This document shows, one piece after another, positions 1-64,000 of a stretch of DNA of 64,000 nt. Positions within the stretch are counted from its first letter, which is position 1, and each line of letters starts with the position of its first letter. The notes below the pieces were generated by a model. That model did not search any database. It was not told the origin of the DNA and saw only the letters and a program-made list of their open reading frames with translations. The position numbers were made by a program, and so were the translations under genes. Source of the DNA: Sphingopyxis jiangsuensis (GTDB taxonomy: Bacteria > Pseudomonadota > Alphaproteobacteria > Sphingomonadales > Sphingomonadaceae); assembly GCF_016734905.1 (NCBI RefSeq), contig NZ_JAERPO010000001.1, positions 806,001 to 870,000 on the forward strand. The letters are read 5' to 3'.

Positions 1-173
1 GTCGTGACAAGAAAGCCAAAGCGCGCGCCCTGCGGCGCGTCGGCGAGCGCGCTTTCGACGGCCGCCTGGACAGGCGACCGCTCGGCCGTCGCGCACGGCT
101 GTTCGGCGAGCGCCTGCGCCGGGACTGCGGCGAAGAGGAGCAGCGCCGCGAACATGTGCCGAGCTTGTGTCAT
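1..173 (-). CDS. Exported D-alanyl-D-alanine carboxypeptidase/endopeptidase-like protein (partial)
   Basis: Only the first 57 codons are present; the gene runs off the left edge. It begins at ATG 173-171 with an N-terminal signal peptide (hydrophobic core MFAALLLFAAVPAQALA), so the product is exported. The segment that follows (ALADAPQGARFGFLVT) resembles the start of PBP4-type (family S13) D-Ala-D-Ala peptidases, but no catalytic motif is visible, so this is a tentative call. The start lies 2 nt after the stop of the upstream serine hydrolase, whose last codons supply a GAGGAG ribosome-binding site. It is therefore translationally linked to the D-amino-acid/murein operon, and a murein peptidase fits that context. 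Confidence 0.5.
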   Translation of the reverse strand, partial: MTQARHMFAALLLFAAVPAQALAEQPCATAERSPVQAAVESALADAPQGARFGFLVT

Positions 174-175
174 TA

Positions 176-1201
176 TTACTCCTCTCGTGCGTCCCACGCG
201 GCGATCACCGCATCGCCAGTTGCCGGGCGCAGCTCGAAAATGCCGCTGTCGGCGTGGCGTGTCGGATGGACGCGGTTGGTCAGCAGGGTCCAGGCGATGC
301 CGCGGTCGAAATCGATCCACAGCCCCGTTCCGGTGAAGCCGGTGTGGCCGATCGTTGCGGCCGAGCAGGCGGTGCCGCCCGACCAGCCCGGAAAGGCGCG
401 TTCCCATCCACAGGTGCGATGGCCTTCCTGCGCGCTTCGCACCTCGTCCAGCATCGCCGCCGACAGGATCGACCCGTCGAGCATCGCGCGCGCAAAGCCG
501 AGCACGCCGTCGACCGTTCCGAACAGTCCGGCATGACCGGGGGCGCCGCCGAGCGCGAAGGCATTTTCGTCATGCACCTCGCCCTTGAGCACGCGCCCGC
601 GCCAGCTGCACATCTCGGTCGCGACGGCGGGGCCAGGGGGCGGGCCGAAACTGAGGCCCTCACCGAGCGGCCAGTCGGCGAGCGAGGCGCCCGTCAGCCG
701 CTCGATCGCAATGCCGAGCAGGATGAAATTGATGTCCGAATAGACGGGTGGTCCGTGACGCCACTCGCGCTGAAGGACGAAGGCGCGGAGCCGCGCGGGG
801 TCGTCGCCATAGGTATAGATCGGCTCGACCGCAGGGAAAAAGGTGCGATGGACCAGACAGTCGCGGAAAGTCAGCCGCCGTTCGGCAGCGCCCGCGACGT
901 CATATTGGCGCAGGTCAGGTATTGCGTCGGTGAGCGGGCGGTCGAGGTCGATGCGCCCCGCTTCGGCGAGTTTGAGGATCATCGTCGTGGTCGCAACGAC
1001 CTTGCTGACCGACGCGAGGTCGAACCAGTGCGCGCGCGTCAGCACCTCGGGCTCGGGGACGAGCGACGCCATACCGGCAAGCTCGATCGCGCTTGCCCCG
1101 TCGCGCGCCACGAGCCCCAGCGCCGCGCCGGGAATACGCCCGCTTTCAACCGCAGCGCGTGCGGGTGCGAACGCCTCGCGGCAGGCAGACTCGATACTCA
1201 T
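176..1201 (-). CDS. Beta-lactamase-fold serine hydrolase (class C/PBP-like)
   Basis: Protein of 341 residues with the layout of the beta-lactamase/transpeptidase-like superfamily. The SxxK nucleophile motif is SVSK at 64-67, in the typical FDLASVSK context. The second motif reads YSD (in YSDINF) where many members have YxN, and HTG near the C-terminus stands for the KTG motif. No signal peptide is obvious, so a cytoplasmic esterase or D-aminopeptidase-like role is as likely as a beta-lactamase. ATG 1201 overlaps the permease stop by 4 nt and its own stop abuts the next start, so it lies inside a polycistronic unit. Substrate is inferred only from its neighbours: D-amino-acid or murein-derived peptides. 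Confidence 0.85.
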   Translation of the reverse strand: MSIESACREAFAPARAAVESGRIPGAALGLVARDGASAIELAGMASLVPEPEVLTRAHWFDLASVSKVVATTTMILKLAEAGRIDLDRPLTDAIPDLRQYDVAGAAERRLTFRDCLVHRTFFPAVEPIYTYGDDPARLRAFVLQREWRHGPPVYSDINFILLGIAIERLTGASLADWPLGEGLSFGPPPGPAVATEMCSWRGRVLKGEVHDENAFALGGAPGHAGLFGTVDGVLGFARAMLDGSILSAAMLDEVRSAQEGHRTCGWERAFPGWSGGTACSAATIGHTGFTGTGLWIDFDRGIAWTLLTNRVHPTRHADSGIFELRPATGDAVIAAWDAREE

Positions 1202-2724
1202 TCCGCGACGCGCCCCTTGGCGCGCGCGACGAGCGGCAACAGGAAGATCGCGGCAAAGCTCAGCGCGCCGGAAAGCAGGAAAAATCCGTCATAGCCGATC
1301 TGCGTCTGCATCGACCCCGACGCGCCCGCGAGCAGTCGCGGCAAGAGGAAGGCGAAGCCCGACAGAAAGGCATATTGCGCTCCGGCAAAGCGCGGGCTCA
1401 CCAGCATCGAGAGATAGACGACGAAGACCGCCCCGGCGAAGCCGTTGCCGAACTGGTCGACCGCGACCGAGGTGTAGAGCACGAAAGACGAGGGTTCGGT
1501 GTGCGCGAGCCAGACATAGATCCAGTTGCCGAGCGCCGCAGCGACTGCGCCGAGCATGAGCGTCCAAGGCAGCGGCAGCCGCATCGTCAGCCATCCCCCG
1601 AGCGCCACGCCGAACATGCTCGACGACAGCGCGACGACGCCGTCGGCGACGCCGATCTGTTCGAGGCTGTAGCCCATGTCGTTCCACAGCGGATGCGACA
1701 GCGTCAGCGCGAGCACGTCACCCATGCGATAGAGCGAGACGAAAGCCAGCACTGCAAGCACGGCATAACCATAGCGCCAGAAAATCTCGACATAGGGGGC
1801 GACGAAGGCGTGCATCCTCTGCGGCGCGTCGGGAGGCAACCGCCGGATACGCGGCAGCGCGGCGGCGAGGAGGATGAAGGGCAACAGCGCGACCGCCAGC
1901 ACAAAAGGCGTGACGTTGGTCTTCGCCGAAACGCCCGCCCCCTGCACCGCAGACAGCAGCACCCATCCCACCGCCGTCGTCGCAATCGCAGTCACGAACA
2001 GGATGGCGAGGCTGACCATGACCCCCAGCAACAGCGCGCTCCAGCGCCCTTTCGCCCCCTCGGCTTCGGGGCGCATCGCCGCCAGCACGGGGAAAGGCGC
2101 GAACGCCGCGACCGCAATTACCAGATAGGCCCAGGTCCAGTCGGCCCACGCCGCGACGAGCACCGCGCCGCTGCCCGCCGCGACCATCGCGCTGCGATAG
2201 CCCCAGAGGTTCGCTGCGACGAGCGGGCCCTGCTCGGCCTGCGTCGGAGCGAGCTCGATACGCCAGCCGTCGGCAGCTACTTCGAGCGTCGTGGTCCAGA
2301 AGGCGAGCAGGATCGCAAAAAGAGCGGTGAGCGGCAGGCTTTCGTCGTTCGACGTCGCCGCCATCGCGACCATCGACAGGAAAATGCCGAGCTGCGACAG
2401 CATGATCCAGCTCCGCCGCCGTCCCCAGAACCGCCCGAACCCAGGGATGCTGAAGCGTTCGACGAGCGGCGCCCAGGCGAATTTAAAGGTTGGAAGCAGC
2501 GCAATCCATGCGAAAAAACCGATGATGACGATGTCGACGCCGTGCCGCGACAGCCGCAGCGTCAGCACCGCATTGAACATGTAAAAGGGCAGGCCCGCCG
2601 AAAAGCCGAGCAGCAAGTAGAGGCCGAGCAGCCGCCACCGCTTGACCTGCGGCGCGCCCTGGTCGTCGCCGGGCAGCGGCGCGTCGGCCAATGCCGCGCT
2701 CCCGTCGGCTGTCGCCACGCTCAT
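1198..2724 (-). CDS. AmpG-like MFS permease
   Basis: A 508-residue polytopic protein of the major facilitator superfamily. The N-terminal half carries AmpG-type features: GLYLLLGFSAGLPFYM at the first transmembrane helix, then RRRSWIMLSQLG and a TTLEVAADGWRIE stretch. AmpG permeases import anhydro-muropeptides released during cell-wall turnover. A short hydrophilic N-terminal tail of about 28 residues precedes the first membrane segment. It overlaps the upstream symporter gene and the downstream hydrolase gene by 4 nt each. Sphingomonads often carry several AmpG paralogues, so the exact solute is uncertain, but its placement between a glutamate-type symporter and PBP-like hydrolases favours murein fragments. 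Confidence 0.8.
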   Translation of the reverse strand: MSVATADGSAALADAPLPGDDQGAPQVKRWRLLGLYLLLGFSAGLPFYMFNAVLTLRLSRHGVDIVIIGFFAWIALLPTFKFAWAPLVERFSIPGFGRFWGRRRSWIMLSQLGIFLSMVAMAATSNDESLPLTALFAILLAFWTTTLEVAADGWRIELAPTQAEQGPLVAANLWGYRSAMVAAGSGAVLVAAWADWTWAYLVIAVAAFAPFPVLAAMRPEAEGAKGRWSALLLGVMVSLAILFVTAIATTAVGWVLLSAVQGAGVSAKTNVTPFVLAVALLPFILLAAALPRIRRLPPDAPQRMHAFVAPYVEIFWRYGYAVLAVLAFVSLYRMGDVLALTLSHPLWNDMGYSLEQIGVADGVVALSSSMFGVALGGWLTMRLPLPWTLMLGAVAAALGNWIYVWLAHTEPSSFVLYTSVAVDQFGNGFAGAVFVVYLSMLVSPRFAGAQYAFLSGFAFLLPRLLAGASGSMQTQIGYDGFFLLSGALSFAAIFLLPLVARAKGRVAE

Positions 2725-3959
2725 GCCAGAGCCTCCTGCGTGACATTGCCTTCCTTGCGCCCGACCACGCTCGTCACGGTCAGATTGGCGCTCGCGCTTG
2801 CCACCGTGCGCGTCATGTCGAGCAGTCGGTCGAAGGGCAGGATGAAGCCGACGACGAGCGCGGTCTGTTCGGGCGACACGCCGACCGCGCCGAGCGCAGC
2901 GGCAAGCATGAAGAGCGAGGCCGAGGGGATGGGCGCGGTCCCGAAAGCCGCGAGCGCGCCGGTGAGCAGCAGGATCGCGAGCATCGGCGCGTCGGGCGTA
3001 ATGCCGAGCGCCTGGAGCGCGAAGATGCTGAGAAGGCCGACATACATCGCCGTCCCGTCCTTGCCGATGCTCGCGCCGATCGGCAGCACCGTCGATGCAA
3101 CACCCGGCGCGATCCGCAGCTCTTCATGCGCGATGCGCAATGCGACGGGAAGCGTCGCCGCCGACGAGGCGGTCGAAAAGGCGACGACGAGCGCGTCGAG
3201 GATGGTGCGGTAAAAGCGCGCGACCGAGCGCCGTGCGACGAGCGCGATCAGCGGCACATGGACGAGCAGGATCTGCAGCACGACGCCCGTCGCTACCGCA
3301 ACCGCGAGCCAGCCGACATTGGTGAAGACTGCGACGCCATTGTCGGCCACCGCCTTTGCGATCAGCGCGAGCACCCCGAAGGGGGTGAACTCCATCACGA
3401 TGCGCACCAGGTGGAAAAGCACCTGCCCCACCGACTGAAGCAGCGCCGCGGTCGGTTTCCCCGCTTCGCCCGCCAGAATCACCCCGAAACCGAACAGCAT
3501 CGAGAAAAAGATGATCGCGAGCATGTCCCCGTCGACGAGCGCCTGGACGATGTTGACCGGAACGATGCCGACAAGCTGATCGTGGAGCGACTTCGCCTCG
3601 CCCAGCGCGTGCGGCGTTGCGCTGCCAAGCGCCGCCCCCGCGCCGGGTTCGATGAGCAGCCCGACCGCCATGCCGATCGACACTGCGCAGGCGGTCGTCG
3701 CCGCGAACAGGCCGATCGTGCGGGCGCCGACCGCCCCCAGCTTGTGCGGATCGGCGAGTGCGGTCACCCCCGATGCGATGCTGATGAAAACGATCGGGAC
3801 GACAAGCATCCGGATCAGGCGCACGAACAATTCGCCGATCACTGCGATCGCGGCGCTCGCTTCCGGTGAGGCGAGCCCGACCAGCAGGCCGAGAAGCATG
3901 CCACCGACCACCCTTTGCCATAATGGAACCGCGAACCAGCGGCGAAGGAATGCGGTCAT
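2721..3959 (-). CDS. Dicarboxylate/amino acid:cation symporter (DAACS family)
   Basis: A 412-residue inner-membrane transporter of the GltP/DctA family, which takes up glutamate, aspartate or C4-dicarboxylates with sodium or protons. Family features include the serine/threonine-rich reentrant segment (AFSTASSAATLPVAL), the GASIGKDGTAMYVGL stretch and the substrate-binding C-terminal helix (GFILPFDRLLDMTRT). Length matches the family. It lies 22 nt downstream of the epimerase gene and overlaps the AmpG-like gene by 4 nt. In this operon D-glutamate or another acidic D-amino acid is a plausible substrate (inference). Confidence 0.88.
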   Translation of the reverse strand: MTAFLRRWFAVPLWQRVVGGMLLGLLVGLASPEASAAIAVIGELFVRLIRMLVVPIVFISIASGVTALADPHKLGAVGARTIGLFAATTACAVSIGMAVGLLIEPGAGAALGSATPHALGEAKSLHDQLVGIVPVNIVQALVDGDMLAIIFFSMLFGFGVILAGEAGKPTAALLQSVGQVLFHLVRIVMEFTPFGVLALIAKAVADNGVAVFTNVGWLAVAVATGVVLQILLVHVPLIALVARRSVARFYRTILDALVVAFSTASSAATLPVALRIAHEELRIAPGVASTVLPIGASIGKDGTAMYVGLLSIFALQALGITPDAPMLAILLLTGALAAFGTAPIPSASLFMLAAALGAVGVSPEQTALVVGFILPFDRLLDMTRTVASASANLTVTSVVGRKEGNVTQEALA

Positions 3960-3981
3960 CGGCAGTCAGGCTCCGCTCATA

Positions 3982-4959
3982 TCAAAAATCGCCCCAGAAT
4001 CCGGCTTGGGGAGGCGCGAGAAGCCCCTTTGTGCCCCTGACGCCTCCCTCGCGATCCTTGGCGAGCCACAAGGGTCCGTCAAGATCGACGAAGTCGGCCC
4101 GTTCGGCAATCGTCCACGCCGGGGCGATCGACAGCGACGAGCTGATCATGCAGCCCGTCATCACGCCGAGCCCGCGCGCCCGCGCTGCTTCGGCGAGCGC
4201 CAGCGCCGCGGTGCGGCCGCCGGTCTTGTCGAGCTTGATATTGACTACCGAATAGCCGTCGGGAAGCGTCTCGAGATCCTCGGCGACGTGGATCGATTCA
4301 TCGGCGGCGATGGGGATCGCCGAGCGATAGCCCGCCAGATCGCCATCGGCATCGGCAGGCAGAGGCTGTTCGAGCAGGTCGACGCGCAGATCGGTCATCA
4401 GCCCCTGTAGCGCATCGACGTCGGCGATGGTCCAGCTTTCGTTGGGATCGACGATCAGACGCGGACCAGGGGCGGCCTTGCGCACGGCACGCAGCGCCTC
4501 CGCCGGATTTTCGCGGTCGACCTTGACCTTGACCAGCGGCGCATCAGCCAACAGGGTCGCGGCCTCCGCCATGCGTTCGGGCGTGTCGAGGCTGACGGTC
4601 ATCGCGGTTGCCACCGGGCGGGCCCGCGCAGCCGCACGGCCCTGCCGAAGTTCGAGGTCCCACAGGGCGCAATCGACGGCATTGCGTGCCGCTCCGGCCG
4701 GCAGCAAGGACAGCAGCTCGCGCCGCGTTACCCCGCGCTCGATTTCCTCGCGTATCGATTCGATGGTAGCGGTGGTGCTCGAAAGGCTCTCGCCATAGCG
4801 GGCGTATGGCACGCATTCGCCGCGACCGACGACGCCATTGCGAAGGATGACGACGCTCAGCACCTCCGCGATCGTCTTCACCCCGCGCGAAATGCGAAAC
4901 GGGGCGTTGAGCGGGAAACAGTCGGTCCGTACGGCCAACGCGGCAGATATGGTGGCCAT
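3982..4959 (-). CDS. Enolase-superfamily epimerase: N-acetyl-D-Glu racemase (DgcA) or L-Ala-D/L-Glu epimerase
   Basis: Protein of 325 residues from the muconate-lactonizing subgroup of the enolase superfamily. The KxK catalytic pair is at about 144/146 (VKVKVD), the metal ligands are Asp171 (DPNESW), Glu197 (EQPL) and Asp220 (ADES), and the opposite-face lysine lies in NIKLDKTGG (about 242-245). Relatives racemise the Glu of L-Ala-D-Glu in murein-peptide recycling, or racemise N-acetyl-D-glutamate as DgcA. ATG 4959 is chosen because the domain starts there and overlaps the upstream stop as TGATG; the longer open frame to 5085 lies inside that gene. Direct coupling to the DUF1611 gene favours DgcA, while the AmpG-like neighbour favours dipeptide epimerase. 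Confidence 0.88.
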   Translation of the reverse strand: MATISAALAVRTDCFPLNAPFRISRGVKTIAEVLSVVILRNGVVGRGECVPYARYGESLSSTTATIESIREEIERGVTRRELLSLLPAGAARNAVDCALWDLELRQGRAAARARPVATAMTVSLDTPERMAEAATLLADAPLVKVKVDRENPAEALRAVRKAAPGPRLIVDPNESWTIADVDALQGLMTDLRVDLLEQPLPADADGDLAGYRSAIPIAADESIHVAEDLETLPDGYSVVNIKLDKTGGRTAALALAEAARARGLGVMTGCMISSSLSIAPAWTIAERADFVDLDGPLWLAKDREGGVRGTKGLLAPPQAGFWGDF

Positions 4960-5993
4960 CAGGCGGGTTGCGCAATCGTCGAGGGGATCCCGGTCGCGGC
5001 AAGCAAGCGATCGAGGATCGGTTCCACTCCCATGCGATAGGGATCGGTACAGGGAAGGCCGAATTTCTCTTCGGTGCGGGCGCAAAGCTCATACGCCTCC
5101 GCTTCGGGGAGCGCCGACGTGTTGAGCGCGATCCCGACCGCCTGAACGGCGGCGTTGGTAAGCCGCGCCACTTGCAGATTGGCTTCGAGACATTCGTCGA
5201 GTGCGGGTAGCTGATAGTGCGGGAGGCCGCGCATGTGCGGGCGCGTGGGATCGTGGCAGAGCACAAGCGCGTCGGGCTGCGCGCCGTGCAGCAGCCCCGT
5301 CGACACCCCGGCGAACGACGGGTGGAACAGCGAGCCTTGTCCTTCGATCAGGTCCCAGCCACCGTCGGTGCGCGGCGGCGAAAGCTGTTCGATCGCGCCC
5401 GAGATGAAATCGGCGACAACCGCATCGAGCGGTACGCCCGAGCCCGCGATGAGAATGCCCGTCTGGCCGGTCGCGCGAAAATCGGCGGCGATACCGCGCT
5501 TTTCGAGCGCGCGTGCGAGGCACAGCGTTGTGTACATCTTGCCCACCGAGCAGTCGGTTCCGACGGTGAGCAACCGCTTGCCTTCGCGCGGAAGGCCGTT
5601 GCCGATCGGAATGTCGGGGCGCGGCTTGCGCACGTCGTGAAGCTGACGGCCCAGGCGCGCCGCCGCTTCGACCAGCCGTGGCTCGTCGTTGAGCCGATGG
5701 TGAAGCCCCGAGGCGATATCGAGGCCTGATTCAAGCGCGGCAAGGGCGTCCTCGATCAGGTCCGCGCCCAGCTTGCCCCCGGCATTCGCAATCCCGAGCA
5801 CGAGCGTTCTGGCGCCCGCCGCACGCGCCATCGCGAAATCCATGCGCGGAAGGTCGAGCGTCAGTCCGCAGTCATCGTGGCGAAACTCGCCGACGCAAAT
5901 GTCGGGGCGGAATACCGCCAGTCCGCGGGCGGTCTTGATCCCGACATTGTCGTTCGAATGGCCGAGATAGAGAAGATAGGGGGTGGCGATCAT
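4959..5993 (-). CDS. DUF1611 P-loop protein, DgcN-type D-glutamate N-acetyltransferase candidate
   Basis: Protein of 344 residues matching DUF1611, often mislabelled NAD-dependent epimerase/dehydratase. A P-loop (GTDCSVGKM, 145-153) opens the C-terminal ATPase-like domain, and EGQGSLFHPSF near 230 is a conserved block. In marine Proteobacteria a member, DgcN, has been reported to N-acetylate D-glutamate, and its partner DgcA racemises the product. Here the DgcA-like gene follows with a 1-nt stop/start overlap, the same pairing. It is the first gene of the leftward operon, 94 nt downstream of a LysR gene. Family assignment is strong; the D-Glu activity is inferred from the pairing. Confidence 0.83.
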   Translation of the reverse strand: MIATPYLLYLGHSNDNVGIKTARGLAVFRPDICVGEFRHDDCGLTLDLPRMDFAMARAAGARTLVLGIANAGGKLGADLIEDALAALESGLDIASGLHHRLNDEPRLVEAAARLGRQLHDVRKPRPDIPIGNGLPREGKRLLTVGTDCSVGKMYTTLCLARALEKRGIAADFRATGQTGILIAGSGVPLDAVVADFISGAIEQLSPPRTDGGWDLIEGQGSLFHPSFAGVSTGLLHGAQPDALVLCHDPTRPHMRGLPHYQLPALDECLEANLQVARLTNAAVQAVGIALNTSALPEAEAYELCARTEEKFGLPCTDPYRMGVEPILDRLLAATGIPSTIAQPA

Positions 5994-6074
5994 GCTGTTC
6001 GATACCTGCGTGGCTTGGAATGCGAACGTCTATCGCCGCCGCACGCCGGCCCCCAATATCTTGCGCCGCGCTTC

Positions 6075-6093
6075 CTATAGCCTTGCGCTATAG
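6075..6093. promoter_or_regulatory. Twin CTATAG palindromes upstream of the DUF1611 gene
   Basis: Two identical self-complementary hexamers CTATAG (6075-6080 and 6088-6093) sit 13 nt apart start to start, separated by CCTTGCG. They straddle the LysR stop codon and lie about 80-115 nt upstream of the next start, a usual distance for an activator site or promoter element. This could be a LysR operator for the operon, or chance. The spacing is slightly longer than one helical turn. Confidence 0.3.
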
Positions 6094-6972
6094 TTCCTCG
6101 ATCACCTGCGAGAGCATCTGGAGAAATTCGGCGGCGGTCTTCGACGGCGGCCAGTCCTGCAGATAGACGGCGTTGATGTCGAACGCGATGGCGGGCTGGA
6201 GCGGGCGGCTCGCGAGCCCCGGTGGCAGCGCCGCGTGCGCGGTGAAATTGTCGACGATCGCCATGCCGACCCCGGCATGGACGAGCGCCGCCGCGACATA
6301 ATAGGTCCGCGCCGACACCACTTCGTTGAGCGTCACCTCGAGCCGGTCGAGCTCGCCCGACAGCATCCGGCCGATCGGCCCGCTCTGCACCGGGCTGATG
6401 AACTTGTGCCCGCGCAGTTCATCGAGCCGGATGCGCGGGGGCGCAGCGGGCAGATCCTGTTCGCGAAAGATCACGACCAGCTCGCCTTCGCCGATCACCT
6501 GGTGCGCGACGGGCGCCGCGAGCGGCACTTCATAGCTGATCGCTATGTCGGTTTCGCGCTCATAGAGTTTGCGCACCATTTCGTCGTGATGGACGGTCTG
6601 CAGGTCGAACATCACATCGGCATGGCCGGTCATGAAGCGCGCCACAGCCTCCGGGATCGCGCCGAGCCCCAGCGACGGCAGCGCCGAGATGCGCAACAGG
6701 CCACCGCGGCCGTGGCGCAAATTCTGGCATGCCTGCCGCAGCGAGCGGACGCGATCCTGAATATCGGAAACCTCGGCGAACAGGATGCGCGCGTCCTGCG
6801 TGGGGATGAGCCGCCCCTTCGAGCGTTCGAACAGCGGAAGGCCGATCGAACGTTCGGCGTGGCGGAGTACCTTGGTGACAGAGGGCTGCGATACGTTGAG
6901 CGCCCGCGCCGCGGCGCTGACCGTTCCGTGCAGGAACACGGCATGAAAAACCTCGATCTGGCGCAGATTCAT
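6088..6972 (-). CDS. LysR-family transcriptional regulator (possible DgcR)
   Basis: Protein of 294 residues. The N-terminal winged helix-turn-helix runs from MNLRQIEVFHAVF through SAAARALNVSQPSVTK, followed by the LysR effector-binding domain. ATG 6972 is chosen because the domain begins there; the open frame continues upstream to 7260 but that part resembles no protein. It lies on the same strand as, and 94 nt before, the DUF1611 gene and is divergent from the deacylase gene, so it could control both. A LysR regulator accompanies dgcN-dgcA in described examples, which supports a D-amino-acid-responsive activator (inference). Confidence 0.88.
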   Translation of the reverse strand: MNLRQIEVFHAVFLHGTVSAAARALNVSQPSVTKVLRHAERSIGLPLFERSKGRLIPTQDARILFAEVSDIQDRVRSLRQACQNLRHGRGGLLRISALPSLGLGAIPEAVARFMTGHADVMFDLQTVHHDEMVRKLYERETDIAISYEVPLAAPVAHQVIGEGELVVIFREQDLPAAPPRIRLDELRGHKFISPVQSGPIGRMLSGELDRLEVTLNEVVSARTYYVAAALVHAGVGMAIVDNFTAHAALPPGLASRPLQPAIAFDINAVYLQDWPPSKTAAEFLQMLSQVIEEL

Positions 6973-7036
6973 GAGTTTTGTCTCCCGACGGCCAGCACGG
7001 GATGTCCGCCCGCTGATGCGGGGACTTTGTGGCGAC

Positions 7037-7065
7037 TTGGGCTCTCTATGCCAGCGGGTTATAGG
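7037..7065 (+). promoter_or_regulatory. Candidate sigma-70-type promoter for the deacylase gene
   Basis: TTGGGC (7037-7042) and TATAGG (7060-7065) are 17 bp apart in the divergent gap between the LysR gene and the N-acyl-D-amino-acid deacylase gene, about 100 nt before the latter's ATG. The match to consensus is partial and no transcript data exist. Confidence 0.4.
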
Positions 7066-7168
7066 TGGCGCAACAACCCTCTCTGGACGCAGAGCGGCGC
7101 TTTGCCGACAAGTTCGTCCCGAATGACGGGCCGCCGCGCGCCTCCCGGTGCGGAGCCTGCAGCCTAGG

Positions 7169-8824
7169 ATGTCGCCGATGCCCCTGCCTTCCGCCTTGTC
7201 ATCGTTTCGTCGCACCGCCGCGCTCGGCGCGATGGCGATCATGCTGTCCGCCTGCGCCACCAGCGCCCCGACCTCCGCCGAAGTCGACCTGCTGATCCGC
7301 GGCGGGACGATCTATGACGGCAGCGACCGCGCCCCTTTCATTGGCGACGTCGCCATTCGCGGCGACACCATCGTCGAGGTCGGCGACTTGCGCCGCCTGT
7401 CCGCAGCGCGCGTCGTCGATGCCCAGGACATGATCGTCGCGCCGGGGTTTATCGACCCGCACACGCACGCCGACGGCTTCCTGCGCTCGTCCGACCCGGC
7501 GCAGCGCGTCAACCCGGCATGGCTCAACCAGGCAGTGACGACGGTCGTCATCGGCGTCGACGGGTCGGGCACCCCCGATGTCGCGAGCGACGCGCGCCGG
7601 ATCGAAGCCTCGGGCGTGGGCACCAATTTCGTCTCGCTGATCGGCTTTGGCGCGGTGCGCCAGCGTGTCCTCGGCCAGGCGGCGCGCGCGCCCGAACCCG
7701 CCGAACTCGCCGCGATGCAAAAGCTTGTCGCGCGCGGCATGTGCGAAGGCGCAGCGGGCTTTTCGGCCGGCCTTTTCTATGCGCCCCAAAGCTTTGCAAC
7801 GACCGACGAGGTCGTCGCAGTTGCGCGCGAAGCGGCCGTGCGCGGCGGGCTTTACGATACGCACCAGCGCGACGAATCGAGCTATACCATCGGCCTTCTC
7901 GGATCGGTGCGCGAAGCGATCGCCATCGGCCGTGCCGCCGGCATGCCCGTCCATTTTGCGCATCTGAAGGCGCTGGGGGTCGACGTCCACGGACAGGCAG
8001 GCGCCGTGATCGCCGAAATCGACGCGGCGCGCCGTGCCGGGATGCAGGTGACCGCCGATCAGTATCCGTGGCTCGCTTCGGGGTCGAGCCTCGACGCGTC
8101 GCTGCTGCCGCGCTGGGCGGTCGACGGCGGCGCGCCCGCGCTCCTCGCCCGCCTCGACGACACCGCAACGCACGCGCGAATCCGCGACGAAATGGCGGAT
8201 AATCTGCGGCGGCGGGGTGGCGCGGCGTCGCTGCTGCTGATCGCGCAGGGCTTTCCCTGGACGGGACAGACGCTCGCCGCGGTCGCCGAAGGCTGGGGGC
8301 TCGACCCCCGCGACGCCGCGCTGCGCATCATCCGCCACAGCCTTGAGGCTGCCGACGAAAAGCAAAGGGGGCGCGGCACAGCGGTCGCCTCGTTCAACAT
8401 GGCGCAGGCCGACGTCGACCTGTTGATGCAGCAGCCGTGGATGGTCACCTCGTCTGACGGCTCTGACGGCCACCCGCGCATGTACGCAAGCTTTCCGGAA
8501 AAGTATCTGCGCTATGTGCGGGACCGCAAGGTGGTGAGTCTCGCCGCCTTCATCCGCCAGTCGACGGGCCGCACGGCCGACATCTATCGCCTCGACCGGC
8601 GGGGTTATCTGCGGCCCGGCTTTTTCGCCGATGTCGCGGTGATCGACCCCGACGGATTCGCGCCGCGCGCCGACTATATGAACCCGCGCGAACTCAGCGT
8701 CGGGGTGCGCAAATTGTACGTCAACGGCACTCTTGCAGTCGATGACAGCCGCGCCACGGGTGCCACTGCCGGCCGGGCGCTGCTGCGTCCCGTCCCCGCG
8801 ACGGGCTGCCCGGTAGTGGACTGA
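7169..8824 (+). CDS. N-acyl-D-amino-acid deacylase (D-aminoacylase), predicted lipoprotein
   Basis: Metal-dependent amidohydrolase of about 551 residues that removes acyl groups from N-acyl-D-amino acids. The HxH metal motif is in GFIDPHTHADG. Further family blocks are YDTHQRDES, HFAHLKALG and SDGSDGHPRMYASFPE near the C-terminus. The N-terminus has a lipoprotein signal ending in the lipobox LSAC, so the enzyme is probably anchored in the periplasm. ATG 7169 is preferred over GTG 7148; ATG 7178 is also possible. It is divergent from the LysR gene and the D-Glu/murein operon, which suggests it feeds free D-amino acids to that pathway or releases them from acylated forms. Confidence 0.85.
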   Translation: MSPMPLPSALSSFRRTAALGAMAIMLSACATSAPTSAEVDLLIRGGTIYDGSDRAPFIGDVAIRGDTIVEVGDLRRLSAARVVDAQDMIVAPGFIDPHTHADGFLRSSDPAQRVNPAWLNQAVTTVVIGVDGSGTPDVASDARRIEASGVGTNFVSLIGFGAVRQRVLGQAARAPEPAELAAMQKLVARGMCEGAAGFSAGLFYAPQSFATTDEVVAVAREAAVRGGLYDTHQRDESSYTIGLLGSVREAIAIGRAAGMPVHFAHLKALGVDVHGQAGAVIAEIDAARRAGMQVTADQYPWLASGSSLDASLLPRWAVDGGAPALLARLDDTATHARIRDEMADNLRRRGGAASLLLIAQGFPWTGQTLAAVAEGWGLDPRDAALRIIRHSLEAADEKQRGRGTAVASFNMAQADVDLLMQQPWMVTSSDGSDGHPRMYASFPEKYLRYVRDRKVVSLAAFIRQSTGRTADIYRLDRRGYLRPGFFADVAVIDPDGFAPRADYMNPRELSVGVRKLYVNGTLAVDDSRATGATAGRALLRPVPATGCPVVD

Positions 8825-9221
8825 CTGCTCCCCGGCAGGGAGAGACGTTCTTCCCAGGGAGAGGACATATCCTCTCGGCAAGTCCGACCACAGGCGCAAG
8901 ACGGTGCCTGCGTCTCGATGCAGACCGTTCGACACGCCCGAGGTGCATCAGGATGCCGTGACCTGCGCAATTTGTCGTGACGCGCTCCTTGGTTTCCACC
9001 GGTCGGGATTAGAGCCCAACAGTCTTGTTGCGCATGTGCGCGGTCGAGGCAGGCGATTGCTTATACAGTTCGGCGGACGCCGTCGGGGTGTGTGACCCAG
9101 TGAGGAGGCAGGATCAGGACCACCAACCCGCCGATGATATGGCCTGCCTCCAGGGCCGCGATGTTGGACTTTCGCCTGAGATGCGTATCATGTGCGCGGC
9201 CCGCTGGGCGCCCACGTTTCT
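8825..9221. other. Intergenic stretch without a recognisable gene
   Basis: About 400 bp between the deacylase and phzF stop codons, which face each other. Right after the deacylase stop is a run of short repeats of GGGAGAG / CCCAGGGAGAG type. A leftward open frame covers 9061-9221 and contains a hydrophobic piece (GHIIGGLVVLILPPHW), but it continues out of frame through the phzF-like gene and has no start or family of its own. It may be a decayed gene remnant. Confidence 0.4.
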
Positions 9222-10112
9222 TCAGCCACAGTCGATATGTCCTGTGGAGACCGCGACGCAATCGCCGCGCAACGTCGCCCTGATGCCGTCGTTCGCGCGC
9301 CGTGCTGTGACGTGGAGAAGGCTCGGCCGCCCCATTTCGACGCCTTGATGGATTTCGAAACGGCGTTCGTCGGCGTCCGGTTCGAGCGACAGGAGGAGGC
9401 AGGCGAGCGGTGCATTGGCGCTGCCCGTGGCGGGGTCCTCCCAGGTTCCCGCCAGCGGCGCAAACATCCGCGCGCGCAGCGTCTGGCCGTCGCGGCAATA
9501 GACATGCGCCGACAGCCGCGTCCCGAACTGCGGATAGCGCGCCAATGTTTCGCGAAACACCGCGAGATCGGGGTCGCAACGCGCAAGCGCCCCGTCGCGC
9601 AGTTCGGCGATGATATAGGGATTACCCACCGATGCGAGGATCGGTAAGTGCGCGTCGGTCCGAACATCGTCGGGCCGGAGCCGTAGCATTTGCGCCACCG
9701 TTTCCGGCGGTAACGCTTCCCCTATGCTGAGCGGCTGCGGCGCTTCGACGGTAGCGCCCCGGACGACGCGGTCCGCATCCCGCTCGATCTCTACCGCCAC
9801 CGTGCCGGCCAGAACCTCGAACGTCGCGACGTCGAGTTGTGGATCGGCGGATGCGAGCACGAACGCGGTGCCCACCATCGGATGGCCGGCAAATGCCATT
9901 TCCTCGGTACGGTTGAAAATGCGAACGCGCGCGGTGTGCGCCGGGTCGGCAGGCGGAAGGACGAAGACGGTCTCGCTCAAATTGAACTCGGCCGCGACCT
10001 TTTGCATTACCGCGTCCGGAACATCTGCGCCGCCCAGCACAACCGCTAGCGGATTGCCGCCGAAGCGTTCCTGCGTGAACACGTCGACCGTCGAAAAGGG
10101 TAAAACAGGCAT
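9222..10112 (-). CDS. PhzF-family isomerase/epimerase
   Basis: Protein of 296 residues of the PhzF family (diaminopimelate-epimerase-like fold). The start reads PFSTVDVFTQERFGGNPLAVV, with the catalytic glutamate in NLSETVFVL and the conserved EMAFAGHPMVGTA block. Most family members have unknown substrates; phenazine synthesis is not implied because no other phz genes are here. ATG 10112 is preferred over TTG 10127 since GAGGA lies 8-9 nt upstream of it. It is divergent from an ArsR regulator, probably its repressor. Confidence 0.9.
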   Translation of the reverse strand: MPVLPFSTVDVFTQERFGGNPLAVVLGGADVPDAVMQKVAAEFNLSETVFVLPPADPAHTARVRIFNRTEEMAFAGHPMVGTAFVLASADPQLDVATFEVLAGTVAVEIERDADRVVRGATVEAPQPLSIGEALPPETVAQMLRLRPDDVRTDAHLPILASVGNPYIIAELRDGALARCDPDLAVFRETLARYPQFGTRLSAHVYCRDGQTLRARMFAPLAGTWEDPATGSANAPLACLLLSLEPDADERRFEIHQGVEMGRPSLLHVTARRANDGIRATLRGDCVAVSTGHIDCG

Positions 10113-10142
10113 CGTGCAATTCCTCAATCGTGCAAGCTTCGA

Positions 10143-10176
10143 TTGACACTTATTTCGTTTATTGGCAAATTGGCAA
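10143..10176. promoter_or_regulatory. Shared control region of phzF-like and arsR-like genes: TTGACA and tandem ATTGGCAA
   Basis: In the 65-nt divergent gap the sequence shows TTGACA at 10143-10148 and two abutting identical octamers ATTGGCAA at 10161-10168 and 10169-10176, ending 1 nt before the regulator ATG. The repeat is a good candidate ArsR-type operator. A -10 box at normal spacing would place transcription start near 10178, so the regulator message may be leaderless. No Shine-Dalgarno is visible before that ATG. Confidence 0.45.
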
Positions 10177-10177
10177 T

Positions 10178-10477
10178 ATGTCGAATGCAGAAATTTTTCG
10201 GGCGCTCGCCAACGAACGGCGCCTTCAGATCCTGAGCTGGCTGCGCGACCCGACCGCGCACTTCCCCCCGCAGCGCGACGGCGACCTGATCGAGGATGGC
10301 GTATGCGGCCAATCGATCGCAGAAAAGCTGGAGATCAACGCCTCGACGCTCAGCGAACATATGCGCGTGTTGCAGGCGAGCGAACTGGTGATCGCCAAAC
10401 GCATCAAGCAATGGACATTCTATCGCCGCAACGAAGCGCGGCTTGCCACGCTCGCTGCCGAGATCGGCGCCATCTAG
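10178..10477 (+). CDS. ArsR-family transcriptional regulator
   Basis: Protein of 99 residues with a winged helix-turn-helix of the ArsR/SmtB type: AEIFRALANERRLQILSWL, then GQSIAEKLEINASTLSEHM and a wing ending in KQWTFYRRNE. The conserved metal-binding ELCVC motif of metal sensors is absent, so it probably answers another signal. ATG 10178 fits the domain start; the frame is open 16 codons further upstream into the intergenic region. It is divergent from the PhzF-like gene and followed by a broken VOC gene that probably once shared its transcript. Confidence 0.85.
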   Translation: MSNAEIFRALANERRLQILSWLRDPTAHFPPQRDGDLIEDGVCGQSIAEKLEINASTLSEHMRVLQASELVIAKRIKQWTFYRRNEARLATLAAEIGAI

Positions 10478-10487
10478 GACGCCCCCG

Positions 10488-10666
10488 ATGACCTTGTTCG
10501 GCCATATGACCGTCGGCGCGCGCGATCTCGAACGCAGCGCACGTTTCTATGACGCAACATCTTTCCCCTCGGCCCGACGCGGGGGGTCGTGATTGCCGAT
10601 GGGCATGCGATTAGCTTTGGCGAGGCGTCAAATGGGCGCCAGGGGAGCTGCAGCTCTGAAGGCTGA
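10488..10666 (+). pseudogene. Frameshifted, truncated VOC/glyoxalase-like gene
   Basis: Starting at ATG 10488 the frame reads LFGHMTVGARDLERSARFYDA, the standard N-terminus of a vicinal-oxygen-chelate protein, then hits a stop at 10590-10592. In the next frame from about 10559 the protein continues sensibly as FPLGPTRGVVIADGHAISF and then EASNGRQG, until TGA at 10664-10666. So one base was lost or two gained near 10557-10562, and the C-terminal half is missing. It lies 10 nt after the ArsR-like gene. A sequencing error could explain the shift but not the truncation. Confidence 0.65.
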
Positions 10667-10674
10667 CGGCGGGG

Positions 10675-13056
10675 TTAGGCCATCTCGCTAATTGAAGGCG
10701 GTGCCGACAGCAAATTTTCCGTCAAAAGGTCGAACGGCAACGGCTTGCCGATAAAATAGCCTTGGATATAGTCGCATCCCATGTCGGCAAGGAGCTTTGT
10801 GGTCTCCGCGTCCTCGATGCCTTCAGCAACGACTTCCAGCCCCAAATGATGCGCCATCTCGATCGTCGAGCGCACCATGATCGCGTCGCTCCGGTCATGG
10901 CACAGCGCGGTCACGAAGCTTTTGTCGATCTTGATCTCGTGCACCGGCAGTTGCTTGAGATACGACAACGTCGATTGTCCGGTCCCATAGTCGTCGATCG
11001 ACAGGCGCAAACCGGACGTCCGCAACCGGTTGAGCACCGCGATCGCCGTTTCGGGTGATCGGATAATCGCGCTTTCGGTGATTTCGAGCGCGATATGGTG
11101 CGGCTCAAGCCCATGCTCACTCAACATGCGGCGGATCATCCCCGAAAAATCCGTGCAGGAAATGTCGCCCGCCGACAGGTTGACCGCGACGCGCATGTCG
11201 ACCCCCATCGCCTTCCAGCGCGCGCTGTCGGCCATGACCGCGCGGAGGGCATATTCGGTTAGTTCGCGGACAACACCGGTTGCTTCTGCCAGCGGAATGA
11301 AGCGATCGGGCGGGATGAAACCATCGGTCGGATGCTGCCAGCGCATCAGCGCCTCTGCGCTGGCGACGCGCCCGGTTCGCAGGTCGAGCTTGGGCTGGTA
11401 AACCATCGTCACCTCGCCGCGCGCCATTCCGCGACGCAATTCGCCCATCAGCGAGAGTTCGCGACGCGCGCTGGGGTTGATGCCTTCGAACCAGTGGCAA
11501 ATGTCACCCGCCGACCGCGCCGCGCCAACCGCCGCAATGGCGCGCTCGATCCGCAGCACGGCGGCATTTTCGGGACTGCGGTCGAGACCAAAGGAGAGGG
11601 CGATGTCGACCTGCCCCGCCGAGGTTTCTATCGGGTCGCGGAAGCTTCGGCTGGCCTCCATGATATGGGAGCCGATGGCTGTGGCGTTGTCCATCGGCAA
11701 CAGGAAGGCAAGCATGTCCGGAGCGATGCGAAAGACCGACGTGTCGGTATCGCGCGCCAGGCGCGCCGCCGCCTTGTTCACAACCTCAGCAAACCCCTTG
11801 ATGCCGATGGCGTCGCGAATGGCCTCGAACCGGTCAATTGACGCGACCGCGACGACGACGCGGATGCTCACGCCCTTCAAGTGCTCTTCGAGCATCTGAC
11901 GGTTGGGCAGACCCGTTTCGACATCGTGCAATCCCCGCAGAGCAATCCGTTTGCGGACTTCGGCACCTCCACGAACAGCGACGCACGCAAGCAATGTGAA
12001 GAGCATCGCCGCGGAGTCGATGGACACCGGCCACCGCGCCTGAACATATATTGGCACTGCAATCAGAAATGCCGCGCAAACAACTGCGGCAATCGCATAA
12101 TTCCGGGCGAAGCGGCTATAAGGAAGCGCGCCCAGAAGCAATGCAATCAACAGGATACCGGCAAGCGACGGCAGGGTCCCACTATGAAGGATAGCCCGCT
12201 TTTGAAGCAGCGATTCCGCCGCAAGTGCCTGGATGACCACGCCGGGCACGATGCCATAACGCGGAACCGGATAGCGGTCGCCGAGTTCGATGGCGGTTGC
12301 GCCGACGATGATTCGCTTTCCGGCAATCGCACCATCGGGCACGCGCCCTTCGACGACGTCGATGAACGACAGGCGCGGGATGCTGCGGGCGTCGATACCC
12401 CAATCGGGCTGAAAGCTGCGATCGCCGAGCGCGCTGGTCTGCGCCAGCAGGGTCGCGATCGACGGCTGGATTCGTCCATCGATGAACGTGGCGGCAGCAT
12501 ATTGTCGTACCGTACCGTCGTTGTCGGGAAAAATGTTCACGCCGCCCGCCCACGCAGCGGAAAATGGCGCGGCAGGGCGACTGACGATCAACGTGTCGCT
12601 TCTGGCTCCATCCGACGCGCGTTGCTGGAATATCGGCAGGATGACCGGTTCGGCTTCGGTCAACGCGGCGGCGAAATCGCGATCGGCGGCCGGGTCGGAA
12701 GAGGCACTGAAATCGACATCGAAGGCGATGCTCTGGGCACCAGCCTTTTCCAGCTTACGGACGAGCGCGGCATGGTGGCTGCGCGACCAGGGCCAGGTCT
12801 GCAGTTTCGCGAGGCTTTGGGCGTCGATCTCGACGATGACTACATCGCCCGTCGGCGCACGTTGCAGCAGGCTGGCGCGTGCGCTTCCAAGCCTGTCTTC
12901 AACGGGGTCAAACAGCCCCGCGAGGAACAGCAGCCCCGCTAGCAACGCAACCGCGACGGCAAGCGCGATCCTTTCGACCGGCCGGTCAAAGAGCATCCTG
13001 ATGCCAGGCGCCGGAACGCTTCGTCGCTCGCCGGCTCGCTGACGCACGGAGCGCAT
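10675..13056 (-). CDS. CHASE2 sensor with degenerate GGDEF and intact EAL domain (c-di-GMP phosphodiesterase)
   Basis: Protein of 793 residues. A membrane helix near 28-48 leads to an extracytoplasmic CHASE2 domain (to about 300), followed by transmembrane helices (about 300-365). A GGDEF domain follows whose signature is lost (RIAPDMLAF in place of GGDEF), so it should not make c-di-GMP. The EAL domain keeps the catalytic set: EALMRW, AVNLSA, LEITES, SIDDYGTG, KIDKSF, AEGIED and YIQGYFIGKPL. It is therefore predicted to hydrolyse c-di-GMP in response to a periplasmic cue. The gene starts 4 nt after the FecR-type gene stop, so the two are co-transcribed. Confidence 0.92.
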   Translation of the reverse strand: MRSVRQRAGERRSVPAPGIRMLFDRPVERIALAVAVALLAGLLFLAGLFDPVEDRLGSARASLLQRAPTGDVVIVEIDAQSLAKLQTWPWSRSHHAALVRKLEKAGAQSIAFDVDFSASSDPAADRDFAAALTEAEPVILPIFQQRASDGARSDTLIVSRPAAPFSAAWAGGVNIFPDNDGTVRQYAAATFIDGRIQPSIATLLAQTSALGDRSFQPDWGIDARSIPRLSFIDVVEGRVPDGAIAGKRIIVGATAIELGDRYPVPRYGIVPGVVIQALAAESLLQKRAILHSGTLPSLAGILLIALLLGALPYSRFARNYAIAAVVCAAFLIAVPIYVQARWPVSIDSAAMLFTLLACVAVRGGAEVRKRIALRGLHDVETGLPNRQMLEEHLKGVSIRVVVAVASIDRFEAIRDAIGIKGFAEVVNKAAARLARDTDTSVFRIAPDMLAFLLPMDNATAIGSHIMEASRSFRDPIETSAGQVDIALSFGLDRSPENAAVLRIERAIAAVGAARSAGDICHWFEGINPSARRELSLMGELRRGMARGEVTMVYQPKLDLRTGRVASAEALMRWQHPTDGFIPPDRFIPLAEATGVVRELTEYALRAVMADSARWKAMGVDMRVAVNLSAGDISCTDFSGMIRRMLSEHGLEPHHIALEITESAIIRSPETAIAVLNRLRTSGLRLSIDDYGTGQSTLSYLKQLPVHEIKIDKSFVTALCHDRSDAIMVRSTIEMAHHLGLEVVAEGIEDAETTKLLADMGCDYIQGYFIGKPLPFDLLTENLLSAPPSISEMA

Positions 13057-13060
13057 CAGG

Positions 13061-14194
13061 TCAAAGACCCGGGATAGGCGGCAAGGTTATACCGGGAATT
13101 GTCACCGGCGGCGTGGTCACGGGCACAACCGGTACCGGCACTGCGGGTATGGTGACAGGCGGCGGCGTGATCGCCGGTACCGTAACCGTCGGCGTCGTAA
13201 CCGAAGGCACGGTGATCGCGGGCGTCGTCACAACCGGCGTCGTGATCGCCGGGACCGTCACCGCCGGTGTCGTAACCGAAGGCACGGTGATCGCGGGCGT
13301 CGTCACAACCGGCGTCGTGATCGCCGGGACTGTGACCGTCGGTGTGGTTGTCGAGGGCACGGTGACGGTCGGCGTCGTGACCGCCGGCGTCGTCACTGCT
13401 GGTACGGTCGCTGCTGGCGTTGCCACAGACGGCGTCGTCGGCGTCAGGCCGGCAGGCGCAGCGACCGCAGGCACGTCAACCGTCGTGCTGGGCGGAACGA
13501 GCGCCGCGACCTGCACAGGCGCGGCCGCCTGGACCAGGCCGCCGGTCAGCGTGACGACGTTCGTGAGCGGCTCCGGCGCCGAACCGTCGATCTGCACACC
13601 TCCGTCACCGTCACCGACAATGCCCACCGACGCGGTCGACGCCAACACCAGGTCCGAAGGATCTTCCCGATTAATGAATACGGTCTCGCCCGGCATCACC
13701 AAGCGTTTCATCCCTCCCGTGACGGCGGTCACCTCGACCTTACCTTCGGTCACTTGCACCGCACTGCGGTCCCGATCGACGATCACGGTAAAGGTCGTGC
13801 CCTTCACGACCGCCGCAAGCATCGGCGTTTCAACCTCGAAATGTGGCACGCCCATCCGGCGTACCTTGTAAAGCATCGTTCCGACCTGTTGGAAAAAGCG
13901 CGTCATGCCGTCGGGCGTATCCGCCGCAGGCAGGCTCACCCGGCTGTTCGGCGCTACGATCACATAATCGGCCTGCCGCGTCAGCACGGCGCGGCCAGTC
14001 GCGCCGGTTGCGATAATATCGCCGGGTTTCAGCGTCCCTTCGCTTCGAAGCGACACCGGCTGCAACCCGCCGCGCAGCACCTGCACATCGCCGGTCTTTT
14101 CGCTGACCGTCCAGGCACTCGACACCTCTTTCGCAGTCGCGGGAACCGCGAAAATCAGAAAGGCTGACATAACGAACAAGATGATGCGTTGCAT
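13061..14194 (-). CDS. Exported FecR-domain protein with Thr/Pro/Val repeat tail
   Basis: Protein of 377 residues from ATG 14194 (the frame is open further upstream, but the signal peptide QRIILFVMSAFLIFAVPATA starts here). Residues about 30-170 form a FecR domain (TVSEKTGDVQVLRGG, then GTTFTVIVDRDRSAVQVTEG). From about residue 255 the chain becomes a low-complexity run of VTTPAVTVP-like units to the end, resembling a wall-spanning or surface stalk. This is not the membrane FecR of iron signalling; similar exported FecR proteins occur beside CHASE2 proteins. It heads a two-gene leftward operon and is divergent from the TpsB gene. Function unknown. Confidence 0.85.
   Translation of the reverse strand: MQRIILFVMSAFLIFAVPATAKEVSSAWTVSEKTGDVQVLRGGLQPVSLRSEGTLKPGDIIATGATGRAVLTRQADYVIVAPNSRVSLPAADTPDGMTRFFQQVGTMLYKVRRMGVPHFEVETPMLAAVVKGTTFTVIVDRDRSAVQVTEGKVEVTAVTGGMKRLVMPGETVFINREDPSDLVLASTASVGIVGDGDGGVQIDGSAPEPLTNVVTLTGGLVQAAAPVQVAALVPPSTTVDVPAVAAPAGLTPTTPSVATPAATVPAVTTPAVTTPTVTVPSTTTPTVTVPAITTPVVTTPAITVPSVTTPAVTVPAITTPVVTTPAITVPSVTTPTVTVPAITPPPVTIPAVPVPVVPVTTPPVTIPGITLPPIPGL
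13197..13330. repeat. 75-bp tandem repeat inside the FecR-type gene
   Basis: A 59-nt block at 13197-13255 recurs without change at 13272-13330, a 75-nt period (25 codons) within the repetitive tail. Flanking DNA from about 13100 to 13440 holds more diverged copies built on GTCGTNACNGCCGGC-like units. Such arrays vary in length by slippage. Confidence 0.85.
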
Positions 14195-14436
14195 GACTTG
14201 GTCCCGGTTTGGCTTTGGCACCAGCGCCCGACGCGCCCAATTGATCGATGCCAGATTTCGCAGCACGTAACGGCTGCCTCCACCGCTTCAGGGATATCGC
14301 GTCAGGGATAACGAAAAATCGCCAGCACTGGTTAATCAAACCTTGCCGCAAACCTCAGGCTTTTCCGCTTGTTAACTATCGTGTGGCAAGCTGCACGGCG
14401 TTGTTTCCGATTTCAGACACGAAGCGAGCGTCCGGA

Positions 14437-16095
14437 ATGAAGTCCCGTCCCGTTTTGAGACAAAGTTTTCTGGCTGCGTCGGGCCTGTTCCTGATAGTGT
14501 CGGAAGCAGCCCATGCGCAATCGACGGTCGAACCTTCGGCTATCGAACGAACGATTCCCCGCGCCCCGATCGAAAAGCCGGCCGATCCCGCGACCTTGCC
14601 CAGCCTGAACGTCGCCGCCGAAAGCGCGACTACCGGCGAAAGCTTTATCCTCGGCGCTGTTCACGTCAGTGGGGCCACTGCTTTTACTCCGGCCGAACTC
14701 GCGGCTGAATATGAACCTTATCTAGCCACCGTCGTCGACGACGCGCGGCTGAAGGAAATAGCCGCCAGAATTACGGCGCGATACCAGGCGGCGGGCTACC
14801 CGCTGTCCTATGCCATGTTGCCGCGACAGAATGTGCGCGGCGGCGTCGTGCGCATCGATGTCGTGGAGGGACAGGTCGGCGCGGTCGTAATCGAGGGCGC
14901 CGGCCGGCATCAGTCCGGCCTCGACGCAATCGCCGCCCCGCTCTCCGCCGATCGTCCGTTGCGCACCGCAACGCTCGAGCGCGTGCTGGGACTTCTGCGC
15001 GATCAGCCGGGATTTCAGGTCGCCGATGTCAGTGTCGCGCGCGTCGAAGGCAGCCCCGCCGACCATGTGATGACGATACGCATCGTCCGCAATGCAGTCC
15101 GCGGGCTGGCCTATTTCGACAATCACGGAACGATCCCCGACGCCCGCGTGCGCCTTTATACCTCGCTGGGCATAGCCTCGCTTGCGACCACGGGCGACGA
15201 GCTTCGCCTCAATGCGTTCGCTATTCCTGGCGACGGCTTTCGCTACCTCTATGGGCAAGCCGCCTATGCCTTACCGATCGGTGCCGACGGGCTGGCACTG
15301 GAGCTGGCGGCATCGCAGGGCGACCAATATCAGCGCGCCAACAATATCCCCGTCGACGGAAGCTCGACCCATCTCTCTGCCCAGCTACGCTACCCCCTCG
15401 TTCGCAGCCGCGCATTTTCGGCCATCGCAAGGCTTGGCGTAAGCGACTGGCGCAGTATCAGCCGTCATGACGTCACACGCCTGCAGCGTGACCGCATTCG
15501 CGTCGCGCGCTTTGGAATGGCCATTGCAGGCGCGTCGGCGCGATCGTTCAGCGGCGAACTCTGGGTGGCGCAGGGGCTCGATTTCGATGCGGCAACCCAA
15601 CCCGGCGATCCGCTTGCCTCTCGCCCCGATGCAGGCGGAAAATTCACCAAGGTGAGCTTTACCGTGCAGGCATCGCAACAGCTCGACCCGCGCTTCACCC
15701 TGCGCGCATTCGCAGCCGGTCAATTATCGTCGGCGCCGTTGCTCTCCATCGAGGAATTTGCACTCGGCGGCAGCCAGGTCGGCCGGGCTTTCGACTTCAA
15801 CGAGCTGACGGGCGATCATGGCTTCGGTGGCTCGCTCGAAATCGGTTTCCGTCCAGGCGAACATTTCGGTCCGTTCCAGCACGTAGAATTTTTCACCTTT
15901 ATCGACGGCGGTGCGGCATTTCAGCACGGACATCCCGCGGGGATTGCGCGCAACCAGGCGCTGGCGTCGGTGGGCGGAGGAGCGCGCTTCATGCTCGGCG
16001 GCATCTATGTCAAAGCCGAGGCGGGCGTTCCGGTCGAGACGACGCATGGCGAGAATGCCTTCCGCGCCTTTGTATCGGCGTCCAAGGCCTTCTGA
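14437..16095 (+). CDS. TpsB/ShlB-FhaC family outer-membrane transporter
   Basis: Protein of 552 residues from ATG 14437, the start of a signal peptide ending in SEAAHAQ. Residues about 75-220 carry POTRA domains (GAVHVSGATAFTPAELAAEY, then GGVVRIDVVEGQV). The rest is a beta-barrel typical of two-partner secretion transporters, with FALGGSQVGRAFD (close to the VRGY/F motif region) near 440 and an aromatic last residue. Such proteins export a large TpsA adhesin or haemolysin, but none is encoded within this window. It is divergent from the FecR/CHASE2 pair across a 242-nt gap, so the three may act together. Confidence 0.88.
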   Translation: MKSRPVLRQSFLAASGLFLIVSEAAHAQSTVEPSAIERTIPRAPIEKPADPATLPSLNVAAESATTGESFILGAVHVSGATAFTPAELAAEYEPYLATVVDDARLKEIAARITARYQAAGYPLSYAMLPRQNVRGGVVRIDVVEGQVGAVVIEGAGRHQSGLDAIAAPLSADRPLRTATLERVLGLLRDQPGFQVADVSVARVEGSPADHVMTIRIVRNAVRGLAYFDNHGTIPDARVRLYTSLGIASLATTGDELRLNAFAIPGDGFRYLYGQAAYALPIGADGLALELAASQGDQYQRANNIPVDGSSTHLSAQLRYPLVRSRAFSAIARLGVSDWRSISRHDVTRLQRDRIRVARFGMAIAGASARSFSGELWVAQGLDFDAATQPGDPLASRPDAGGKFTKVSFTVQASQQLDPRFTLRAFAAGQLSSAPLLSIEEFALGGSQVGRAFDFNELTGDHGFGGSLEIGFRPGEHFGPFQHVEFFTFIDGGAAFQHGHPAGIARNQALASVGGGARFMLGGIYVKAEAGVPVETTHGENAFRAFVSASKAF

Positions 16096-16107
16096 CGCGC
16101 GTTTGGT

Positions 16108-17445
16108 TCAGGTTCCGCGCGCGAAGGGATCTTCGCGCAGCGACCGGCCGGCAGTTTCGGGCATGAAACGCAAGGCGGCCAGCCCGACGAGGCATGCAAG
16201 CATCAAATAATAGGCCGGCATCAGTTGGTCGCCCGTCGCGCTGATCAGCGCGCTGCCGATCGCCGGCGCGGTACCGCCGAAGAGCGACGTCGAGACGTTG
16301 TAGGCGATCGCAAAACCGGCGAAGCGCACCGCGGTGGGGAACATCGCCGGGAAGGTTGCCGATATCGTCGCAAGCTGCGGGACATAGAGCAGGCCGAGAA
16401 GGATAAAGCCTGCAACCGCACCCGCCAACCCGGTACCGATCAGCATGTACAGCGGCACGGCGAAGAGGAAGAGGCCGATCAGCGACCAGCGCCACATCGG
16501 ACGGCGCCCCACCCGGTCGGACAGCGCCCCGGCGATCGGCAGAAAGACCATCATGAAGAGCATTCCGATGATCGGCACGACAAGCGCCTCATCAGGCGTC
16601 AGTCCGATGCGCCGCTGCAAATAGGTCGGCATATAGCTGAGCAGCGTGTAGTTGACGACGTTGAGCGCAACGACGAGCCCCGCGACCACGAGCAGAGCGC
16701 GCCAATGGTCGCGTATGATCGTGCCCAGTCCCGGCGCCGCGCGGCCCTCCGCCACGACGCTTTCCTCGACGAAAATTGGCGTGTCGTCCATCTTCGCGCG
16801 CAGATACATGCCGATGAGGCCGAGCGGTGCGGCGACGAGGAACGGGATGCGCCACCCCCAATCGTGCATCGCCGCATCCCCGAGCATGAGCGAAAAGCCC
16901 AGCATCAACGCCGCGCCGAGCGAAAATCCGGCGAGCGTCCCGAATTCGAGGAAGCTGCCGAAAAAGCCGCGCCGGTCATCAGGCGCATATTCAGCCATGA
17001 AGGTCGCCGCGCCGCCATATTCGCCGCCGGTCGAAAAGCCCTGAATTATGCGTAACACAATCAGGATTGCAGGCGCCCAGAGGCCGATGCTGTCATAGGA
17101 CGGAACCAGTCCGACACCGAGGGTCGCCGCCGCCATCAGCAAGATGGTGATTGCCAGAACCGACTTGCGCCCGATCCGGTCACCGAGCGGCCCCCAGAAC
17201 AGCCCGCCGAGCGGACGGATGAGGAAGGAGATGGCAAAGGTCGCGAGCGCGAACAACGTCGCCTCCTCGACGTCTCCCGGAAACAGCGCCGCCGAAATAT
17301 AGGTCACACCATAGGCATAAATGCCGTAATCGAACCATTCGGTCGCATTGCCCAGCGCCGACGCGGTAATCGCGCGGCGGAGCGTATCGGGGTCGGTCGA
17401 TTGACCGGTCGTCGGCATATCGGCGGCGTTGGTCTGAGCATCCAT
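16108..17445 (-). CDS. MHS-family (ProP-like) MFS transporter
   Basis: A 445-residue transporter of the metabolite:H+ symporter group. Signatures are ASALGNATEWFDYGIYAY at the first helix, then IRPLGGLFWGPLGDRIGRKSVL and the GFSTGGEYGGAA block of helix 5. The group includes ProP, which takes up proline, betaine and ectoine, and also dicarboxylate carriers. The gene starts 2 nt after the stop of another MFS gene that itself lies 19 nt after ask, so it looks like the last gene of the ectoine operon. Uptake of ectoines or betaine is therefore plausible but inferred. Confidence 0.87.
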   Translation of the reverse strand: MDAQTNAADMPTTGQSTDPDTLRRAITASALGNATEWFDYGIYAYGVTYISAALFPGDVEEATLFALATFAISFLIRPLGGLFWGPLGDRIGRKSVLAITILLMAAATLGVGLVPSYDSIGLWAPAILIVLRIIQGFSTGGEYGGAATFMAEYAPDDRRGFFGSFLEFGTLAGFSLGAALMLGFSLMLGDAAMHDWGWRIPFLVAAPLGLIGMYLRAKMDDTPIFVEESVVAEGRAAPGLGTIIRDHWRALLVVAGLVVALNVVNYTLLSYMPTYLQRRIGLTPDEALVVPIIGMLFMMVFLPIAGALSDRVGRRPMWRWSLIGLFLFAVPLYMLIGTGLAGAVAGFILLGLLYVPQLATISATFPAMFPTAVRFAGFAIAYNVSTSLFGGTAPAIGSALISATGDQLMPAYYLMLACLVGLAALRFMPETAGRSLREDPFARGT

Positions 17446-17447
17446 GT

Positions 17448-18701
17448 CTAACTGCTTTCAGTCTGTGCCGCGGGGCCGGGTTCGTCAGCACCAGCGGGAT
17501 CGAGGAGCGCTGCGGTGGGCGTCGTGCGTGGCAGGATCTGGAAATCTTGCTGATCGAGTGCGGGGACGGGCGCGCTTGCCGCGAGCCTCAATAGGCCGAA
17601 GCCGAGCATCAGCGCTGTGCACAGCGCGATGAACAGGAACAATCCGGCGGTCCCCGCCAGCGTCATTGCCGTCGCCGCACCGAGCGGGCCGAGCGCCGCG
17701 CCGACCGAATAGAGCAAGACGAGTTGGCTGCTCGCCGTCACGCGCTCCGACGGAAGGAGACGGTCGTTGACGTGCGCAACGCACAGTGGATAGAGCGCAA
17801 AGCTTAACCCCCCGAACGCCGCGCCGAGCCCGAGAAGCAGAACGCCACCGGGAAGCATCGCGAGCGCTGCGCTGACCGCCAGCGTCGCGGCGAAACAGCC
17901 GATGATGACGTGCCGGCGGTCATAGCGGTCCGACAACCACCCGAGCGGCCACTGGAGCGCCACCCCGCCAAGGATGACGGTCATCATGAAGGTCGCCGTG
18001 GCGCCGAGGTCGAGCCCCAGACGGCGTGCATAGATTGCGGCAAGTCCATAGAAGGCGCCGAGCACGAGCCCCGTGATCCCCGCACCTGCTACGCCCAATG
18101 GCGAAGCGTCGAACAACCGCCGTAGCGGCAACGTCGCCGCTTCACCCAGCACCGGCGCGGTGCTGCGTGTCAGACAGACGGGGATTATCGCCAGCGAAAT
18201 GAGGATCGAGCCGACGACGAACGGAACCGCCGGATCGCCGCGGCCGACATTGAGCAGCAATTGGCCAAGCGCCTGCCCCGCATAAAGCGCAACCATATAG
18301 AGCGCGAGGATCGTCCCGCGCGTCTCGGGTTCGGAGCGGTCCCCGAGCCAACTTTCGACACAGATGAACACGCCCGCGACGCACACGCCATCGATGAAGC
18401 GAAGTGCGCCCCACAGCAGCGGTTGCTGTACGAGCGCATAGATCAGCGTGCTCGCCGACAAGAGCGCGACGAATGCCGCAAAGGCGCGGATATGTCCGAC
18501 CCGGCGGACCACACCCCCTGCCCGCAACGCCCCGAGCACAAGCCCGCCAAAATAGGCGGTCGCAACGAGCCCGATCACCATCGTCCCGCTGCCCGCGCGT
18601 TCGAGCCGCAGCCCGACGAGCGTGGACAGGAAACCGCTGCCTGCCATCAACACGAAAATCGCGACAAGCAGGCTGCGGACGGATTGGATCATGGCGAGCA
18701 T
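17448..18701 (-). CDS. MFS transporter (YcaD-like)
   Basis: A 417-residue, 12-helix major facilitator with RFIDGVCVAGVFICVESWLGD and GWLSDRYDRRHVIIG, blocks seen in the YcaD group. Substrates of that group are unknown. It starts 19 nt downstream of ask (ATG 18701, alternative ATG 18692) and ends 2 nt before the MHS gene. It may export or import a compatible solute with the ectoine genes; the sequence itself does not prove this. Confidence 0.83.
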   Translation of the reverse strand: MLAMIQSVRSLLVAIFVLMAGSGFLSTLVGLRLERAGSGTMVIGLVATAYFGGLVLGALRAGGVVRRVGHIRAFAAFVALLSASTLIYALVQQPLLWGALRFIDGVCVAGVFICVESWLGDRSEPETRGTILALYMVALYAGQALGQLLLNVGRGDPAVPFVVGSILISLAIIPVCLTRSTAPVLGEAATLPLRRLFDASPLGVAGAGITGLVLGAFYGLAAIYARRLGLDLGATATFMMTVILGGVALQWPLGWLSDRYDRRHVIIGCFAATLAVSAALAMLPGGVLLLGLGAAFGGLSFALYPLCVAHVNDRLLPSERVTASSQLVLLYSVGAALGPLGAATAMTLAGTAGLFLFIALCTALMLGFGLLRLAASAPVPALDQQDFQILPRTTPTAALLDPAGADEPGPAAQTESS

Positions 18702-18720
18702 CGGCCGCTACCGCGGCGCG

Positions 18721-20166
18721 TCAGGCGGCGCGCCGCCCCTCCCCGGCCAGTTCGTCGCTTTCGACCAGCGCCTTGTGCAACACGCGAATGGCACGTTCGA
18801 AATTGCGGCCTTGGACGATGAACTGCACGTCGACGTTGCGGATCTGATGTTGCATCGCGATCATGGAAATCCCCGCATCCTCAAGTGCGCGAAGCGCGTC
18901 GGGGACAAGGCCGGGCCGCGAAATGTCGCTGCCGATAACGGAGACCATCGCCACCGGATGCGCCGAAATGGCCGCGTCGGGATAGGCATTTTCGAGGTCC
19001 GCAATGACCTTTTTGACTGCATCGGCGCTCGCCGAAAGATAATGGGTGATCGTATTCGCGTTCGACGATTTGCTGACGATCCACAGGCCGTGCCGCGCCA
19101 GCGCGTCGAGGATCGCAGAGTCGTAACCCTTCACCCCGACCATATCCTGTTCGAAGAATTGCAGCGCCTGCATGTGGCGAATACCGGTCACGATCTCGAC
19201 CCGCGGAACGTCGGAAACGTAGGTCCCCGACACAAGCGTGCCCGGATCTTCGCGATCAAAGGTGTTGCGGACGCGCAGCGGAATGTCGGTCTGTCGAAGC
19301 CCGCGGCCCGCCCCCGGATGGATCGCCTCCATGCCAACATTGGCGAGCTGGTCGGCGACGTCGTAATTGGTGCGACCGATCTTGCGCGCCTTGTCCTCGC
19401 CGACAAGCTTGGGGTCGGCGCTGGACAGGTGGAATTCCTTGTGGATGATCGCCTCGCGCGCACCGGTCAGAACCGCAATGCGCGAGAAGGTCATTTCGGT
19501 GTAGCCACGCGAAAAGCGGCGAACCATCCCGCCGCGGCACCCGGCATAGCCAGTGACGATCGGCATTGTCGTTGCCAGGTCGACGTCGCCCAGCGCCTCT
19601 TCGATCCGTTCGTCGAGCGTACGAAGATCTTCCTGATCCCAGCCGGTCAGGTCGACGAACAGCGCGTTTACGTCGCGGTCGCGCAGCATCAGGCTGGTGC
19701 TGTGCGCGCTATGCGCCTCGCCGAGCCCCGCGAGCAATTCGCGCGCCGTGACAAGCTGTTCCTTGACGCAGAAGCGCCCGTGACTGCGCAGGCGCGCGAG
19801 GTCGTCGAGGCAATCGGCAACGGCATCGAGGCGCGCATCGACAAAAGCGTCGGCTTCGGCGCGGCTCGCCGGGCGCACGAACATGGTGGCGTTGCGCTCG
19901 TGCATCGCGCGGCGGACGTCATCCATCGCGCGCCGCCAGCCATCGGCCCCTTCATCATCGGCGACGAAGCGCTGATAAACGCCCGGCTCGCCTGTCTTTT
20001 TGTCCTCGAGCAACAAATTGGTCATGCCGGCATACGCCGACACCACGAAAATCCGGTTGTAGAGTTCGGAGCCCGACCGCCCGGCGATCAGGACATTGTC
20101 GAACAAGGTCGCCGTCGCGGCCATCGAGGTTCCGCCGATCTTCTCGACACTATGCCGGCCCGTCAT
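18721..20166 (-). CDS. ask: Aspartate kinase of the ectoine cluster (Ask_Ect)
   Basis: A 481-residue aspartokinase that phosphorylates L-aspartate, the first step toward aspartate semialdehyde, the precursor used by EctB. The N-terminal kinase motif reads VEKIGGTSM, with VSAYAGMTNLL and further kinase blocks, and two ACT regulatory domains fill the C-terminal third (PHFF-like stretch SKSSNANTITHYL). Ectoine-cluster kinases usually escape feedback inhibition by lysine and threonine. ATG 20166 overlaps the ectD stop by 4 nt, the usual ectABCD-ask order. Confidence 0.93.
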   Translation of the reverse strand: MTGRHSVEKIGGTSMAATATLFDNVLIAGRSGSELYNRIFVVSAYAGMTNLLLEDKKTGEPGVYQRFVADDEGADGWRRAMDDVRRAMHERNATMFVRPASRAEADAFVDARLDAVADCLDDLARLRSHGRFCVKEQLVTARELLAGLGEAHSAHSTSLMLRDRDVNALFVDLTGWDQEDLRTLDERIEEALGDVDLATTMPIVTGYAGCRGGMVRRFSRGYTEMTFSRIAVLTGAREAIIHKEFHLSSADPKLVGEDKARKIGRTNYDVADQLANVGMEAIHPGAGRGLRQTDIPLRVRNTFDREDPGTLVSGTYVSDVPRVEIVTGIRHMQALQFFEQDMVGVKGYDSAILDALARHGLWIVSKSSNANTITHYLSASADAVKKVIADLENAYPDAAISAHPVAMVSVIGSDISRPGLVPDALRALEDAGISMIAMQHQIRNVDVQFIVQGRNFERAIRVLHKALVESDELAGEGRRAA

Positions 20167-21083
20167 GCCGCAACCCTTTCGTTGAGCGCGCCATGTTCGA
20201 CCCGGAGCGGTTCGGGATCGCCGCGATGCGCGAGGAACCAGGGGCGCGCCTTATCGACGCCAAATGGCTTTTCGAGGCGGTTGCTCACCGCATTATAGAC
20301 AAGGAAGGCGTTAGCGCGGGGGAAGGGCGTGATGTTGCCGTTCGATCCGTGCATCAGGTTGCAATCGAACAGGATCACTGTCCCGGGCTTCCCCGTCGGC
20401 GCGACGATGCCATGTTTGTGCGCGAGTTCAGCGAGGCTGTCCTCGTCGGGAACGCCATATTCCTGCCTCTTGAGCGAGCTAAGATAATGATTGTCGGGCG
20501 TTTCTCCGACGCAGGTCAGATAGGTGCGGTGCGACCCCGGAATGACCATCAGCGGTCCGTTGTGCGGCGTATTTTCCGCCAGCAGCACCGACATCGACAG
20601 CGCGCGCATCCGCGGCATGCCGTCCTCGACGTGCCAGGTTTCAAAATCGCTGTGCCAGTAAAATTCCTTGCCCTTGAACCCGGGCTTATAATTGAGGCGA
20701 GACTGGTGGATATACACCTCGTCGCCGAGCAGGAAGCGCGCAACCTCGGCGAGCCGCGCGTCGGCGGCAAGGCGGCCGATCACGTCGCTCTGGCGGTGGA
20801 TTTCAAAGATCGAGCGGATTTCCTTGCTCTGCGGCTCCGACACGATCGTTTCGGCGTCGAGCGCCGACGGATCGGCAAGGAGCCCGCCGGCAGCGCGCTG
20901 GAGATACTCGACCTCGGCCTCGGAAAACAGGTCTTCGAGCACCAGATAGCCGTCGCGGTCGAATTGCTCGGCCTGCGCTCGGCTGATCGGTGCGGCGTCG
21001 GTCCATTCGCTATGAACGACCGGGTCCTGACGCGGCCGCATTTCGGGTCGGGCCGCGTGACGCGATGGGTAGATGTCTTGCAT
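20163..21083 (-). CDS. ectD: Ectoine 5-hydroxylase
   Basis: A 306-residue Fe(II)/2-oxoglutarate dioxygenase that converts ectoine to 5-hydroxyectoine. The iron ligands His144, Asp146 (YWHSDFETWHVEDG) and His245 (CNLMHGSNGN) are present, as is the EctD-specific FxWHSDFETWHxEDGMPRMR block and NYKPGFKGKEF for substrate binding. Length and residue numbers coincide with those known for Sphingopyxis EctD. It lies 30 nt after ectC and overlaps ask by 4 nt. Confidence 0.97.
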   Translation of the reverse strand: MQDIYPSRHAARPEMRPRQDPVVHSEWTDAAPISRAQAEQFDRDGYLVLEDLFSEAEVEYLQRAAGGLLADPSALDAETIVSEPQSKEIRSIFEIHRQSDVIGRLAADARLAEVARFLLGDEVYIHQSRLNYKPGFKGKEFYWHSDFETWHVEDGMPRMRALSMSVLLAENTPHNGPLMVIPGSHRTYLTCVGETPDNHYLSSLKRQEYGVPDEDSLAELAHKHGIVAPTGKPGTVILFDCNLMHGSNGNITPFPRANAFLVYNAVSNRLEKPFGVDKARPWFLAHRGDPEPLRVEHGALNERVAA

Positions 21084-21113
21084 GGGACTTCCCCCTGATA
21101 TTGGAAATCGGTT

Positions 21114-21518
21114 TCAGTCGGCGGGAACGGGCTCGCGTTCGGCGGCGGGATAGGCGCCGCTTTCGTCATGCACTTCCTTGCCGGTAACGGGCGGGTTGAA
21201 GACGCAGGCGGTCAGCATGTCGGTCTCGGGCCGCAGGATGTGGCGGTCATGGTCGTTCAGCGCATAGAGGTCGCCGGCCTTGAGCTTGTGCGTCTTGCCG
21301 GTGCCGAGGTCCTCGATCGTCCCCTTGCCCTTGAGCACGAACACCGATTCCAGATGGTTCTGATAATGCATCTTGAGTTCGGCGCCCGCGAACAGCGTCG
21401 TGACGTGGAACGAAAAGCCCAATCCGTCCTGCTCGAGCAGCATGCGCGCGCTCGCCCAGCCGTCCGAGCGCACATTCTGGTCGGACTTGCGAATGTCATT
21501 GAGATTGCGAAGGATCAT
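21114..21518 (-). CDS. ectC: Ectoine synthase
   Basis: A 134-residue cupin that cyclises N-gamma-acetyl-2,4-diaminobutyrate to ectoine. It starts MILRNLNDIRKSDQNV, as in family members, and keeps the cupin pattern (GAELKMHYQNHLESVFVLKG, then LNDHDRHILRPETDM). It lies 17 nt after ectB. Confidence 0.97.
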   Translation of the reverse strand: MILRNLNDIRKSDQNVRSDGWASARMLLEQDGLGFSFHVTTLFAGAELKMHYQNHLESVFVLKGKGTIEDLGTGKTHKLKAGDLYALNDHDRHILRPETDMLTACVFNPPVTGKEVHDESGAYPAAEREPVPAD

Positions 21519-21535
21519 GTGTCGGTTCTCCTGAT

Positions 21536-22846
21536 TTACTCGGCGGCGACGGCATAATCCGTCGTCATCGCCTCGCGGATTTTGGTTTCGAGTATGTCTA
21601 GGCCGGTCGCGAGCACGGCGTCGTCGATCACCAGCGGCGCGAGCACCTTGATGACCTCGTCATGCGCGCCGCTCGTCTCGATGATCAGTCCCTCGGCGAA
21701 GCAGGCGGCGGTCACGCTGGCAGCAAGCTCGCCCGATCCGACGTTGACTCCGCGCATCATCCCGCGCCCGCGCACCTCGAACCCATATTCGGCGGCAATC
21801 GCCTGCAGGCGATCCTCGAGCAGCGCCGCACGCCGCGCGACGTCGGCCTGGAAGGCACCGCCGCTCCAGAAATGGCGGAGCGCCGCAGCGGAAGTGACGA
21901 ACGCATGGTTATTGCCGCGGAAGGTGCCGTTGTGCTCGCCCGGCGACCATTGGTCGAGTTCGGGACGGAACAGAGTCAGCGCAAAGGGCAGCCCCATGCC
22001 CGACAGCGATTTCGCCATCGTGACGATATCGGGGGTGAAGCCCATGCCCTCGAAGCTGAAGAAGCCGCCCGTCCGGCCGCACCCCGCCTGGATGTCATCG
22101 ACGATCAGCAGCGCGCCGTGCGCGCGGGCGATACGGGCGATCGCGCGCAGCCATTCGGGCGACGCGGCGTTGAGGCCGCCTTCGCCCTGCACCGTTTCAA
22201 CGAGGATCGCAGCGGGAGCGTCGAGGCCGCTCGACGGATCGGAGAGCCGCTGCGCGAGCAGATCGGCGGTGTCGACATCGGGGCCGTAATAGCCGTCATA
22301 GGGTTCATGGCTGACATGGCTGAGGGGAACCCCCGCACCGCCGCGCTTGGCGGCGTTGCCGGTGCACGCGAGCGCTCCCAGCGTCATGCCGTGAAAGCCG
22401 TTGGTGAAGGCAATCACCATTTCGCGGCCGGTAACCTTGCGCGCCAACTTGATCGCCGCCTCGACCGCATTGGTGCCGGTCGGGCCGGTAAACATCGCAC
22501 GATAGTCGAGCCCGCGCGGGCGCAGGATCACATCCTCGAACGTCGCGAGGAAATCCTCCTTCGCGTCGGTATGGAGGTCGAGGCCGTGCGCGATACCGTC
22601 GGCAGCGATGTAATCGAGCAGCGCCTGCTTCAGGATCGGGTGGTTGTGGCCATAGTTGAGCGTCGAACAGCCCGACAGAAAGTCGAGATAACGCCCGCCC
22701 TGCGTGTCGTGCATCCACACGCCCTCGGCCTTACCGAACTGGCGCGGCATCGCACGGGCATAGCTGCGGACGCCGGATTCGCGGCGCTCGTAAAGGCTTC
22801 GGTCCGGAATCACGCCGGACGGTTTGGGGCCGATGATGTCGGTCAT
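21536..22846 (-). CDS. ectB: Diaminobutyrate-2-oxoglutarate transaminase
   Basis: A 436-residue class III aminotransferase that makes L-2,4-diaminobutyrate from aspartate semialdehyde and glutamate. PLP-binding features are GPTGTNAVEAAIKLAR, the LIVDDIQAGCGRTG block and the Schiff-base lysine in TMAKSLSGMG. ATG 22846 overlaps the ectA stop by 4 nt. Confidence 0.96.
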   Translation of the reverse strand: MTDIIGPKPSGVIPDRSLYERRESGVRSYARAMPRQFGKAEGVWMHDTQGGRYLDFLSGCSTLNYGHNHPILKQALLDYIAADGIAHGLDLHTDAKEDFLATFEDVILRPRGLDYRAMFTGPTGTNAVEAAIKLARKVTGREMVIAFTNGFHGMTLGALACTGNAAKRGGAGVPLSHVSHEPYDGYYGPDVDTADLLAQRLSDPSSGLDAPAAILVETVQGEGGLNAASPEWLRAIARIARAHGALLIVDDIQAGCGRTGGFFSFEGMGFTPDIVTMAKSLSGMGLPFALTLFRPELDQWSPGEHNGTFRGNNHAFVTSAAALRHFWSGGAFQADVARRAALLEDRLQAIAAEYGFEVRGRGMMRGVNVGSGELAASVTAACFAEGLIIETSGAHDEVIKVLAPLVIDDAVLATGLDILETKIREAMTTDYAVAAE

Positions 22847-23397
22847 TTTGCTTGTTCTTCCTGCAGTTTCTTGTCGTTGAGGGGGCCTATGCGGGCCTCG
22901 AATTCGGTGGCGTGGACGCCGGCGAAATGCGCCTCGCGCTCAAACAGCGGCTGGCGTTCCAGTTCGGCATCCCAGTCACGGGCAAGCCCGCGAAACAAGG
23001 CCCATGACGCGTCGTTGTCAGCCGTTATCGTCGTGATCAGCCGCTTGACGCCCTTTTGAGCTGGACGCGCCAGCAGCTCCTTGATCATCCGGCTCGCGAG
23101 CCGCTGGCCACGGCCTTCGGTCGATACCGCGACCTGCCAGACGAAGAAGGCGGCCGGGTCCGACGGCGGGCGATAACCCGACACCCAGCCGATAATGCGC
23201 CCGTTCTTTTCGACGACGATACAATGGTCGGCGAAATGTGCGCACTGGATGAGGTTGCAGTAGCGCGAGTTGCGATCGAGCGGCGGGCAAGCCGCGATCA
23301 GCGCGGTGATGGCCGGCCCGTCGGTGGAGGCCGGCTTGCGAAAGCGGATAGCGCCCGCAGGCGCCGTCTCGGAGGGTGCATTCTGGGCGTCGGTCAA
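22843..23397 (-). CDS. ectA: L-2,4-diaminobutyrate N-gamma-acetyltransferase
   Basis: A 184-residue GNAT acetyltransferase that acetylates diaminobutyrate. The acetyl-CoA loop region is AVSTEGRGQRLASRMI, and the PPLDRNSRYCNLIQCAHFADHC block is family-specific. The best start is TTG at 23397; no in-frame ATG exists upstream and the first internal Met is within the fold. An upstream out-of-frame leader reading ends exactly at this start (TTGA overlap), so initiation may depend on translational coupling. First gene of the ectABCD-ask operon. Confidence 0.93.
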   Translation of the reverse strand: MTDAQNAPSETAPAGAIRFRKPASTDGPAITALIAACPPLDRNSRYCNLIQCAHFADHCIVVEKNGRIIGWVSGYRPPSDPAAFFVWQVAVSTEGRGQRLASRMIKELLARPAQKGVKRLITTITADNDASWALFRGLARDWDAELERQPLFEREAHFAGVHATEFEARIGPLNDKKLQEEQAK

Positions 23398-23495
23398 GGA
23401 CTCTGCGTCATTTTGCCGATCAAGGATTTTTCATCTCCTGAAATAAATGAAAGCCGCCTCACGGTGACCATGAAGCAGCATCACGCAAAAACATA

Positions 23496-23552
23496 AGCAT
23501 ATGCTGTCAAACATCAACCCCGCGGAGGCGATATTGTTTCATTTTATAAAAT
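23496..23552. promoter_or_regulatory. Ectoine operon control region with two palindromes
   Basis: The 223-nt gap between the divergent ectA and MarR genes holds the perfect palindromes AGCATATGCT (23496-23505) and ATTTTATAAAAT (23541-23552). On the ectA strand a TTGACA sequence at 23510-23505 touches the first palindrome, suggesting a promoter with an operator over it. AT-rich dyads are typical targets of MarR/EctR repressors. A clear -10 box at optimal spacing is not seen. Confidence 0.45.
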
Positions 23553-23620
23553 AGTTTCAGGATGGAGCAGGATCGCAATTCAAATTGGCGCATCGCGACC
23601 GTCCGCGCTAACAGATTGCG

Positions 23621-24121
23621 ATGGACAGCGAGATTGCGAACGCCACCCTGCGCGCCGTGCGGCGCATCCTGCGCGCGACCGATACGGGCAGCCGCAAACT
23701 TGCGGCAGCCACTGGGCTCACCCCGTCGCAGCTCCTCGTGCTGCGGGAGATTGACGCGAGGGCGGGCGCAACGCCGGGAAGCGTGGCAAGCAGCCTGCAG
23801 TTCAGCCACGCGACAATCACCGCGATCGTCGACCGTCTTGTCGCGCTTGGCTTGGTACGACGCGAGCGGAGCGAACGCGACAAGCGCCAGATTCACCTTG
23901 CCGCCACGCCCGAAGGCCATCGGCGCGTCGTCGAGGCGCCCGATCTGCTGCAGGAAAAATTCGCCGAACGCTTCGCCCTGCTCCCCTCCTGGGAACAGGC
24001 GATGATCCTCGCCGGGGCCGAGCGGCTTGCGCAGGTGCTCGGCGCCGAGGCCATCGATGCGGCGCCGCTGCTCGACACCGGCGCGATCGACCGGGTGGAC
24101 GCTGCGCCGCGTTCGGATTAA
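23621..24121 (+). CDS. MarR-family regulator, probable EctR
   Basis: A 166-residue winged-helix regulator. After a helical N-terminus come LTPSQLLVLREIDAR, the recognition helix region SLQFSHATITAIVDRL and the wing RRERSERDKRQIHLAATPEG. EctR proteins of this family repress ectABC(D)-ask in several halotolerant bacteria and are usually encoded next to it, as here (divergent from ectA). Osmotic regulation is inferred from position. Confidence 0.88.
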   Translation: MDSEIANATLRAVRRILRATDTGSRKLAAATGLTPSQLLVLREIDARAGATPGSVASSLQFSHATITAIVDRLVALGLVRRERSERDKRQIHLAATPEGHRRVVEAPDLLQEKFAERFALLPSWEQAMILAGAERLAQVLGAEAIDAAPLLDTGAIDRVDAAPRSD

Positions 24122-24130
24122 GCAGGCGAT

Positions 24131-24556
24131 ATGTCCGGCCTTTCACCCTTTCATGTTGCCTTTCCGGTCGACGACCTCGACGCCGCGCGCCATTTCTATG
24201 GCACAATCCTCGGCTGTCCCGAGGGGCGCAGCGATAGCGACTGGATCGACTTCGACCTCTATGGACACCAGATCGTTGCGCACTGCGTCGGCGCACGGCG
24301 CGAAGCCGTCGCCGGGCATAATCCGGTTGACGGCCATTCGGTCCCCGTCCCGCATTTCGGCGTCGTCCTGCCCCCCGCCGAATGGCAGGCGCTCGCCGAC
24401 CGGCTGCAGGCGCATGGCGTTACGTTCGTGATCGAGCCGCACACGCGCTTCCCCGGCCAGCCCGGCGAACAGTCGACGATGTTCTTCTACGATCCGGCGG
24501 GCAATGCGCTCGAGTTCAAGGCATTCGCCGACCCCGACCAGTTGTTCGCGAAATAG
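24131..24556 (+). CDS. VOC (glyoxalase/dioxygenase superfamily) protein
   Basis: A 141-residue protein beginning [20 protein letters not shown], with the second half-site [15 protein letters not shown] near the C-terminus, the paired beta-alpha-beta modules of VOC metalloenzymes. Reaction unknown. It starts 10 nt after the MarR stop and is probably co-transcribed with it, which could tie it to the ectoine region. Confidence 0.87.
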
Positions 24557-24562
24557 CGAGCA

Positions 24563-25036
24563 TCAGTCGGTCGCTTCGCGCACCGTTTCCATTGCAACGA
24601 AGGTCGACGTGTTCGCGACATGCGGCAGCGTCGAAATCTTCTCCCCCAGCACGATGCGATAGCGGCGAATATCCGCAGTGCGCACCTTGAGCAGATAGTC
24701 GAAGCTGCTCGCAATCATATGGCACTCCTCGATCTCTGGGATCCGCATCACCGCAGCATTAAATTCGTTCAGAGCCTTTTCGCGCGTATCGGACAATTTC
24801 ACCTCGGTGAAGGCGACATGGTCCATGCCGAGTTTCTTGGTGTCGAGGATCGCGCGGAAGCCGCGGATATAGCCTTCGTCGACAAGGCGACGGAAACGCA
24901 CCTGCGTCGGCGTTTTGGACAGCCCGACGCGCTCCGCGAGTTCGGTTACGCTCATGCGTCCGTCGACCGCAAGCGCATCGAGGATAGCACGGTCATAGCG
25001 GTCCAATCGACCATCATTGCGGATATTCTGGTTCAT
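24563..25036 (-). CDS. Lrp/AsnC-family regulator of putA (PutR-like)
   Basis: A 157-residue protein with an N-terminal helix-turn-helix (LDRYDRAILDALAVDGR, VTELAERVGLSKTPTQVRF) and a C-terminal RAM ligand domain. ATG 25036 (MNQNIRND) is preferred over the longer frame to 25072. It is divergent from putA across 114 nt. In many alphaproteobacteria a proline-responsive Lrp relative in this position activates putA, which here lacks its own DNA-binding domain. Confidence 0.9.
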   Translation of the reverse strand: MNQNIRNDGRLDRYDRAILDALAVDGRMSVTELAERVGLSKTPTQVRFRRLVDEGYIRGFRAILDTKKLGMDHVAFTEVKLSDTREKALNEFNAAVMRIPEIEECHMIASSFDYLLKVRTADIRRYRIVLGEKISTLPHVANTSTFVAMETVREATD

Positions 25037-25150
25037 GTGACCTGACCATATGCCAAACTTCGGAAAAATCACATACGTCTTGTTCGCTCATTGGACGAAT
25101 TCACTGAAGCAGACATGCTATTGCGGCTCATCGCCCGAGAGGAATCCTGA

Positions 25151-28100
25151 ATGACTGCCGCAACCGGATACCGCGCCTTTTCCGATTTCGCTCCGCCGCT
25201 GCGCCGCGACGATCCGCTCCGCGCGGCGATCAACGCTTCCTATCGCCCGCCCGAGCCGGCCATCGTCCCCGCGCTTGCCGAAGCCGCGACGCTCGACACC
25301 AAAACGGCGGCCGCTGTCGCCACCACGGCGCGGAAGCTGATCGAACGGTTGCGCGCCAATCGCGAGACGGGCGGCGTCCAGTCGCTGGTGCAGGAATTCG
25401 CACTGAGCAGCCGCGAGGGCGTCGCGCTGATGTGCCTCGCCGAAGCCTTGCTCCGCATTCCCGACGAAGCGACACGCGACGCGTTGATCCGCGACAAGAT
25501 TGCGGGCGGCGACTGGAAATCGCATCTCGGCGGCGGCAGGTCACTGTTCGTCAATGCGGCGACGTGGGGCCTCGTCGTCACCGGCAAGCTGACCGCAGCC
25601 GACGACGGCAAAGACCTCGGCAGCGTCCTCACCCGCCTGATCGCACGCGCGGGCGAACCGGTGATCCGGCGCGGCGTCGATGCGGCGATGCGGCTGATGG
25701 GCGAGCAGTTCGTGACCGGCCAGACGATTGCAGAGGCGCTGCAACGCTCACGCAAGACCGAGAAGCGCGGTTTTTCCTACAGCTACGACATGCTCGGTGA
25801 AGCCGCGACGACCGCCGCCGACGCCGCGCGCTATTATCGCGATTACGAACAGGCGATTCACGCGATCGGCAAGGCATCCGAAAGGCGCGGCGTTTATCGG
25901 GGGCCCGGCATCTCGATCAAATTGTCGGCGCTCCACCCGCGCTATGTGCGCAGCCAGGCCGACCGGGTGTTGGACGAGTTGCTGCCCAAGGTGCGCACCC
26001 TTGCCCTGATCGCTCGCAGCTATGACATCGGCTTCAACATCGATGCCGAAGAGGCCGACCGGCTCGAACTGTCGCTCGACATATTGCAGGCGCTCGCGGA
26101 AGACGCCGAACTCGACGGCTGGAACGGCCTTGGCTTCGTGATCCAGGCTTATCAGAAACGCTGTCCCGCGCTCGTCGACTGGATCGTTGCGCTGGCGCGC
26201 CGCACCGGCAAGCGCATCATGGTCCGACTCGTCAAGGGCGCCTATTGGGATGCCGAGATCAAGCGCGCGCAGGTCGACGGCCTCGCCGACTTTCCGGTTT
26301 ACACGCGCAAAATCTATACCGACGTCGTCTATATCGCCTGCGCCAAGAAGCTGCTCGCCGCGCGCGATGCTGTGTTCCCGCAATTCGCGACGCACAATGC
26401 TCAGACGCTTGCGACCGTCTATCACCTCGCCGGTCCCGACTTCAGCATCGGTGATTATGAATTCCAGTGCCTCCACGGGATGGGCGAAGGCCTGTACGGC
26501 GAGGTCGTCGGCAAGGACAAGCTCGACCGGCCGTGCCGCATCTATGCGCCCGTGGGCACGCACGAGACGCTGCTCGCCTATCTCGTCCGCCGCCTGCTCG
26601 AAAACGGTGCCAACTCCTCCTTTGTCAACCGCATCAACGACGAAGCGGTGCCGATCGACGAGCTGATTGCTGACCCTGCCGCCGAAGTGCGCGCAATGCC
26701 GGAACCCGGCGCAGCGCACGAGCGCATTGCGCGTTCGCCCGAAATGTTTGCCGACCGGCGCAACTCGGCAGGCATTGACCTCAGCGACGAAGCGGCGCTT
26801 GCGGCGCTTGCCGACGCGCTCGTCGAAAGCACGCGGCGAGAGTGGGTGGCGGGAGAAGCTTCGCCGACGCGCACAACCGCCGAGGTCCGCAATCCCGCCG
26901 ACCACCGCGACCTCGTCGGCCTTGTCCATCAATCGACCGCGGACGACGCCCGGAATGCGGTCGCGATAGCAGCCCAAACCGCGGCTACATGGGCGGCTAC
27001 TCCGCTGGAAACGCGCGCCGCCGCCGTCGAACGCGCCGCCGATCTGCTGCAGGAGCGGATGCCGCTGCTGATGGGTCTCGTGGTGCGCGAGGCCGGGAAG
27101 TCGGCGCCCAACGCAATCGCCGAAATCCGCGAAGCGATTGATTTCCTCCGCTACTACCCCGTGCAAGCGCGCGCCGCGCTCGCGGGTGCGGCGCCGCTCG
27201 GCCCCGTCGTGTGCATCAGTCCGTGGAATTTCCCGATGGCGATTTTCACGGGGCAGGTCGTCGCGGCGCTCGTCGCCGGCAATCCCGTCGTCGCCAAGCC
27301 GTCGAGCGAAACGCCGCTGATCGCTGCGCAGGCAGTTGCCATCCTCCACGAGGCCGGAATCCCGGTCGATGTGCTGCAGCTGGTCCCCGGCGACGGATCG
27401 ATTGGCGCAGCGCTCGTCGCGGCGCCCGAGGCGGCGGGTGTCGTCTTCACCGGCTCGACCGGCGTCGCGCGTTCGATTCAGAAGACGCTTGCCGGGCGAA
27501 CGCTGCCGGACGGGTCGCCTATCCCCTTCGTCGCGGAGACGGGCGGCCAGAACGCAATGATCGTCGATTCCTCGGCACTTGCCGAACAGGTCGTCGCCGA
27601 CGTCATCGCCTCGGCCTTCGACAGCGCGGGGCAGCGCTGCTCGGCGCTGCGACTGCTTTGCCTGCAAGAGGATATTGCCGACCGCACCCTCGACATGCTG
27701 CGCGGCGCGCTCGCCGAGCTGCGCGTCGGAAGCACCGACCGGCTGGCGGTCGATATCGGTCCGGTCATCTCGGCCCGAGCGCGCGACGGCATCAATGCGC
27801 ATATCGACGCGATGCGCGCCAAGGGGCGCCGCGTCGAACAGGTCGATATCGGCGAATGGGACGCGCTCGGCACCTTCGTCGCGCCGACGATCATCGAACT
27901 TCAAGCGATTTCGGAGCTGGAGCAGGAGGTATTCGGTCCCGTGCTCCACGTCATCCGCTTCAAGGGCGACCGCCTCGATGCGCTGATCGCCGACATCAAT
28001 GCCACCGGATATGGCCTTACCTTCGGCCTCCACACGCGGCTCGACGAGGTCGTCAACCGGGTGACGCGGCAGATCGCAGTCGGCAATCATTATGTGAACC

Positions 28101-28807
28101 GCAACATCATCGGCGCGGTCGTCGGCGTGCAGCCCTTTGGCGGGCGCGGGTTGTCGGGAACCGGGCCAAAGGCGGGCGGTCCCATCTATGTGACGCGCTT
28201 TGCCGCCCGCGCCGATAGTGCGCTTCCCGCGGCGTCGGAGCCGGGATCAGGCTATGCCGCATTCGCCGATTGGGCGGCGGCGAACGGAAATGCAGAGGCC
28301 CAACGGGCGGTGAATCAATATCGGGGACACTCGCGCCTCGGACTCGATATCGAACTTCCCGGCCCTGTCGGAGAGCGCAACCTGTACAGCCTGCACCCCC
28401 GCGGCAGGATCGCGATGCTCGCAAAGAGCGAGGCGGGGTTCTGGAATCAGATCGCCGCAATCCTCGCTACCGGCAACAAGGCGGTGATCCTCTCCGGCAG
28501 CGTAACCATCGAATCGTCCGCCCTGCCCACGGCAATCGCAGCCCATGTAGAGCGTCCGCGCCGTGACTTACGCAGCGTCGAGGGTGTGAGTGCCGCACTA
28601 ATCGAAGGCGACGCCGCCGAGGTTGCACGCGCCACCGAAATCCTTGCCGAGCGCGACGGCGCCATCATTACGCTGCACGCTGCGTCGACCGCGGCGATGA
28701 GGGGCGGCGATCCGGCCTACCGGCTCGACCTGCTGCTTGAAGAGGTCACGGTGTCGATCAACACAACCGCGGCGGGGGGCAACGCCAGTTTGATGGCGAT
28801 GGTGTAA
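25151..28807 (+). CDS. putA: Bifunctional proline dehydrogenase / glutamate-semialdehyde dehydrogenase
   Basis: A 1218-residue enzyme oxidising proline to glutamate. Residues about 190-480 form the FAD-dependent proline dehydrogenase barrel (SYDMLGEAA, GISIKLSALHPRY, RLVKGAYWDAEIK). About 560-1020 is the aldehyde dehydrogenase (SPWNFPMAIFTGQV, FTGSTGVA, nucleophile in GQRCSAL). A C-terminal domain of about 180 residues follows, as in long trifunctional-size PutAs. The N-terminal ribbon-helix-helix repressor domain is absent, so regulation must come from outside, probably the divergent Lrp gene. A good RBS (GAGAGGA) precedes ATG 25151. Confidence 0.96.
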   Translation: MTAATGYRAFSDFAPPLRRDDPLRAAINASYRPPEPAIVPALAEAATLDTKTAAAVATTARKLIERLRANRETGGVQSLVQEFALSSREGVALMCLAEALLRIPDEATRDALIRDKIAGGDWKSHLGGGRSLFVNAATWGLVVTGKLTAADDGKDLGSVLTRLIARAGEPVIRRGVDAAMRLMGEQFVTGQTIAEALQRSRKTEKRGFSYSYDMLGEAATTAADAARYYRDYEQAIHAIGKASERRGVYRGPGISIKLSALHPRYVRSQADRVLDELLPKVRTLALIARSYDIGFNIDAEEADRLELSLDILQALAEDAELDGWNGLGFVIQAYQKRCPALVDWIVALARRTGKRIMVRLVKGAYWDAEIKRAQVDGLADFPVYTRKIYTDVVYIACAKKLLAARDAVFPQFATHNAQTLATVYHLAGPDFSIGDYEFQCLHGMGEGLYGEVVGKDKLDRPCRIYAPVGTHETLLAYLVRRLLENGANSSFVNRINDEAVPIDELIADPAAEVRAMPEPGAAHERIARSPEMFADRRNSAGIDLSDEAALAALADALVESTRREWVAGEASPTRTTAEVRNPADHRDLVGLVHQSTADDARNAVAIAAQTAATWAATPLETRAAAVERAADLLQERMPLLMGLVVREAGKSAPNAIAEIREAIDFLRYYPVQARAALAGAAPLGPVVCISPWNFPMAIFTGQVVAALVAGNPVVAKPSSETPLIAAQAVAILHEAGIPVDVLQLVPGDGSIGAALVAAPEAAGVVFTGSTGVARSIQKTLAGRTLPDGSPIPFVAETGGQNAMIVDSSALAEQVVADVIASAFDSAGQRCSALRLLCLQEDIADRTLDMLRGALAELRVGSTDRLAVDIGPVISARARDGINAHIDAMRAKGRRVEQVDIGEWDALGTFVAPTIIELQAISELEQEVFGPVLHVIRFKGDRLDALIADINATGYGLTFGLHTRLDEVVNRVTRQIAVGNHYVNRNIIGAVVGVQPFGGRGLSGTGPKAGGPIYVTRFAARADSALPAASEPGSGYAAFADWAAANGNAEAQRAVNQYRGHSRLGLDIELPGPVGERNLYSLHPRGRIAMLAKSEAGFWNQIAAILATGNKAVILSGSVTIESSALPTAIAAHVERPRRDLRSVEGVSAALIEGDAAEVARATEILAERDGAIITLHAASTAAMRGGDPAYRLDLLLEEVTVSINTTAAGGNASLMAMV

Positions 28808-28893
28808 GCGTCATTCCGGCGCGCGACGCGTCCGGCAGAAAAATTGTGGTTAAGTGGCCTTAATCGGCGCGCGGCGCGCCCGTTAATTGCCGC

Positions 28894-30015
28894 ATGACCA
28901 CCAAAGCAACTTCGTCGCATGAGCCGGTAGGGCGGCTCCTGGGCTGGCTGGGGCTAAGCCGATCGCAGAACGGCGGCTCCGCAGCAGGCGAAGCGCCGCC
29001 CGATAGCCGCGAGATGACGCGCAACGCACGCCGCCAGCTTGCGGGCGCCATCATGTCGTTTCTGATCGACCATGATCTGGAAGTTTCGCGTGCCAATCTG
29101 GCGCTCGCGCACGGCGCCTTCTCGGGTCTGAACCCAGCGCTTGCGCGGAAAATCGCCATGCAGGCGCAATCGGCGGAGGGGATTACGCAGGCGTGGCTCG
29201 ACACGATCGCCGAGCAGGATCCCGAACGCCCGGATCAGGCCGAACTCGAGCGAGTTGTCGCGCGGCTCGAAAGCAATCTCGACACGTTCCAGTCGAGCAC
29301 CAAGGCGGCGCGCAACGTTACGCGCGACTATGGAACTGAGCTGGAACAGCATGTCGACGACCTCGAACAGGTGCAAAAGACCGGCGAACTCGTCACCCAC
29401 CTTGCCAGCCTTGCCAGAGCCATGCTCGAACGCACGCGGCAGGCAGAGAAGGACATGCGCCGCAGCGAGGACGAGGCGAAGGCGCTGCGGCGCAGTCTTG
29501 CCCGCGCCAAGCGCGATGCCGAAATCGACCATCTGACGGGGCTGCCGAACCGCCGCGCCTTCGAAATCCTGCTCGAACGCCACTATACGGAGGCGCGCGC
29601 CGCCTGCGAGCCTTTGAGCGTCGCCTTTTGCGACATCGATGAATTCAAACGCGTCAACGACACGCACGGGCACGCGGCGGGCGACCGCGTTATCAAGCTG
29701 ATCGCCGACACGCTCGCGCATATTTCCGACGATCACTGCCATGTCGCACGCCACGGCGGCGAGGAATTCGTGATGCTGTTCCGTGGGCTGACACCAAGCG
29801 ACGCCGCAAAGCGCCTCGACGAAGCGCGCGAGGGCCTTGCCAATCGCCGCCTCATCAACCGGAAAACCGATCAGCCGTTCGGCCAGATCACCTTCTCGGG
29901 CGGGGTCGCCAATGTGTTCGGCTATGACGAAGCGCGCGGCGCGCTGAAAGCTGCCGACGAAGCATTATATCGTGCAAAAGAATTGGGGCGCAATCGCATC
30001 GAACTCGCCCACTGA
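28894..30015 (+). CDS. Diguanylate cyclase (GGDEF)
   Basis: A 373-residue soluble protein. The first 200 residues are helical and charged, ending in a likely coiled coil (ERTRQAEKDMRRSEDEAKAL). The GGDEF domain starts at DHLTGLPNRRAF, has FCDIDEFKRVNDTHGHAAGD and the active-site GGEEF in ARHGGEEFVMLF. The RxxD inhibitory site normally five residues before is not evident. It should synthesise c-di-GMP in the cytoplasm under an unknown signal. It lies 86 nt after putA and may share its transcript. Confidence 0.92.
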   Translation: MTTKATSSHEPVGRLLGWLGLSRSQNGGSAAGEAPPDSREMTRNARRQLAGAIMSFLIDHDLEVSRANLALAHGAFSGLNPALARKIAMQAQSAEGITQAWLDTIAEQDPERPDQAELERVVARLESNLDTFQSSTKAARNVTRDYGTELEQHVDDLEQVQKTGELVTHLASLARAMLERTRQAEKDMRRSEDEAKALRRSLARAKRDAEIDHLTGLPNRRAFEILLERHYTEARAACEPLSVAFCDIDEFKRVNDTHGHAAGDRVIKLIADTLAHISDDHCHVARHGGEEFVMLFRGLTPSDAAKRLDEAREGLANRRLINRKTDQPFGQITFSGGVANVFGYDEARGALKAADEALYRAKELGRNRIELAH

Positions 30016-30039
30016 ACGCTTATCTGCTGGGGGGCAGCC

Positions 30040-30073
30040 GAACGGGCGACCGGAACCAGACGGTCGCCCGTTC
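30040..30073. terminator. Hairpin terminator between the cyclase and PRC-barrel genes
   Basis: A perfect 13-bp stem (GAACGGGCGACCG and its complement) with an 8-nt loop lies 25 nt after the cyclase stop and 50 nt beyond the PRC-barrel stop, which faces it. The U tract is weak (CCATTTC). It probably serves both convergent genes. Confidence 0.65.
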
Positions 30074-30122
30074 CATTTCAGATAGCCCAGCGTTCATTAA
30101 TGAAGCCGGGCTGCTGCAATCG

Positions 30123-30491
30123 TCAATAGACCGGATAGGTCAGCCCGTAATGACTGTAGACGCTGCGTCCATAGGCATCGTCATAGGCCGGCATCTGTTC
30201 GCGCGGGTAGCGCGGCGCACCGTCGAGCTGTTCCTTGGAGAGGTTGACGACATAGCCGCCCACGTCGGTGTCATAGGTCAGCATGTCCCACGGGAGCGGA
30301 TATTGATCGCTGCCGAGCCCGAACAGCCCGCCGAATTCCATGACGGCATATTCGCTTTTGCCCGAGCGCTTGTCGATCATGACATTGGCGATCGAGCCAA
30401 GCTTTTCGCCTTCGGGGTTATAGACGGTGGTGCCTTCGACCTTGTCCGAAGATATGAGGCGATGGGTTTCGCGGTCGAGTGTATCGGCCAT
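30123..30491 (-). CDS. PRC-barrel domain protein
   Basis: A 122-residue protein with a PRC-barrel fold: ISSDKVEGTTVYNPEGEKLGSI, then VMIDKRSGKSEYAVMEFGG and LPWDMLTYD. The tail is rich in Tyr and Pro. ATG 30491 is preferred over 30509 because AGGAG lies 8 nt before it. Such stand-alone PRC-barrel proteins are common, often stress-induced, in alphaproteobacteria; molecular role unknown. Confidence 0.85.
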   Translation of the reverse strand: MADTLDRETHRLISSDKVEGTTVYNPEGEKLGSIANVMIDKRSGKSEYAVMEFGGLFGLGSDQYPLPWDMLTYDTDVGGYVVNLSKEQLDGAPRYPREQMPAYDDAYGRSVYSHYGLTYPVY

Positions 30492-30637
30492 GAGAGTCTC
30501 CTTTCGCAACGGAGGCGGTCATACGATTCAGCCAGAAGGGCTGCCCGCGCCGCCCCCTTACCCAACCAACCAAGCGGCGGTCACGAAGTTGCTTCGGTTC
30601 GTCGCAGCGGCAGGGCCGCCGGTGGCCATAGGACGTG

Positions 30638-31528
30638 TCAGCGGCTCCAGCGCGCGAAGATCGCAGTCGGAAGAAGGAGGCCGCGCGCCTCTTCGCGCAC
30701 CGCCAGCTCGCCGCATTCAACCTTTCCCGGAAGGTCGACGAAGAGTTGCGACAGCAGTTCGCCGATCGCCAGCGCCGACATGCGCACCGCATAGACAGTG
30801 AGGAACAGCGCGTGGCTGTCGGCGTCGAGCAGGCGGCGACAGTCGGCAAGGAGCGGCGCAAGCCCCTCCTCGAGCTGCCAGCGTTCGCCATTGGGACCGC
30901 GGCCGAATTTGGGCGGGTCGAGCAGGATCGCATCATAGCGTCGCCCGCGCCGCACCTCGCGCGCGGTGAACTTGCCCGCATCGTCGACGATCCAGCGGAT
31001 CGGCCGCTCGGCCATGCCCGCCAGGGCGGCATTGTCGCGCGCCTGCGCGACCGATTTCTTGGAGGCATCGACATGCGTCACCGACGCGCCCGTCGCGGCG
31101 AGCGCCTGGCTGCCGACGCCGGTGTAGCCGAAGAGGTTGAGGAAGGCGGGATCGGGCTTGTCCGCAATTTGCGCGCGGAGCCAGTCCCACACCGGCGCCA
31201 TGTCGGGAAAGAAGCCAAGATGGCGAAAGGGCGTGCAGCTTGCCGCGAAACGCGCCTCGCGCCAGCCGAGCGGCCAGCCTTCGGTGGGCACCGGCTTATT
31301 GAAATACCAGCGCCCGCCGCCATCCTCGTCCGAGGCCGGGATGAACTCGCCGTCGGCCTCTTCCCATTCGGCGGCAGGCAACGCCGCTTCCCACATCGCC
31401 TGCGGCTCGGGTCGGATGAAGCGATAGGGACCATAGCGTTCGAGCTTGCGCCCGCCGCCGCTGTCGACGAGTCCATAGTCGTCCCAGCCCTCGCCGACCA
31501 GGGTCGTGAGGGTCAGGCCGTCAGCCAC
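30638..31528 (-). CDS. Class I SAM-dependent methyltransferase (RlmI/RlmK-like)
   Basis: A 296-residue protein starting at GTG 31528, overlapping the thrC stop by 8 nt. The C-terminal Rossmann domain has the SAM loop FLNLFGYTGVGSQALAA (motif I), ASKKSVAQARDN and the catalytic DPPKFGRGP motif of RNA cytosine/guanine methyltransferases. RNA is the likely substrate, but no PUA domain is present, so the exact rRNA position is unknown. Last gene of the long oxidase-thrC transcript. Confidence 0.84.
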   Translation of the reverse strand: MADGLTLTTLVGEGWDDYGLVDSGGGRKLERYGPYRFIRPEPQAMWEAALPAAEWEEADGEFIPASDEDGGGRWYFNKPVPTEGWPLGWREARFAASCTPFRHLGFFPDMAPVWDWLRAQIADKPDPAFLNLFGYTGVGSQALAATGASVTHVDASKKSVAQARDNAALAGMAERPIRWIVDDAGKFTAREVRRGRRYDAILLDPPKFGRGPNGERWQLEEGLAPLLADCRRLLDADSHALFLTVYAVRMSALAIGELLSQLFVDLPGKVECGELAVREEARGLLLPTAIFARWSR

Positions 31529-32918
31529 GCGCGACTTCCGCGAGGATATGCGCCTTGACGGCGTCGTAATCGCCCGGGAGCCGCTCGTACCGCTCCTCGC
31601 GGTCGAACAGATTGCCGAGCCGCGCGGGCAGCGGGGGACGCACGCCGGTTGCCCGCTCCACCGCGTCGGGAAATTTCGCCGGATGCGCGGTCGCGAGCGT
31701 AACGATGGGCACATCGTCCTCGATTTCGAGCGAGCGCGCAGCGGCGAGACCCACCGCGCTGTGCGGATCGATCACCTGCCCGCCATTTTCCTTCGCCCAG
31801 CGCAGCGTCATCGCCATCATGTCGCCGTCGATGCGCGCGCTTGTAAACAGGCCGGCGGCGCCGGCGCGCATGTCGGCGGGAATGGTCATCGCGCGGTTCG
31901 TATCGAACTCTCGCATCATCGCCGTGATCGCGCCGCCGTCGCGGCCCGCGAGGTCGAAAAGCAGCCGTTCGAAATTGCTGCTGACCTGAATATCCATGCT
32001 CGGCGTCGCCGTCGCCGTGACGCTGCCCGCGCTATAATCGCCGCTCGCCAGTGCGCGGTGGAGGATGTCGTTGACGTTGGTCGCGACGACGAGCCGCGCG
32101 ACCGGAAGCCCCATCTGCGCCGCGACATAGCCCGCAAAGACATCGCCGAAATTGCCCGTCGGCACGCTGAACGCCACCGGACGGTCGGGGCCACCGAGGC
32201 GGACCGCAGCGTAGAAATAATAGACGACCTGCGCCATCAGCCGCGCCCAGTTGATGCTGTTCACCGCCGACAGCGTCAGCGCGTTGCGCGCCTCGGCATC
32301 GCCGAACAGCCGCTTCACCATCGCTTGCGCGTCATCGAAGCTGCCGTCGATCGCGATATTATGCACGTTCGGCGCGAGCACCGTCGTCATCTGGCGGCGC
32401 TGTACATCGCTGACGCGGCCTTCGGGATGAAGCATGAAGATGCGGATATGCTCGCGTCCCGCAACCGCCTCGATCGCCGCCGAGCCGGTGTCGCCCGAGG
32501 TCGCGCCGACGATCGTCAGGTCGGTGCCGCCGCCGCTCAGGAATTTTTCGAACAATTGGCCGAGCAGTTGGAGCGCGACGTCCTTGAACGCGAGCGTCGG
32601 ACCGTGAAAAAGCTCGAGCAGCCAGTGGCGATGATCGAGCTGGACGAGCGGCGTCACGGCGTCGTGGCTGAAGCGGCCATAAGCGGCGCGGCAAAGCTCG
32701 CGCAGTTCATCTTCGCACAGCGCACCGGCGACGAAAGGTGTCATCACGCGCACCGCCGTCTCGACATAATCGAGACCCGCGAGCGCACGAATTTCGTCGA
32801 GCGACATATGCGGCCAACGCGCCGGGACATATAGCCCACCGTCGTTGGCGAGGCCTGCGAGCGTGGCGGAACGAAAGTCGAGAGTCGGCGCGGCGCCGCG
32901 TGTGCTGATATAATCCAT
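31521..32918 (-). CDS. thrC: Threonine synthase
   Basis: A 465-residue PLP enzyme converting O-phosphohomoserine to threonine. It starts MDYISTRGAAPTLDF, has the PLP lysine in GPTLAFKDVALQLLG, and GATSGDTGSAA for phosphate binding. It lies 27 nt after the SURF1 gene; thrC following the cytochrome oxidase operon is a common order in alphaproteobacteria and need not mean a functional link. Confidence 0.96.
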   Translation of the reverse strand: MDYISTRGAAPTLDFRSATLAGLANDGGLYVPARWPHMSLDEIRALAGLDYVETAVRVMTPFVAGALCEDELRELCRAAYGRFSHDAVTPLVQLDHRHWLLELFHGPTLAFKDVALQLLGQLFEKFLSGGGTDLTIVGATSGDTGSAAIEAVAGREHIRIFMLHPEGRVSDVQRRQMTTVLAPNVHNIAIDGSFDDAQAMVKRLFGDAEARNALTLSAVNSINWARLMAQVVYYFYAAVRLGGPDRPVAFSVPTGNFGDVFAGYVAAQMGLPVARLVVATNVNDILHRALASGDYSAGSVTATATPSMDIQVSSNFERLLFDLAGRDGGAITAMMREFDTNRAMTIPADMRAGAAGLFTSARIDGDMMAMTLRWAKENGGQVIDPHSAVGLAAARSLEIEDDVPIVTLATAHPAKFPDAVERATGVRPPLPARLGNLFDREERYERLPGDYDAVKAHILAEVARG

Positions 32919-32945
32919 GGCGCCAAAGCGCCTAGCGGCGCATGC

Positions 32946-33587
32946 TCATTGCCGCAAGCGGCGGCGCACCGCGAAAATATAGATTGTCAGCGCCGCGAGC
33001 GCGAACAGGAACCATTGCACCGCATAGGCGAGATGATTGTTCGGCACATCGGCGCCCGACGGTATCGCGCTCTGCCGCAATCCCGCGACGGGCTGATCGG
33101 CGACCAGCATCGGCCGTGCGGCAACCGCCCTCCCCGTCAGCCGTTCGACCAGCGTCGGCTGCTCGGGGCCGGGAACGACGGTCCCCTGCACGATCCCGCC
33201 GGTCCACGCGGGCGGTGTGAAATCATCGGAAATTCCCACATCGACAAGAACCCCAGGTCCTTCGGCGCCAGTGCGGCAATCGGCGATCATCCTGAAACCG
33301 CTCCGCCCTTTTACATCGGTGCCGCTCCGTGGATCCCAGCGCACGGGATCGAGGCAGACGACGCTGCTCTTGCGGAACAGCAGTTCATCGGGGACCGGTG
33401 GCAGCTCAGGATAGGTGGCGAGCGACGAGATTGCGCGGTTGCGCTCATAAAGCGCCAGCAGCGCTTCTTTTTCGCCTTTGCGCTGGAGCTGCCACACGCC
33501 GAGGGCGATCATTACCGCCACCGCAGCAAGGACGAGCAGCGTCGGAATAAGCGGCCAGCGGCGCATCGGGATTGCAGGTTCAGTCAT
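32946..33587 (-). CDS. SURF1-family cytochrome oxidase assembly protein
   Basis: A 213-residue membrane protein with one N-terminal helix (LIPTLLVLAAVAVMIALGVW) and one C-terminal helix (WFLFALAALTIYIFAV), with a periplasmic loop between, as in SURF1/Shy1. It helps insert haem a into subunit I. ATG 33587 is chosen since AGAGG lies 6 nt upstream; ATG 33593 is also in frame. It overlaps the DUF983 stop by 8 nt. Confidence 0.9.
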   Translation of the reverse strand: MTEPAIPMRRWPLIPTLLVLAAVAVMIALGVWQLQRKGEKEALLALYERNRAISSLATYPELPPVPDELLFRKSSVVCLDPVRWDPRSGTDVKGRSGFRMIADCRTGAEGPGVLVDVGISDDFTPPAWTGGIVQGTVVPGPEQPTLVERLTGRAVAARPMLVADQPVAGLRQSAIPSGADVPNNHLAYAVQWFLFALAALTIYIFAVRRRLRQ

Positions 33588-33963
33588 CGCCATCCTCTGC
33601 AAGCCGCCCTTCGGCTGCGTTCCGTTGATGTTCGGACGCCAGCAGCGCCGCCTTGGCAACGCGCAGCCCATATACGACCGCGGCTGCGGTGAGCGGCACC
33701 CAGAGCAGGATATGAACCCAGAGCGGCGGTGCGACGGCGAAATCGAGAGCGAGCGCGAGGACGATCAGCAAGGCGCCGATGATCATCGTCAGAAAGGCTG
33801 CCGGACCGTCGCCGACGTTATAGCTTTCGAAATCGAGGGTGCAGACCCGGCAGCGGGCCGCGAATTTGACGGGTCCGTCGAACAAAGTCTGCGCCCCGCA
33901 TTCGGGACAGAGACCGAAAAGGGCAGCGCGCCCGATCGGCGGCTGCCCTTTCGTGTTTGGCAT
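33580..33963 (-). CDS. DUF983 zinc-ribbon membrane protein
   Basis: A 127-residue protein with two CxxC pairs near the N-terminus (CPECG and CRVC, about residues 19 and 39) followed by two membrane helices. DUF983 proteins recur between coxC and SURF1 in alphaproteobacteria and are assumed to assist oxidase biogenesis; a metal-binding role is suggested by the cysteines only. It begins 13 nt after coxC. Confidence 0.88.
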   Translation of the reverse strand: MPNTKGQPPIGRAALFGLCPECGAQTLFDGPVKFAARCRVCTLDFESYNVGDGPAAFLTMIIGALLIVLALALDFAVAPPLWVHILLWVPLTAAAVVYGLRVAKAALLASEHQRNAAEGRLAEDGDD

Positions 33964-33976
33964 GTCGCCGCCCAAT

Positions 33977-34852
33977 TTAGTGCGCGGCGACCGGAGCGCC
34001 CCAACCGCCCCACACATAGACGATGATGAAGAGGAACAGCCACACGACATCGACGAAGTGCCAGTACCAGGCAGCGGCTTCGAAACCGAAATGCTGCTTG
34101 GGCGTGAAATGACCCTTATAGGCGCGCACGAGGCAGACGATCAGGAAGATCGTCCCGACCAGGACGTGGAAACCGTGGAAGCCGGTCGCCATGAAGAAAG
34201 CCGAGCTATAGTTGCTCTGGCCGAACGCCCACGGCGCCTCTGCATATTCATAGGCCTGGATCGACGAAAAGAGCACGCCGAGAATGATCGTCGCCCACAA
34301 ACCCTTCTTCAGCCCCTCGCGATCGCCGTGGATCAGCGCATGGTGTGCCCAGGTGATCGTCGTGCCCGAGCAAAGCAGGATCAGCGTGTTGAGCAGCGGC
34401 AGCGAGAACGCGTCGATGACCTCAATCCCCTTGGGCGGCCATTGCGCAATTGCGTCCGCGCCTTCCTGCCCGAAGAGCGAGGTGACTGCGCCGTCGGCAT
34501 ATTCGATCGGCACGGGGAAGAGCGAGAAATCGAACCACGCCCAGAACCAGCCGACGAAGAACATGACTTCCGACGCGATGAACAGGATCATGCCGTAGCG
34601 CAGGTGGAGCTGCACCACCGGCGTGTGGTCGCCCGCGTGCGCTTCGTTGATGACGTCGCCCCACCAGCTGAAAAAGGTGGCGATGACGCCCATGAAGCCA
34701 AGGCCAAGCACCCATTTGCCCGCGCTGCCGAAATAGTCGGCGTGCATCGTCATCACGAGCCCAAAGAACAGGATAAGCGCGGCGAACGAGCCGATCAGCG
34801 GCCAGACGCTCGGGTTTACGAGGTGATAGTCATGATGTTTGGCACCGGCCAT
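33977..34852 (-). CDS. coxC: Cytochrome c oxidase subunit III
   Basis: A 291-residue protein with seven predicted transmembrane helices. It begins KHHDYHLVNPSVWPL, has FFVGWFWAWFDFSL and GFHGFHVLVGTIFLIVCL, and ends in the subunit III block WYWHFVDVVWLFLFI. ATG 34852 is chosen by homology to that start. It completes the aa3-type oxidase core with coxA and coxB. Confidence 0.96.
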   Translation of the reverse strand: MAGAKHHDYHLVNPSVWPLIGSFAALILFFGLVMTMHADYFGSAGKWVLGLGFMGVIATFFSWWGDVINEAHAGDHTPVVQLHLRYGMILFIASEVMFFVGWFWAWFDFSLFPVPIEYADGAVTSLFGQEGADAIAQWPPKGIEVIDAFSLPLLNTLILLCSGTTITWAHHALIHGDREGLKKGLWATIILGVLFSSIQAYEYAEAPWAFGQSNYSSAFFMATGFHGFHVLVGTIFLIVCLVRAYKGHFTPKQHFGFEAAAWYWHFVDVVWLFLFIIVYVWGGWGAPVAAH

Positions 34853-34930
34853 GTCACAGTTCCCGTTTATTGCCCCGGCCCGATGATTGCCCATCATCCG
34901 CCAGCCCGGTTTGACTCGTTGATCGCGGCC

Positions 34931-35491
34931 TTAGCTGGCCTTTTTGCCCTCGTCTACAGGGTGGAAGGTGTAGCTGAGGGTGATTTCCTGCACGTCGCGC
35001 GCATCGGGGTCGTCCAATATCTTGGGATCGACGAAAAAGAGCACCGGCATGCGCATCTGCTGCCCCGGCTCCAGCCGTTGTTCGGTGAAACAGAAGCATT
35101 GGATCTTGGTGAAATATTTGCCCGCCTGCGTCGGCGTGACGTTGAAGCTCGCCGTCCCGACCACCGGGCGGGCCGACTGATTTTCGGCGATAAAGATCGC
35201 CATGTCGCGCGCGCCAATCGCGACCGTGTCGCGCGGATGTTCGGGATAGAATTTCCACGGCAACCCCGGCGACACGTTGGAATCGAAACGCACCGATATC
35301 GTCGTCGAAAGCACCTGCGGTTCGGCGGCGGCGGCGACCGGATCGTATCGCTGCGTCGTTCCCCCGAACCCCGTCACGCGGCAGAACAGATCGTAAAGCG
35401 GGACCGCCGCAAAGCCGAGACCCACCATCGACGCAGCGAGCAACGCCGCGAGGCTTGCCGTTTTCGTATTGGGGGACAGGCGGTTGATCAT
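34931..35491 (-). CDS. ctaG: Cytochrome c oxidase assembly protein CtaG (Cox11)
   Basis: A 186-residue protein with one N-terminal membrane anchor and a periplasmic copper-delivery domain. It shows VPLYDLFCRVTGFGG after the helix and the copper-binding CFCFTEQ motif (IQCFCFTEQRLEPGQ), then MPVLFFVDP. It delivers copper to the CuB site of subunit I. ATG 35491 overlaps the small upstream gene by 4 nt. Confidence 0.95.
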   Translation of the reverse strand: MINRLSPNTKTASLAALLAASMVGLGFAAVPLYDLFCRVTGFGGTTQRYDPVAAAAEPQVLSTTISVRFDSNVSPGLPWKFYPEHPRDTVAIGARDMAIFIAENQSARPVVGTASFNVTPTQAGKYFTKIQCFCFTEQRLEPGQQMRMPVLFFVDPKILDDPDARDVQEITLSYTFHPVDEGKKAS

Positions 35492-35637
35492 TGGAAAATC
35501 TGCATCTTGGCAATGGTGATGAGGAAAAAGAGTATCGCGAGCGCACCGAGCAGCCAAGCCATCAGATTGGCGCGGCTGCGCTGGCGGCGGCGATATTCGG
35601 CCTCGTCGAACGGCGGCTTGGTCGGTTCTTCGGTCAT
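35488..35637 (-). CDS. Small single-span membrane protein of the cox operon (CoxF-like)
   Basis: A 49-residue protein: a charged, Arg-rich N-terminus ([17 protein letters not shown]) and one transmembrane helix ([17 protein letters not shown]). Both ends overlap their neighbours by 4 nt (ctaB stop with its ATG, its stop with the ctaG ATG), strong evidence that it is translated. Small proteins at this place (sometimes called CoxF) are known in alphaproteobacterial oxidase operons; function not established. Confidence 0.8.
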
Positions 35638-36545
35638 GCAAGCACCCAACGGTCGGCGACGACCGCACCGAACAGGATAAAGAGATAGGCGATCGAGAAA
35701 GCGAAAAGGCGCTTTTCGGGGAGCATCAAATCGCCCTCTGCACTTTGGCGCGTACCGACACGCAGGGACAGCAAGACGAACAGCGCCGACAGGATGGCCG
35801 AGGTCCAGCCATAGAGTGCGCCCGTATAACCGAGCGGCCAAGGCGCGATTGCCGCCCCCGCCATGATGATTGCATAGAGCAGAACCTGCCGCCGCGTCGC
35901 GCGCTCGCCCGCGACTACGGGCATCATCGGGATGCCCGCGGCCGCATAGTCGGAGCGGACGAAGAGCGCGAGCGCCCAGAAATGGGGCGGCGTCCAGAGA
36001 AAGATGAGCAGGAAGAGCAGCACCGGGAGCGGCGCCACGCTTCCCGTCGCGGCGACCCAGCCGATCAGCGGCGGAAAGGCGCCCGCCGCCCCGCCGATGA
36101 CGATATTCTGCGGCGTCCGCGGCTTGAGCCACATCGTATAAACGAAAACATAAAAGAGGATCGATGCCGCGAGCAGCAGCGTTGCCTGCCAGTTCGACGC
36201 GAAAAGCATCAGGAACAGCGAAAAGGCGGCAAGCCCGACGCCGAACTGCAACGCGGTCTGCGGGTCAAGGCGGCCGGCGGGCAGCGGACGGTTCGCCGTG
36301 CGCTTCATCTTCGCGTCGAGTCCGGCCTCATACCATTGGTTGAGCGCACCCGACGCCCCTGCCCCCAGCGCAATCGCGAGGATCGAAGCAAAACCGAGAA
36401 CCGGTGATACGCTGACCGGCGCGGCGAGCAGGCCGCACAGCGCCGTGAACACGACGAGCGACATGACGCGTGGCTTGGTCAGCGCGAACAGGTCGCGCCA
36501 GTCCGCCGGAAGCGTCATCTCGCCGTGGGTCAGGCTCTGCGCCAT
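35634..36545 (-). CDS. ctaB: Protohaem IX farnesyltransferase (haem O synthase)
   Basis: A 303-residue UbiA-type prenyltransferase with about nine helices, adding a farnesyl group to haem b for the oxidase. Signature motifs are [30 protein letters not shown] (the first Asp-rich motif), RPLPAGRL and [14 protein letters not shown] 36545 begins the conserved protein; the frame upstream is open but lies in coxA antisense. Confidence 0.95.
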
Positions 36546-36572
36546 GCTAACTCCAGGCCGGAATCCGGAAAG

Positions 36573-36599
36573 GCTCCCTGCCGAATATCGGCAGGGAGC
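36573..36599. other. Perfect 12-bp hairpin in the coxA-ctaB gap
   Basis: GCTCCCTGCCGA and its exact complement flank a 3-nt ATA loop, in the 62-nt gap between the coxA stop and the ctaB start. On the transcribed (minus) strand it is followed by CTTTCC, a poor U tract. It may be an attenuator or an RNA-stabilising stem separating highly expressed subunits from assembly genes. Confidence 0.7.
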
Positions 36600-36607
36600 A
36601 AACCGGA

Positions 36608-38272
36608 TCAGGCGATACGCGGCAGTTCGTTGAACTGGTGGAACGGCGGCGGGCTCGACAGAGTCCATTCGAGCGTCGTCGCGCCTTCGCCCCACGGATT
36701 GTCTGCCGCTTTCTTCCCCGCGACCAGCGACCAAAGGATGTTCGCGAAAAAGATCAGCACGCCCACGCCCATGATGACATAGCCATAGGAGGAAATGAGG
36801 TGCCAGAAGGCATAGGCATCGGGATAGTCGGGGTAACGACGCGGCATCCCCTGCTGGCCAAGGAAATGCTGCGGGAAGAACAGGATGTTCACGCCGATGA
36901 AGAAGATCCAGAAATGGAGCTGCCCCAGGAATTCGTTGTACATCCGGCCCGACATCTTCGGGAACCAGTAATAGAAGCCCGCGAAGAGCGAGAAGACCGC
37001 GCCCAGCGACAGCACATAGTGGAAGTGGGCGACGACATAATAGGTGTCGTGCAGGTTGGTATCGACGCCACCATTGGCGAGCACGACGCCGGTCACGCCG
37101 CCGACGGTGAACATGAAAATAAAGCCCAGCGACCAGACCATCGGAGTCTTGAATGTCAGCGAGCCGCCCCACATCGTCGCAATCCAGCTGAAGATCTTGA
37201 TGCCCGTCGGGACCGCGATGACCATCGTCGCGGCGGTGAAATACATCTTCAGGTTCACGCTCATGCCGACCGTGAACATGTGGTGCGCCCACACGATGAA
37301 ACCGACAACGCCGATCGCGACCATGGCATAGGCCATACCGAGATAGCCGAACACCGGCTTGCGGCTGAAGGTCGAAATGACCTGGCTGACGATGCCGAAG
37401 CCCGGCAGGATCATGATATAGACTTCGGGGTGGCCGAAGAACCAGAAGAGATGCTGGTAAAGCACCGGATCGCCGCCGCCCGTCGCATCATAGAAGGTCG
37501 TGCCGAAGTTGCGGTCGGTGAGCAGCATGGTGATCGCCGCGGCGAGCACCGGAAGCGCGAGCAGCAGCAGGAAGGCGGTGACGAGCACCGACCACACGAA
37601 CAGCGGCATCTTGTGCAGCGTCATGCCCGGCGCGCGCATGTTGAAAATGGTGGTAATGAAGTTGATCGCACCAAGGATCGACGCCGCACCCGCAAGGTGA
37701 AGCGAGAAGATCGCCATGTCGACCGCCGGGCCCGCCGACCCGCTGGTCGACAGCGGCGCATAGACGGTCCAGCCGGTGCCGGCGCCAAGGCCGCTGCCGC
37801 CGGGAACGAACATCGAACCGACGAGCATGATGAATGCGACCGCAGTCAGCCAGAAGCTGATGTTGTTCATGCGCGGAAAGGCCATGTCGGGCGCGCCGAT
37901 CATCAGCGGCACGAACCAGTTGCCGAAGCCGCCGATCATTGCGGGCATGACCATGAAGAAGACCATGATCAGGCCGTGCGCGGTGATCATGACGTTCCAG
38001 AAATGCTTGCCCTGCACATCGCCCGCAGCGGGGTCGAACATCTGTGCCCATCCGGTCAGATACTGAATGCCGGGCTCGGCAAGCTCGAGGCGCATCATGC
38101 CCGACAGGACGCCGCCCACGATCCCCGCGATGATCGCGAAAATCAGGTAGAGCGTGCCGATGTCCTTGTGGTTCGTCGACATGAACCAGCGGACGAAAAA
38201 GCCCGGCGTGTCATGGTCGTCATGCGCATGATCGTGGCCGTGCGCAGGTGCAGTCGCTGCAATATCGGTCAT
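36608..38272 (-). CDS. coxA: Cytochrome c oxidase subunit I (aa3-type)
   Basis: A 554-residue, 12-helix haem-copper oxidase subunit. It has the haem ligand context [10 protein letters not shown], the CuB/proton motif [18 protein letters not shown] with the His-Tyr crosslink pair, [11 protein letters not shown] and the haem a/a3 ligands in [12 protein letters not shown]. The glutamate before the crosslink marks an A1-type oxidase. It lies 16 nt after coxB. Confidence 0.98.
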
Positions 38273-38288
38273 CTATCGGACCCCTTGA

Positions 38289-39320
38289 TTAAATCGTTGC
38301 GGCCGGAGCGGCGGCGGGCGCGGCTTCCGGGGCTGCTTCGGTCGCCGGTGCGGCCGCGGGCGTGGCGGCAGTCGCCGCGACTTCGCCCGACGGGTTGCCA
38401 CCCTTCGAGCGGACCCAGGCTTCCCACTTGTCGACCGGAAGGACTTCGACGGCGATCGGCATATAGCCATGATCGACGCCGCAAAGTTCCGAGCACTGGC
38501 CGTAATAAACGCCGACCTTGTTCGCGGTGAACGTCGTCTCGTTGGCGCGGCCCGGCACGGCGTCCATCTTGGTCCAGAAGGCCGGGACGGCAAAGCTGTG
38601 GATCACGTCGGCGCCAGTAACGATCAGCTTCACCTGACGGCCGACGGGAACGACCATACGGTTGTCGACGGCAAGCTGATAAGGCTCGCCATTGGCCTTG
38701 GCCTGATCTTCGGGTAGCATCTTCGACACATATTCGCCGATACCCTGGTCGGGATAGGCATAGCCCCAATACCACTGGTATCCGGTGACCTTGATCGTCA
38801 GCGCCTCCTTCGACGGTGGCTCATATTGCGCGGCGAGCAGCTTGATCGACGGCACGGCGATCGCCGCGAGGATCAGAACGGGGACGCCTGTCCAGATGAT
38901 CTCGATCAGCGTATTGTGCGTCGTTTTCGACGGCACCGGGTTGGCCTTGGCGCGGTAGCGCACGATTACCCACAGCAGCAAACCGAGAACGAGCAGCGAA
39001 ATGAAAGTGATGATCGGCAGCAGCATCACGTTGTTAAACCAGATCGCCTGTTCGCCGATCGGGCTGACCTGCGGCTGGAAATCAATCCCTGCATCGACCG
39101 GCTGGCCGACGCCCGCTTCGGGCTTGAGCGGAACATAGGTCGCATCGCCGGCCGGCGCAGCGGCTTCGGGAGTCTCCGTTACGACCGTCGGCGCCGCGAC
39201 CGGAGCTGGATTCGCCACCGGTGCTTCAACCGGTGCCGCGACAGGAGCCTGCGCCTGTGCCGCGCCCACGGCGCCAAGCGACAGCGCCGCCGCAATTACA
39301 AGGGTTTTCAAGCTCTTCAT
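38289..39320 (-). CDS. coxB: Cytochrome c oxidase subunit II
   Basis: A 343-residue subunit with a signal peptide, an unusual Ala/Pro/Val-rich linker (about 25-60), two membrane helices and the CuA domain (VIHSFAVPAFW, then YGQCSELCGVDHGYMPI). The C-terminus is another Ala/Pro-rich tail of about 35 residues, longer than in many homologues. It is the first gene of the operon and receives electrons from cytochrome c. Confidence 0.97.
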   Translation of the reverse strand: MKSLKTLVIAAALSLGAVGAAQAQAPVAAPVEAPVANPAPVAAPTVVTETPEAAAPAGDATYVPLKPEAGVGQPVDAGIDFQPQVSPIGEQAIWFNNVMLLPIITFISLLVLGLLLWVIVRYRAKANPVPSKTTHNTLIEIIWTGVPVLILAAIAVPSIKLLAAQYEPPSKEALTIKVTGYQWYWGYAYPDQGIGEYVSKMLPEDQAKANGEPYQLAVDNRMVVPVGRQVKLIVTGADVIHSFAVPAFWTKMDAVPGRANETTFTANKVGVYYGQCSELCGVDHGYMPIAVEVLPVDKWEAWVRSKGGNPSGEVAATAATPAAAPATEAAPEAAPAAAPAATI

Positions 39321-39427
39321 AAGGATAGTGCCGCCCGTTGCCTGTTGTTATTCTGACGATCGAACCCGCCGTCGTCGCGCCCGGACATACGTCCGGACAG
39401 CCAGCAGACGGGCTGAATCTCGCGGGC

Positions 39428-39456
39428 GCTATAGACCCGCTTGCCGCTTGCCTCAA
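39428..39456 (-). promoter_or_regulatory. Candidate promoter of the cox operon
   Basis: On the minus strand TTGAGG (39456-39451) and TATAGC (39433-39428) are exactly 17 bp apart, about 108 nt before the coxB ATG, in the 230-nt gap divergent from pyrE. A CCGGAC..GTCCGG dyad lies just downstream at about 39388-39403. Confidence 0.45.
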
Positions 39457-39550
39457 GCATCTCTAACACTATTTTACGGCACGCAAATCCGCTCCATCCA
39501 ATGCGGGCTCGTCACGGACGGGCCGCACGAACAAAAAGACCTATTCTTCC

Positions 39551-40138
39551 ATGACCGACGACGAAATCCTGGCCGAATTCCGCGCCGCCGAAGCGCTGCT
39601 CCAGGGACATTTCCTGCTCTCCTCGGGCCGCCACAGCGAATATTATCTGCAATGCGCACGCGTGTTGATGGACACCGAACGCGCCGGCCGCCTTGCCTCG
39701 GCGCTCGCGGCGAAGCTGCCCCGCGATCTGCGGCAGGCGATCGACGTCGTCATCTCGCCGGCAATGGGCGGCGTCATCATCGGCCATGAAATGGGCCGCG
39801 CACTCGGCAAAGCTGCAATGTTCGTCGAACGCCCCACAGGCACGTTCGAGCTGCGCCGCGGCTTCGCCATTGCACCGGGCACCAAGGTGCTGATGGTCGA
39901 GGATGTCGTGACCACCGGCCTGTCGTCGCGCGAGGCGATGGAGGCAGTGCGCGCTGCAGGTGGCGAAGTTCTGGCCGAAGCGGCGCTGGTCGATCGCTCG
40001 GGCGGGACCGCCGAACTCGGCGTCCCCTTCTATCCGCTCGTCGCGATCAACTTTCCGACCTACGCCGACGACGAATTGCCGCCCGAGCTTGCCGGAACGA
40101 CCGCGATCAAGCCCGGCAGCCGGAGCGTCGCGGCTTGA
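39551..40138 (+). CDS. pyrE: Orotate phosphoribosyltransferase
   Basis: A 195-residue type I phosphoribosyltransferase making orotidine 5'-phosphate in pyrimidine synthesis. It has [18 protein letters not shown] at the N-terminus, the catalytic lysine-arginine loop region and the PRPP motif [17 protein letters not shown]. It overlaps pdxJ by 4 nt. Confidence 0.95.
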
Positions 40139-40881
40139 GCGCCACCCCTTCCCGGTCGCGCCTGCGCCTTGGCGTCAACATCGATCATGTCGCGACGATC
40201 CGTAACGCGCGTGGCGGCGACCATCCCGATCCGGTCCGCGCGGCGGAGATCGTCGCGGCGGTCGGCGGCGACGGCATCACCGCGCATCTGCGCGAGGACC
40301 GGCGGCATATCCGCGACGACGACCTTGCGCGCATCCAGGCGGCGACTGACCTGCCGCTCAACCTCGAAATGGCGGCGACCGACGAGATGGTCGACATCGC
40401 GCTGCGCCACGGCCCGCACGCGGCGTGCATCGTTCCCGAAAAACGCGAGGAGCGTACTACCGAAGGCGGGCTCGACGCGGCGGGACAGCATAATCACCTC
40501 GCGCCTATTGTCGCCCGGCTGTCCGACGTCGGTATCCGCGTCAGCCTGTTCATCGAACCCGATGCGCGCCAGATCGAGGCGGCGATGCGCCTGAAGGCGC
40601 CCGTCGTCGAATTTCACACGGGCCGCTATGCCCATGCCGACGGCGACGAGCGCGCCGCCGAACTTCGCCGCATCGCCGACGCCGCCGCGCTGGCATGGAA
40701 GAACGGGATCGAGCCGCATGCGGGGCATGGCCTGACCTATGAGAATGTCGTCCCCGTAGCAGCGATACCGCAGCTCGCCGAGCTCAACATCGGCCATTAT
40801 CTGATCGGCGAGGCGATCTTCACGGGTCTTGAGGATGCGGTGCGCCGGATGCGCGATCTGATGGACGAGGCACGGGGATGA
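40135..40881 (+). CDS. pdxJ: Pyridoxine 5'-phosphate synthase
   Basis: A 248-residue TIM-barrel enzyme condensing 1-deoxyxylulose 5-phosphate with aminoacetone phosphate. It has [45 protein letters not shown] and the GHGLTYENV loop. The start is TTG 40135, overlapping the pyrE stop as TTGA; no ATG precedes the domain. Confidence 0.96.
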
Positions 40882-40939
40882 TTAGGGCGATCGTCGCAAT
40901 CCAATCCTTCCCATCGCTGCGCGACAGGGAGGATTCTCG

Positions 40940-41341
40940 GTGATCATCGGCCTCGGCTCCGACCTCTGCAATATCGAGCGTATCCAGAACTCGCTCGACC
41001 GCTTCGGCGAGCGGTTCGAGAAGCGCGTCTTTACGGAGGTCGAACGGGCGAAGGCCGCGCGCCGCCCGTTCACGCGCGCAGGCACCTATGCCAAGCGCTT
41101 CGCCGCGAAGGAGGCTTTTTCCAAGGCTGTCGGCACCGGCTTCAAGCGCGGCGTGTTCATGAAGGACATCGGCGTCGTCAACGCCCCATCGGGCGCGCCG
41201 ACACTGGCGCTGACCGGCGGCGCCGCCGAACGGCTCGCGGCGATGATCCCCGCTGGCCATAGCGCGCATATCCACTTGACGCTGACCGACGACCATCCCT
41301 GGGCGCAGGCTTTTGTCATCATCGAAGCGATCAGGGACTGA
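40940..41341 (+). CDS. acpS: Holo-[acyl-carrier-protein] synthase
   Basis: A 133-residue enzyme that transfers phosphopantetheine to acyl carrier protein. It has the metal-binding [14 protein letters not shown] and [15 protein letters not shown] motifs. Start is GTG 40940 with GGGAGG 6-11 nt upstream. It precedes lepB by 2 nt. Confidence 0.95.
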
Positions 41342-41343
41342 CG

Positions 41344-42183
41344 GTGGCCAAGAAAGCAAAGAAGGCGGACGAGAGCTGGGGCAAGCTAGTCCGCGATATT
41401 ATCGTCATCCTGCTGCTCGTCCTCGGCATTCATAGCTGCGTAGCCAAGCCCTTCTATATCCCGTCGGATTCGATGATGCCGATTTTGCGCAACGGCGACC
41501 GGCTGATCGTCAGCAAATATCCCTATGGCTGGTCCTATGCTTCGGTGAGTTTCCATCTCGCCCCCAAGATGGAGGGGCGGCTTTTCGGCCATCTGCCCGC
41601 GCGCGGCGACATCGTCGTGCTCGAGCATCCCGAAACGCGGGTCGACTATATCAAGCGCGTCATCGGTCTTCCCGGCGAGACTATCGAAATGCGTGCGGGC
41701 GTGCTGTTCATTGACGGGCGCCCTGTGAAGCGCGAGGTGCAGCCGATGCTGTCGATCCCCGTCGACCGCAACACGCCCGGCCCTGACAGCAGCCTTCATG
41801 CTATTGTGACGCGCGATGGTGCGGGCAACCCGATCCTCGAACTTCCGATCGTCCGCGAAACGCTTCCGGGCGGAGCGACCATCGACACCATCGAGATGGG
41901 GCCGCGGCAGACCGATGACTTCGGACCCTATGTCGTTCCCGACGATCATCTCTTCCTGATGGGCGACAATCGCGACGGAAGCGCCGACAGCCGCGTCTCG
42001 GTGGCGCAGAAAGGGCTCGGCGGCGCGGTGCCGTTCGATGCAATCGCTGGTCGCGCCGAAATCATCAGCTTTTCGACGAATGGCGATGCCGTCTGGTACA
42101 ATCCGCTAAGCTGGTTCGCCGCCTTGCGATCGGGGCGCGCCGGAACGAATTTGCGGCCCGAGCATGATGTCGAGGCGCAATAG
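41344..42183 (+). CDS. lepB: Signal peptidase I
   Basis: A 279-residue membrane serine protease that removes signal peptides. One N-terminal helix is followed by the catalytic Ser in IPSDSMMPIL, the Lys in VDYIKRVIGLPGE and the box GDNRDGSADSR. Start GTG 41344. The usual followers rnc and era are absent; an AI-2E family gene comes next instead. Confidence 0.95.
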   Translation: MAKKAKKADESWGKLVRDIIVILLLVLGIHSCVAKPFYIPSDSMMPILRNGDRLIVSKYPYGWSYASVSFHLAPKMEGRLFGHLPARGDIVVLEHPETRVDYIKRVIGLPGETIEMRAGVLFIDGRPVKREVQPMLSIPVDRNTPGPDSSLHAIVTRDGAGNPILELPIVRETLPGGATIDTIEMGPRQTDDFGPYVVPDDHLFLMGDNRDGSADSRVSVAQKGLGGAVPFDAIAGRAEIISFSTNGDAVWYNPLSWFAALRSGRAGTNLRPEHDVEAQ

Positions 42184-42194
42184 GGAGTGACGCT

Positions 42195-43298
42195 ATGGAC
42201 GGATCGGTAAAAGGGTCGGATGCAAGCTCCGCAACCAAGGTCGAAGCCCCCGGCCCGACCGAGATTCGCAGTCACCTCGTCCGCACTGAATTGCTGAAGG
42301 CGAGCGTCTGGCTCGGCGTCGCCCTGCTGATCGGGCTGTGTATCGTGCTGATCCAGCCGATCCTGCTCATCTTCGGGGCGATCGTCGTGGCCTCGATGCT
42401 CGACGGCGGCACCCGGTTGCTCGGACGCATATTGCCGATCGGTCGCGCTTGGCGATTGCTGATCATGTGCCTTTCGCTCGCCGCCTTCCTCGTCTGGACG
42501 ATGATGTTCGCGGGATCGCAGATCGCGAGCCAGGCCGCAACGTTGCAGACTGTCCTGATGACGCAAGTGGAACGGGGGGCTGCGTGGGCAAGCGATCACG
42601 GCATCGGCAGCTTTCAGATCGACACGCAGACGATTACCGAGAATCTCGCCGGGACGGTGGGGCGCGTTACCGCCGCAGTCGGAACGGTGATTGGCGGCAT
42701 CACAAGCCTGGTGATGATCGTGGTGCTTGGCGTCTTCATTGCGATCGATCCGCGGCTCTATGAGCGCGGCGTCGCGTGGATGCTGCCAATGAAAACGCGC
42801 GAGAATTTCTATGTCACAATCGACCATATGGGCTTCACGCTCCGCCGCTTGATGGCAGGAAGGCTGCTTGGCATGGTCGTCGAAGGTATCGGGACCTGGC
42901 TCGCCTGTCTGGCGGTGGGTATTCCGATGGCGGCGCTCATGGGCCTGCTCACCGGTCTCCTTGCCTTCATCCCCAATATCGGCGCGATTGTTTCGGGCGT
43001 CATCCTCGTTCTCGTCGGTTTTTCCGCCGGGACCGATACGGGCCTTTGGGCGATCGCCATCTATTTCATCGTCCAGACGGTCGACGGCTATCTGATCGTG
43101 CCCATGGTCGCGAAGCAGACGGTCGACCTCGCCCCAGCACTCGTGCTCGGCGCGCAGATATTGCTCGGCGCGTTGCTCGGCATATTGGGCCTCGCGCTCG
43201 CCGATCCGATCGTCGCCATGATCAAGGTCGCTCTCGAGCGCGAGGCCGAACGCAATGCGCGCCCGGGCAAAAGTAAAGCGGCGGCCGGCTCTCCTTAG
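42195..43298 (+). CDS. AI-2E/PerM family membrane protein
   Basis: A 367-residue polytopic protein of the AI-2E (TqsA/PerM) family, with clustered hydrophobic helices in the N-terminal 70 residues and the C-terminal half. Typical blocks are RLMAGRLLGMVVEGIGTW, LAFIPNIGAIVSG and VDGYLIVPMVAKQTVDL. Family members include solute exporters and Na+/H+ antiporters, so the autoinducer label is only a name. It lies 11 nt after lepB with a GGGAG site. Confidence 0.88.
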   Translation: MDGSVKGSDASSATKVEAPGPTEIRSHLVRTELLKASVWLGVALLIGLCIVLIQPILLIFGAIVVASMLDGGTRLLGRILPIGRAWRLLIMCLSLAAFLVWTMMFAGSQIASQAATLQTVLMTQVERGAAWASDHGIGSFQIDTQTITENLAGTVGRVTAAVGTVIGGITSLVMIVVLGVFIAIDPRLYERGVAWMLPMKTRENFYVTIDHMGFTLRRLMAGRLLGMVVEGIGTWLACLAVGIPMAALMGLLTGLLAFIPNIGAIVSGVILVLVGFSAGTDTGLWAIAIYFIVQTVDGYLIVPMVAKQTVDLAPALVLGAQILLGALLGILGLALADPIVAMIKVALEREAERNARPGKSKAAAGSP

Positions 43299-43330
43299 CC
43301 TGCCGCTGCCTTATCCGCATTTATTCCGAA

Positions 43331-43846
43331 TCAGGGCTGGGGCGCACCCTGCGGCGGGGCGCCATCGCCACCCTGCATCTGCTGCTGCATCATCTGCTGC
43401 ATCGCGCGAATTTCGGCTTCGCTGCGGAAGTCGAGCAGTTCGACGTCGAAATGGAGCGTGCTGTTCGGAGGAATCGGACCCGCTGCCTCGGCGCCATAGC
43501 CTTCCTCGGGCGGGATCACGATCTTGTACTTGCCGCCGCGCTGCATCTGTTTCAGCGCCTTCGAAAAGCCGGGAACGACGCCCGCGACCGGCATCGGTGC
43601 CTGCTCCTGCTGGTCAAAAACCGTCCCGTTCGCAAGTCGGCCGGTATATTTGATGAGCACCACGTCGCCGTCGGAGGGGCTTTCGCCCTCGCCCGCCGAA
43701 ATAACCTCAACCACCGTTCCGCGTTCGCGCGTCTGGTACCAGGCAAGCCCCGCGCCTACGCCGAGCAGCGCGATCAGTCCGATCCACAGCAGCCACAGCC
43801 CGCCCTTGCTTACCGGGCGCAATGGAACCGTCGTCACGCTCATCAT
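43331..43846 (-). CDS. FKBP-type peptidyl-prolyl isomerase, membrane-anchored
   Basis: A 171-residue protein: an N-terminal membrane anchor (LWLLWIGLIALLGVGAGLAW), then one FKBP domain with VVLIKYTGRLANGTVFD, VVPGFSKALKQM and IPPEEGYGAEAAGPIPPNS. The C-terminus is Gln/Met-rich (QQMMQQQMQGG). It probably folds proteins in the periplasm. Converges on the AI-2E gene. Confidence 0.93.
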   Translation of the reverse strand: MMSVTTVPLRPVSKGGLWLLWIGLIALLGVGAGLAWYQTRERGTVVEVISAGEGESPSDGDVVLIKYTGRLANGTVFDQQEQAPMPVAGVVPGFSKALKQMQRGGKYKIVIPPEEGYGAEAAGPIPPNSTLHFDVELLDFRSEAEIRAMQQMMQQQMQGGDGAPPQGAPQP

Positions 43847-43924
43847 CTTGTCCTTTCCTGCCCCTGGGGCGCCTTCGTCGGGCAGCGCTATAGGCGGGGC
43901 GGCGCGCGGCGGTCCAGCGCGAAA

Positions 43925-43960
43925 TGAAAAAGGGCGCCGCGTTGCCGCAGCGCCCCTTTC
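43925..43960 (-). terminator. Rho-independent terminator of rpsU
   Basis: On the minus strand, 30 nt after the rpsU stop, a G/C-rich stem (AAAGGGGCGCTGCG with its near-complement) closes a GCAA tetraloop and ends in CTTTTTC. It separates rpsU from the FKBP gene. Confidence 0.75.
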
Positions 43961-43989
43961 ACGAAACAGGATAGTCCGAAAGGACGGTC

Positions 43990-44196
43990 TTACTTGATAC
44001 CGTCGCGTTCCATCCGCTTGCGCTCCATCTTGCGGGCGCGGCGGACGGCGGCGGCGCGCTCGCGCGCACGCTTTTCGCTGGGCTTTTCGTAGTGGCGACG
44101 CAGCTTCATTTCGCGATACACACCCTCACGCTGCAGCTTCTTCTTGAGCGCGCGAAGGGCCTGGTCGACATTATTGTCGCGAACGATGATCTGCAT
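43990..44196 (-). CDS. rpsU: 30S ribosomal protein S21
   Basis: A 68-residue basic protein starting [20 protein letters not shown] with the [20 protein letters not shown] block and Arg/Lys-rich C-terminus of alphaproteobacterial S21. AGGAG lies upstream of the ATG. Confidence 0.97.
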
Positions 44197-44457
44197 ACGC
44201 CGTGTCGTCTCCTGTTCGTCAAACGAGCCATGTCCCCGGCTTCGTTCCGGTTCGCCATAGATCGCCGATATTCGGGCAATAAAAAGAGCGCCGCGAAAGC
44301 GCGACGTTCCGATGACGCCGCACTAAAGGGATTCGCGCCGAATTGCAAGCCCCCAGCGCCATATGGCGCAATTTGCGCCCCCCGGCGGGATTGTGCCCGC
44401 CCCTGCCACTGTGGCATAGGTAGCAGGACGAAACCGATAAGGACAGAGGATCAGGCC

Positions 44458-45222
44458 ATGGCAACCCAGCTCAAGCGCAACAGCAAATATAGCGAGGCCG
44501 AATGGACGGCGCGCCAGGACCTCGCGGCCTGCTATCGTATTTTCGCGATGATGGGCTGGGACGAGCTGATCTTCAACCACATCACGGTCAAGGTGCCCGA
44601 TCAGGACGGCGCCTTTCTGATCAACCCCTATGGCATGCATTTCAGCGAGGTAACGGCGTCGAGCCTGATCAAGATCGATATCGACGGCAACAAGCTCGAC
44701 GAGGACAACCCCTGGCACGTCAACAAGGCGGGGTTCGTCCAGCACAGCCTGTTCCACCGCGTGCTTCCCGATGCGCATGCGATCATCCACACGCACACGA
44801 CCGCGACGATGGCGGTGTGCGGGCTCGAAGGCGGACTCCGGCCGACGAACTTTTATGCCTGCAATTTCATCGGCCAGCTCGCTTATCATGATTTCGAGGG
44901 CGTGACTGTGCGCGAGGAAGAGGGCGAACGGCTCGTCAAGAACCTTGGCGACAAGCGCATATTGATGCTGCGCAACCACGGCCCCGTGGTGATGGGCAAG
45001 TCGCTGACCGACGCCTTCATCAAATATTGGGCGCTCCAACGCGCGTGCGAGATCCAGCTTGCGACGATGAGCATGGGGAACCCGATCCTGGTCGACGAAG
45101 ATGTCATCAAGGTTCACCAGCGTGACCTCTACATGGCGGCGATCCCCGGCCAGTCGGGCAAGGCCGAATTCGACGCAATGGTGCGCAAGGTCGACAAGAT
45201 CGACACGAGCTGGCGTGACTAA
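44458..45222 (+). CDS. Class II aldolase/adducin-domain protein
   Basis: A 254-residue protein of the class II aldolase/adducin family (fuculose-phosphate aldolase-like). The N-terminal YRIFAMMGWDELIFNHITVK, metal-binding histidines in AIIHTHTTATMAVCG and the C-terminal MLRNHGPVVMGKSL are conserved. ATG 44458 is chosen by the domain start; the frame is open far upstream over rpsU antisense. Many relatives with this pattern act on unknown sugars or are not aldolases. Followed after 27 nt by an iron-sulfur protein gene. Confidence 0.88.
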   Translation: MATQLKRNSKYSEAEWTARQDLAACYRIFAMMGWDELIFNHITVKVPDQDGAFLINPYGMHFSEVTASSLIKIDIDGNKLDEDNPWHVNKAGFVQHSLFHRVLPDAHAIIHTHTTATMAVCGLEGGLRPTNFYACNFIGQLAYHDFEGVTVREEEGERLVKNLGDKRILMLRNHGPVVMGKSLTDAFIKYWALQRACEIQLATMSMGNPILVDEDVIKVHQRDLYMAAIPGQSGKAEFDAMVRKVDKIDTSWRD

Positions 45223-45249
45223 TCCGGAAGGCGCGCTACACAGGGCGCC

Positions 45250-45795
45250 ATGACGAAATTCTCGGTCAACGACCGCCCGGTCGAATATCGCATGGACCCC
45301 GAAACGCCGCTGCTTTGGGCGTTGCGCGATGCGTCGAACCTGACGGGCACAAAATATGGCTGCGGCACGGGAGAATGTGGTGCCTGCACGGTAGACATCG
45401 ATGGCGAGGCGATCCGGAGCTGCATCGTCACCATCGCCGAGTGCGAGGGGCGCTTCGTCACGACGATCGAAGGGCTGTCGCGCGACCGCAGCCACCCGGT
45501 TCAGCAAGCGTGGGTCGCCGAGCAGGTTCCGCAGTGCGGCTTTTGCCAGTCGGGGATGATCATGGCCGCCGCCGCCCTGCTGCGAAAGAGCAGTAATCCG
45601 AGCGATGCGGAGATCGACGCGGCGATGACCAATATTTGCCGCTGCGGTACCTATCCGCGCATCCGTGGCGCGATCCGGCTGGCGAGCCGCGTGCTGCGCG
45701 GCGAGGAAAAGCTCGCCGCCGCCCCGCCGCCGGGCATCCGGCCCGAAGATGCGGCGCGCGCCGTGCCTTCGTTGAAACCGCCGGCCAGGCGCTGA
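45250..45795 (+). CDS. [2Fe-2S] small subunit of a molybdenum hydroxylase (IorA-like), orphan
   Basis: A 181-residue protein with an N-terminal plant-type [2Fe-2S] domain (YGCGTGECGACTVDIDG, cysteines near 37-62) and a C-terminal four-helix [2Fe-2S] domain (QCGFCQSGM, NICRCGTYPRI). This matches xanthine-dehydrogenase-family small subunits such as isoquinoline 1-oxidoreductase alpha. The molybdopterin large subunit normally encoded next to it is absent. It ends in a Pro/Ala-rich tail. It may serve a partner elsewhere or as a ferredoxin with the upstream protein. Confidence 0.87.
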   Translation: MTKFSVNDRPVEYRMDPETPLLWALRDASNLTGTKYGCGTGECGACTVDIDGEAIRSCIVTIAECEGRFVTTIEGLSRDRSHPVQQAWVAEQVPQCGFCQSGMIMAAAALLRKSSNPSDAEIDAAMTNICRCGTYPRIRGAIRLASRVLRGEEKLAAAPPPGIRPEDAARAVPSLKPPARR

Positions 45796-45797
45796 CT

Positions 45798-45836
45798 GTT
45801 CATCTAGCTGAACCTCAGGCAACATTGCGGTTCAGC
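45798..45836. promoter_or_regulatory. GTTCA half-site cluster upstream of the RcnB-like gene
   Basis: GTTCA (45798-45802), TGAAC (45809-45813) and GTTCA (45830-45834) lie in a 39-nt stretch; the last two belong to an 8-bp inverted repeat GCTGAACC / GGTTCAGC. The block sits about 90-125 nt before the RcnB-like ATG, so it could be an operator or upstream activating site. Confidence 0.35.
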
Positions 45837-45923
45837 GGCAACTCATCTTGCCCCGGGTAAATTTCGATTCATCTTCCCGGCTGGCCTGTCCGGCATGCGG
45901 GACACGAATTGGAGACACGCCAG

Positions 45924-46784
45924 ATGAAGAAGAGTTTCGGAGGGCTGTTGATCGCCGCGACGATCCTGACGCCCATAGCCCCCGCGGCCGCCCGCCCGCA
46001 GGCCAACACGATCGAGATCGCCCAGCGCGGCGACCGCGGAGATCGCGGTCCGCGCGGCCCCGAAGTTCGCCGCGGCAACCGCGGCGGCGAAAGCCGTGCC
46101 CGCGAACAACGCCAGCGCCCGCAGCAACAAGTTCGCCAGCAGCGCGTCGAACGCAGCGAGACGCGCCGCGACCGCAGCGAACGGAGCGACCGCGCGGCGC
46201 GCCAGTCGCAGCGCGGCACCGAGCAGCGCCAGGTGCGCCAGGTCGAAGTGCAGCGCCAGCGTGGCGGCGCTTACGATCGCGACCGCGACGGCCGGACCGA
46301 TCGCCGCTGGGATCGAAATCGCGACGGTCAGGTCGACCGCCGCTATGACCGCAACAACAACAACCGCGTCGATCGTCGTTACGACCGCGATCGCGACGGC
46401 AACCTCGACCGCCGCTGGGATCGCAACAACGACAACCGCATCGACCGTCGTTATCGCGACAGCCGACGCGGCAACCACTGGAGCCGCGATTGGCGCAGCG
46501 ACCGGCGCTATAACTGGCGCCACCACCGCCAGACGCACCGGCATTATTACCGGCTCCCGCGCTATTATTCGCCCTATCGGAACCATCGATATACGCGGTT
46601 CCACATCGGCTTCACCTTGGGGTCGCTCTTTTACGGCCAGCGCTATTGGATCAACGATCCCTGGTATTATCGCCTTCCGCCCGCCTACGGCAATTACCGC
46701 TGGATCCGCTATTATGACGATGCGCTGCTCGTCGACATCTACTCGGGCGAGGTCGTCGACGTCCTCTATGACTTCTTCTGGTAA
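45924..46784 (+). CDS. RcnB-family periplasmic protein with Asp/Arg-rich repeats
   Basis: A 286-residue exported protein (signal peptide MKKSFGGLLIAATILTPIAP; ATG 45924 chosen for this). Residues about 20-110 are Arg/Gln/Gly-rich. From about 115 to 180 an 11-residue unit repeats (DRNRDGQVDRR, DRDRDGNLDRR, DRNNDNRIDRR), with DxDGxxD spacing reminiscent of calcium-binding type 3 repeats. The C-terminus matches RcnB (INDPWYYRLPPAYGNYRWIRYYDDALLVD). RcnB of E. coli tunes nickel/cobalt efflux; sphingomonad relatives are poorly known. A strong terminator follows. Confidence 0.85.
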   Translation: MKKSFGGLLIAATILTPIAPAAARPQANTIEIAQRGDRGDRGPRGPEVRRGNRGGESRAREQRQRPQQQVRQQRVERSETRRDRSERSDRAARQSQRGTEQRQVRQVEVQRQRGGAYDRDRDGRTDRRWDRNRDGQVDRRYDRNNNNRVDRRYDRDRDGNLDRRWDRNNDNRIDRRYRDSRRGNHWSRDWRSDRRYNWRHHRQTHRHYYRLPRYYSPYRNHRYTRFHIGFTLGSLFYGQRYWINDPWYYRLPPAYGNYRWIRYYDDALLVDIYSGEVVDVLYDFFW

Positions 46785-46815
46785 TAGTCCTTTCGGTTAC
46801 CAGAGGCTTCCTGAA

Positions 46816-46844
46816 GGGCCGGCGAAAGTCGGCCCATTTTTTTT
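46816..46844 (+). terminator. Rho-independent terminator after the RcnB-like gene
   Basis: GGGCCGGC-GAAA-GTCGGCCC forms an 8-bp stem with a GNRA loop (one G-U pair), followed by A and eight T. A textbook intrinsic terminator, 31 nt after the stop. Confidence 0.9.
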
Positions 46845-46875
46845 GACCGCGTTGCAAGAGCCGGTCACTTATATG

Positions 46876-49485
46876 TCAGGCGGCGCGTGGGACGCGCGGG
46901 CGGAGACGGCGTTCGCGGCCCGACTGGCCGATCAGCGTCTCGACATCGACGCTTTCGGCAAATTGCACACCGACACGATTGTCCTGTGACCAACGCGCCT
47001 GCGCATCGATCGTGGCCCCTTCGCCGAACCGCAGGCGAAGCGACGTTCCTTCGGGCACGTTCCAGAGTCCCTCGACAAGTGCGCCGCGTGACGAAACGTT
47101 ACGCACGATCGCTTCATAATCATGGCCGCCGCTCTCGACGTTGATCGTCCGGAAAGTACGGACGCGCGGTGCGCGAACGCTTTTGAATCCGCGCGCCTCG
47201 ATCTGTCCGCAATTATCGCGAAGCATATCGAGCGCAGCTTCGATACTGACAGGCTTACCATAGATATAGCCTTGGACATGACTGCAACCGAGTCCACGGA
47301 TCAGCGCGAGGTCGTCGTGGGTCTCGACCCCTTCGGCTGTCGTTTCCATCCCCAATGCTCGCGCAAGACCGACGATTGACGAGATGATCGCGGCGTTCAT
47401 GCTGCTGGGATCGGCGGCGCCAAGGACGAAACTCTGATCAATCTTGATCTTGTCGAAAGGCGCCTTTTTCAGATAGCCGAGCGCCGAATATCCGGTCCCG
47501 AAATCGTCGAGCGCCAACCGGACACCCGTGCGTTTCAGCTTCTGGAACATCGCCAGATTTTCCGGGCTTTCGTCGAGAAATATGCCCTCGGTAATTTCCA
47601 GTTCCAACTGGTCGGGGGAAATGCCGGCGGCCGACACGGCGCTTACAATAGCCGACGGCAGCTTTTCGTTCGCAAACTGCCGCGGCGACACGTTGACGGC
47701 GATTCGATAACCGGGACCGAGCCTTGCGATCGAAGCGCAAGCGGTGCGAATGATCCAATCTCCGATGGGGACGATCAAGTTCGATTCCTCCGCTATAGGA
47801 ATGAACTTGACCGGATCGACCACCTCGCCGCTTTTGCGGTGCCAGCGGATCAACGCCTCGAACCCCGAAATATGTTCGCTGCCTACGTCGACGATGGGCT
47901 GGTAATGAAGCTGGAGTTCGTCATTCGCCAGCGCGTCACGAAGCGCATCCTCGATCGCCTTGCGCTCGCTCGCCTGGTCATGCATCGCGTCGGCGTAGAA
48001 GCGATGCACACCGCGCCCTGCGTCCTTGGCGGCATAAAGCGCAAGATCGGCGTTGCGGACGAGGGCCGATGCCGTGATGGCTTCGCCGTCGGCCACGGCG
48101 ATCCCGATCGACGAGCCGATGCGAATCTGCTGCCCCTCGATTGCAAACGGCTTGGCGAGGCTCAGGATGATCGCATTCGCGATGCCCGACAATTTTGCGG
48201 TTTGCGTTATCTGCGGCAGCACGATCTGGAATTCGTCACCGCCCAGCCGGCCCACCTGTCCCTTGTCGCCGATAATCTGCGTCAGCCGCGCCGCGACCTG
48301 CTGAAGCAATTGGTCGCCGACCGGATGCCCCATCGTATCGTTCACCGCCTTGAAGCGGTCGAGGTCCATCATCAGCAGCGCGCACGGCTGCGGACGGCCG
48401 CCCTGCCCCCCGAGCGCGCGATCGAGCAGATCGGAAATGTGAAGGCGGTTGGCGAGGCCGGTCAGCGTGTCGTAGCGCGCGAGTTGGTTGATCTCGCGCT
48501 CCGAGCGCTTCTTTTCGGTCAGATCGGTGCCGCTTCCGCGAAACCCCTGAAAATTACCGAGTTCGTTGGCAATGGGATTGCCCGAGATCGACCACCAGCG
48601 CTCCTCGCCAGGCACCGCAGCGCGCACTGTCAACTCATGAAACGGCGTTCGCGACGACAGGCTGAAGCCCAACGTCCTTTCCTCGCTTTCGTCGTTGCCG
48701 ATACGCCTGCGGATAATCGCAGTGAACGGCTTTCCGATCAGCTCGGCCAACGGCACGCCCAGCTTCGCGGCCACCGTCGGCGATATATAGACGAGATGTC
48801 CGTTGCGGTCGGTTTCCCAGAACCAGCCGCGGCCAGCCCGTTCGAAATCGCGAACAAGGCCGAGCGCCCTTTCCTGCTGGCTCACGGCAAAGCGCCGCGC
48901 CCGCGTCGCTTCGCGCTGATGCCGGACGTCCTCGCGCATCATCGCGATCAACAGCCCCAGAAAGACCAGCCCGGCAAGCGCAAATGGCAAAGACGCGATT
49001 CCGACCGCGCCGCCGAACGCCATCGCCCCTGCGAAAACGAAGAAGACCGGTCGGACAATGGCCGCCGCCGATGCGGCGACGAGAATAGCCCCCAGTCGCA
49101 CCGCCGAATAGGCGTCGAAAAAGTTACGATCGGCGCCGAGCGCGAAGGCGGGAAGCATTGCCGCTGCACTGCAAAAGGTGCCGAAGGCGATAAGCGCGAG
49201 GCAAGATATTGCGAAGATTCGCCGCCGCCGCATGCTGGCCAGTCGCGACGCGCACATCAACTGGCCGGTCATCGCCAAAACGATGTCGCAGCACAGCCCG
49301 ATAACCATGATGAGCCAAAGCGACGGCCGGGCAAGGAAATCGGCGCCTTCGGGGACCAAGACCAGCGTTAGGAAGACGAGCGCGCGCGCCACGAGCACAT
49401 AGTGCCAGAGCTGCGCGACGCGCCGAAGCTGTTCCATGAATTCACGCGAGCGCAACAACGACGCACCGTCAGGCGCCTCGGTCAC
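46876..49485 (-). CDS. Membrane PAS-GGDEF-EAL-PilZ c-di-GMP protein
   Basis: Protein of about 869 residues if GTG 49485 is used (ATG 49437 is also possible; the open frame reaches 50013 but runs antisense through the desaturase gene). Five or six N-terminal helices (about 30-190) lead to a PAS domain (RGWFWETDRNGHLVYISP). An intact GGDEF (RLGGDEFQIVLP) follows, then an intact EAL (FEALIRWHR, LEITEGIF, DDFGTGYSALGYL, AEGVE). A C-terminal PilZ domain has VRAPR and NVSSRGALVEG as ligand motifs. Such proteins can make and degrade c-di-GMP and sense the product through PilZ. Confidence 0.92.
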   Translation of the reverse strand: MTEAPDGASLLRSREFMEQLRRVAQLWHYVLVARALVFLTLVLVPEGADFLARPSLWLIMVIGLCCDIVLAMTGQLMCASRLASMRRRRIFAISCLALIAFGTFCSAAAMLPAFALGADRNFFDAYSAVRLGAILVAASAAAIVRPVFFVFAGAMAFGGAVGIASLPFALAGLVFLGLLIAMMREDVRHQREATRARRFAVSQQERALGLVRDFERAGRGWFWETDRNGHLVYISPTVAAKLGVPLAELIGKPFTAIIRRRIGNDESEERTLGFSLSSRTPFHELTVRAAVPGEERWWSISGNPIANELGNFQGFRGSGTDLTEKKRSEREINQLARYDTLTGLANRLHISDLLDRALGGQGGRPQPCALLMMDLDRFKAVNDTMGHPVGDQLLQQVAARLTQIIGDKGQVGRLGGDEFQIVLPQITQTAKLSGIANAIILSLAKPFAIEGQQIRIGSSIGIAVADGEAITASALVRNADLALYAAKDAGRGVHRFYADAMHDQASERKAIEDALRDALANDELQLHYQPIVDVGSEHISGFEALIRWHRKSGEVVDPVKFIPIAEESNLIVPIGDWIIRTACASIARLGPGYRIAVNVSPRQFANEKLPSAIVSAVSAAGISPDQLELEITEGIFLDESPENLAMFQKLKRTGVRLALDDFGTGYSALGYLKKAPFDKIKIDQSFVLGAADPSSMNAAIISSIVGLARALGMETTAEGVETHDDLALIRGLGCSHVQGYIYGKPVSIEAALDMLRDNCGQIEARGFKSVRAPRVRTFRTINVESGGHDYEAIVRNVSSRGALVEGLWNVPEGTSLRLRFGEGATIDAQARWSQDNRVGVQFAESVDVETLIGQSGRERRLRPRVPRAA

Positions 49486-49665
49486 GACCGACCGAAAATT
49501 CGCTCCTCTGCTCCCCAAAATTCGCTTCCCTGCCGTTCCGGTGCCCCAAGACTGCAGTGGCGAAAAAGGGGTTGCCAATTCCTTACCTGCGCGGCGCTGA
49601 TTTGTCCGATGCTGTGCCAAAACGAAAGGATTTGGTTTCGCTTCGCAACTTGATATGCTGCTGCC

Positions 49666-50697
49666 ATGCCCGCCGTTCGCCTTTTGCCGCCCGACCGCTT
49701 CTTTGACCGCCAGCAATGGGCAGCGCTGACGCGCGCTTCGCCGTGGCGCGGCGTGTGGCTCGTGGCGCACGCGTGGATCGTGACGGTGGCGTTGATCGGT
49801 GTGGCAACCTGGCTGCGCCATCCGATTGCATGGCTTGCGGCGATCATATTTGTCGGCGGGCGCCAGCTCGGTCTCGCGATCTTGATGCACGATGCGGCGC
49901 ACGGGGCGCTGCACCCCGACCGCAAGCTCAACAATTTTCTCGGCCAGTGGCTGACGGGCGCGGCGGTGGGATCGGACCTGATCGCCTATCGCACCTATCA
50001 CCTGCAGCATCACAAGTTCACGCAGCAGCCCGAAGACCCCGATCTCTCGCTATCGGCCCCCTTCCCGACGACGCGCGCCAGCCTGTGGCGCAAGGTTTTC
50101 CGAGACCTCAGCGGGCAGACATTTTTCAAGCAGCGCAAGGCGCAATTCGCCTTTGCGGCCGTCGGGCTGAAGCCGATGCTGCGCGGCGAGGCGGCAGAAA
50201 AGGGACGCGCGAGCACCAAGGCAGGAACGCCGTTCAACAAACAGTCCGACGACGGCGTCACATCGCCGACTGCCGACGTCGCCGGCGCGATGGCGGTGAC
50301 GCGCGCGGTCGGGCGCTTCCTCCTCGTCCAGACGGTGTTGCTCGCGCTGTCGTTGCTGCTCTGGGGATGGACGCCCTTCCTTCTGTGGCTCGCCGCGCTT
50401 GCGACGACGTTCCAGCTATACCTGCGTATTCGCAATATCGCCGAACATGCCTGCACGACGACCGGGAGCGACGATCCCTTCACCCATGCCCGTACAACGC
50501 ATGCCGGTTGGCTGGCGCGGGCGACGGTTGCTCCATATTGGGTGAATTATCACGCCGAGCATCACCTGTTCATGGGCGTTCCATGCTATCGCCTGCCGCA
50601 AGTTCACGAGGCGCTCGGGCGCGCCGACAAGCATCGGGCAATGACGATCGCGCCGAACTATGCCGCCGTGCTGCGGCAGGTCACCGCCGCCGGCTGA
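49666..50697 (+). CDS. Membrane fatty acid desaturase-like protein
   Basis: A 343-residue di-iron membrane protein with the three histidine clusters HDAAHGALH, HLQHHKF and HAEHHLFMGVP in canonical order. Between the second and third lies a charged cytoplasmic insert of about 50 residues (RKAQFAFAAVGLKPM to NKQSDDGVTSP). Substrate could be a fatty acid, carotenoid or sphingolipid chain. Divergent from the GGDEF-EAL-PilZ gene. Confidence 0.9.
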   Translation: MPAVRLLPPDRFFDRQQWAALTRASPWRGVWLVAHAWIVTVALIGVATWLRHPIAWLAAIIFVGGRQLGLAILMHDAAHGALHPDRKLNNFLGQWLTGAAVGSDLIAYRTYHLQHHKFTQQPEDPDLSLSAPFPTTRASLWRKVFRDLSGQTFFKQRKAQFAFAAVGLKPMLRGEAAEKGRASTKAGTPFNKQSDDGVTSPTADVAGAMAVTRAVGRFLLVQTVLLALSLLLWGWTPFLLWLAALATTFQLYLRIRNIAEHACTTTGSDDPFTHARTTHAGWLARATVAPYWVNYHAEHHLFMGVPCYRLPQVHEALGRADKHRAMTIAPNYAAVLRQVTAAG

Positions 50698-50701
50698 CGG
50701 C

Positions 50702-51184
50702 TCAGCTCTCGGCAACGAAACGCGCGCCAGCGCGGTCCTTTACCGTCCTGGCGGGATCGAAGATCATCCCGTTCATCGCGATATAGACGCCGGGCGGCAA
50801 GGTCTGCACCGCCGCGAGCGCGAAGCCGACGTTGAATTCGGCGTCGCTCGCGCGCACCGACGCGGGCTGCATCGCTCCCGTCATCACGATGGTTTTGCCC
50901 GCGACCGACTGAAGCACCCGCCCCGTCACCGCCATCGTGTCGGTGCCGTGGGTGACAAGGACTTGCGTGGCATCGCTCGCCGCCACCGCCGCACGGATCG
51001 CCTCGCGGTCGGCGTCGTCGAGTTCGAGGCTGTCCTTGCGCATCAGCTGAGTGACGCGGTGCGGGACATGGACATTATTCTCGCGCAACAGGTCGGGCAG
51101 CGTCGTCGGACCGACCTGATATTCGGAAAGCGCGTCGAAATAGACCTTGTCGATCGTGCCGCCGGTGGTGAAGATTTCGATCAT
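50702..51184 (-). CDS. Short asparaginase-family protein (N-terminal domain only)
   Basis: A 160-residue protein holding only the first domain of L-asparaginases: the threonine nucleophile motif IFTTGGTIDK at the N-terminus and VLVTHGTDTMAVTG with the catalytic Thr-Asp. The second domain is missing, so activity may be altered or require oligomer formation. ATG 51184 begins the domain. Converges on the desaturase gene with 4 nt between stops. Confidence 0.85.
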   Translation of the reverse strand: MIEIFTTGGTIDKVYFDALSEYQVGPTTLPDLLRENNVHVPHRVTQLMRKDSLELDDADREAIRAAVAASDATQVLVTHGTDTMAVTGRVLQSVAGKTIVMTGAMQPASVRASDAEFNVGFALAAVQTLPPGVYIAMNGMIFDPARTVKDRAGARFVAES

Positions 51185-51196
51185 AAGTGCCCTCAG

Positions 51197-51290
51197 GTCA
51201 TTGCGAGGAGCGCAGCGACGAAGCAATCTCCAGACCTCGGCCTAGCGCACGGCCGATGGCGGGAGATTGCTTCGCTTCGCTCGCAATGAC
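51197..51290. repeat. REP-like inverted repeat (GTCATTGCGAG type)
   Basis: The arm GTCATTGCGAGGAGCG..GAAGCAATCTCC (51197-51231) is repeated inverted, with small differences, as GGGAGATTGCTTCGCTTCGC..AATGAC (51261-51290) around a 29-nt centre. It fills the gap between the asparaginase-like gene and lysS. This GTCATTGCGAG palindrome is a widespread dispersed element in bacteria. Confidence 0.85.
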
Positions 51291-51298
51291 GTTCCATG

Positions 51299-52900
51299 TC
51301 ATGCCAACGCCTCGGCGATCAGGCGCCGCGTGTTGTCGATCCCGAACAGTGCGATGAAGCTGCCCATGCGCGGACCAGCGCTCGACCCGAGCAAAGTCTC
51401 GTAAAGCGCCTTGAACCAGTCACGAAGATTTTCAAAGCCATAGGCTTCGTTCTTGCCGATCTCGTACACGATGTTCTGGATGTCGTCGGCCGATGCGTCG
51501 CTGCCCAGCGCGGCGAGTTTGTCGTCGAGTTCGCGCAGCGCCGCCGCCTCGCCGCCCGCGGGCTTGCGGCGCGCGAGCGTCGGCGCGACGAAGTCGCGGT
51601 TATACGCCATCGCATTGTCGATCAGCGCGTCGAGCTCGGGATAGGTCGCGGCATCAGCGCCGTCGACATATTGGCCGAGGTAGCGCCAGATCTGCTCCTT
51701 GGTCGCGTCGGCCCCCATCACCCCGACAAGGTTGAGGAGCAAGCCGAAGGTCACCGGAAGCACCGTTTCGGGCACCCCCTCGCCGCGCGCGACATGGACA
51801 TGATGCACCGGATTGCCGAGCTTCTTGTCGGGCGCCTGCGCCGGATATTGCCCGCGCATCTGAAAATACTCGTCGACGGCCTTCGGGATCACGCCGATGT
51901 GAAGCTGCTTCGCGGCCTTGGGCTCGCGATAGGCGTAAAAGGCAAGGCTTTCCTCGCTGCCATAGCTCAACCACTGCTCGATCGAGAGGCCATTGCCCTT
52001 CGACTTCGAGATCTTCTCGCCCTTTTCGTCGAGGAACATCTCGTAAATCAGCCCCTCAGGCTTGCGCCCGCCAAGCGCCTTGGCGATCTTGCCGGACTGG
52101 ACGCCGCTGTCGGTCAGATCCTTGCCGTACATTTCGTAATCGACGCCGAGCGCGACCCAGCGCATCGCCCAGTCGACCTTCCACTGCAGCTTGGCACCGC
52201 CGCCGAAGATGCAGTGGGTGATCGTCTCGCCCTCGTCCTCGAACGACACGAGCCCCGCATCGGCGTCGACGACGGTAGCGGGCACCTGCAGGACCACGCC
52301 CGACTTGGGGCTGACCGGCAGGATCGGCGAATAGGTCGCCGCGCGCTCGGCACGCAGCGTCGGCAGCATGATGTCGAGAATGTCCTGGTTGTGACGCAGC
52401 ACATTGGCGAGCGCGGCGTCGAACGCGCCCGACGCATAACGCTCGGTCGAACTTACAAATTCATACTCAAAGCCGAAGCGGTCGAGGAATTCGCGCAGCA
52501 TCGCATTATTGTGGTGCGCGAAGCTTTCATATTTGCCGAAGGGATCGGGGATCGCGGTGAGCGGCTTGCCCAGATATTCGCGCAGCATCTCCTGCTGCGG
52601 CACATTGTCGGGAACCTTGCGCAGCCCGTCCATATCGTCGCTGAACGCGACGAGGCGCGTCGGCGCGCCGCTGGTCAGCGTTTCATAGGCGCGGCGGACC
52701 ATCGTCGTGCGGAGCACTTCGTTGAAGGTGCCGATATGCGGCAGGCCCGAGGGGCCATAGCCGGTCTCGAACAGCATCGCCTCGCCCCCCGGCTTTCCGT
52801 CGGGATAGCGTTTGACCAGCTTGCGCGCCTCTTCGAACGGCCAGGCCTTGGACGATTGTGCGGCTTCGCGCAGTGATGGGTCGAGGTGCATATCGGTCAT
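51299..52900 (-). CDS. lysS: Lysyl-tRNA synthetase, class I
   Basis: A 533-residue class I LysRS, the archaeal-type enzyme found in alphaproteobacteria in place of class II LysRS. The HIGH box appears as GLPHIGTFNE near 49 and KMSKS as KISKSKGN. ATG 52900 begins the protein; the open frame upstream to 53095 is not conserved in character. Confidence 0.96.
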   Translation of the reverse strand: MTDMHLDPSLREAAQSSKAWPFEEARKLVKRYPDGKPGGEAMLFETGYGPSGLPHIGTFNEVLRTTMVRRAYETLTSGAPTRLVAFSDDMDGLRKVPDNVPQQEMLREYLGKPLTAIPDPFGKYESFAHHNNAMLREFLDRFGFEYEFVSSTERYASGAFDAALANVLRHNQDILDIMLPTLRAERAATYSPILPVSPKSGVVLQVPATVVDADAGLVSFEDEGETITHCIFGGGAKLQWKVDWAMRWVALGVDYEMYGKDLTDSGVQSGKIAKALGGRKPEGLIYEMFLDEKGEKISKSKGNGLSIEQWLSYGSEESLAFYAYREPKAAKQLHIGVIPKAVDEYFQMRGQYPAQAPDKKLGNPVHHVHVARGEGVPETVLPVTFGLLLNLVGVMGADATKEQIWRYLGQYVDGADAATYPELDALIDNAMAYNRDFVAPTLARRKPAGGEAAALRELDDKLAALGSDASADDIQNIVYEIGKNEAYGFENLRDWFKALYETLLGSSAGPRMGSFIALFGIDNTRRLIAEALA

Positions 52901-53269
52901 GGCGCGCCCATAGCCGCAAGCGAGGCCGATGGGAAGAAGCGCGGAAAACTGCGCAACTTCACACTGAATGCAAGTTTCTGGTGGGGACAGCGGACGCCTG
53001 AAGAGACAAAAGCGACCGACGCGCGGGCGCATTTTGTCTCCATTGTCGCCTTTGGCAGGAGCGAGTCGCGGCGCGCATGTCGCCATCTTCACCATGCCAA
53101 GGAAAAGTAGGAAAGCCTTCTTCGACGGCGAGCGAACCAGCCGGAAAATCGGCGGACCTGAGGACAGAGGCTGGTGAACCCCGGCGAAAAGCCGGGGTTC
53201 GCTTGCGTGGCGAATAGAATGACCGCGAAGAAATCATGGTTACCGGAAATTTACCATAAGCGGCCTAGC
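52901..53269. other. Non-coding gap between lysS and the PilZ gene
   Basis: Divergent 369-bp gap. It should hold promoters for lysS (leftward) and pilZ (rightward), but none is convincing. A rightward 27-codon frame from ATG 53094 (MPRKSRKAFFDGERTS) has no RBS. The 3' part contains the stem-loops listed separately. Confidence 0.6.
53132..53202 (+). other. Nested stem-loops, possible structured RNA or terminator
   Basis: A perfect 9-bp hairpin AACCCCGGC-GAAAA-GCCGGGGTT (53177-53199) lies downstream of a 6-bp pair CCAGCC (53137-53142) / GGCTGG (53169-53174). In addition GCGAACC (53132-53138) can pair with GGTTCGC (53196-53202), competing with the other stems. No U tract follows. It may be a small RNA end, leader switch or dispersed repeat. 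Confidence 0.45.
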
Positions 53270-53644
53270 ATGACGGCCATGACAAGCCTTCCCCTCCCCC
53301 GTCCGCGCCAGTACCGGCGCACGCCCGTCGAGATCGACGTCACCGTCAATGGTGTCCTCAACATGCTCGATGGCACGATTTCCGACCTCTCCGAAGGCGG
53401 CGCGCGCATCGACGGCGCCAGCATGCCGGTCCGCTCGCGCTGCGAAATCCATTATGGTGGGCAGGTGGTGTACGCCGTCGTCATGTGGGCCGAATTCGAC
53501 CGGATGGGCGTTCGCTTTCCCTATGAGCTCACGAGCGGGCCGCTTTACAATGCGCTCGAACGCGCGCGCGGCCCGGCAGCAGCGCCCGTCCAGGTCTTCC
53601 GCACCAGCCGCCCATCGGGTTTCGGACGGCGCGGGCTGCGCTGA
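53270..53644 (+). CDS. PilZ-domain protein
   Basis: A 124-residue single PilZ domain with the c-di-GMP motifs RxxxR (RQYRR near 14-18) and DLSEGGARIDG. Start ATG 53270 or 53279. The C-terminal 30 residues are basic and unstructured. Probable c-di-GMP receptor, target unknown. Confidence 0.88.
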   Translation: MTAMTSLPLPRPRQYRRTPVEIDVTVNGVLNMLDGTISDLSEGGARIDGASMPVRSRCEIHYGGQVVYAVVMWAEFDRMGVRFPYELTSGPLYNALERARGPAAAPVQVFRTSRPSGFGRRGLR

Positions 53645-53660
53645 TTTACGCATATCCAAT

Positions 53661-53732
53661 CGTCATACCCGCGAAAGCGGGAACCCAGTTGTAACGCTGG
53701 TTCGCAGGGTTCCCGCTTTCGCGGGAATGACG
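53661..53732. repeat. REP-like palindrome (GTCATTCCCGCGAAAGCGGG type)
   Basis: A 26-nt arm CGTCATACCCGCGAAAGCGG.. (53661-53686) is inverted at 53707-53732 with one mismatch around a 20-nt loop. Each arm also contains its own small hairpin CCCGCGAAAGCGGG. This is a common dispersed palindrome in Proteobacteria and may act as a terminator after pilZ. Confidence 0.9.
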
Positions 53733-53782
53733 ACAAGGTGGACGCCCTTGCCGCGTTCGCCTTTTGTGCCTAGCGTGACGCG

Positions 53783-56518
53783 GTGGCGCTCGATCCTCTC
53801 CCCCTACCCGCGATTCATGCCAGCCATGTCGGTATCTGGCTCGCCGATGGCGACGGGCGCGCGCAGCGCGTCGGGCGCGGCGAGGCGATGGCGGCGGTGG
53901 CGGGAACCCCGCATTTGCTGCTCGGCGCGACGCTGACGGGCGACCGGCTCGGCTATCCCGAATTGTCGGGACTCGACCTGCTCGAACTCTTCGCTTTCCT
54001 GTTTCCCGCGCGCTTCGCTGTGCCGACCCCGGCGGGCATCGCGCGTGCGCTCGGGCTCGAAGCACCGACGGACGAGGCCGCAATCGCGCCCTTTCTACGC
54101 GTCGCGACCGCTGCGATGGTTGATGCGGCAAATGATCCGGCTTGGCCCGAGCGCGAAGGCGCGTGGCACAGCCTGCAGGCGCTTGCACGCCAGCGATGGG
54201 CGTGGGCGCCCTTGCTCCAGCAGCATCTCCCGCGCGCCGAGCAATCCGACCGCTGGCTGTTCGCGCGCCTTCCCGAATGGGAGGAAGCATCGCCGCGCCC
54301 GCAGCCGCGACAGGTCGCGCTGGCGCCCGACGCGATTGCCGAGCGGCTCGACCGGCTGACCGGCGACGGCGCCGAGCGGCGGCCGGGCCAGCAGGATTAT
54401 GCGCGCGCCGCCGCCGCGATGTTCGAGCCGCGCGCGCGCAAGGATGCACCGCAAATGCTCGTTGCCGAGGCGGGTACGGGGATCGGCAAGACGCTCGGCT
54501 ATCTCGCGCCCGCGAAGCAATGGATCGACCAGTCGGGGGGCAGCGTCTGCATCTCGACCTTCACCAAGGCGTTGCAGCGGCAGCTCGCGCGCGAGACCGA
54601 GCGGCTCTACCCCGACGCCGCAACCCACCGCGAAAAGGTCGTGGTGCGCAAGGGGCGGGAAAATTACCTTTGCCTCCTGAACCTCGAGGACGCGTTGCAG
54701 GGCGGTTTTTCGGGGCGTGCCGCGATTCTTGCGCAGCTTGTGGCGCGCTGGGCCTCCTACACGCGCGACGGCGACATGGTTGGCGGCGACCTGCCGGGCT
54801 GGCTTCCTGCGCTGTTCCGGCGCAACGGCACGACCGCGCTCACCGACCGGCGCGGCGAGTGCATCTATGCGGGATGCCCGCACTTCCGCAAATGCTTCAT
54901 CGAGCGCTCGGCGCGCGCGGCGCAGCAGGCGGATTTCGTGATCGCCAATCATGCGCTGACGATGGTGCAGGCGGCGCGCCCGCGCGATGGCGGCGCGCCC
55001 GCGACGCGGCTGATCTTCGACGAAGGGCATCATCTGTGGGACGCCGCCGACAGCATGTTCGCCGCAGCGCTGACGGGACAGGAGGCGGTCGAGATCCGGC
55101 GGTGGGTGCTGGGGCCAGAGGGCAAATCGCGCGGGCGGCGGCGCGGGCTCGCGGCGCGGCTCGCCGACGTGGCGAGCTATGACGAGGCGGGGAACAAGGC
55201 GATCGACGCGGCGATTGCGGCGGCGGGCGAGTTTCCGGGCGAAGGCTGGCTCGCGCGGCTCAACGAAAATGCGCCGTGGGGGGCAATCGAGCGGCTGCTC
55301 GCGGCGGCACGCGCCATGGTCTATGCGCGCGCGGTCGATCCGCGCGGCGCCGACAGCGGCTATGGCCTCGAAACCGAGCTCGCCGATCCCGAGCCGGCGC
55401 TGGTCGAGGCCGCCGGCGGCGCAAGCGACTCTATCGAGGCGCTGCTGCGCCCGTTAATGGCGCTCGGCAAGCGGCTCGACGCGCTCGTCGAAGACCCGCC
55501 CGACTGGCTCGACGGCCAGACACGCGCGCGCGTCGATGGCGCACGCGCGAGCCTCGGCACGCGGATCGATACGCTCGGCGGCTGGCTGTCGCTGCTCGGC
55601 CGCGTCGGCGGGCCCGCCGATCCCGCCTTCGTCGACTGGCTTGCGGTCGACCGCTTTGACGGGCGCGAATATGACGCGGGGCTGCACCGTCACTGGCTCG
55701 ACCCCGCCTACCCGGTTGCCGAGGCCGTCTATCGCCCCGCGCACGGCGTGCTCGTGACGTCAGCGACACTGCGGAGCGGCGCGCGCGACGATGACGGCTG
55801 GACCGAAGCCGATATTCGCACCGGCGCGCGCCACCTCGACGGCGCGGCGCGCCATTTCGCTGTGGCGAGCCCCTTTGACTATGCGCGGCAGGCCGAGGTG
55901 CTGATCGTCACCGATATCGCGCGCGGCGACCTGCCCACGCTCGCGGGCGCATATAGCCGGCTGATCGAGGCGTCGGGGGGCGGCGCGCTCGGTCTGTTCA
56001 GCGCGATAAGGCGGCTGCGTTTCGTCCATGCGCGGATCGCCGACCGGCTTGCGCGCGCGGGACTGCCGCTCTTTGCCCAGCATGTCGATCCACTCGACAC
56101 CGGCACGCTCGTCGATATTTTCCGCGCCGACCCGCATGCGTCGCTGCTCGGCACCGATGCGCTGCGCGACGGAGTCGACGTGCCGGGCGATTCGCTGCGG
56201 CTCGTGGTGATGGAGGGCGTGCCATGGCCGCGCCCGACGATCCTCCACGCGGCACGCCGCGCTGCGCAGGGAGGAAGCGCCTATGACGACAGCGTCATAC
56301 GCGCACGGCTGGGCCAGGCGTTCGGGCGGCTGATCCGCCGCGCCGACGATTTCGGGCAGTTCGTGATGTTGTCGGCCAGCGTGCCGTCGCGGCTGCTGTC
56401 GGCCTTCCCCCCCGGCACACCGATCCGGCGTCTGCCGCTCGACGAAGCGGTGAACCATGTTGCCGCCGCCAATGTCGAGCGCCGAAAAAGCGCATATCCT
56501 GCCTTTTCACCGTCATGA
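53783..56518 (+). CDS. Rad3/XPD-DinG-like ATP-dependent DNA helicase
   Basis: A 911-residue superfamily 2 helicase. The first 190 residues are specific to alphaproteobacterial members. Walker A is AEAGTGIGKTLGY near 229-241, the Walker B box is FDEGHHLWD (DEGH in place of DEAH). Iron-sulfur cysteines appear at NYLCLL and CIYAGCPHFRKC. The C-terminal half has helicase motifs VTSATL, GTDALRDGVDVPG and QAFGRLIRR. GTG 53783 is the start. Likely 5'-3' helicase in DNA repair. Confidence 0.93.
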   Translation: MALDPLPLPAIHASHVGIWLADGDGRAQRVGRGEAMAAVAGTPHLLLGATLTGDRLGYPELSGLDLLELFAFLFPARFAVPTPAGIARALGLEAPTDEAAIAPFLRVATAAMVDAANDPAWPEREGAWHSLQALARQRWAWAPLLQQHLPRAEQSDRWLFARLPEWEEASPRPQPRQVALAPDAIAERLDRLTGDGAERRPGQQDYARAAAAMFEPRARKDAPQMLVAEAGTGIGKTLGYLAPAKQWIDQSGGSVCISTFTKALQRQLARETERLYPDAATHREKVVVRKGRENYLCLLNLEDALQGGFSGRAAILAQLVARWASYTRDGDMVGGDLPGWLPALFRRNGTTALTDRRGECIYAGCPHFRKCFIERSARAAQQADFVIANHALTMVQAARPRDGGAPATRLIFDEGHHLWDAADSMFAAALTGQEAVEIRRWVLGPEGKSRGRRRGLAARLADVASYDEAGNKAIDAAIAAAGEFPGEGWLARLNENAPWGAIERLLAAARAMVYARAVDPRGADSGYGLETELADPEPALVEAAGGASDSIEALLRPLMALGKRLDALVEDPPDWLDGQTRARVDGARASLGTRIDTLGGWLSLLGRVGGPADPAFVDWLAVDRFDGREYDAGLHRHWLDPAYPVAEAVYRPAHGVLVTSATLRSGARDDDGWTEADIRTGARHLDGAARHFAVASPFDYARQAEVLIVTDIARGDLPTLAGAYSRLIEASGGGALGLFSAIRRLRFVHARIADRLARAGLPLFAQHVDPLDTGTLVDIFRADPHASLLGTDALRDGVDVPGDSLRLVVMEGVPWPRPTILHAARRAAQGGSAYDDSVIRARLGQAFGRLIRRADDFGQFVMLSASVPSRLLSAFPPGTPIRRLPLDEAVNHVAAANVERRKSAYPAFSPS

Positions 56519-56576
56519 CTTTGCGGCACAAGGCGGCGCAATCGGGGGAAGAGCGCGGGATGCGCGGGGAGAGATT

Positions 56577-57122
56577 TTGAAGAGCTTGACGATCCTGCGC
56601 CACGCGAAATCGGGTTGGGACGCCCCGGTCGAGCGCGATTTCGACCGCCCCATCAACCCAAGAGGCCGCCGCGGCGCGGAACTGATCGGCCAATATCTGA
56701 AGAAGCAGGCGCTGTCCGTCGACCGCATCGTCGCCTCGCCTGCCGTGCGCGTGACCGAAACGCTCGACATTTTCCAGCCAGCCGCCGACCTCGACGCGCT
56801 GGAGCCGCATTGGGACCGGCGCATCTATCTCGCTTCGGCCGCAACATTGATCGAGGTGCTGCGCGACACGGGGCGCGATGCCGAGCATCTGCTGATCGCG
56901 GGACATAATCCGGGGCTGGAGGATCTGGCGTTGATGCTCGTTCCCGAATCGGCAAACGATCCGTTGCGCGCGGAAATCGAGGCGAAGTTGCCGACCTCCG
57001 CGCTCGTGCGGATGGAAATCGACATCGACGACTGGCACCGGCTCGACATCGGAATGGCGCGGATCGTGGCTTTCGTCCGCCCGCGCGACCTCGACCCCGC
57101 GCTCGCGCCGTCGATGGACTGA
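56577..57122 (+). CDS. SixA-type histidine phosphatase
   Basis: A 181-residue histidine phosphatase. The RHG-like motif TILRHAKSGWD is at the N-terminus, with SPAVRVTETL and the second histidine in IAGHNPGLED. TTG 56577 is favoured because GGGGAGA lies 5-6 nt upstream; the frame is open back into the helicase gene. It converges on the MerR gene with 3 nt between stops. Confidence 0.88.
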   Translation: MKSLTILRHAKSGWDAPVERDFDRPINPRGRRGAELIGQYLKKQALSVDRIVASPAVRVTETLDIFQPAADLDALEPHWDRRIYLASAATLIEVLRDTGRDAEHLLIAGHNPGLEDLALMLVPESANDPLRAEIEAKLPTSALVRMEIDIDDWHRLDIGMARIVAFVRPRDLDPALAPSMD

Positions 57123-57125
57123 GCT

Positions 57126-57512
57126 TCAACCGAGCGCGGCGGCGAGCCGTCTGCGCAGCGAAATCAGCGCTTCGACCGGAATGCCGCCCGCGGCCGTCAT
57201 ATCGGGCGCGCGCTCTGCCGATACCTTGGGCGCATCAGCCTGCGGACGCGTCGTCTTCCCGCCCGCAAGAACCTTGCGCGCGCCTTCGACGGTGAAGCCC
57301 TGCACATACAGCAGATGATGGATATGCTCGGCGAGCGCGACATCCTCGGCGCGGTAATAGCGGCGGCGGCCCGAGCGTTGGAGCGGCCGGAGCTGCGGAA
57401 AGCGCGTTTCCCAATAGCGCAGGACATGCGTCGGGACACCGATGCGATCGGCAAGCTCGCCGATCGCGAGCATCGCACCGTCCGCCTTTGCGCCCTCGTC
57501 AGATCCGGCCAT
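57126..57512 (-). CDS. MerR-family transcriptional regulator
   Basis: A 128-residue protein with the MerR helix-turn-helix at AIGELADRIGVPTHVLRYWETRFPQL and wing RSGRRRYYRAEDV; no effector cysteines. MerR genes after ihfA are a standard alphaproteobacterial arrangement. 14 nt downstream of ihfA. Confidence 0.92.
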   Translation of the reverse strand: MAGSDEGAKADGAMLAIGELADRIGVPTHVLRYWETRFPQLRPLQRSGRRRYYRAEDVALAEHIHHLLYVQGFTVEGARKVLAGGKTTRPQADAPKVSAERAPDMTAAGGIPVEALISLRRRLAAALG

Positions 57513-57526
57513 TGCGAAACGGTCGA

Positions 57527-57820
57527 TTATTTACCGGCCACGCGCGCGCGCATCGTCTGGCTGGCGCGAAACGTCATGACGCGGCGCGGGAGGATCGGAA
57601 CCTCGACCCCCGTCTTGGGGTTGCGGCCGATACGCTGCGCCTTGTCGCGCAGCACAAAGGTGCCGAAGCCCGATATCTTCACATTCTGACCCTCGGCAAG
57701 CGCATCCGACATATGGGCAAGAATCGACTCGACAATCTGAGCCGATTCATTGCGCGACAATCCGATTTGCTGGTTGATCCGCGCGGCGATGTCGGCGCGC
57801 GTAAGCGTTCCTGCGGTCAT
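57527..57820 (-). CDS. ihfA: Integration host factor alpha subunit
   Basis: A 97-residue HU/IHF fold DNA-bending protein: [18 protein letters not shown] at the N-terminus, the DNA-binding arm [21 protein letters not shown] and [10 protein letters not shown]. With IhfB it bends DNA for recombination and transcription. Confidence 0.95.
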
Positions 57821-57964
57821 GGTGTTCCCTTCCCCCTCATGAAGCGAATTTCACAGGTCTCGGACGGCCCCCACCATCACGAGTCCTGCCATTCTTGTAA
57901 CAAAAGAGAATTAATCCGCCAAACTGAAAAGGATGGGGCGAGAAGTTGACGCGACGAAGGCGCG

Positions 57965-58930
57965 TCAGACGCGCAGGACCGCTGCGCCCCAGGTGAAGCC
58001 GCCGCCCATCGCTTCGAGCACGACCAGATCGCCGCGCTTGATCCGCCCGTCGCGCACGGCGAGGTCGAGCGCCAGCGGAACCGACGCGGCGGACGTGTTG
58101 GCATGCTGATCGACCGTCAGGACGACGCGCTCGGCCGGAAGCCCCAGCTTTTTCGCGGTTGCGTCGATGATGCGGCGGTTCGCCTGATGCGGAACCACCC
58201 AGTCGACATCGGCTGCCGAAAGCCCCGTGTCGGCGAGCACCTCGCCCAAGACCGAGGCGAGATTGGTCACAGCGTGGCGGAAAACTTCGCGCCCCTGCAT
58301 GCGGACATGGCCGACAGTCCCCGTCGTCGACGGCCCGCCATCGACATAGAGCATGTCGCAATATTGCCCCTCGGCGTGGAGGCGGGTCGCAAGGATTCCG
58401 CGATCATCGTCGACATCCTCGGCGGACAGCACGACCGCACCGGCTCCGTCGCCAAAGAGCACGCAGGTCGCGCGGTCTTCCCAGTCGAGAATCCGGCTGA
58501 AGGTTTCCGAACCGATGACGAGCGCATGTTTCGCAGCGCCCGTTCGGAGCATCGAGTCGGCGACCGAAACGGCGTAGAGAAAGCCCGAACAGACCGCGGC
58601 AACGTCGAACGCGATACAGTCGGGCGCGCCAAGCATCGCCTGCACCTTGGTCGCGGTTGCAGGGAAGGTGTTGTCGGGTGTCGCGGTCGCGACAATGATC
58701 AGGCCAATGTCGGCAGCTTCGAGGCCCGCCGCCTCAAGTGCCTGCCGCGCTGCAGCGGCGCCGAGCGTACCGGTCGTCTCGTCGGGTTCGGCAATGTGGC
58801 GAAAACGGATGCCCGTGCGCTCGACGATCCACTCATCGCTCGTATCGACGCGCTGCGCGAGTTCTTCGTTCGAAACGCGCGTACGCGGCAGCGCAGCGCC
58901 GGTACCGGCCAGAACAGAGCGTAAAGTCAT
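57965..58930 (-). CDS. fabH: 3-oxoacyl-ACP synthase III
   Basis: A 321-residue enzyme that starts fatty acid synthesis by condensing acetyl-CoA with malonyl-ACP. The catalytic triad is Cys in [11 protein letters not shown], His in VPHQANRRI and Asn in [12 protein letters not shown] 58930 overlaps plsX by 4 nt. It ends 145 nt before ihfA. Confidence 0.95.
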
Positions 58931-59958
58931 GCGGCCTGGCCGCGGAAATTGGCAAGATCTTCGGTCACCTGACGCGTTATATCCTTTTCGACCAGCTCGG
59001 CGCAAAGGTGAACCGCATTGGCGACCCCTTTCGCATCGGCGCTGCCGTGACTTTTGAGCACGACGCCGTTGAGCCCGAGGAACACGGCGCCATTGTGGTT
59101 GTTGGGGTCGAGATGGTGGCGAAGCAGCTCGGTCGCAGGCCGCGAGATCAGGAAACCGATCTTCGAACGTGTCGAGCTGGTGAAGGCACGGCGCAAAAGG
59201 TCGGTGACGAAACGCGCGGTCCCCTCGATCGTCTTGAGCGCGATATTGCCAGAAAAACCGTCATGGACGACAACGTCGACCTCGCCGCGCGACAGCTTGT
59301 CGCCTTCGATGAAGCCGGTGAACTGCATCGGCAATCCGGTCGCGCTGCGCAGCAGCGCCGCCGCCTCGCGAATCTCGCCGGTGCCCTTCAGTTCCTCCGT
59401 CCCGATATTGAGCAGCGCGACGCGTGGCTTGTCGAGGCCCATCGCCGTACGCGCATAGGCCGCGCCCATGACGGCGAACTGGACAAGGTTGTTCGCGTCG
59501 CAATCGGTATTGGCACCAAGGTCGAGCATCACGACGTCATTGTCGCCGAGCGACGGCAGCAGCGCCGCCAGCGCCGGCCGGTCGATCCCCGGCATCGTGC
59601 GCAGCGCAAGCTTCGCCATCGCCATCAGCGCACCGGTGTTGCCCGCCGACACGGCGCCGCCGGCATCGCCGCGCTTCACCGCGTCGATCGCGAGCCCCAT
59701 CGAGGTGCTTTTCGCCTTGCGCAACGCCTGGCTCGGCTTGTCCTCGCCTGACACCACGCCGTCGGTGTGGATGATGTCCGACGCCGCGCGCAGGTTCGGG
59801 TGATTGTCGAGCGCGGCCTTGATCCGCGTCTCGTCGCCGACGAGCAGAAAACGGAGGCGGTCGTGCTTGTGACGCGCCATCGCGGCGCCCGCGCACATTA
59901 CGCGAACGCCGACGTCACCGCCCATCGCATCGATTGCGATTCGCGGTGTCAGGCTCAT
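58927..59958 (-). CDS. plsX: Phosphate acyltransferase PlsX
   Basis: A 343-residue enzyme making acyl-phosphate from acyl-ACP for phospholipid synthesis. It has [11 protein letters not shown] at the start, [32 protein letters not shown] and [12 protein letters not shown]. It lies 22 nt after rpmF and overlaps fabH by 4 nt. Confidence 0.96.
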
Positions 59959-59980
59959 CTGCGCGCCCTCCGGCTAATGA

Positions 59981-60160
59981 TCAGGCGCCGGCCGAAACCA
60001 CTTCGCGGCCATTGTAATGGCCGCAGGCGTTGCAAAGATTGTGCGGACGCTTCAACTCGCCGCAGTTCGGGCATTCCTGAAAGGCTTCGACCTTCAGGCT
60101 GTCGTGGCTGCGACGCATGCCGCGCTTCGAGGGCGAGGTTTTTCGCTTGGGGACGGCCAT
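59981..60160 (-). CDS. rpmF: 50S ribosomal protein L32
   Basis: A 59-residue protein starting [20 protein letters not shown], with zinc-type cysteines CPNCG and CNACG. The order rpmF-plsX-fabH-ihfA is the classical one. Confidence 0.97.
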
Positions 60161-60476
60161 GATATTTCCTGCATTCTTAAATGTTTATACGAATCGGCGA
60201 ACCCGGATTTGTCCTTTCCGTCGCCGGAAATGACTGGCCCGCCCGCCGCGCCGAAGCCCGTTCCCACCACGAAATGGACAGGAAATCTTCCGCCGGAGGG
60301 TGCCTCAACGCCTGTTGGTGTCGGGTGCCGGATCGGGCGCGGCTATAGCGTTTTTGCCCGCAAAGGCAAGCCCCGAGCGTCGACACAGCCAGCCTTGCCG
60401 ATCGCCCTGCTTGGTGCCACATCTCGCTCCCGCCGGATCGCGACGACGCGCCGGCCAATCGATGGGGGAGCCGATA
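60161..60476. other. Divergent gap between rpmF and the MAPEG gene
   Basis: 316 bp with no recognised gene or RNA. A TATAAA box reads leftward at 60189-60184, about 24 nt from the rpmF start, and could be its -10, but no good -35 is seen. The MAPEG RBS is at 60464-60470. Confidence 0.5.
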
Positions 60477-60917
60477 ATGATGATATTGCCGATCAGCCTG
60501 ACAATCGCGGCGGGCGCCGTGTTGCTGAACCTGTGGCTGACGATGCGTGTCGGGCGCGTGCGCGGGCAAGAGAAAGTATCGATCGGCGACGGCGGGAACG
60601 AGCGCGTCATCCGCCGCATGCGCGCGCACAGCAATTTCGTTGAGAATACCGCGTTCGTCGTCATCCTGTTGGCGCTTGTCGAGTTGGGACTCGGTTCGTC
60701 GATCTGGCTGTGGGGCGTCGGCGCGCTTTACCTGGTCGCGCGCATCCTGCACGCACTGGGGATGGATGGCATGATGTGGGGCCGGATGGCCGGCACGACC
60801 GTGACGATGCTCGTCCAACTGGGCCTTGCGGTCACCGCGCTCGCCATCGTCTATCTGACGCCGGGGCAGATCACGGTTACCGAGGTCTCGGAAACCATCG
60901 TCCAGCCCTCGAACTGA
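60477..60917 (+). CDS. MAPEG-family membrane protein
   Basis: A 146-residue protein with four membrane helices in the MAPEG (glutathione/eicosanoid metabolism) family; RMRAHSNFVENTAFVVIL is the family signature and the loop LHALGMDGMMWGR is typical of the bacterial relatives. ATG 60477 has GGGGGAG six nt upstream. Substrate unknown. Confidence 0.9.
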   Translation: MMILPISLTIAAGAVLLNLWLTMRVGRVRGQEKVSIGDGGNERVIRRMRAHSNFVENTAFVVILLALVELGLGSSIWLWGVGALYLVARILHALGMDGMMWGRMAGTTVTMLVQLGLAVTALAIVYLTPGQITVTEVSETIVQPSN

Positions 60918-60941
60918 GCCCCCCCCCTTAGGGTCCTGACC

Positions 60942-61607
60942 CTAGCCCGCTATCGCGGCATCACCGACATAGGGATTGGTGCGCCGTTCCTGTGCGAAGC
61001 TGCTGTGCGGGCCGTGGCCGGGCAGAAAGATTGTGTCACCCCCGAGCGGCCACAGCTTGCCCGTGATCGAATCGAGCAATTGCTGATGATTGCCGCGCGG
61101 GAAATCGGTGCGCCCAATCGAGCCCTGGAAAATCACGTCGCCGACGATCGCCAGCTTTGATTCGGGGTGATGAAACACGACATGACCGGGCGTGTGGCCC
61201 GGACAATGGATCACGTCGAGTTCGAGATTGCCGACCCGCACCGTGTCGCCGTCGACGAGCCAGCGGTCGGGCTCGAAGCTTTCGCCGACCATGCCGAAGC
61301 GCGCGCCATCCTCGGCAAAACGCTCGATCCAGAAACGGTCGTCCTCGTGCGGCCCCTCGATCGGAACGCCCAGCTCCTTCGCCAGCATCCCCGCCTGCCC
61401 GCAATGATCCATATGGCCGTGGGTGACGAGGATCTTTTCGACCTCGACCCCGGTCTGACGCACCGCTTCCTTCAGCTTGTCGAGGTCACCGCCGGGATCG
61501 ACGAACGCCGCCTTGTTCGTTTCGGTGCACCAGAGCAAGGTGCAATTCTGCTGGAAAGCGGTGACGGGTACGATGGCGGCCTTGAGCGGCGGGTTGGGAG
61601 CATTCAT
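60942..61607 (-). CDS. Metallo-beta-lactamase fold hydrolase (glyoxalase II-like)
   Basis: A 221-residue hydrolase with the zinc motif VTHGHMDHCG, a third ligand in HCPGHTPGHVVF, GDVIFQGSIGRTDF and a C-terminal LPGHGPHSS. Such YcbL-type proteins hydrolyse glutathione thioesters such as lactoylglutathione. ATG 61607 begins the conserved part. Confidence 0.92.
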   Translation of the reverse strand: MNAPNPPLKAAIVPVTAFQQNCTLLWCTETNKAAFVDPGGDLDKLKEAVRQTGVEVEKILVTHGHMDHCGQAGMLAKELGVPIEGPHEDDRFWIERFAEDGARFGMVGESFEPDRWLVDGDTVRVGNLELDVIHCPGHTPGHVVFHHPESKLAIVGDVIFQGSIGRTDFPRGNHQQLLDSITGKLWPLGGDTIFLPGHGPHSSFAQERRTNPYVGDAAIAG

Positions 61608-61702
61608 GGCGCATGATGTGGGCAAAAGCGGCCGCTTTGGCAAGGGAGGCGCATTGCCGCAGGGCTTTGAGATAGAGAAATGAGCGGGTTATACAGGCGC
61701 TC

Positions 61703-62008
61703 ATGACAGAGGCATTTGCTCAAGGCACCGTCCACACGGCAGGCGACGATATGCGGTCGGCCATTCAGGCCGATCCCGCGATTCTTGCGCTGTGGCAGGG
61801 GCTGACGCCGCTCGGCCGCAACGAGTTCATCTGCTGGGTCGAGGATGCGAAACAGGCGAAAACGCGCGCGCGGCGGATCGAGCGGACGGTCGAGGAACTG
61901 ATCGAGGGCAAGCGCCGCCCCTGCTGCTGGGCGGGGTGCATCCATCGCACCGACAAGGCGCCGAGCAAGTGGCAGCAGGCGGTGCTGATCGACAAGAAGG
62001 CAAAATAG
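61703..62008 (+). CDS. YdeI/OmpD-associated (OmdA) domain protein
   Basis: A 101-residue protein consisting mainly of the OmdA module: LTPLGRNEFICWVEDAKQ and KTRARRIERTVEELIEGKRR. Members are linked to bacteriocin protection or outer-membrane proteins in enterics, with no known activity. The two cysteines in RPCCWAGCIH near the C-terminus are unusual. Confidence 0.83.
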   Translation: MTEAFAQGTVHTAGDDMRSAIQADPAILALWQGLTPLGRNEFICWVEDAKQAKTRARRIERTVEELIEGKRRPCCWAGCIHRTDKAPSKWQQAVLIDKKAK

Positions 62009-62021
62009 GGAGCGCGGCGCT

Positions 62022-62570
62022 TCAGCGCAAGGTCATCGTATCGCCTTCGACCTTCACCGACTCGAGCTTCGACAAATAGCTCTGGCCAAGCAGCGAAACG
62101 CCCATATCCGCGTCGATCACCGCTGCCTGCACGCGCTTCACCTCGACCCCGTCGACATCGACGCTGTCGAGCATGACGGGGCGCAGCGGTACGACGCCGC
62201 CCGCCGTGTTCGCCCTGCCCGCGATCGGCAGCCGGTCGACGTCGATGCCGATGGCCTCGGCATCGCGGCGCGTCAGCGCGATGACCGAAGCGCCGCTGTC
62301 GACCATCATGCGGATATTGGTGCCGTCGATGTTGGCGTCGGCATAGAAATGCGAATCGCCCGCGCGACCAAGGCGAACCTCGCCTGGCGAGTTGGCGCCC
62401 GTTGACCAGCCGCCGCGGTTCCGCTCCCCCGTCGTCCAATTGTCATGGTCGCCGCTGACCGTCGCTGCGGTTTCGACCGATTCGGGTGCGCTCATCCGGC
62501 TGGCGAAGCCCGCCATGCCCACCGATACGACCGCGATCACTCCGGCCAAGCCAAGATAGCGCCCCAACAT
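62022..62570 (-). CDS. Retropepsin-like aspartic protease (clan AA, TIGR02281-type)
   Basis: A 182-residue protein with an N-terminal membrane anchor and a single aspartic-protease domain (MMVDSGASVIALT, with the catalytic Asp-Ser-Gly; LLGQSYLSKLESV near the end). Active as a dimer in the periplasm by analogy with retropepsins. ATG 62570 begins the hydrophobic anchor. Substrate unknown. Confidence 0.9.
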   Translation of the reverse strand: MLGRYLGLAGVIAVVSVGMAGFASRMSAPESVETAATVSGDHDNWTTGERNRGGWSTGANSPGEVRLGRAGDSHFYADANIDGTNIRMMVDSGASVIALTRRDAEAIGIDVDRLPIAGRANTAGGVVPLRPVMLDSVDVDGVEVKRVQAAVIDADMGVSLLGQSYLSKLESVKVEGDTMTLR

Positions 62571-62604
62571 GGCGCGATATTGGCAGCGAAGAATTGGAGT
62601 TTGG

Positions 62605-63249
62605 TTAAACGCCGCCTGCCCCTGCGGGTAGCTCGATGAACGCCCGCCATCCGGGCGCCTCGGCAAGCGAGGAATGAACGATGCGCGCGCAGGCGAAACC
62701 ACGGCCGCGTGCATTGTCGGCTTCGGCGGCCGAACGCGGCCATCTGCGATCCCCGCCCTCCTTTGCCGACCAGCAAACGAGCGCCTCGGCCCCGGGGCGA
62801 GCGGCTATTTCGGTCCGCTCGTCGGCCGAATAGCCGGGCGGAACGGTCCAGCCCAAAATCTTGCGCGCCGGCGGCGTATCTGCCGCAAGCACGGCGGCGA
62901 ACGCGCTGCATCGATCGTCGAGCAACCGCTCGATCGCGCGCTGATCACCGGCGCCGAGCCAGCGGCCGCCGAGCAACGGTTTCCAGCGACGCACGTCGCG
63001 CGACTTGAGTGCCGCAAGCAGTTCGTCGGCTGCCGCCTCGATTCGCGGGAGCCAGGGCGAGTCGGACGCAAGCTCTGCCAGGGGCACGGGCGCCACATCG
63101 ACGGCGCCATCAACGGAGCCAGGGACGATAGGGGATGCGTCATCTTGGGCGGCCTGCGGCGGTGGCGCGGGTTCGCACGCCGGCATCGCAGCGGCGGACG
63201 TGGCAGCAGCCATGCCTGCGAACAGCAGCAAAAGGACGAGCGCACGCAT
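62605..63249 (-). CDS. Exported protein of unknown function
   Basis: A 214-residue protein beginning with a signal peptide (ALVLLLLFAGMAAATSAAA; ATG 63249). No family recognised. A Pro/Ala-rich stretch to about residue 60 precedes a compact domain with WRKPLLGGRW-like (RRWKPLLGGRWLG) and CWSAKEGGDRRWP pieces and paired cysteines. It reads away from the YgfZ-type gene and toward the protease gene on the same strand, 34 nt apart, so may be co-transcribed. Confidence 0.75.
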   Translation of the reverse strand: MRALVLLLLFAGMAAATSAAAMPACEPAPPPQAAQDDASPIVPGSVDGAVDVAPVPLAELASDSPWLPRIEAAADELLAALKSRDVRRWKPLLGGRWLGAGDQRAIERLLDDRCSAFAAVLAADTPPARKILGWTVPPGYSADERTEIAARPGAEALVCWSAKEGGDRRWPRSAAEADNARGRGFACARIVHSSLAEAPGWRAFIELPAGAGGV

Positions 63250-63280
63250 GCGCCCAATATAGCAGCGCTGGCTGCATGCG

Positions 63281-64000
63281 TCATGAACCGGTCGCGACAA
63301 GCCCTTCGCGCATCCACATCGGCGCTGCGTCCGCGTCGATCGACTCGACCCGCCGATGCTCGACCGACCAGTCGAGGTCGGGATAGGCAATCCTTTGGCG
63401 CTTTTCGTCTGCGTCGGCGATCGGCACGACGACGATCCGCCGGTTGACCTTTTGCCGCCAGTTCATCCGCGCGGTATTTTCCTGCCCGACATAGCAGCCC
63501 TTCGCAAAGCTGACGCCGTTCAGTTCGGCGGCATTGCATTCAAGCCACAGCGTCTCGCCATCGCCCAGTTCGGCGCGTCCTTCGGCGACGCCGAACGAGA
63601 GCCGATGTGCGCGCCACGCGGCGTCGGCGCCCTCGCCCTTCCCCGCCGGAGCGAGCCAGCGGCGGCCGAGGTCGGCAAGCCGGGGGTCGGGAACGCCTTG
63701 CTCGCCCTCGGGCGCCCAATGCACCGCAAGCTGCTCGTCACGCGCAATCGTGATCGCGCGGCGCAGGCGATAGAGCGTCAGTCGCTTGGCGAGCGCGTCG
63801 GCGGCTTCAGCCTCGCAGTCGATGAGAATGTCGTCGCCATCCGCCCAGATCAGAAAGTCGAACAGCGCCTTGCCCTGCGGCGTCAGCAGCGCCGCCCAGA
63901 CGGGCAGCCCGCCCGAGACGTCGTTTGTGACAAGGCCTTGCAGGAAGCCGCGAACATCCTCCCCCGACAGACGGATGAGGGCGCGGTCGTGGAGGGTGGT
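63281..64000 (-). CDS. YgfZ/GcvT-type folate-binding Fe-S cluster assembly protein (partial)
   Basis: The leftward frame is open from the right edge to TGA at 63281-63283, 240 codons. It contains the YgfZ signature KGCYVGQENTARM (about 90 residues before the end of the visible part) and the N-terminal tetrahydrofolate-domain piece RGFLQGLVTNDVSGG near the edge. YgfZ/IBA57-like proteins help assemble iron-sulfur clusters. The first few codons lie outside the window. Confidence 0.9.
   Translation of the reverse strand, partial: TTLHDRALIRLSGEDVRGFLQGLVTNDVSGGLPVWAALLTPQGKALFDFLIWADGDDILIDCEAEAADALAKRLTLYRLRRAITIARDEQLAVHWAPEGEQGVPDPRLADLGRRWLAPAGKGEGADAAWRAHRLSFGVAEGRAELGDGETLWLECNAAELNGVSFAKGCYVGQENTARMNWRQKVNRRIVVVPIADADEKRQRIAYPDLDWSVEHRRVESIDADAAPMWMREGLVATGS

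Follow-up and report, generated by a model that had tools for sequence, protein, structure and literature searches.

A predicted accessory locus for the use of cell-wall fragments in Sphingopyxis jiangsuensis

Described pathways and the Sphingopyxis locus

D-Glutamate and MurNAc from dead bacteria form a large, slowly used pool of organic matter. A D-glutamate pathway consisting of DgcN and DgcA, with an adjacent regulator, was reportedly described by Yu et al. in ISME J in 2023. Its role in Shewanella WP2 is treated in a further paper (PMC10845958). Both genes are present in the locus described here, and both enzymes score above curated cut-offs. The difference is that here they are accompanied by a second AmpG, SerH, DacB, a deacylase, a penicillin acylase and a MurNAc/GlcNAc sugar arm, the last lying outside the window, by which is meant the whole stretch of 64,000 nucleotides that was analysed.

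As described in the accessible parts of three reports, the peptidoglycan-scavenging cluster of Tannerella forsythia comprises AmpG, MurT, MurK and MurQ, and its AmpG accepts GlcNAc-MurNAc besides anhydro forms (PMC7670621, PMC5790795, PMC10465942). An AmpG-family permease, a BcrAD/BadFG-type kinase and MurQ occur together in both loci. T. forsythia, however, belongs to another phylum, its MurNAc feeds the wall synthesis of an auxotroph, and the same parts of these reports describe no D-Glu N-acetylation genes. Murein peptides are catabolized through ykfABCD, which adjoins dppB-E, in Bacillus subtilis and through YcjG/MpaA in E. coli (PMC2954226). The L-Ala-D-Glu epimerase of these systems is homologous to the DgcA found here, whereas they rely on a dipeptide ABC transporter and a YkfC/MpaA endopeptidase, and DgcN, AmpG2 and SerH are not described in the available sections.

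A second B. subtilis cluster, murQ-murR-murP-amiE-nagZ-ybbC, brings together MurQ, a MurNAc-L-Ala amidase and NagZ (PMC5061867). Its pairing of an amidase with MurQ may be the analogue of SerH with MurQ. In contrast to the present locus, its amidase is extracellular, import is by a PTS, and no D-Glu arm appears in the text available. Caulobacter recycles peptidoglycan with AmpG, AmiR, NagZ and AnmK, and LdcA and Mpl are missing (PMC13046382). AmpG import, an amidase and NagZ are points of likeness; Caulobacter, however, recycles anhydro-muropeptides of its own wall, and neither a second AmpG nor a D-Glu arm is described in the accessible portion of that paper.

With somewhat better than even confidence, the Sphingopyxis genes are best read as an accessory locus, predicted to serve the use of cell-wall fragments, in which known pathways are joined. 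All substrates named in what follows are predicted, as is the flow between them. Wall fragments would be taken in by a TonB receptor and trimmed by periplasmic or lipoprotein hydrolases (DacB, a penicillin-acylase-type amidase and an N-acyl-D-amino-acid deacylase). AmpG2 would then carry muropeptides across the inner membrane, and cytosolic SerH would split MurNAc from the stem peptide. A NagK-like kinase, MurQ, NagA and NagB-II would convert MurNAc to fructose-6-P and D-lactate. D-Glu, imported by a DAACS symporter or derived from the stem peptide, would be acetylated by DgcN, racemized by DgcA and released as L-Glu by a deacetylase. The peptide-side genes would be controlled by a LysR protein through a palindromic operator. 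If this is correct, a single conserved locus couples the import of muropeptides to the degradation of MurNAc and to that of D-Glu by way of N-acetylation, and whole wall fragments would serve as food. A description of this gene combination was not found in the literature searched, a weak negative with subscription papers mostly outside the search. An earlier note, made from the sequence alone, had claimed a full route from wall fragments to L-glutamate. This claim was not upheld, since three steps are missing or have no assigned gene: the enzyme cutting gamma-D-Glu-DAP, a dipeptidase and the final N-acetyl-L-Glu deacetylase.

Gene layout and the D-glutamate arm

The right-hand portion of a probable peptidoglycan-fragment catabolic locus of ~22 kb (genome C1:792.6-814.8 kb) falls within the window, the probability being that given above for the whole proposed working; the conserved neighbourhood extends ~13 kb leftward past the window edge. 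The leftward run dgcN-dgcA-DAACS-ampG2-serH-dacB is packed behind a LysR gene, and the gene for the N-acyl-D-amino-acid deacylase lies on the opposite strand. The gaps along lysR-dgcN-dgcA-DAACS-ampG2-serH-dacB are +94, -4, +22, -4, -4 and +2 bp, and the run may be co-transcribed. All gene calls of the earlier note stand. Its six overlapping leftward genes do form a compact run, with junctions of -4 to +22 bp; true overlap is thus seen at three of the five, and the other two (+22 and +2 bp) are short gaps.

The 5′ end of dacB (positions 1-173, minus strand) encodes a Sec-type leader and the start of a PBP4-type D-Ala-D-Ala carboxypeptidase/endopeptidase, and the gene leaves the window at its left edge. 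The complete gene (C1:804689-806173, 494 aa) encodes a DacB/PBP4 that exceeds the TIGR00666 cut-off (201.8 > 107.8) and matches Pfam Peptidase_S13. The DAACS symporter (2721-3959, minus) is of the glutamate/aspartate type (Pfam SDF, 323 > 27.9) and has relatives in the PDB. The divergent deacylase-like amidohydrolase (7148-8824, plus) belongs to Amidohydro_3, has a D-aminoacylase as PDB relative and carries a lipobox, LSAC, that can be read in the sequence.

The product of dgcN (4959-5993, minus) belongs to the D-Glu N-acetyltransferase family (DUF1611) and exceeds the NCBIfam cut-off (NF041892, 522 > 480). That of dgcA (3982-4962, minus), which overlaps dgcN by 4 bp, is of the N-acetyl-D-Glu racemase/dipeptide-epimerase type in the enolase superfamily and also exceeds its cut-off (NF042940, 416.7 > 400). 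DgcA falls below the PRK15129 cut-off (308.7 < 343), and alignments show that the regions conserved in the dipeptide epimerase YcjG are kept in it as well. From these family models, D-glutamate catabolism by DgcN and DgcA is a well-supported prediction; the earlier note had pointed out that known dgcN-dgcA loci handle D-glutamate. Gammaproteobacterial dgc loci repeatedly contain LysA (DAP decarboxylase), GGT and D-amino-acid enzymes, which was counted in favour of the wall-fragment reading.

The second permease and the cytosolic hydrolase

The AmpG-family permease encoded by ampG2 (1198-2724, minus) falls, in a tree, in a clade distinct from canonical AmpG, and scores 327 on TIGR00901, below the cut-off of 350. 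Tests for canonical AmpG, Amidase_2, LdcA, AnmK and MurQ were made in 26 hand-picked, non-random genomes, comprising the island genomes and contrasts, all drawn from the order-wide and family samples described below. There, all nine island-type AmpG copies score 315-333 on this model, and every one of the 26 genomes has another copy above the cut-off. Elsewhere in the Sphingopyxis genome are found canonical AmpG, an AmpD-type amidase (Amidase_2), LdcA (S66) and NagZ. The island permease is therefore a divergent second copy, the island would be dispensable for ordinary recycling, and AmpG2 may transport something else. It is regarded here as a divergent AmpG paralogue, a putative muropeptide carrier and a candidate new permease clade. 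The island as sole source of AmpG, AmpD-type amidase or LdcA was rejected, since each family has a copy elsewhere in the genome, and SerH as a stand-in for a missing AmpD was dropped because an AmpD-type copy exists.

SerH (176-1201, minus) is a serine hydrolase of the beta-lactamase fold (Pfam Beta-lactamase) without an export signal. Its catalytic motifs S64xxK67, Y154SD156 and H286TG288 (SxxK, YxD/N and HTG-type) are invariant in 38/38 aligned sequences. The gene adjoins ampG2 in all eight family genomes that have both, and in 21/21 cases in a further locus comparison. At 11 loci outside the family, a count that leaves out three distant matches of 34-38% identity (G255, G141, G403), relatives of serH have anmK, the gene for anhydro-MurNAc kinase, in the fetched stretch at 10 and adjacent at 9, murQ at 5 and nagA at 3. 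SerH is thus a candidate cytosolic hydrolase family whose genes are repeatedly found next to anmK and murQ in other alphaproteobacteria.

It is rather doubtful that SerH is instead a cytosolic D,D- or L,D-carboxypeptidase or another stem-peptide peptidase and not a MurNAc-L-Ala amidase, which would leave the remaining wall-fragment reading unchanged. The nearest NCBIfam model, PBP4B (PRK03642), is named for a penicillin-binding protein; SerH scores 80.4 on it, far below the cut-off of 385. Foldseek matches of the structure model (pLDDT 94.2) include the R61 DD-peptidase, D-amino-acid amidases and also esterases, and this comparison of a predicted fold did not separate amidase, peptidase and esterase. 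AnmK and MurQ, however, its neighbours elsewhere, act on MurNAc once the peptide has been removed, and an S66 LdcA is already present in the genome. B. subtilis AmiE belongs to the beta-lactamase family. Its gene, amiE (ybbE), lies within the murQ cluster (PMC5061867), which also argues for an amidase.

A more specific form of the wall-fragment reading is put forward tentatively, at well under even confidence, namely a sphingomonad system dedicated to foreign peptidoglycan. The AmpG2 lineage would be specialised for fragments whose terminal MurNAc is of the plain kind left by muramidases, as opposed to the anhydro kind that arises in the cell's own turnover, and SerH would be a new cytosolic serine-type MurNAc-L-Ala amidase. 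DgcN/DgcA and MurQ/Nag would burn both muropeptide halves, and a single LysR operator would govern the peptide-side genes.

Sugar arm, operator and conservation

Directly left of the window lie murQ, the gene for the NagK-like kinase, nagA, nagB-II and the genes for the TonB receptor and penicillin acylase. MurQ, encoded 7.4 kb from serH, exceeds the cut-offs of PRK05441 (334 > 168) and PRK12570 (271 > 255) and is below that of TIGR00274 (257 < 302). A GlcNAc kinase is among the PDB relatives of the NagK-like kinase, as is a MurNAc/GlcNAc kinase. Among the hand-picked genomes, murQ is present in 5/8 with the island vs. 2/18 others (p=0.014, assuming independent genomes despite common ancestry); the three island genomes without it include a congener (G035). 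AnmK (PF03702), present in 6/26, was found neither in the genome itself (G000) nor in any of the eight island genomes, and the sugars of anhydro-muropeptides would accordingly go unused. The link to muropeptides drawn in the earlier note is supported by the serH neighbours in other families and by the sugar genes adjoining the island, and weakened by the canonical AmpG elsewhere, the cargo of AmpG2 being a prediction.

The LysR-type regulator is encoded at 6088-6975 (minus; start ATG 6975, with a longer reading frame from 7260). A predicted palindromic LysR-type operator, to which this protein would bind, lies in the lysR-dgcN gap (6076-6092; matrix score 23.1, threshold 10.5). Between lysR and the deacylase gene, another operator-like site (7049-7063, plus) scores 10.1-10.2, slightly below threshold. 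The matrix was trained on dgcN promoters alone, and counts at other genes are the sole training-independent tests. Matches precede penicillin acylase in 22/23 loci, the TonB receptor in 11/17 and ampG in 5/15, a divergent promoter common to two genes being counted for both, against a background rate of 1%. With the same matrix none of four MurQ promoters had a match; the sugar arm may accordingly form a unit of its own. The chance estimate of the operator pattern is non-independent, because the pattern was drawn up from alignments that include the window, and two of its three matches are both strands of one palindrome. Through the operator, the signal that the cell senses can be approached directly.

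Scavenging of environmental free or N-acylated D-amino acids (D-Glu foremost) and D-peptides is an unlikely alternative, in which AmpG2 and SerH would serve these and not muropeptides, and the mur/nag genes would be a separate neighbour. DgcN/DgcA, the deacylase, penicillin acylase and DAACS all suit N-acyl-D-amino acids. The operator at dgcN and penicillin acylase with none at MurQ, the low score and separate clade of AmpG2, and the 3/8 island genomes without MurQ point the same way. The company of anmK, murQ and nagA that serH relatives keep elsewhere, and the constant position of serH beside ampG2 (8/8; 21/21), argue instead for muropeptides.

An order-wide sample was too broad (serH in 5/60 genomes, all five in the same family), and a family sample of 79, about one genome per genus, was therefore used. 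Here dgcN occurs in 18 genomes, serH in 10 and both in 9 (p=2e-6, again assuming independence), and the two lie <=19 kb apart in 8 of the 9. The 18 were counted at E<=0.001; at the DgcN cut-off 12/79 remain, of which 8 carry serH. Of 25 dgcN loci that include serH, 16 have a convergent arrangement and one a divergent arrangement, and in the other 8 the genes run in one direction as in the window, some of these loci having lost genes. Exact order was accordingly dropped as a conservation test; the conserved thing is the gene set. Conservation of the whole order, for which the earlier note proposed a search, was not found, but the set is kept together across genera of the family. It is not kept beyond sphingomonads: none of 80 dgcN loci there has serH or ampG2 at >50% identity, and sugar-arm counts in these loci are lower bounds, as their flanks stop 10 kb from dgcN. 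A chance or merely inherited neighbourhood with no functional link is very improbable: the genomes do have common ancestry, and the exact six-gene order is confined to Sphingopyxis-type loci, but the genes stay close together in at least three arrangements, the sample holds roughly a single genome for each genus, and the same operator is found repeatedly in front of genes that are transcribed separately.

Gene layout around the left end of the window

The genes lysR (6975-6088), dgcN (5993-4959), dgcA (4962-3982), a DAACS symporter gene (3959-2721), ampG2 (2724-1198; AmpG-like permease), serH (1201-176; beta-lactamase-fold hydrolase) and dacB all run leftward; dacB crosses the left edge of the window (C1:806001-870000 of the 3.13-Mb genome) and is full-length in the genome. 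The intergenic gaps are +94, -4, +22, -4, -4 and +2 bp. The six overlapping leftward genes of the earlier note are thus tightly packed, with overlaps (-4 bp) at three junctions and short gaps (+22 and +2 bp) elsewhere. DgcN and DgcA both score above curated family cut-offs, and the closest named loci for DgcN are mostly from Sphingopyxis. The nearest relatives of the symporter are aspartate/glutamate transporters; it carries DMTRT at the position of a motif that binds acidic substrates. On the opposite strand lies an amidohydrolase gene (7148-8824, +) with a lipobox, whose top PDB match is D-aminoacylase, followed by an amidohydrolase, the carbohydrate deacetylase OngB and N-acyl-D-glutamate deacylase, in agreement with its earlier description as a divergent N-acyl-D-amino-acid deacylase lipoprotein. 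Just past the island, a PhzF-family isomerase gene (9222-10127, -) and a small ArsR-type regulator gene (10130-10477, +) are transcribed divergently.

Left of the window there is a convergent penicillin acylase gene (C1:802276-804666, +), followed leftward by genes for a TonB receptor, MurQ, a GntR/UTRA regulator, an FAD-linked oxidase, NagB-II, NagA and a NagK-like kinase. MurQ clears the PRK05441 cut-off of 168 with 334 bits but, at 257, misses the higher TIGR00274 cut-off of 302. NagB-II (330) is below its cut-off of 430, NagA is 56% identical to a copy passing TIGR00221, and the oxidase is nearest to the GlcD family, below the cut-off.

Co-occurrence and a common operator

Of 79 family genomes with 95% completeness or more, roughly one for each genus and picked independently of the island, 18 carry dgcN (12 above cut-off), 10 carry serH and nine carry the island-type ampG2. 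Nine have both serH and dgcN (p=2e-6, with related genomes treated as independent), 3.8-18.3 kb apart in eight of them. In genome G075 (loci L105, G075:C4, and L106, G075:C1), serH is on a different contig from the sole dgcN match (49% identity), in an island with dgcA, deacylase, DAACS and dacB genes and no dgcN match. serH and ampG2 are found together in eight genomes and are neighbours in all eight, with gaps of -1 to 41 bp; the exceptions are G077, with serH and neither dgcN nor ampG2, and G080, with ampG2 and neither dgcN nor serH.

In a set of 80 dgcN loci, serH (>50% identity) is present in 25, of which 21 also have ampG2, adjoining serH every time. Eight of the 25 are co-directional, 16 convergent and one divergent. 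Conservation in sphingomonads therefore applies to the set, which is kept together, but not to the exact order; that genes are re-ordered yet still close speaks for a link in function. Non-sphingomonad loci carry dgcN and in most cases dgcA, but no serH at >50% identity, which counts against a broader claim. One record named Arthrobacter (L060, QDFQ01000001.1) has a sphingomonad-like dgcN locus (67% identity) with the same neighbours, and is probably a mislabelled genome.

Of the 40 loci that have lysR close by, 39 show an ATAGC-N5-GCTAT-type palindrome (8 or more of the 12 consensus letters) 64-136 bp upstream of the dgcN match. A weight matrix trained only on dgcN-promoter sites, with a threshold that 99% of 3,000 random windows stay below, found sites before penicillin acylase (22/23 loci), the TonB receptor (11/17), ampG (5/15), NagK (2/5), lysR (8/40), the deacylase (7/29), dacB (2/24) and serH (1/23). 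Sites precede DAACS in 3/34 (L012, L014, L052), where this gene comes after lysR rather than dgcA. None was found before dgcA (0/39), BLA2 (0/6), MurQ (0/4), M19 (0/2) or GGT (0/1). In the S. jiangsuensis genome dgcN scores 23.1 and penicillin acylase 18.8 (threshold 10.5); the lysR/deacylase gap has a site at 10.1-10.2, slightly below. From the position of its gene, LysR is the likely binder. The sugar arm (murQ and its nag neighbours) comes with a separate GntR gene and lacks the operator, and so is probably regulated separately. The penicillin acylase promoter site is at L002:8125-8139, and the operator is common to dgcN and the penicillin acylase family gene almost throughout.

SerH and AmpG2

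SerH lacks an export signal, and its predicted model (pLDDT 94.2) has a DD-peptidase/beta-lactamase-type fold, compatible with more than one substrate class. A class-wide search found serH in 16 of 289 genomes: two in the family, 11 outside it (52-64% identity, six families) and three distant (34-38%), the last left out of the neighbourhood counts. The 11 outside loci have anmK in 10, adjoining in nine, murQ in five, nagA and a NagK-like kinase in three each, and a binding protein with a dipeptide-type ABC permease in four. The murQ cluster of B. subtilis includes amiE (PMC5061867). Because of these neighbours we take SerH to be a cytosolic muropeptide hydrolase, most likely, by analogy with amiE, a MurNAc-L-Ala amidase. 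The loci L142-L149, L151 and L152, from other alphaproteobacterial families, combine serH with anmK, and some also carry murQ, nagA and an ABC transporter of the dipeptide type; they look like an undescribed kind of cluster in which a serine hydrolase takes part in MurNAc recycling.

AmpG2 falls below the AmpG family cut-off, and its solved relatives (E<=0.001) are AmpG structures only. A tree built from 20 copies of each kind separates ampG2 from canonical ampG at 100/100; 35 positions are fixed alike in both groups and 12 differently. We propose muropeptides as its cargo, mainly because of the constant pairing with serH. The AmpG of Tannerella forsythia, clustered with MurT, MurK and MurQ, imports GlcNAc-MurNAc and its anhydro form (PMC7670621); by analogy, AmpG2 may accept both plain and anhydro forms.

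Sugars, wall peptides and glutamate

In 26 hand-picked genomes murQ passed the cut-off in seven: 5/8 island genomes vs 2/18 others (p=0.014, related genomes counting as independent). It lies 1.5-8.3 kb from serH in those five, and none above cut-off was found in the other three, including G035 of the same genus. Canonical AmpG (26/26 tested genomes), an Amidase_2 protein (25/26), S66 LdcA (20/26) and NagZ (16/16) are also encoded elsewhere in the S. jiangsuensis genome, in which no AnmK was found. MurQ without AnmK suggests that the MurNAc is plain MurNAc of foreign wall, not a product of the cell's own turnover. The MurQ reaction releases D-lactate, which the adjoining GlcD-like oxidase (L002:1786-3183, +; a murQ neighbour in locus L036 too) might burn.

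The full route from wall fragments to L-glutamate proposed earlier is only partly accounted for: the D-Glu enzymes are present, and a gamma-D-Glu-DAP cutter, a dipeptidase and an N-acetyl-L-Glu deacetylase are either absent or without an assigned gene. DgcA retains conserved stretches of the dipeptide epimerase YcjG, so it might epimerise L-Ala-D-Glu directly, bypassing DgcN. The individual parts are of known kinds; no description of their combination was found in the portion of the literature our limited search covered.

GltS, a glutamate symporter non-homologous to DAACS, occurs in 12/80 dgcN loci, where a close DAACS is absent, which supports glutamate as an imported compound. In G122, one of the two non-island murQ genomes, 13.5 kb separate murQ from dgcN, and nagK, nagA, nagB, lysA and dacB are nearby; beside these, about 20 kb from dgcN, is a second canonical ampG (L155/L156, G122:C2:600001-638000), possibly recruited independently, and neither ampG2 nor serH is at this locus. 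LysA, the DAP decarboxylase, is encoded at >45% identity in 6/80 dgcN loci, five of gammaproteobacterial type. Gammaproteobacterial loci variously join dgc genes to GGT, a class IV D-amino-acid transaminase, D-aminopeptidase-like hydrolases and LysA; such DAP, D-Glu and D-Ala enzymes together point to wall peptide, and the dgc-LysA loci may be a second design of wall-peptide catabolic cluster. L040, L041, L050, L061 and L072 have dgc genes with LysA and D-aminopeptidase-like hydrolases, and four of the five also have GGT.
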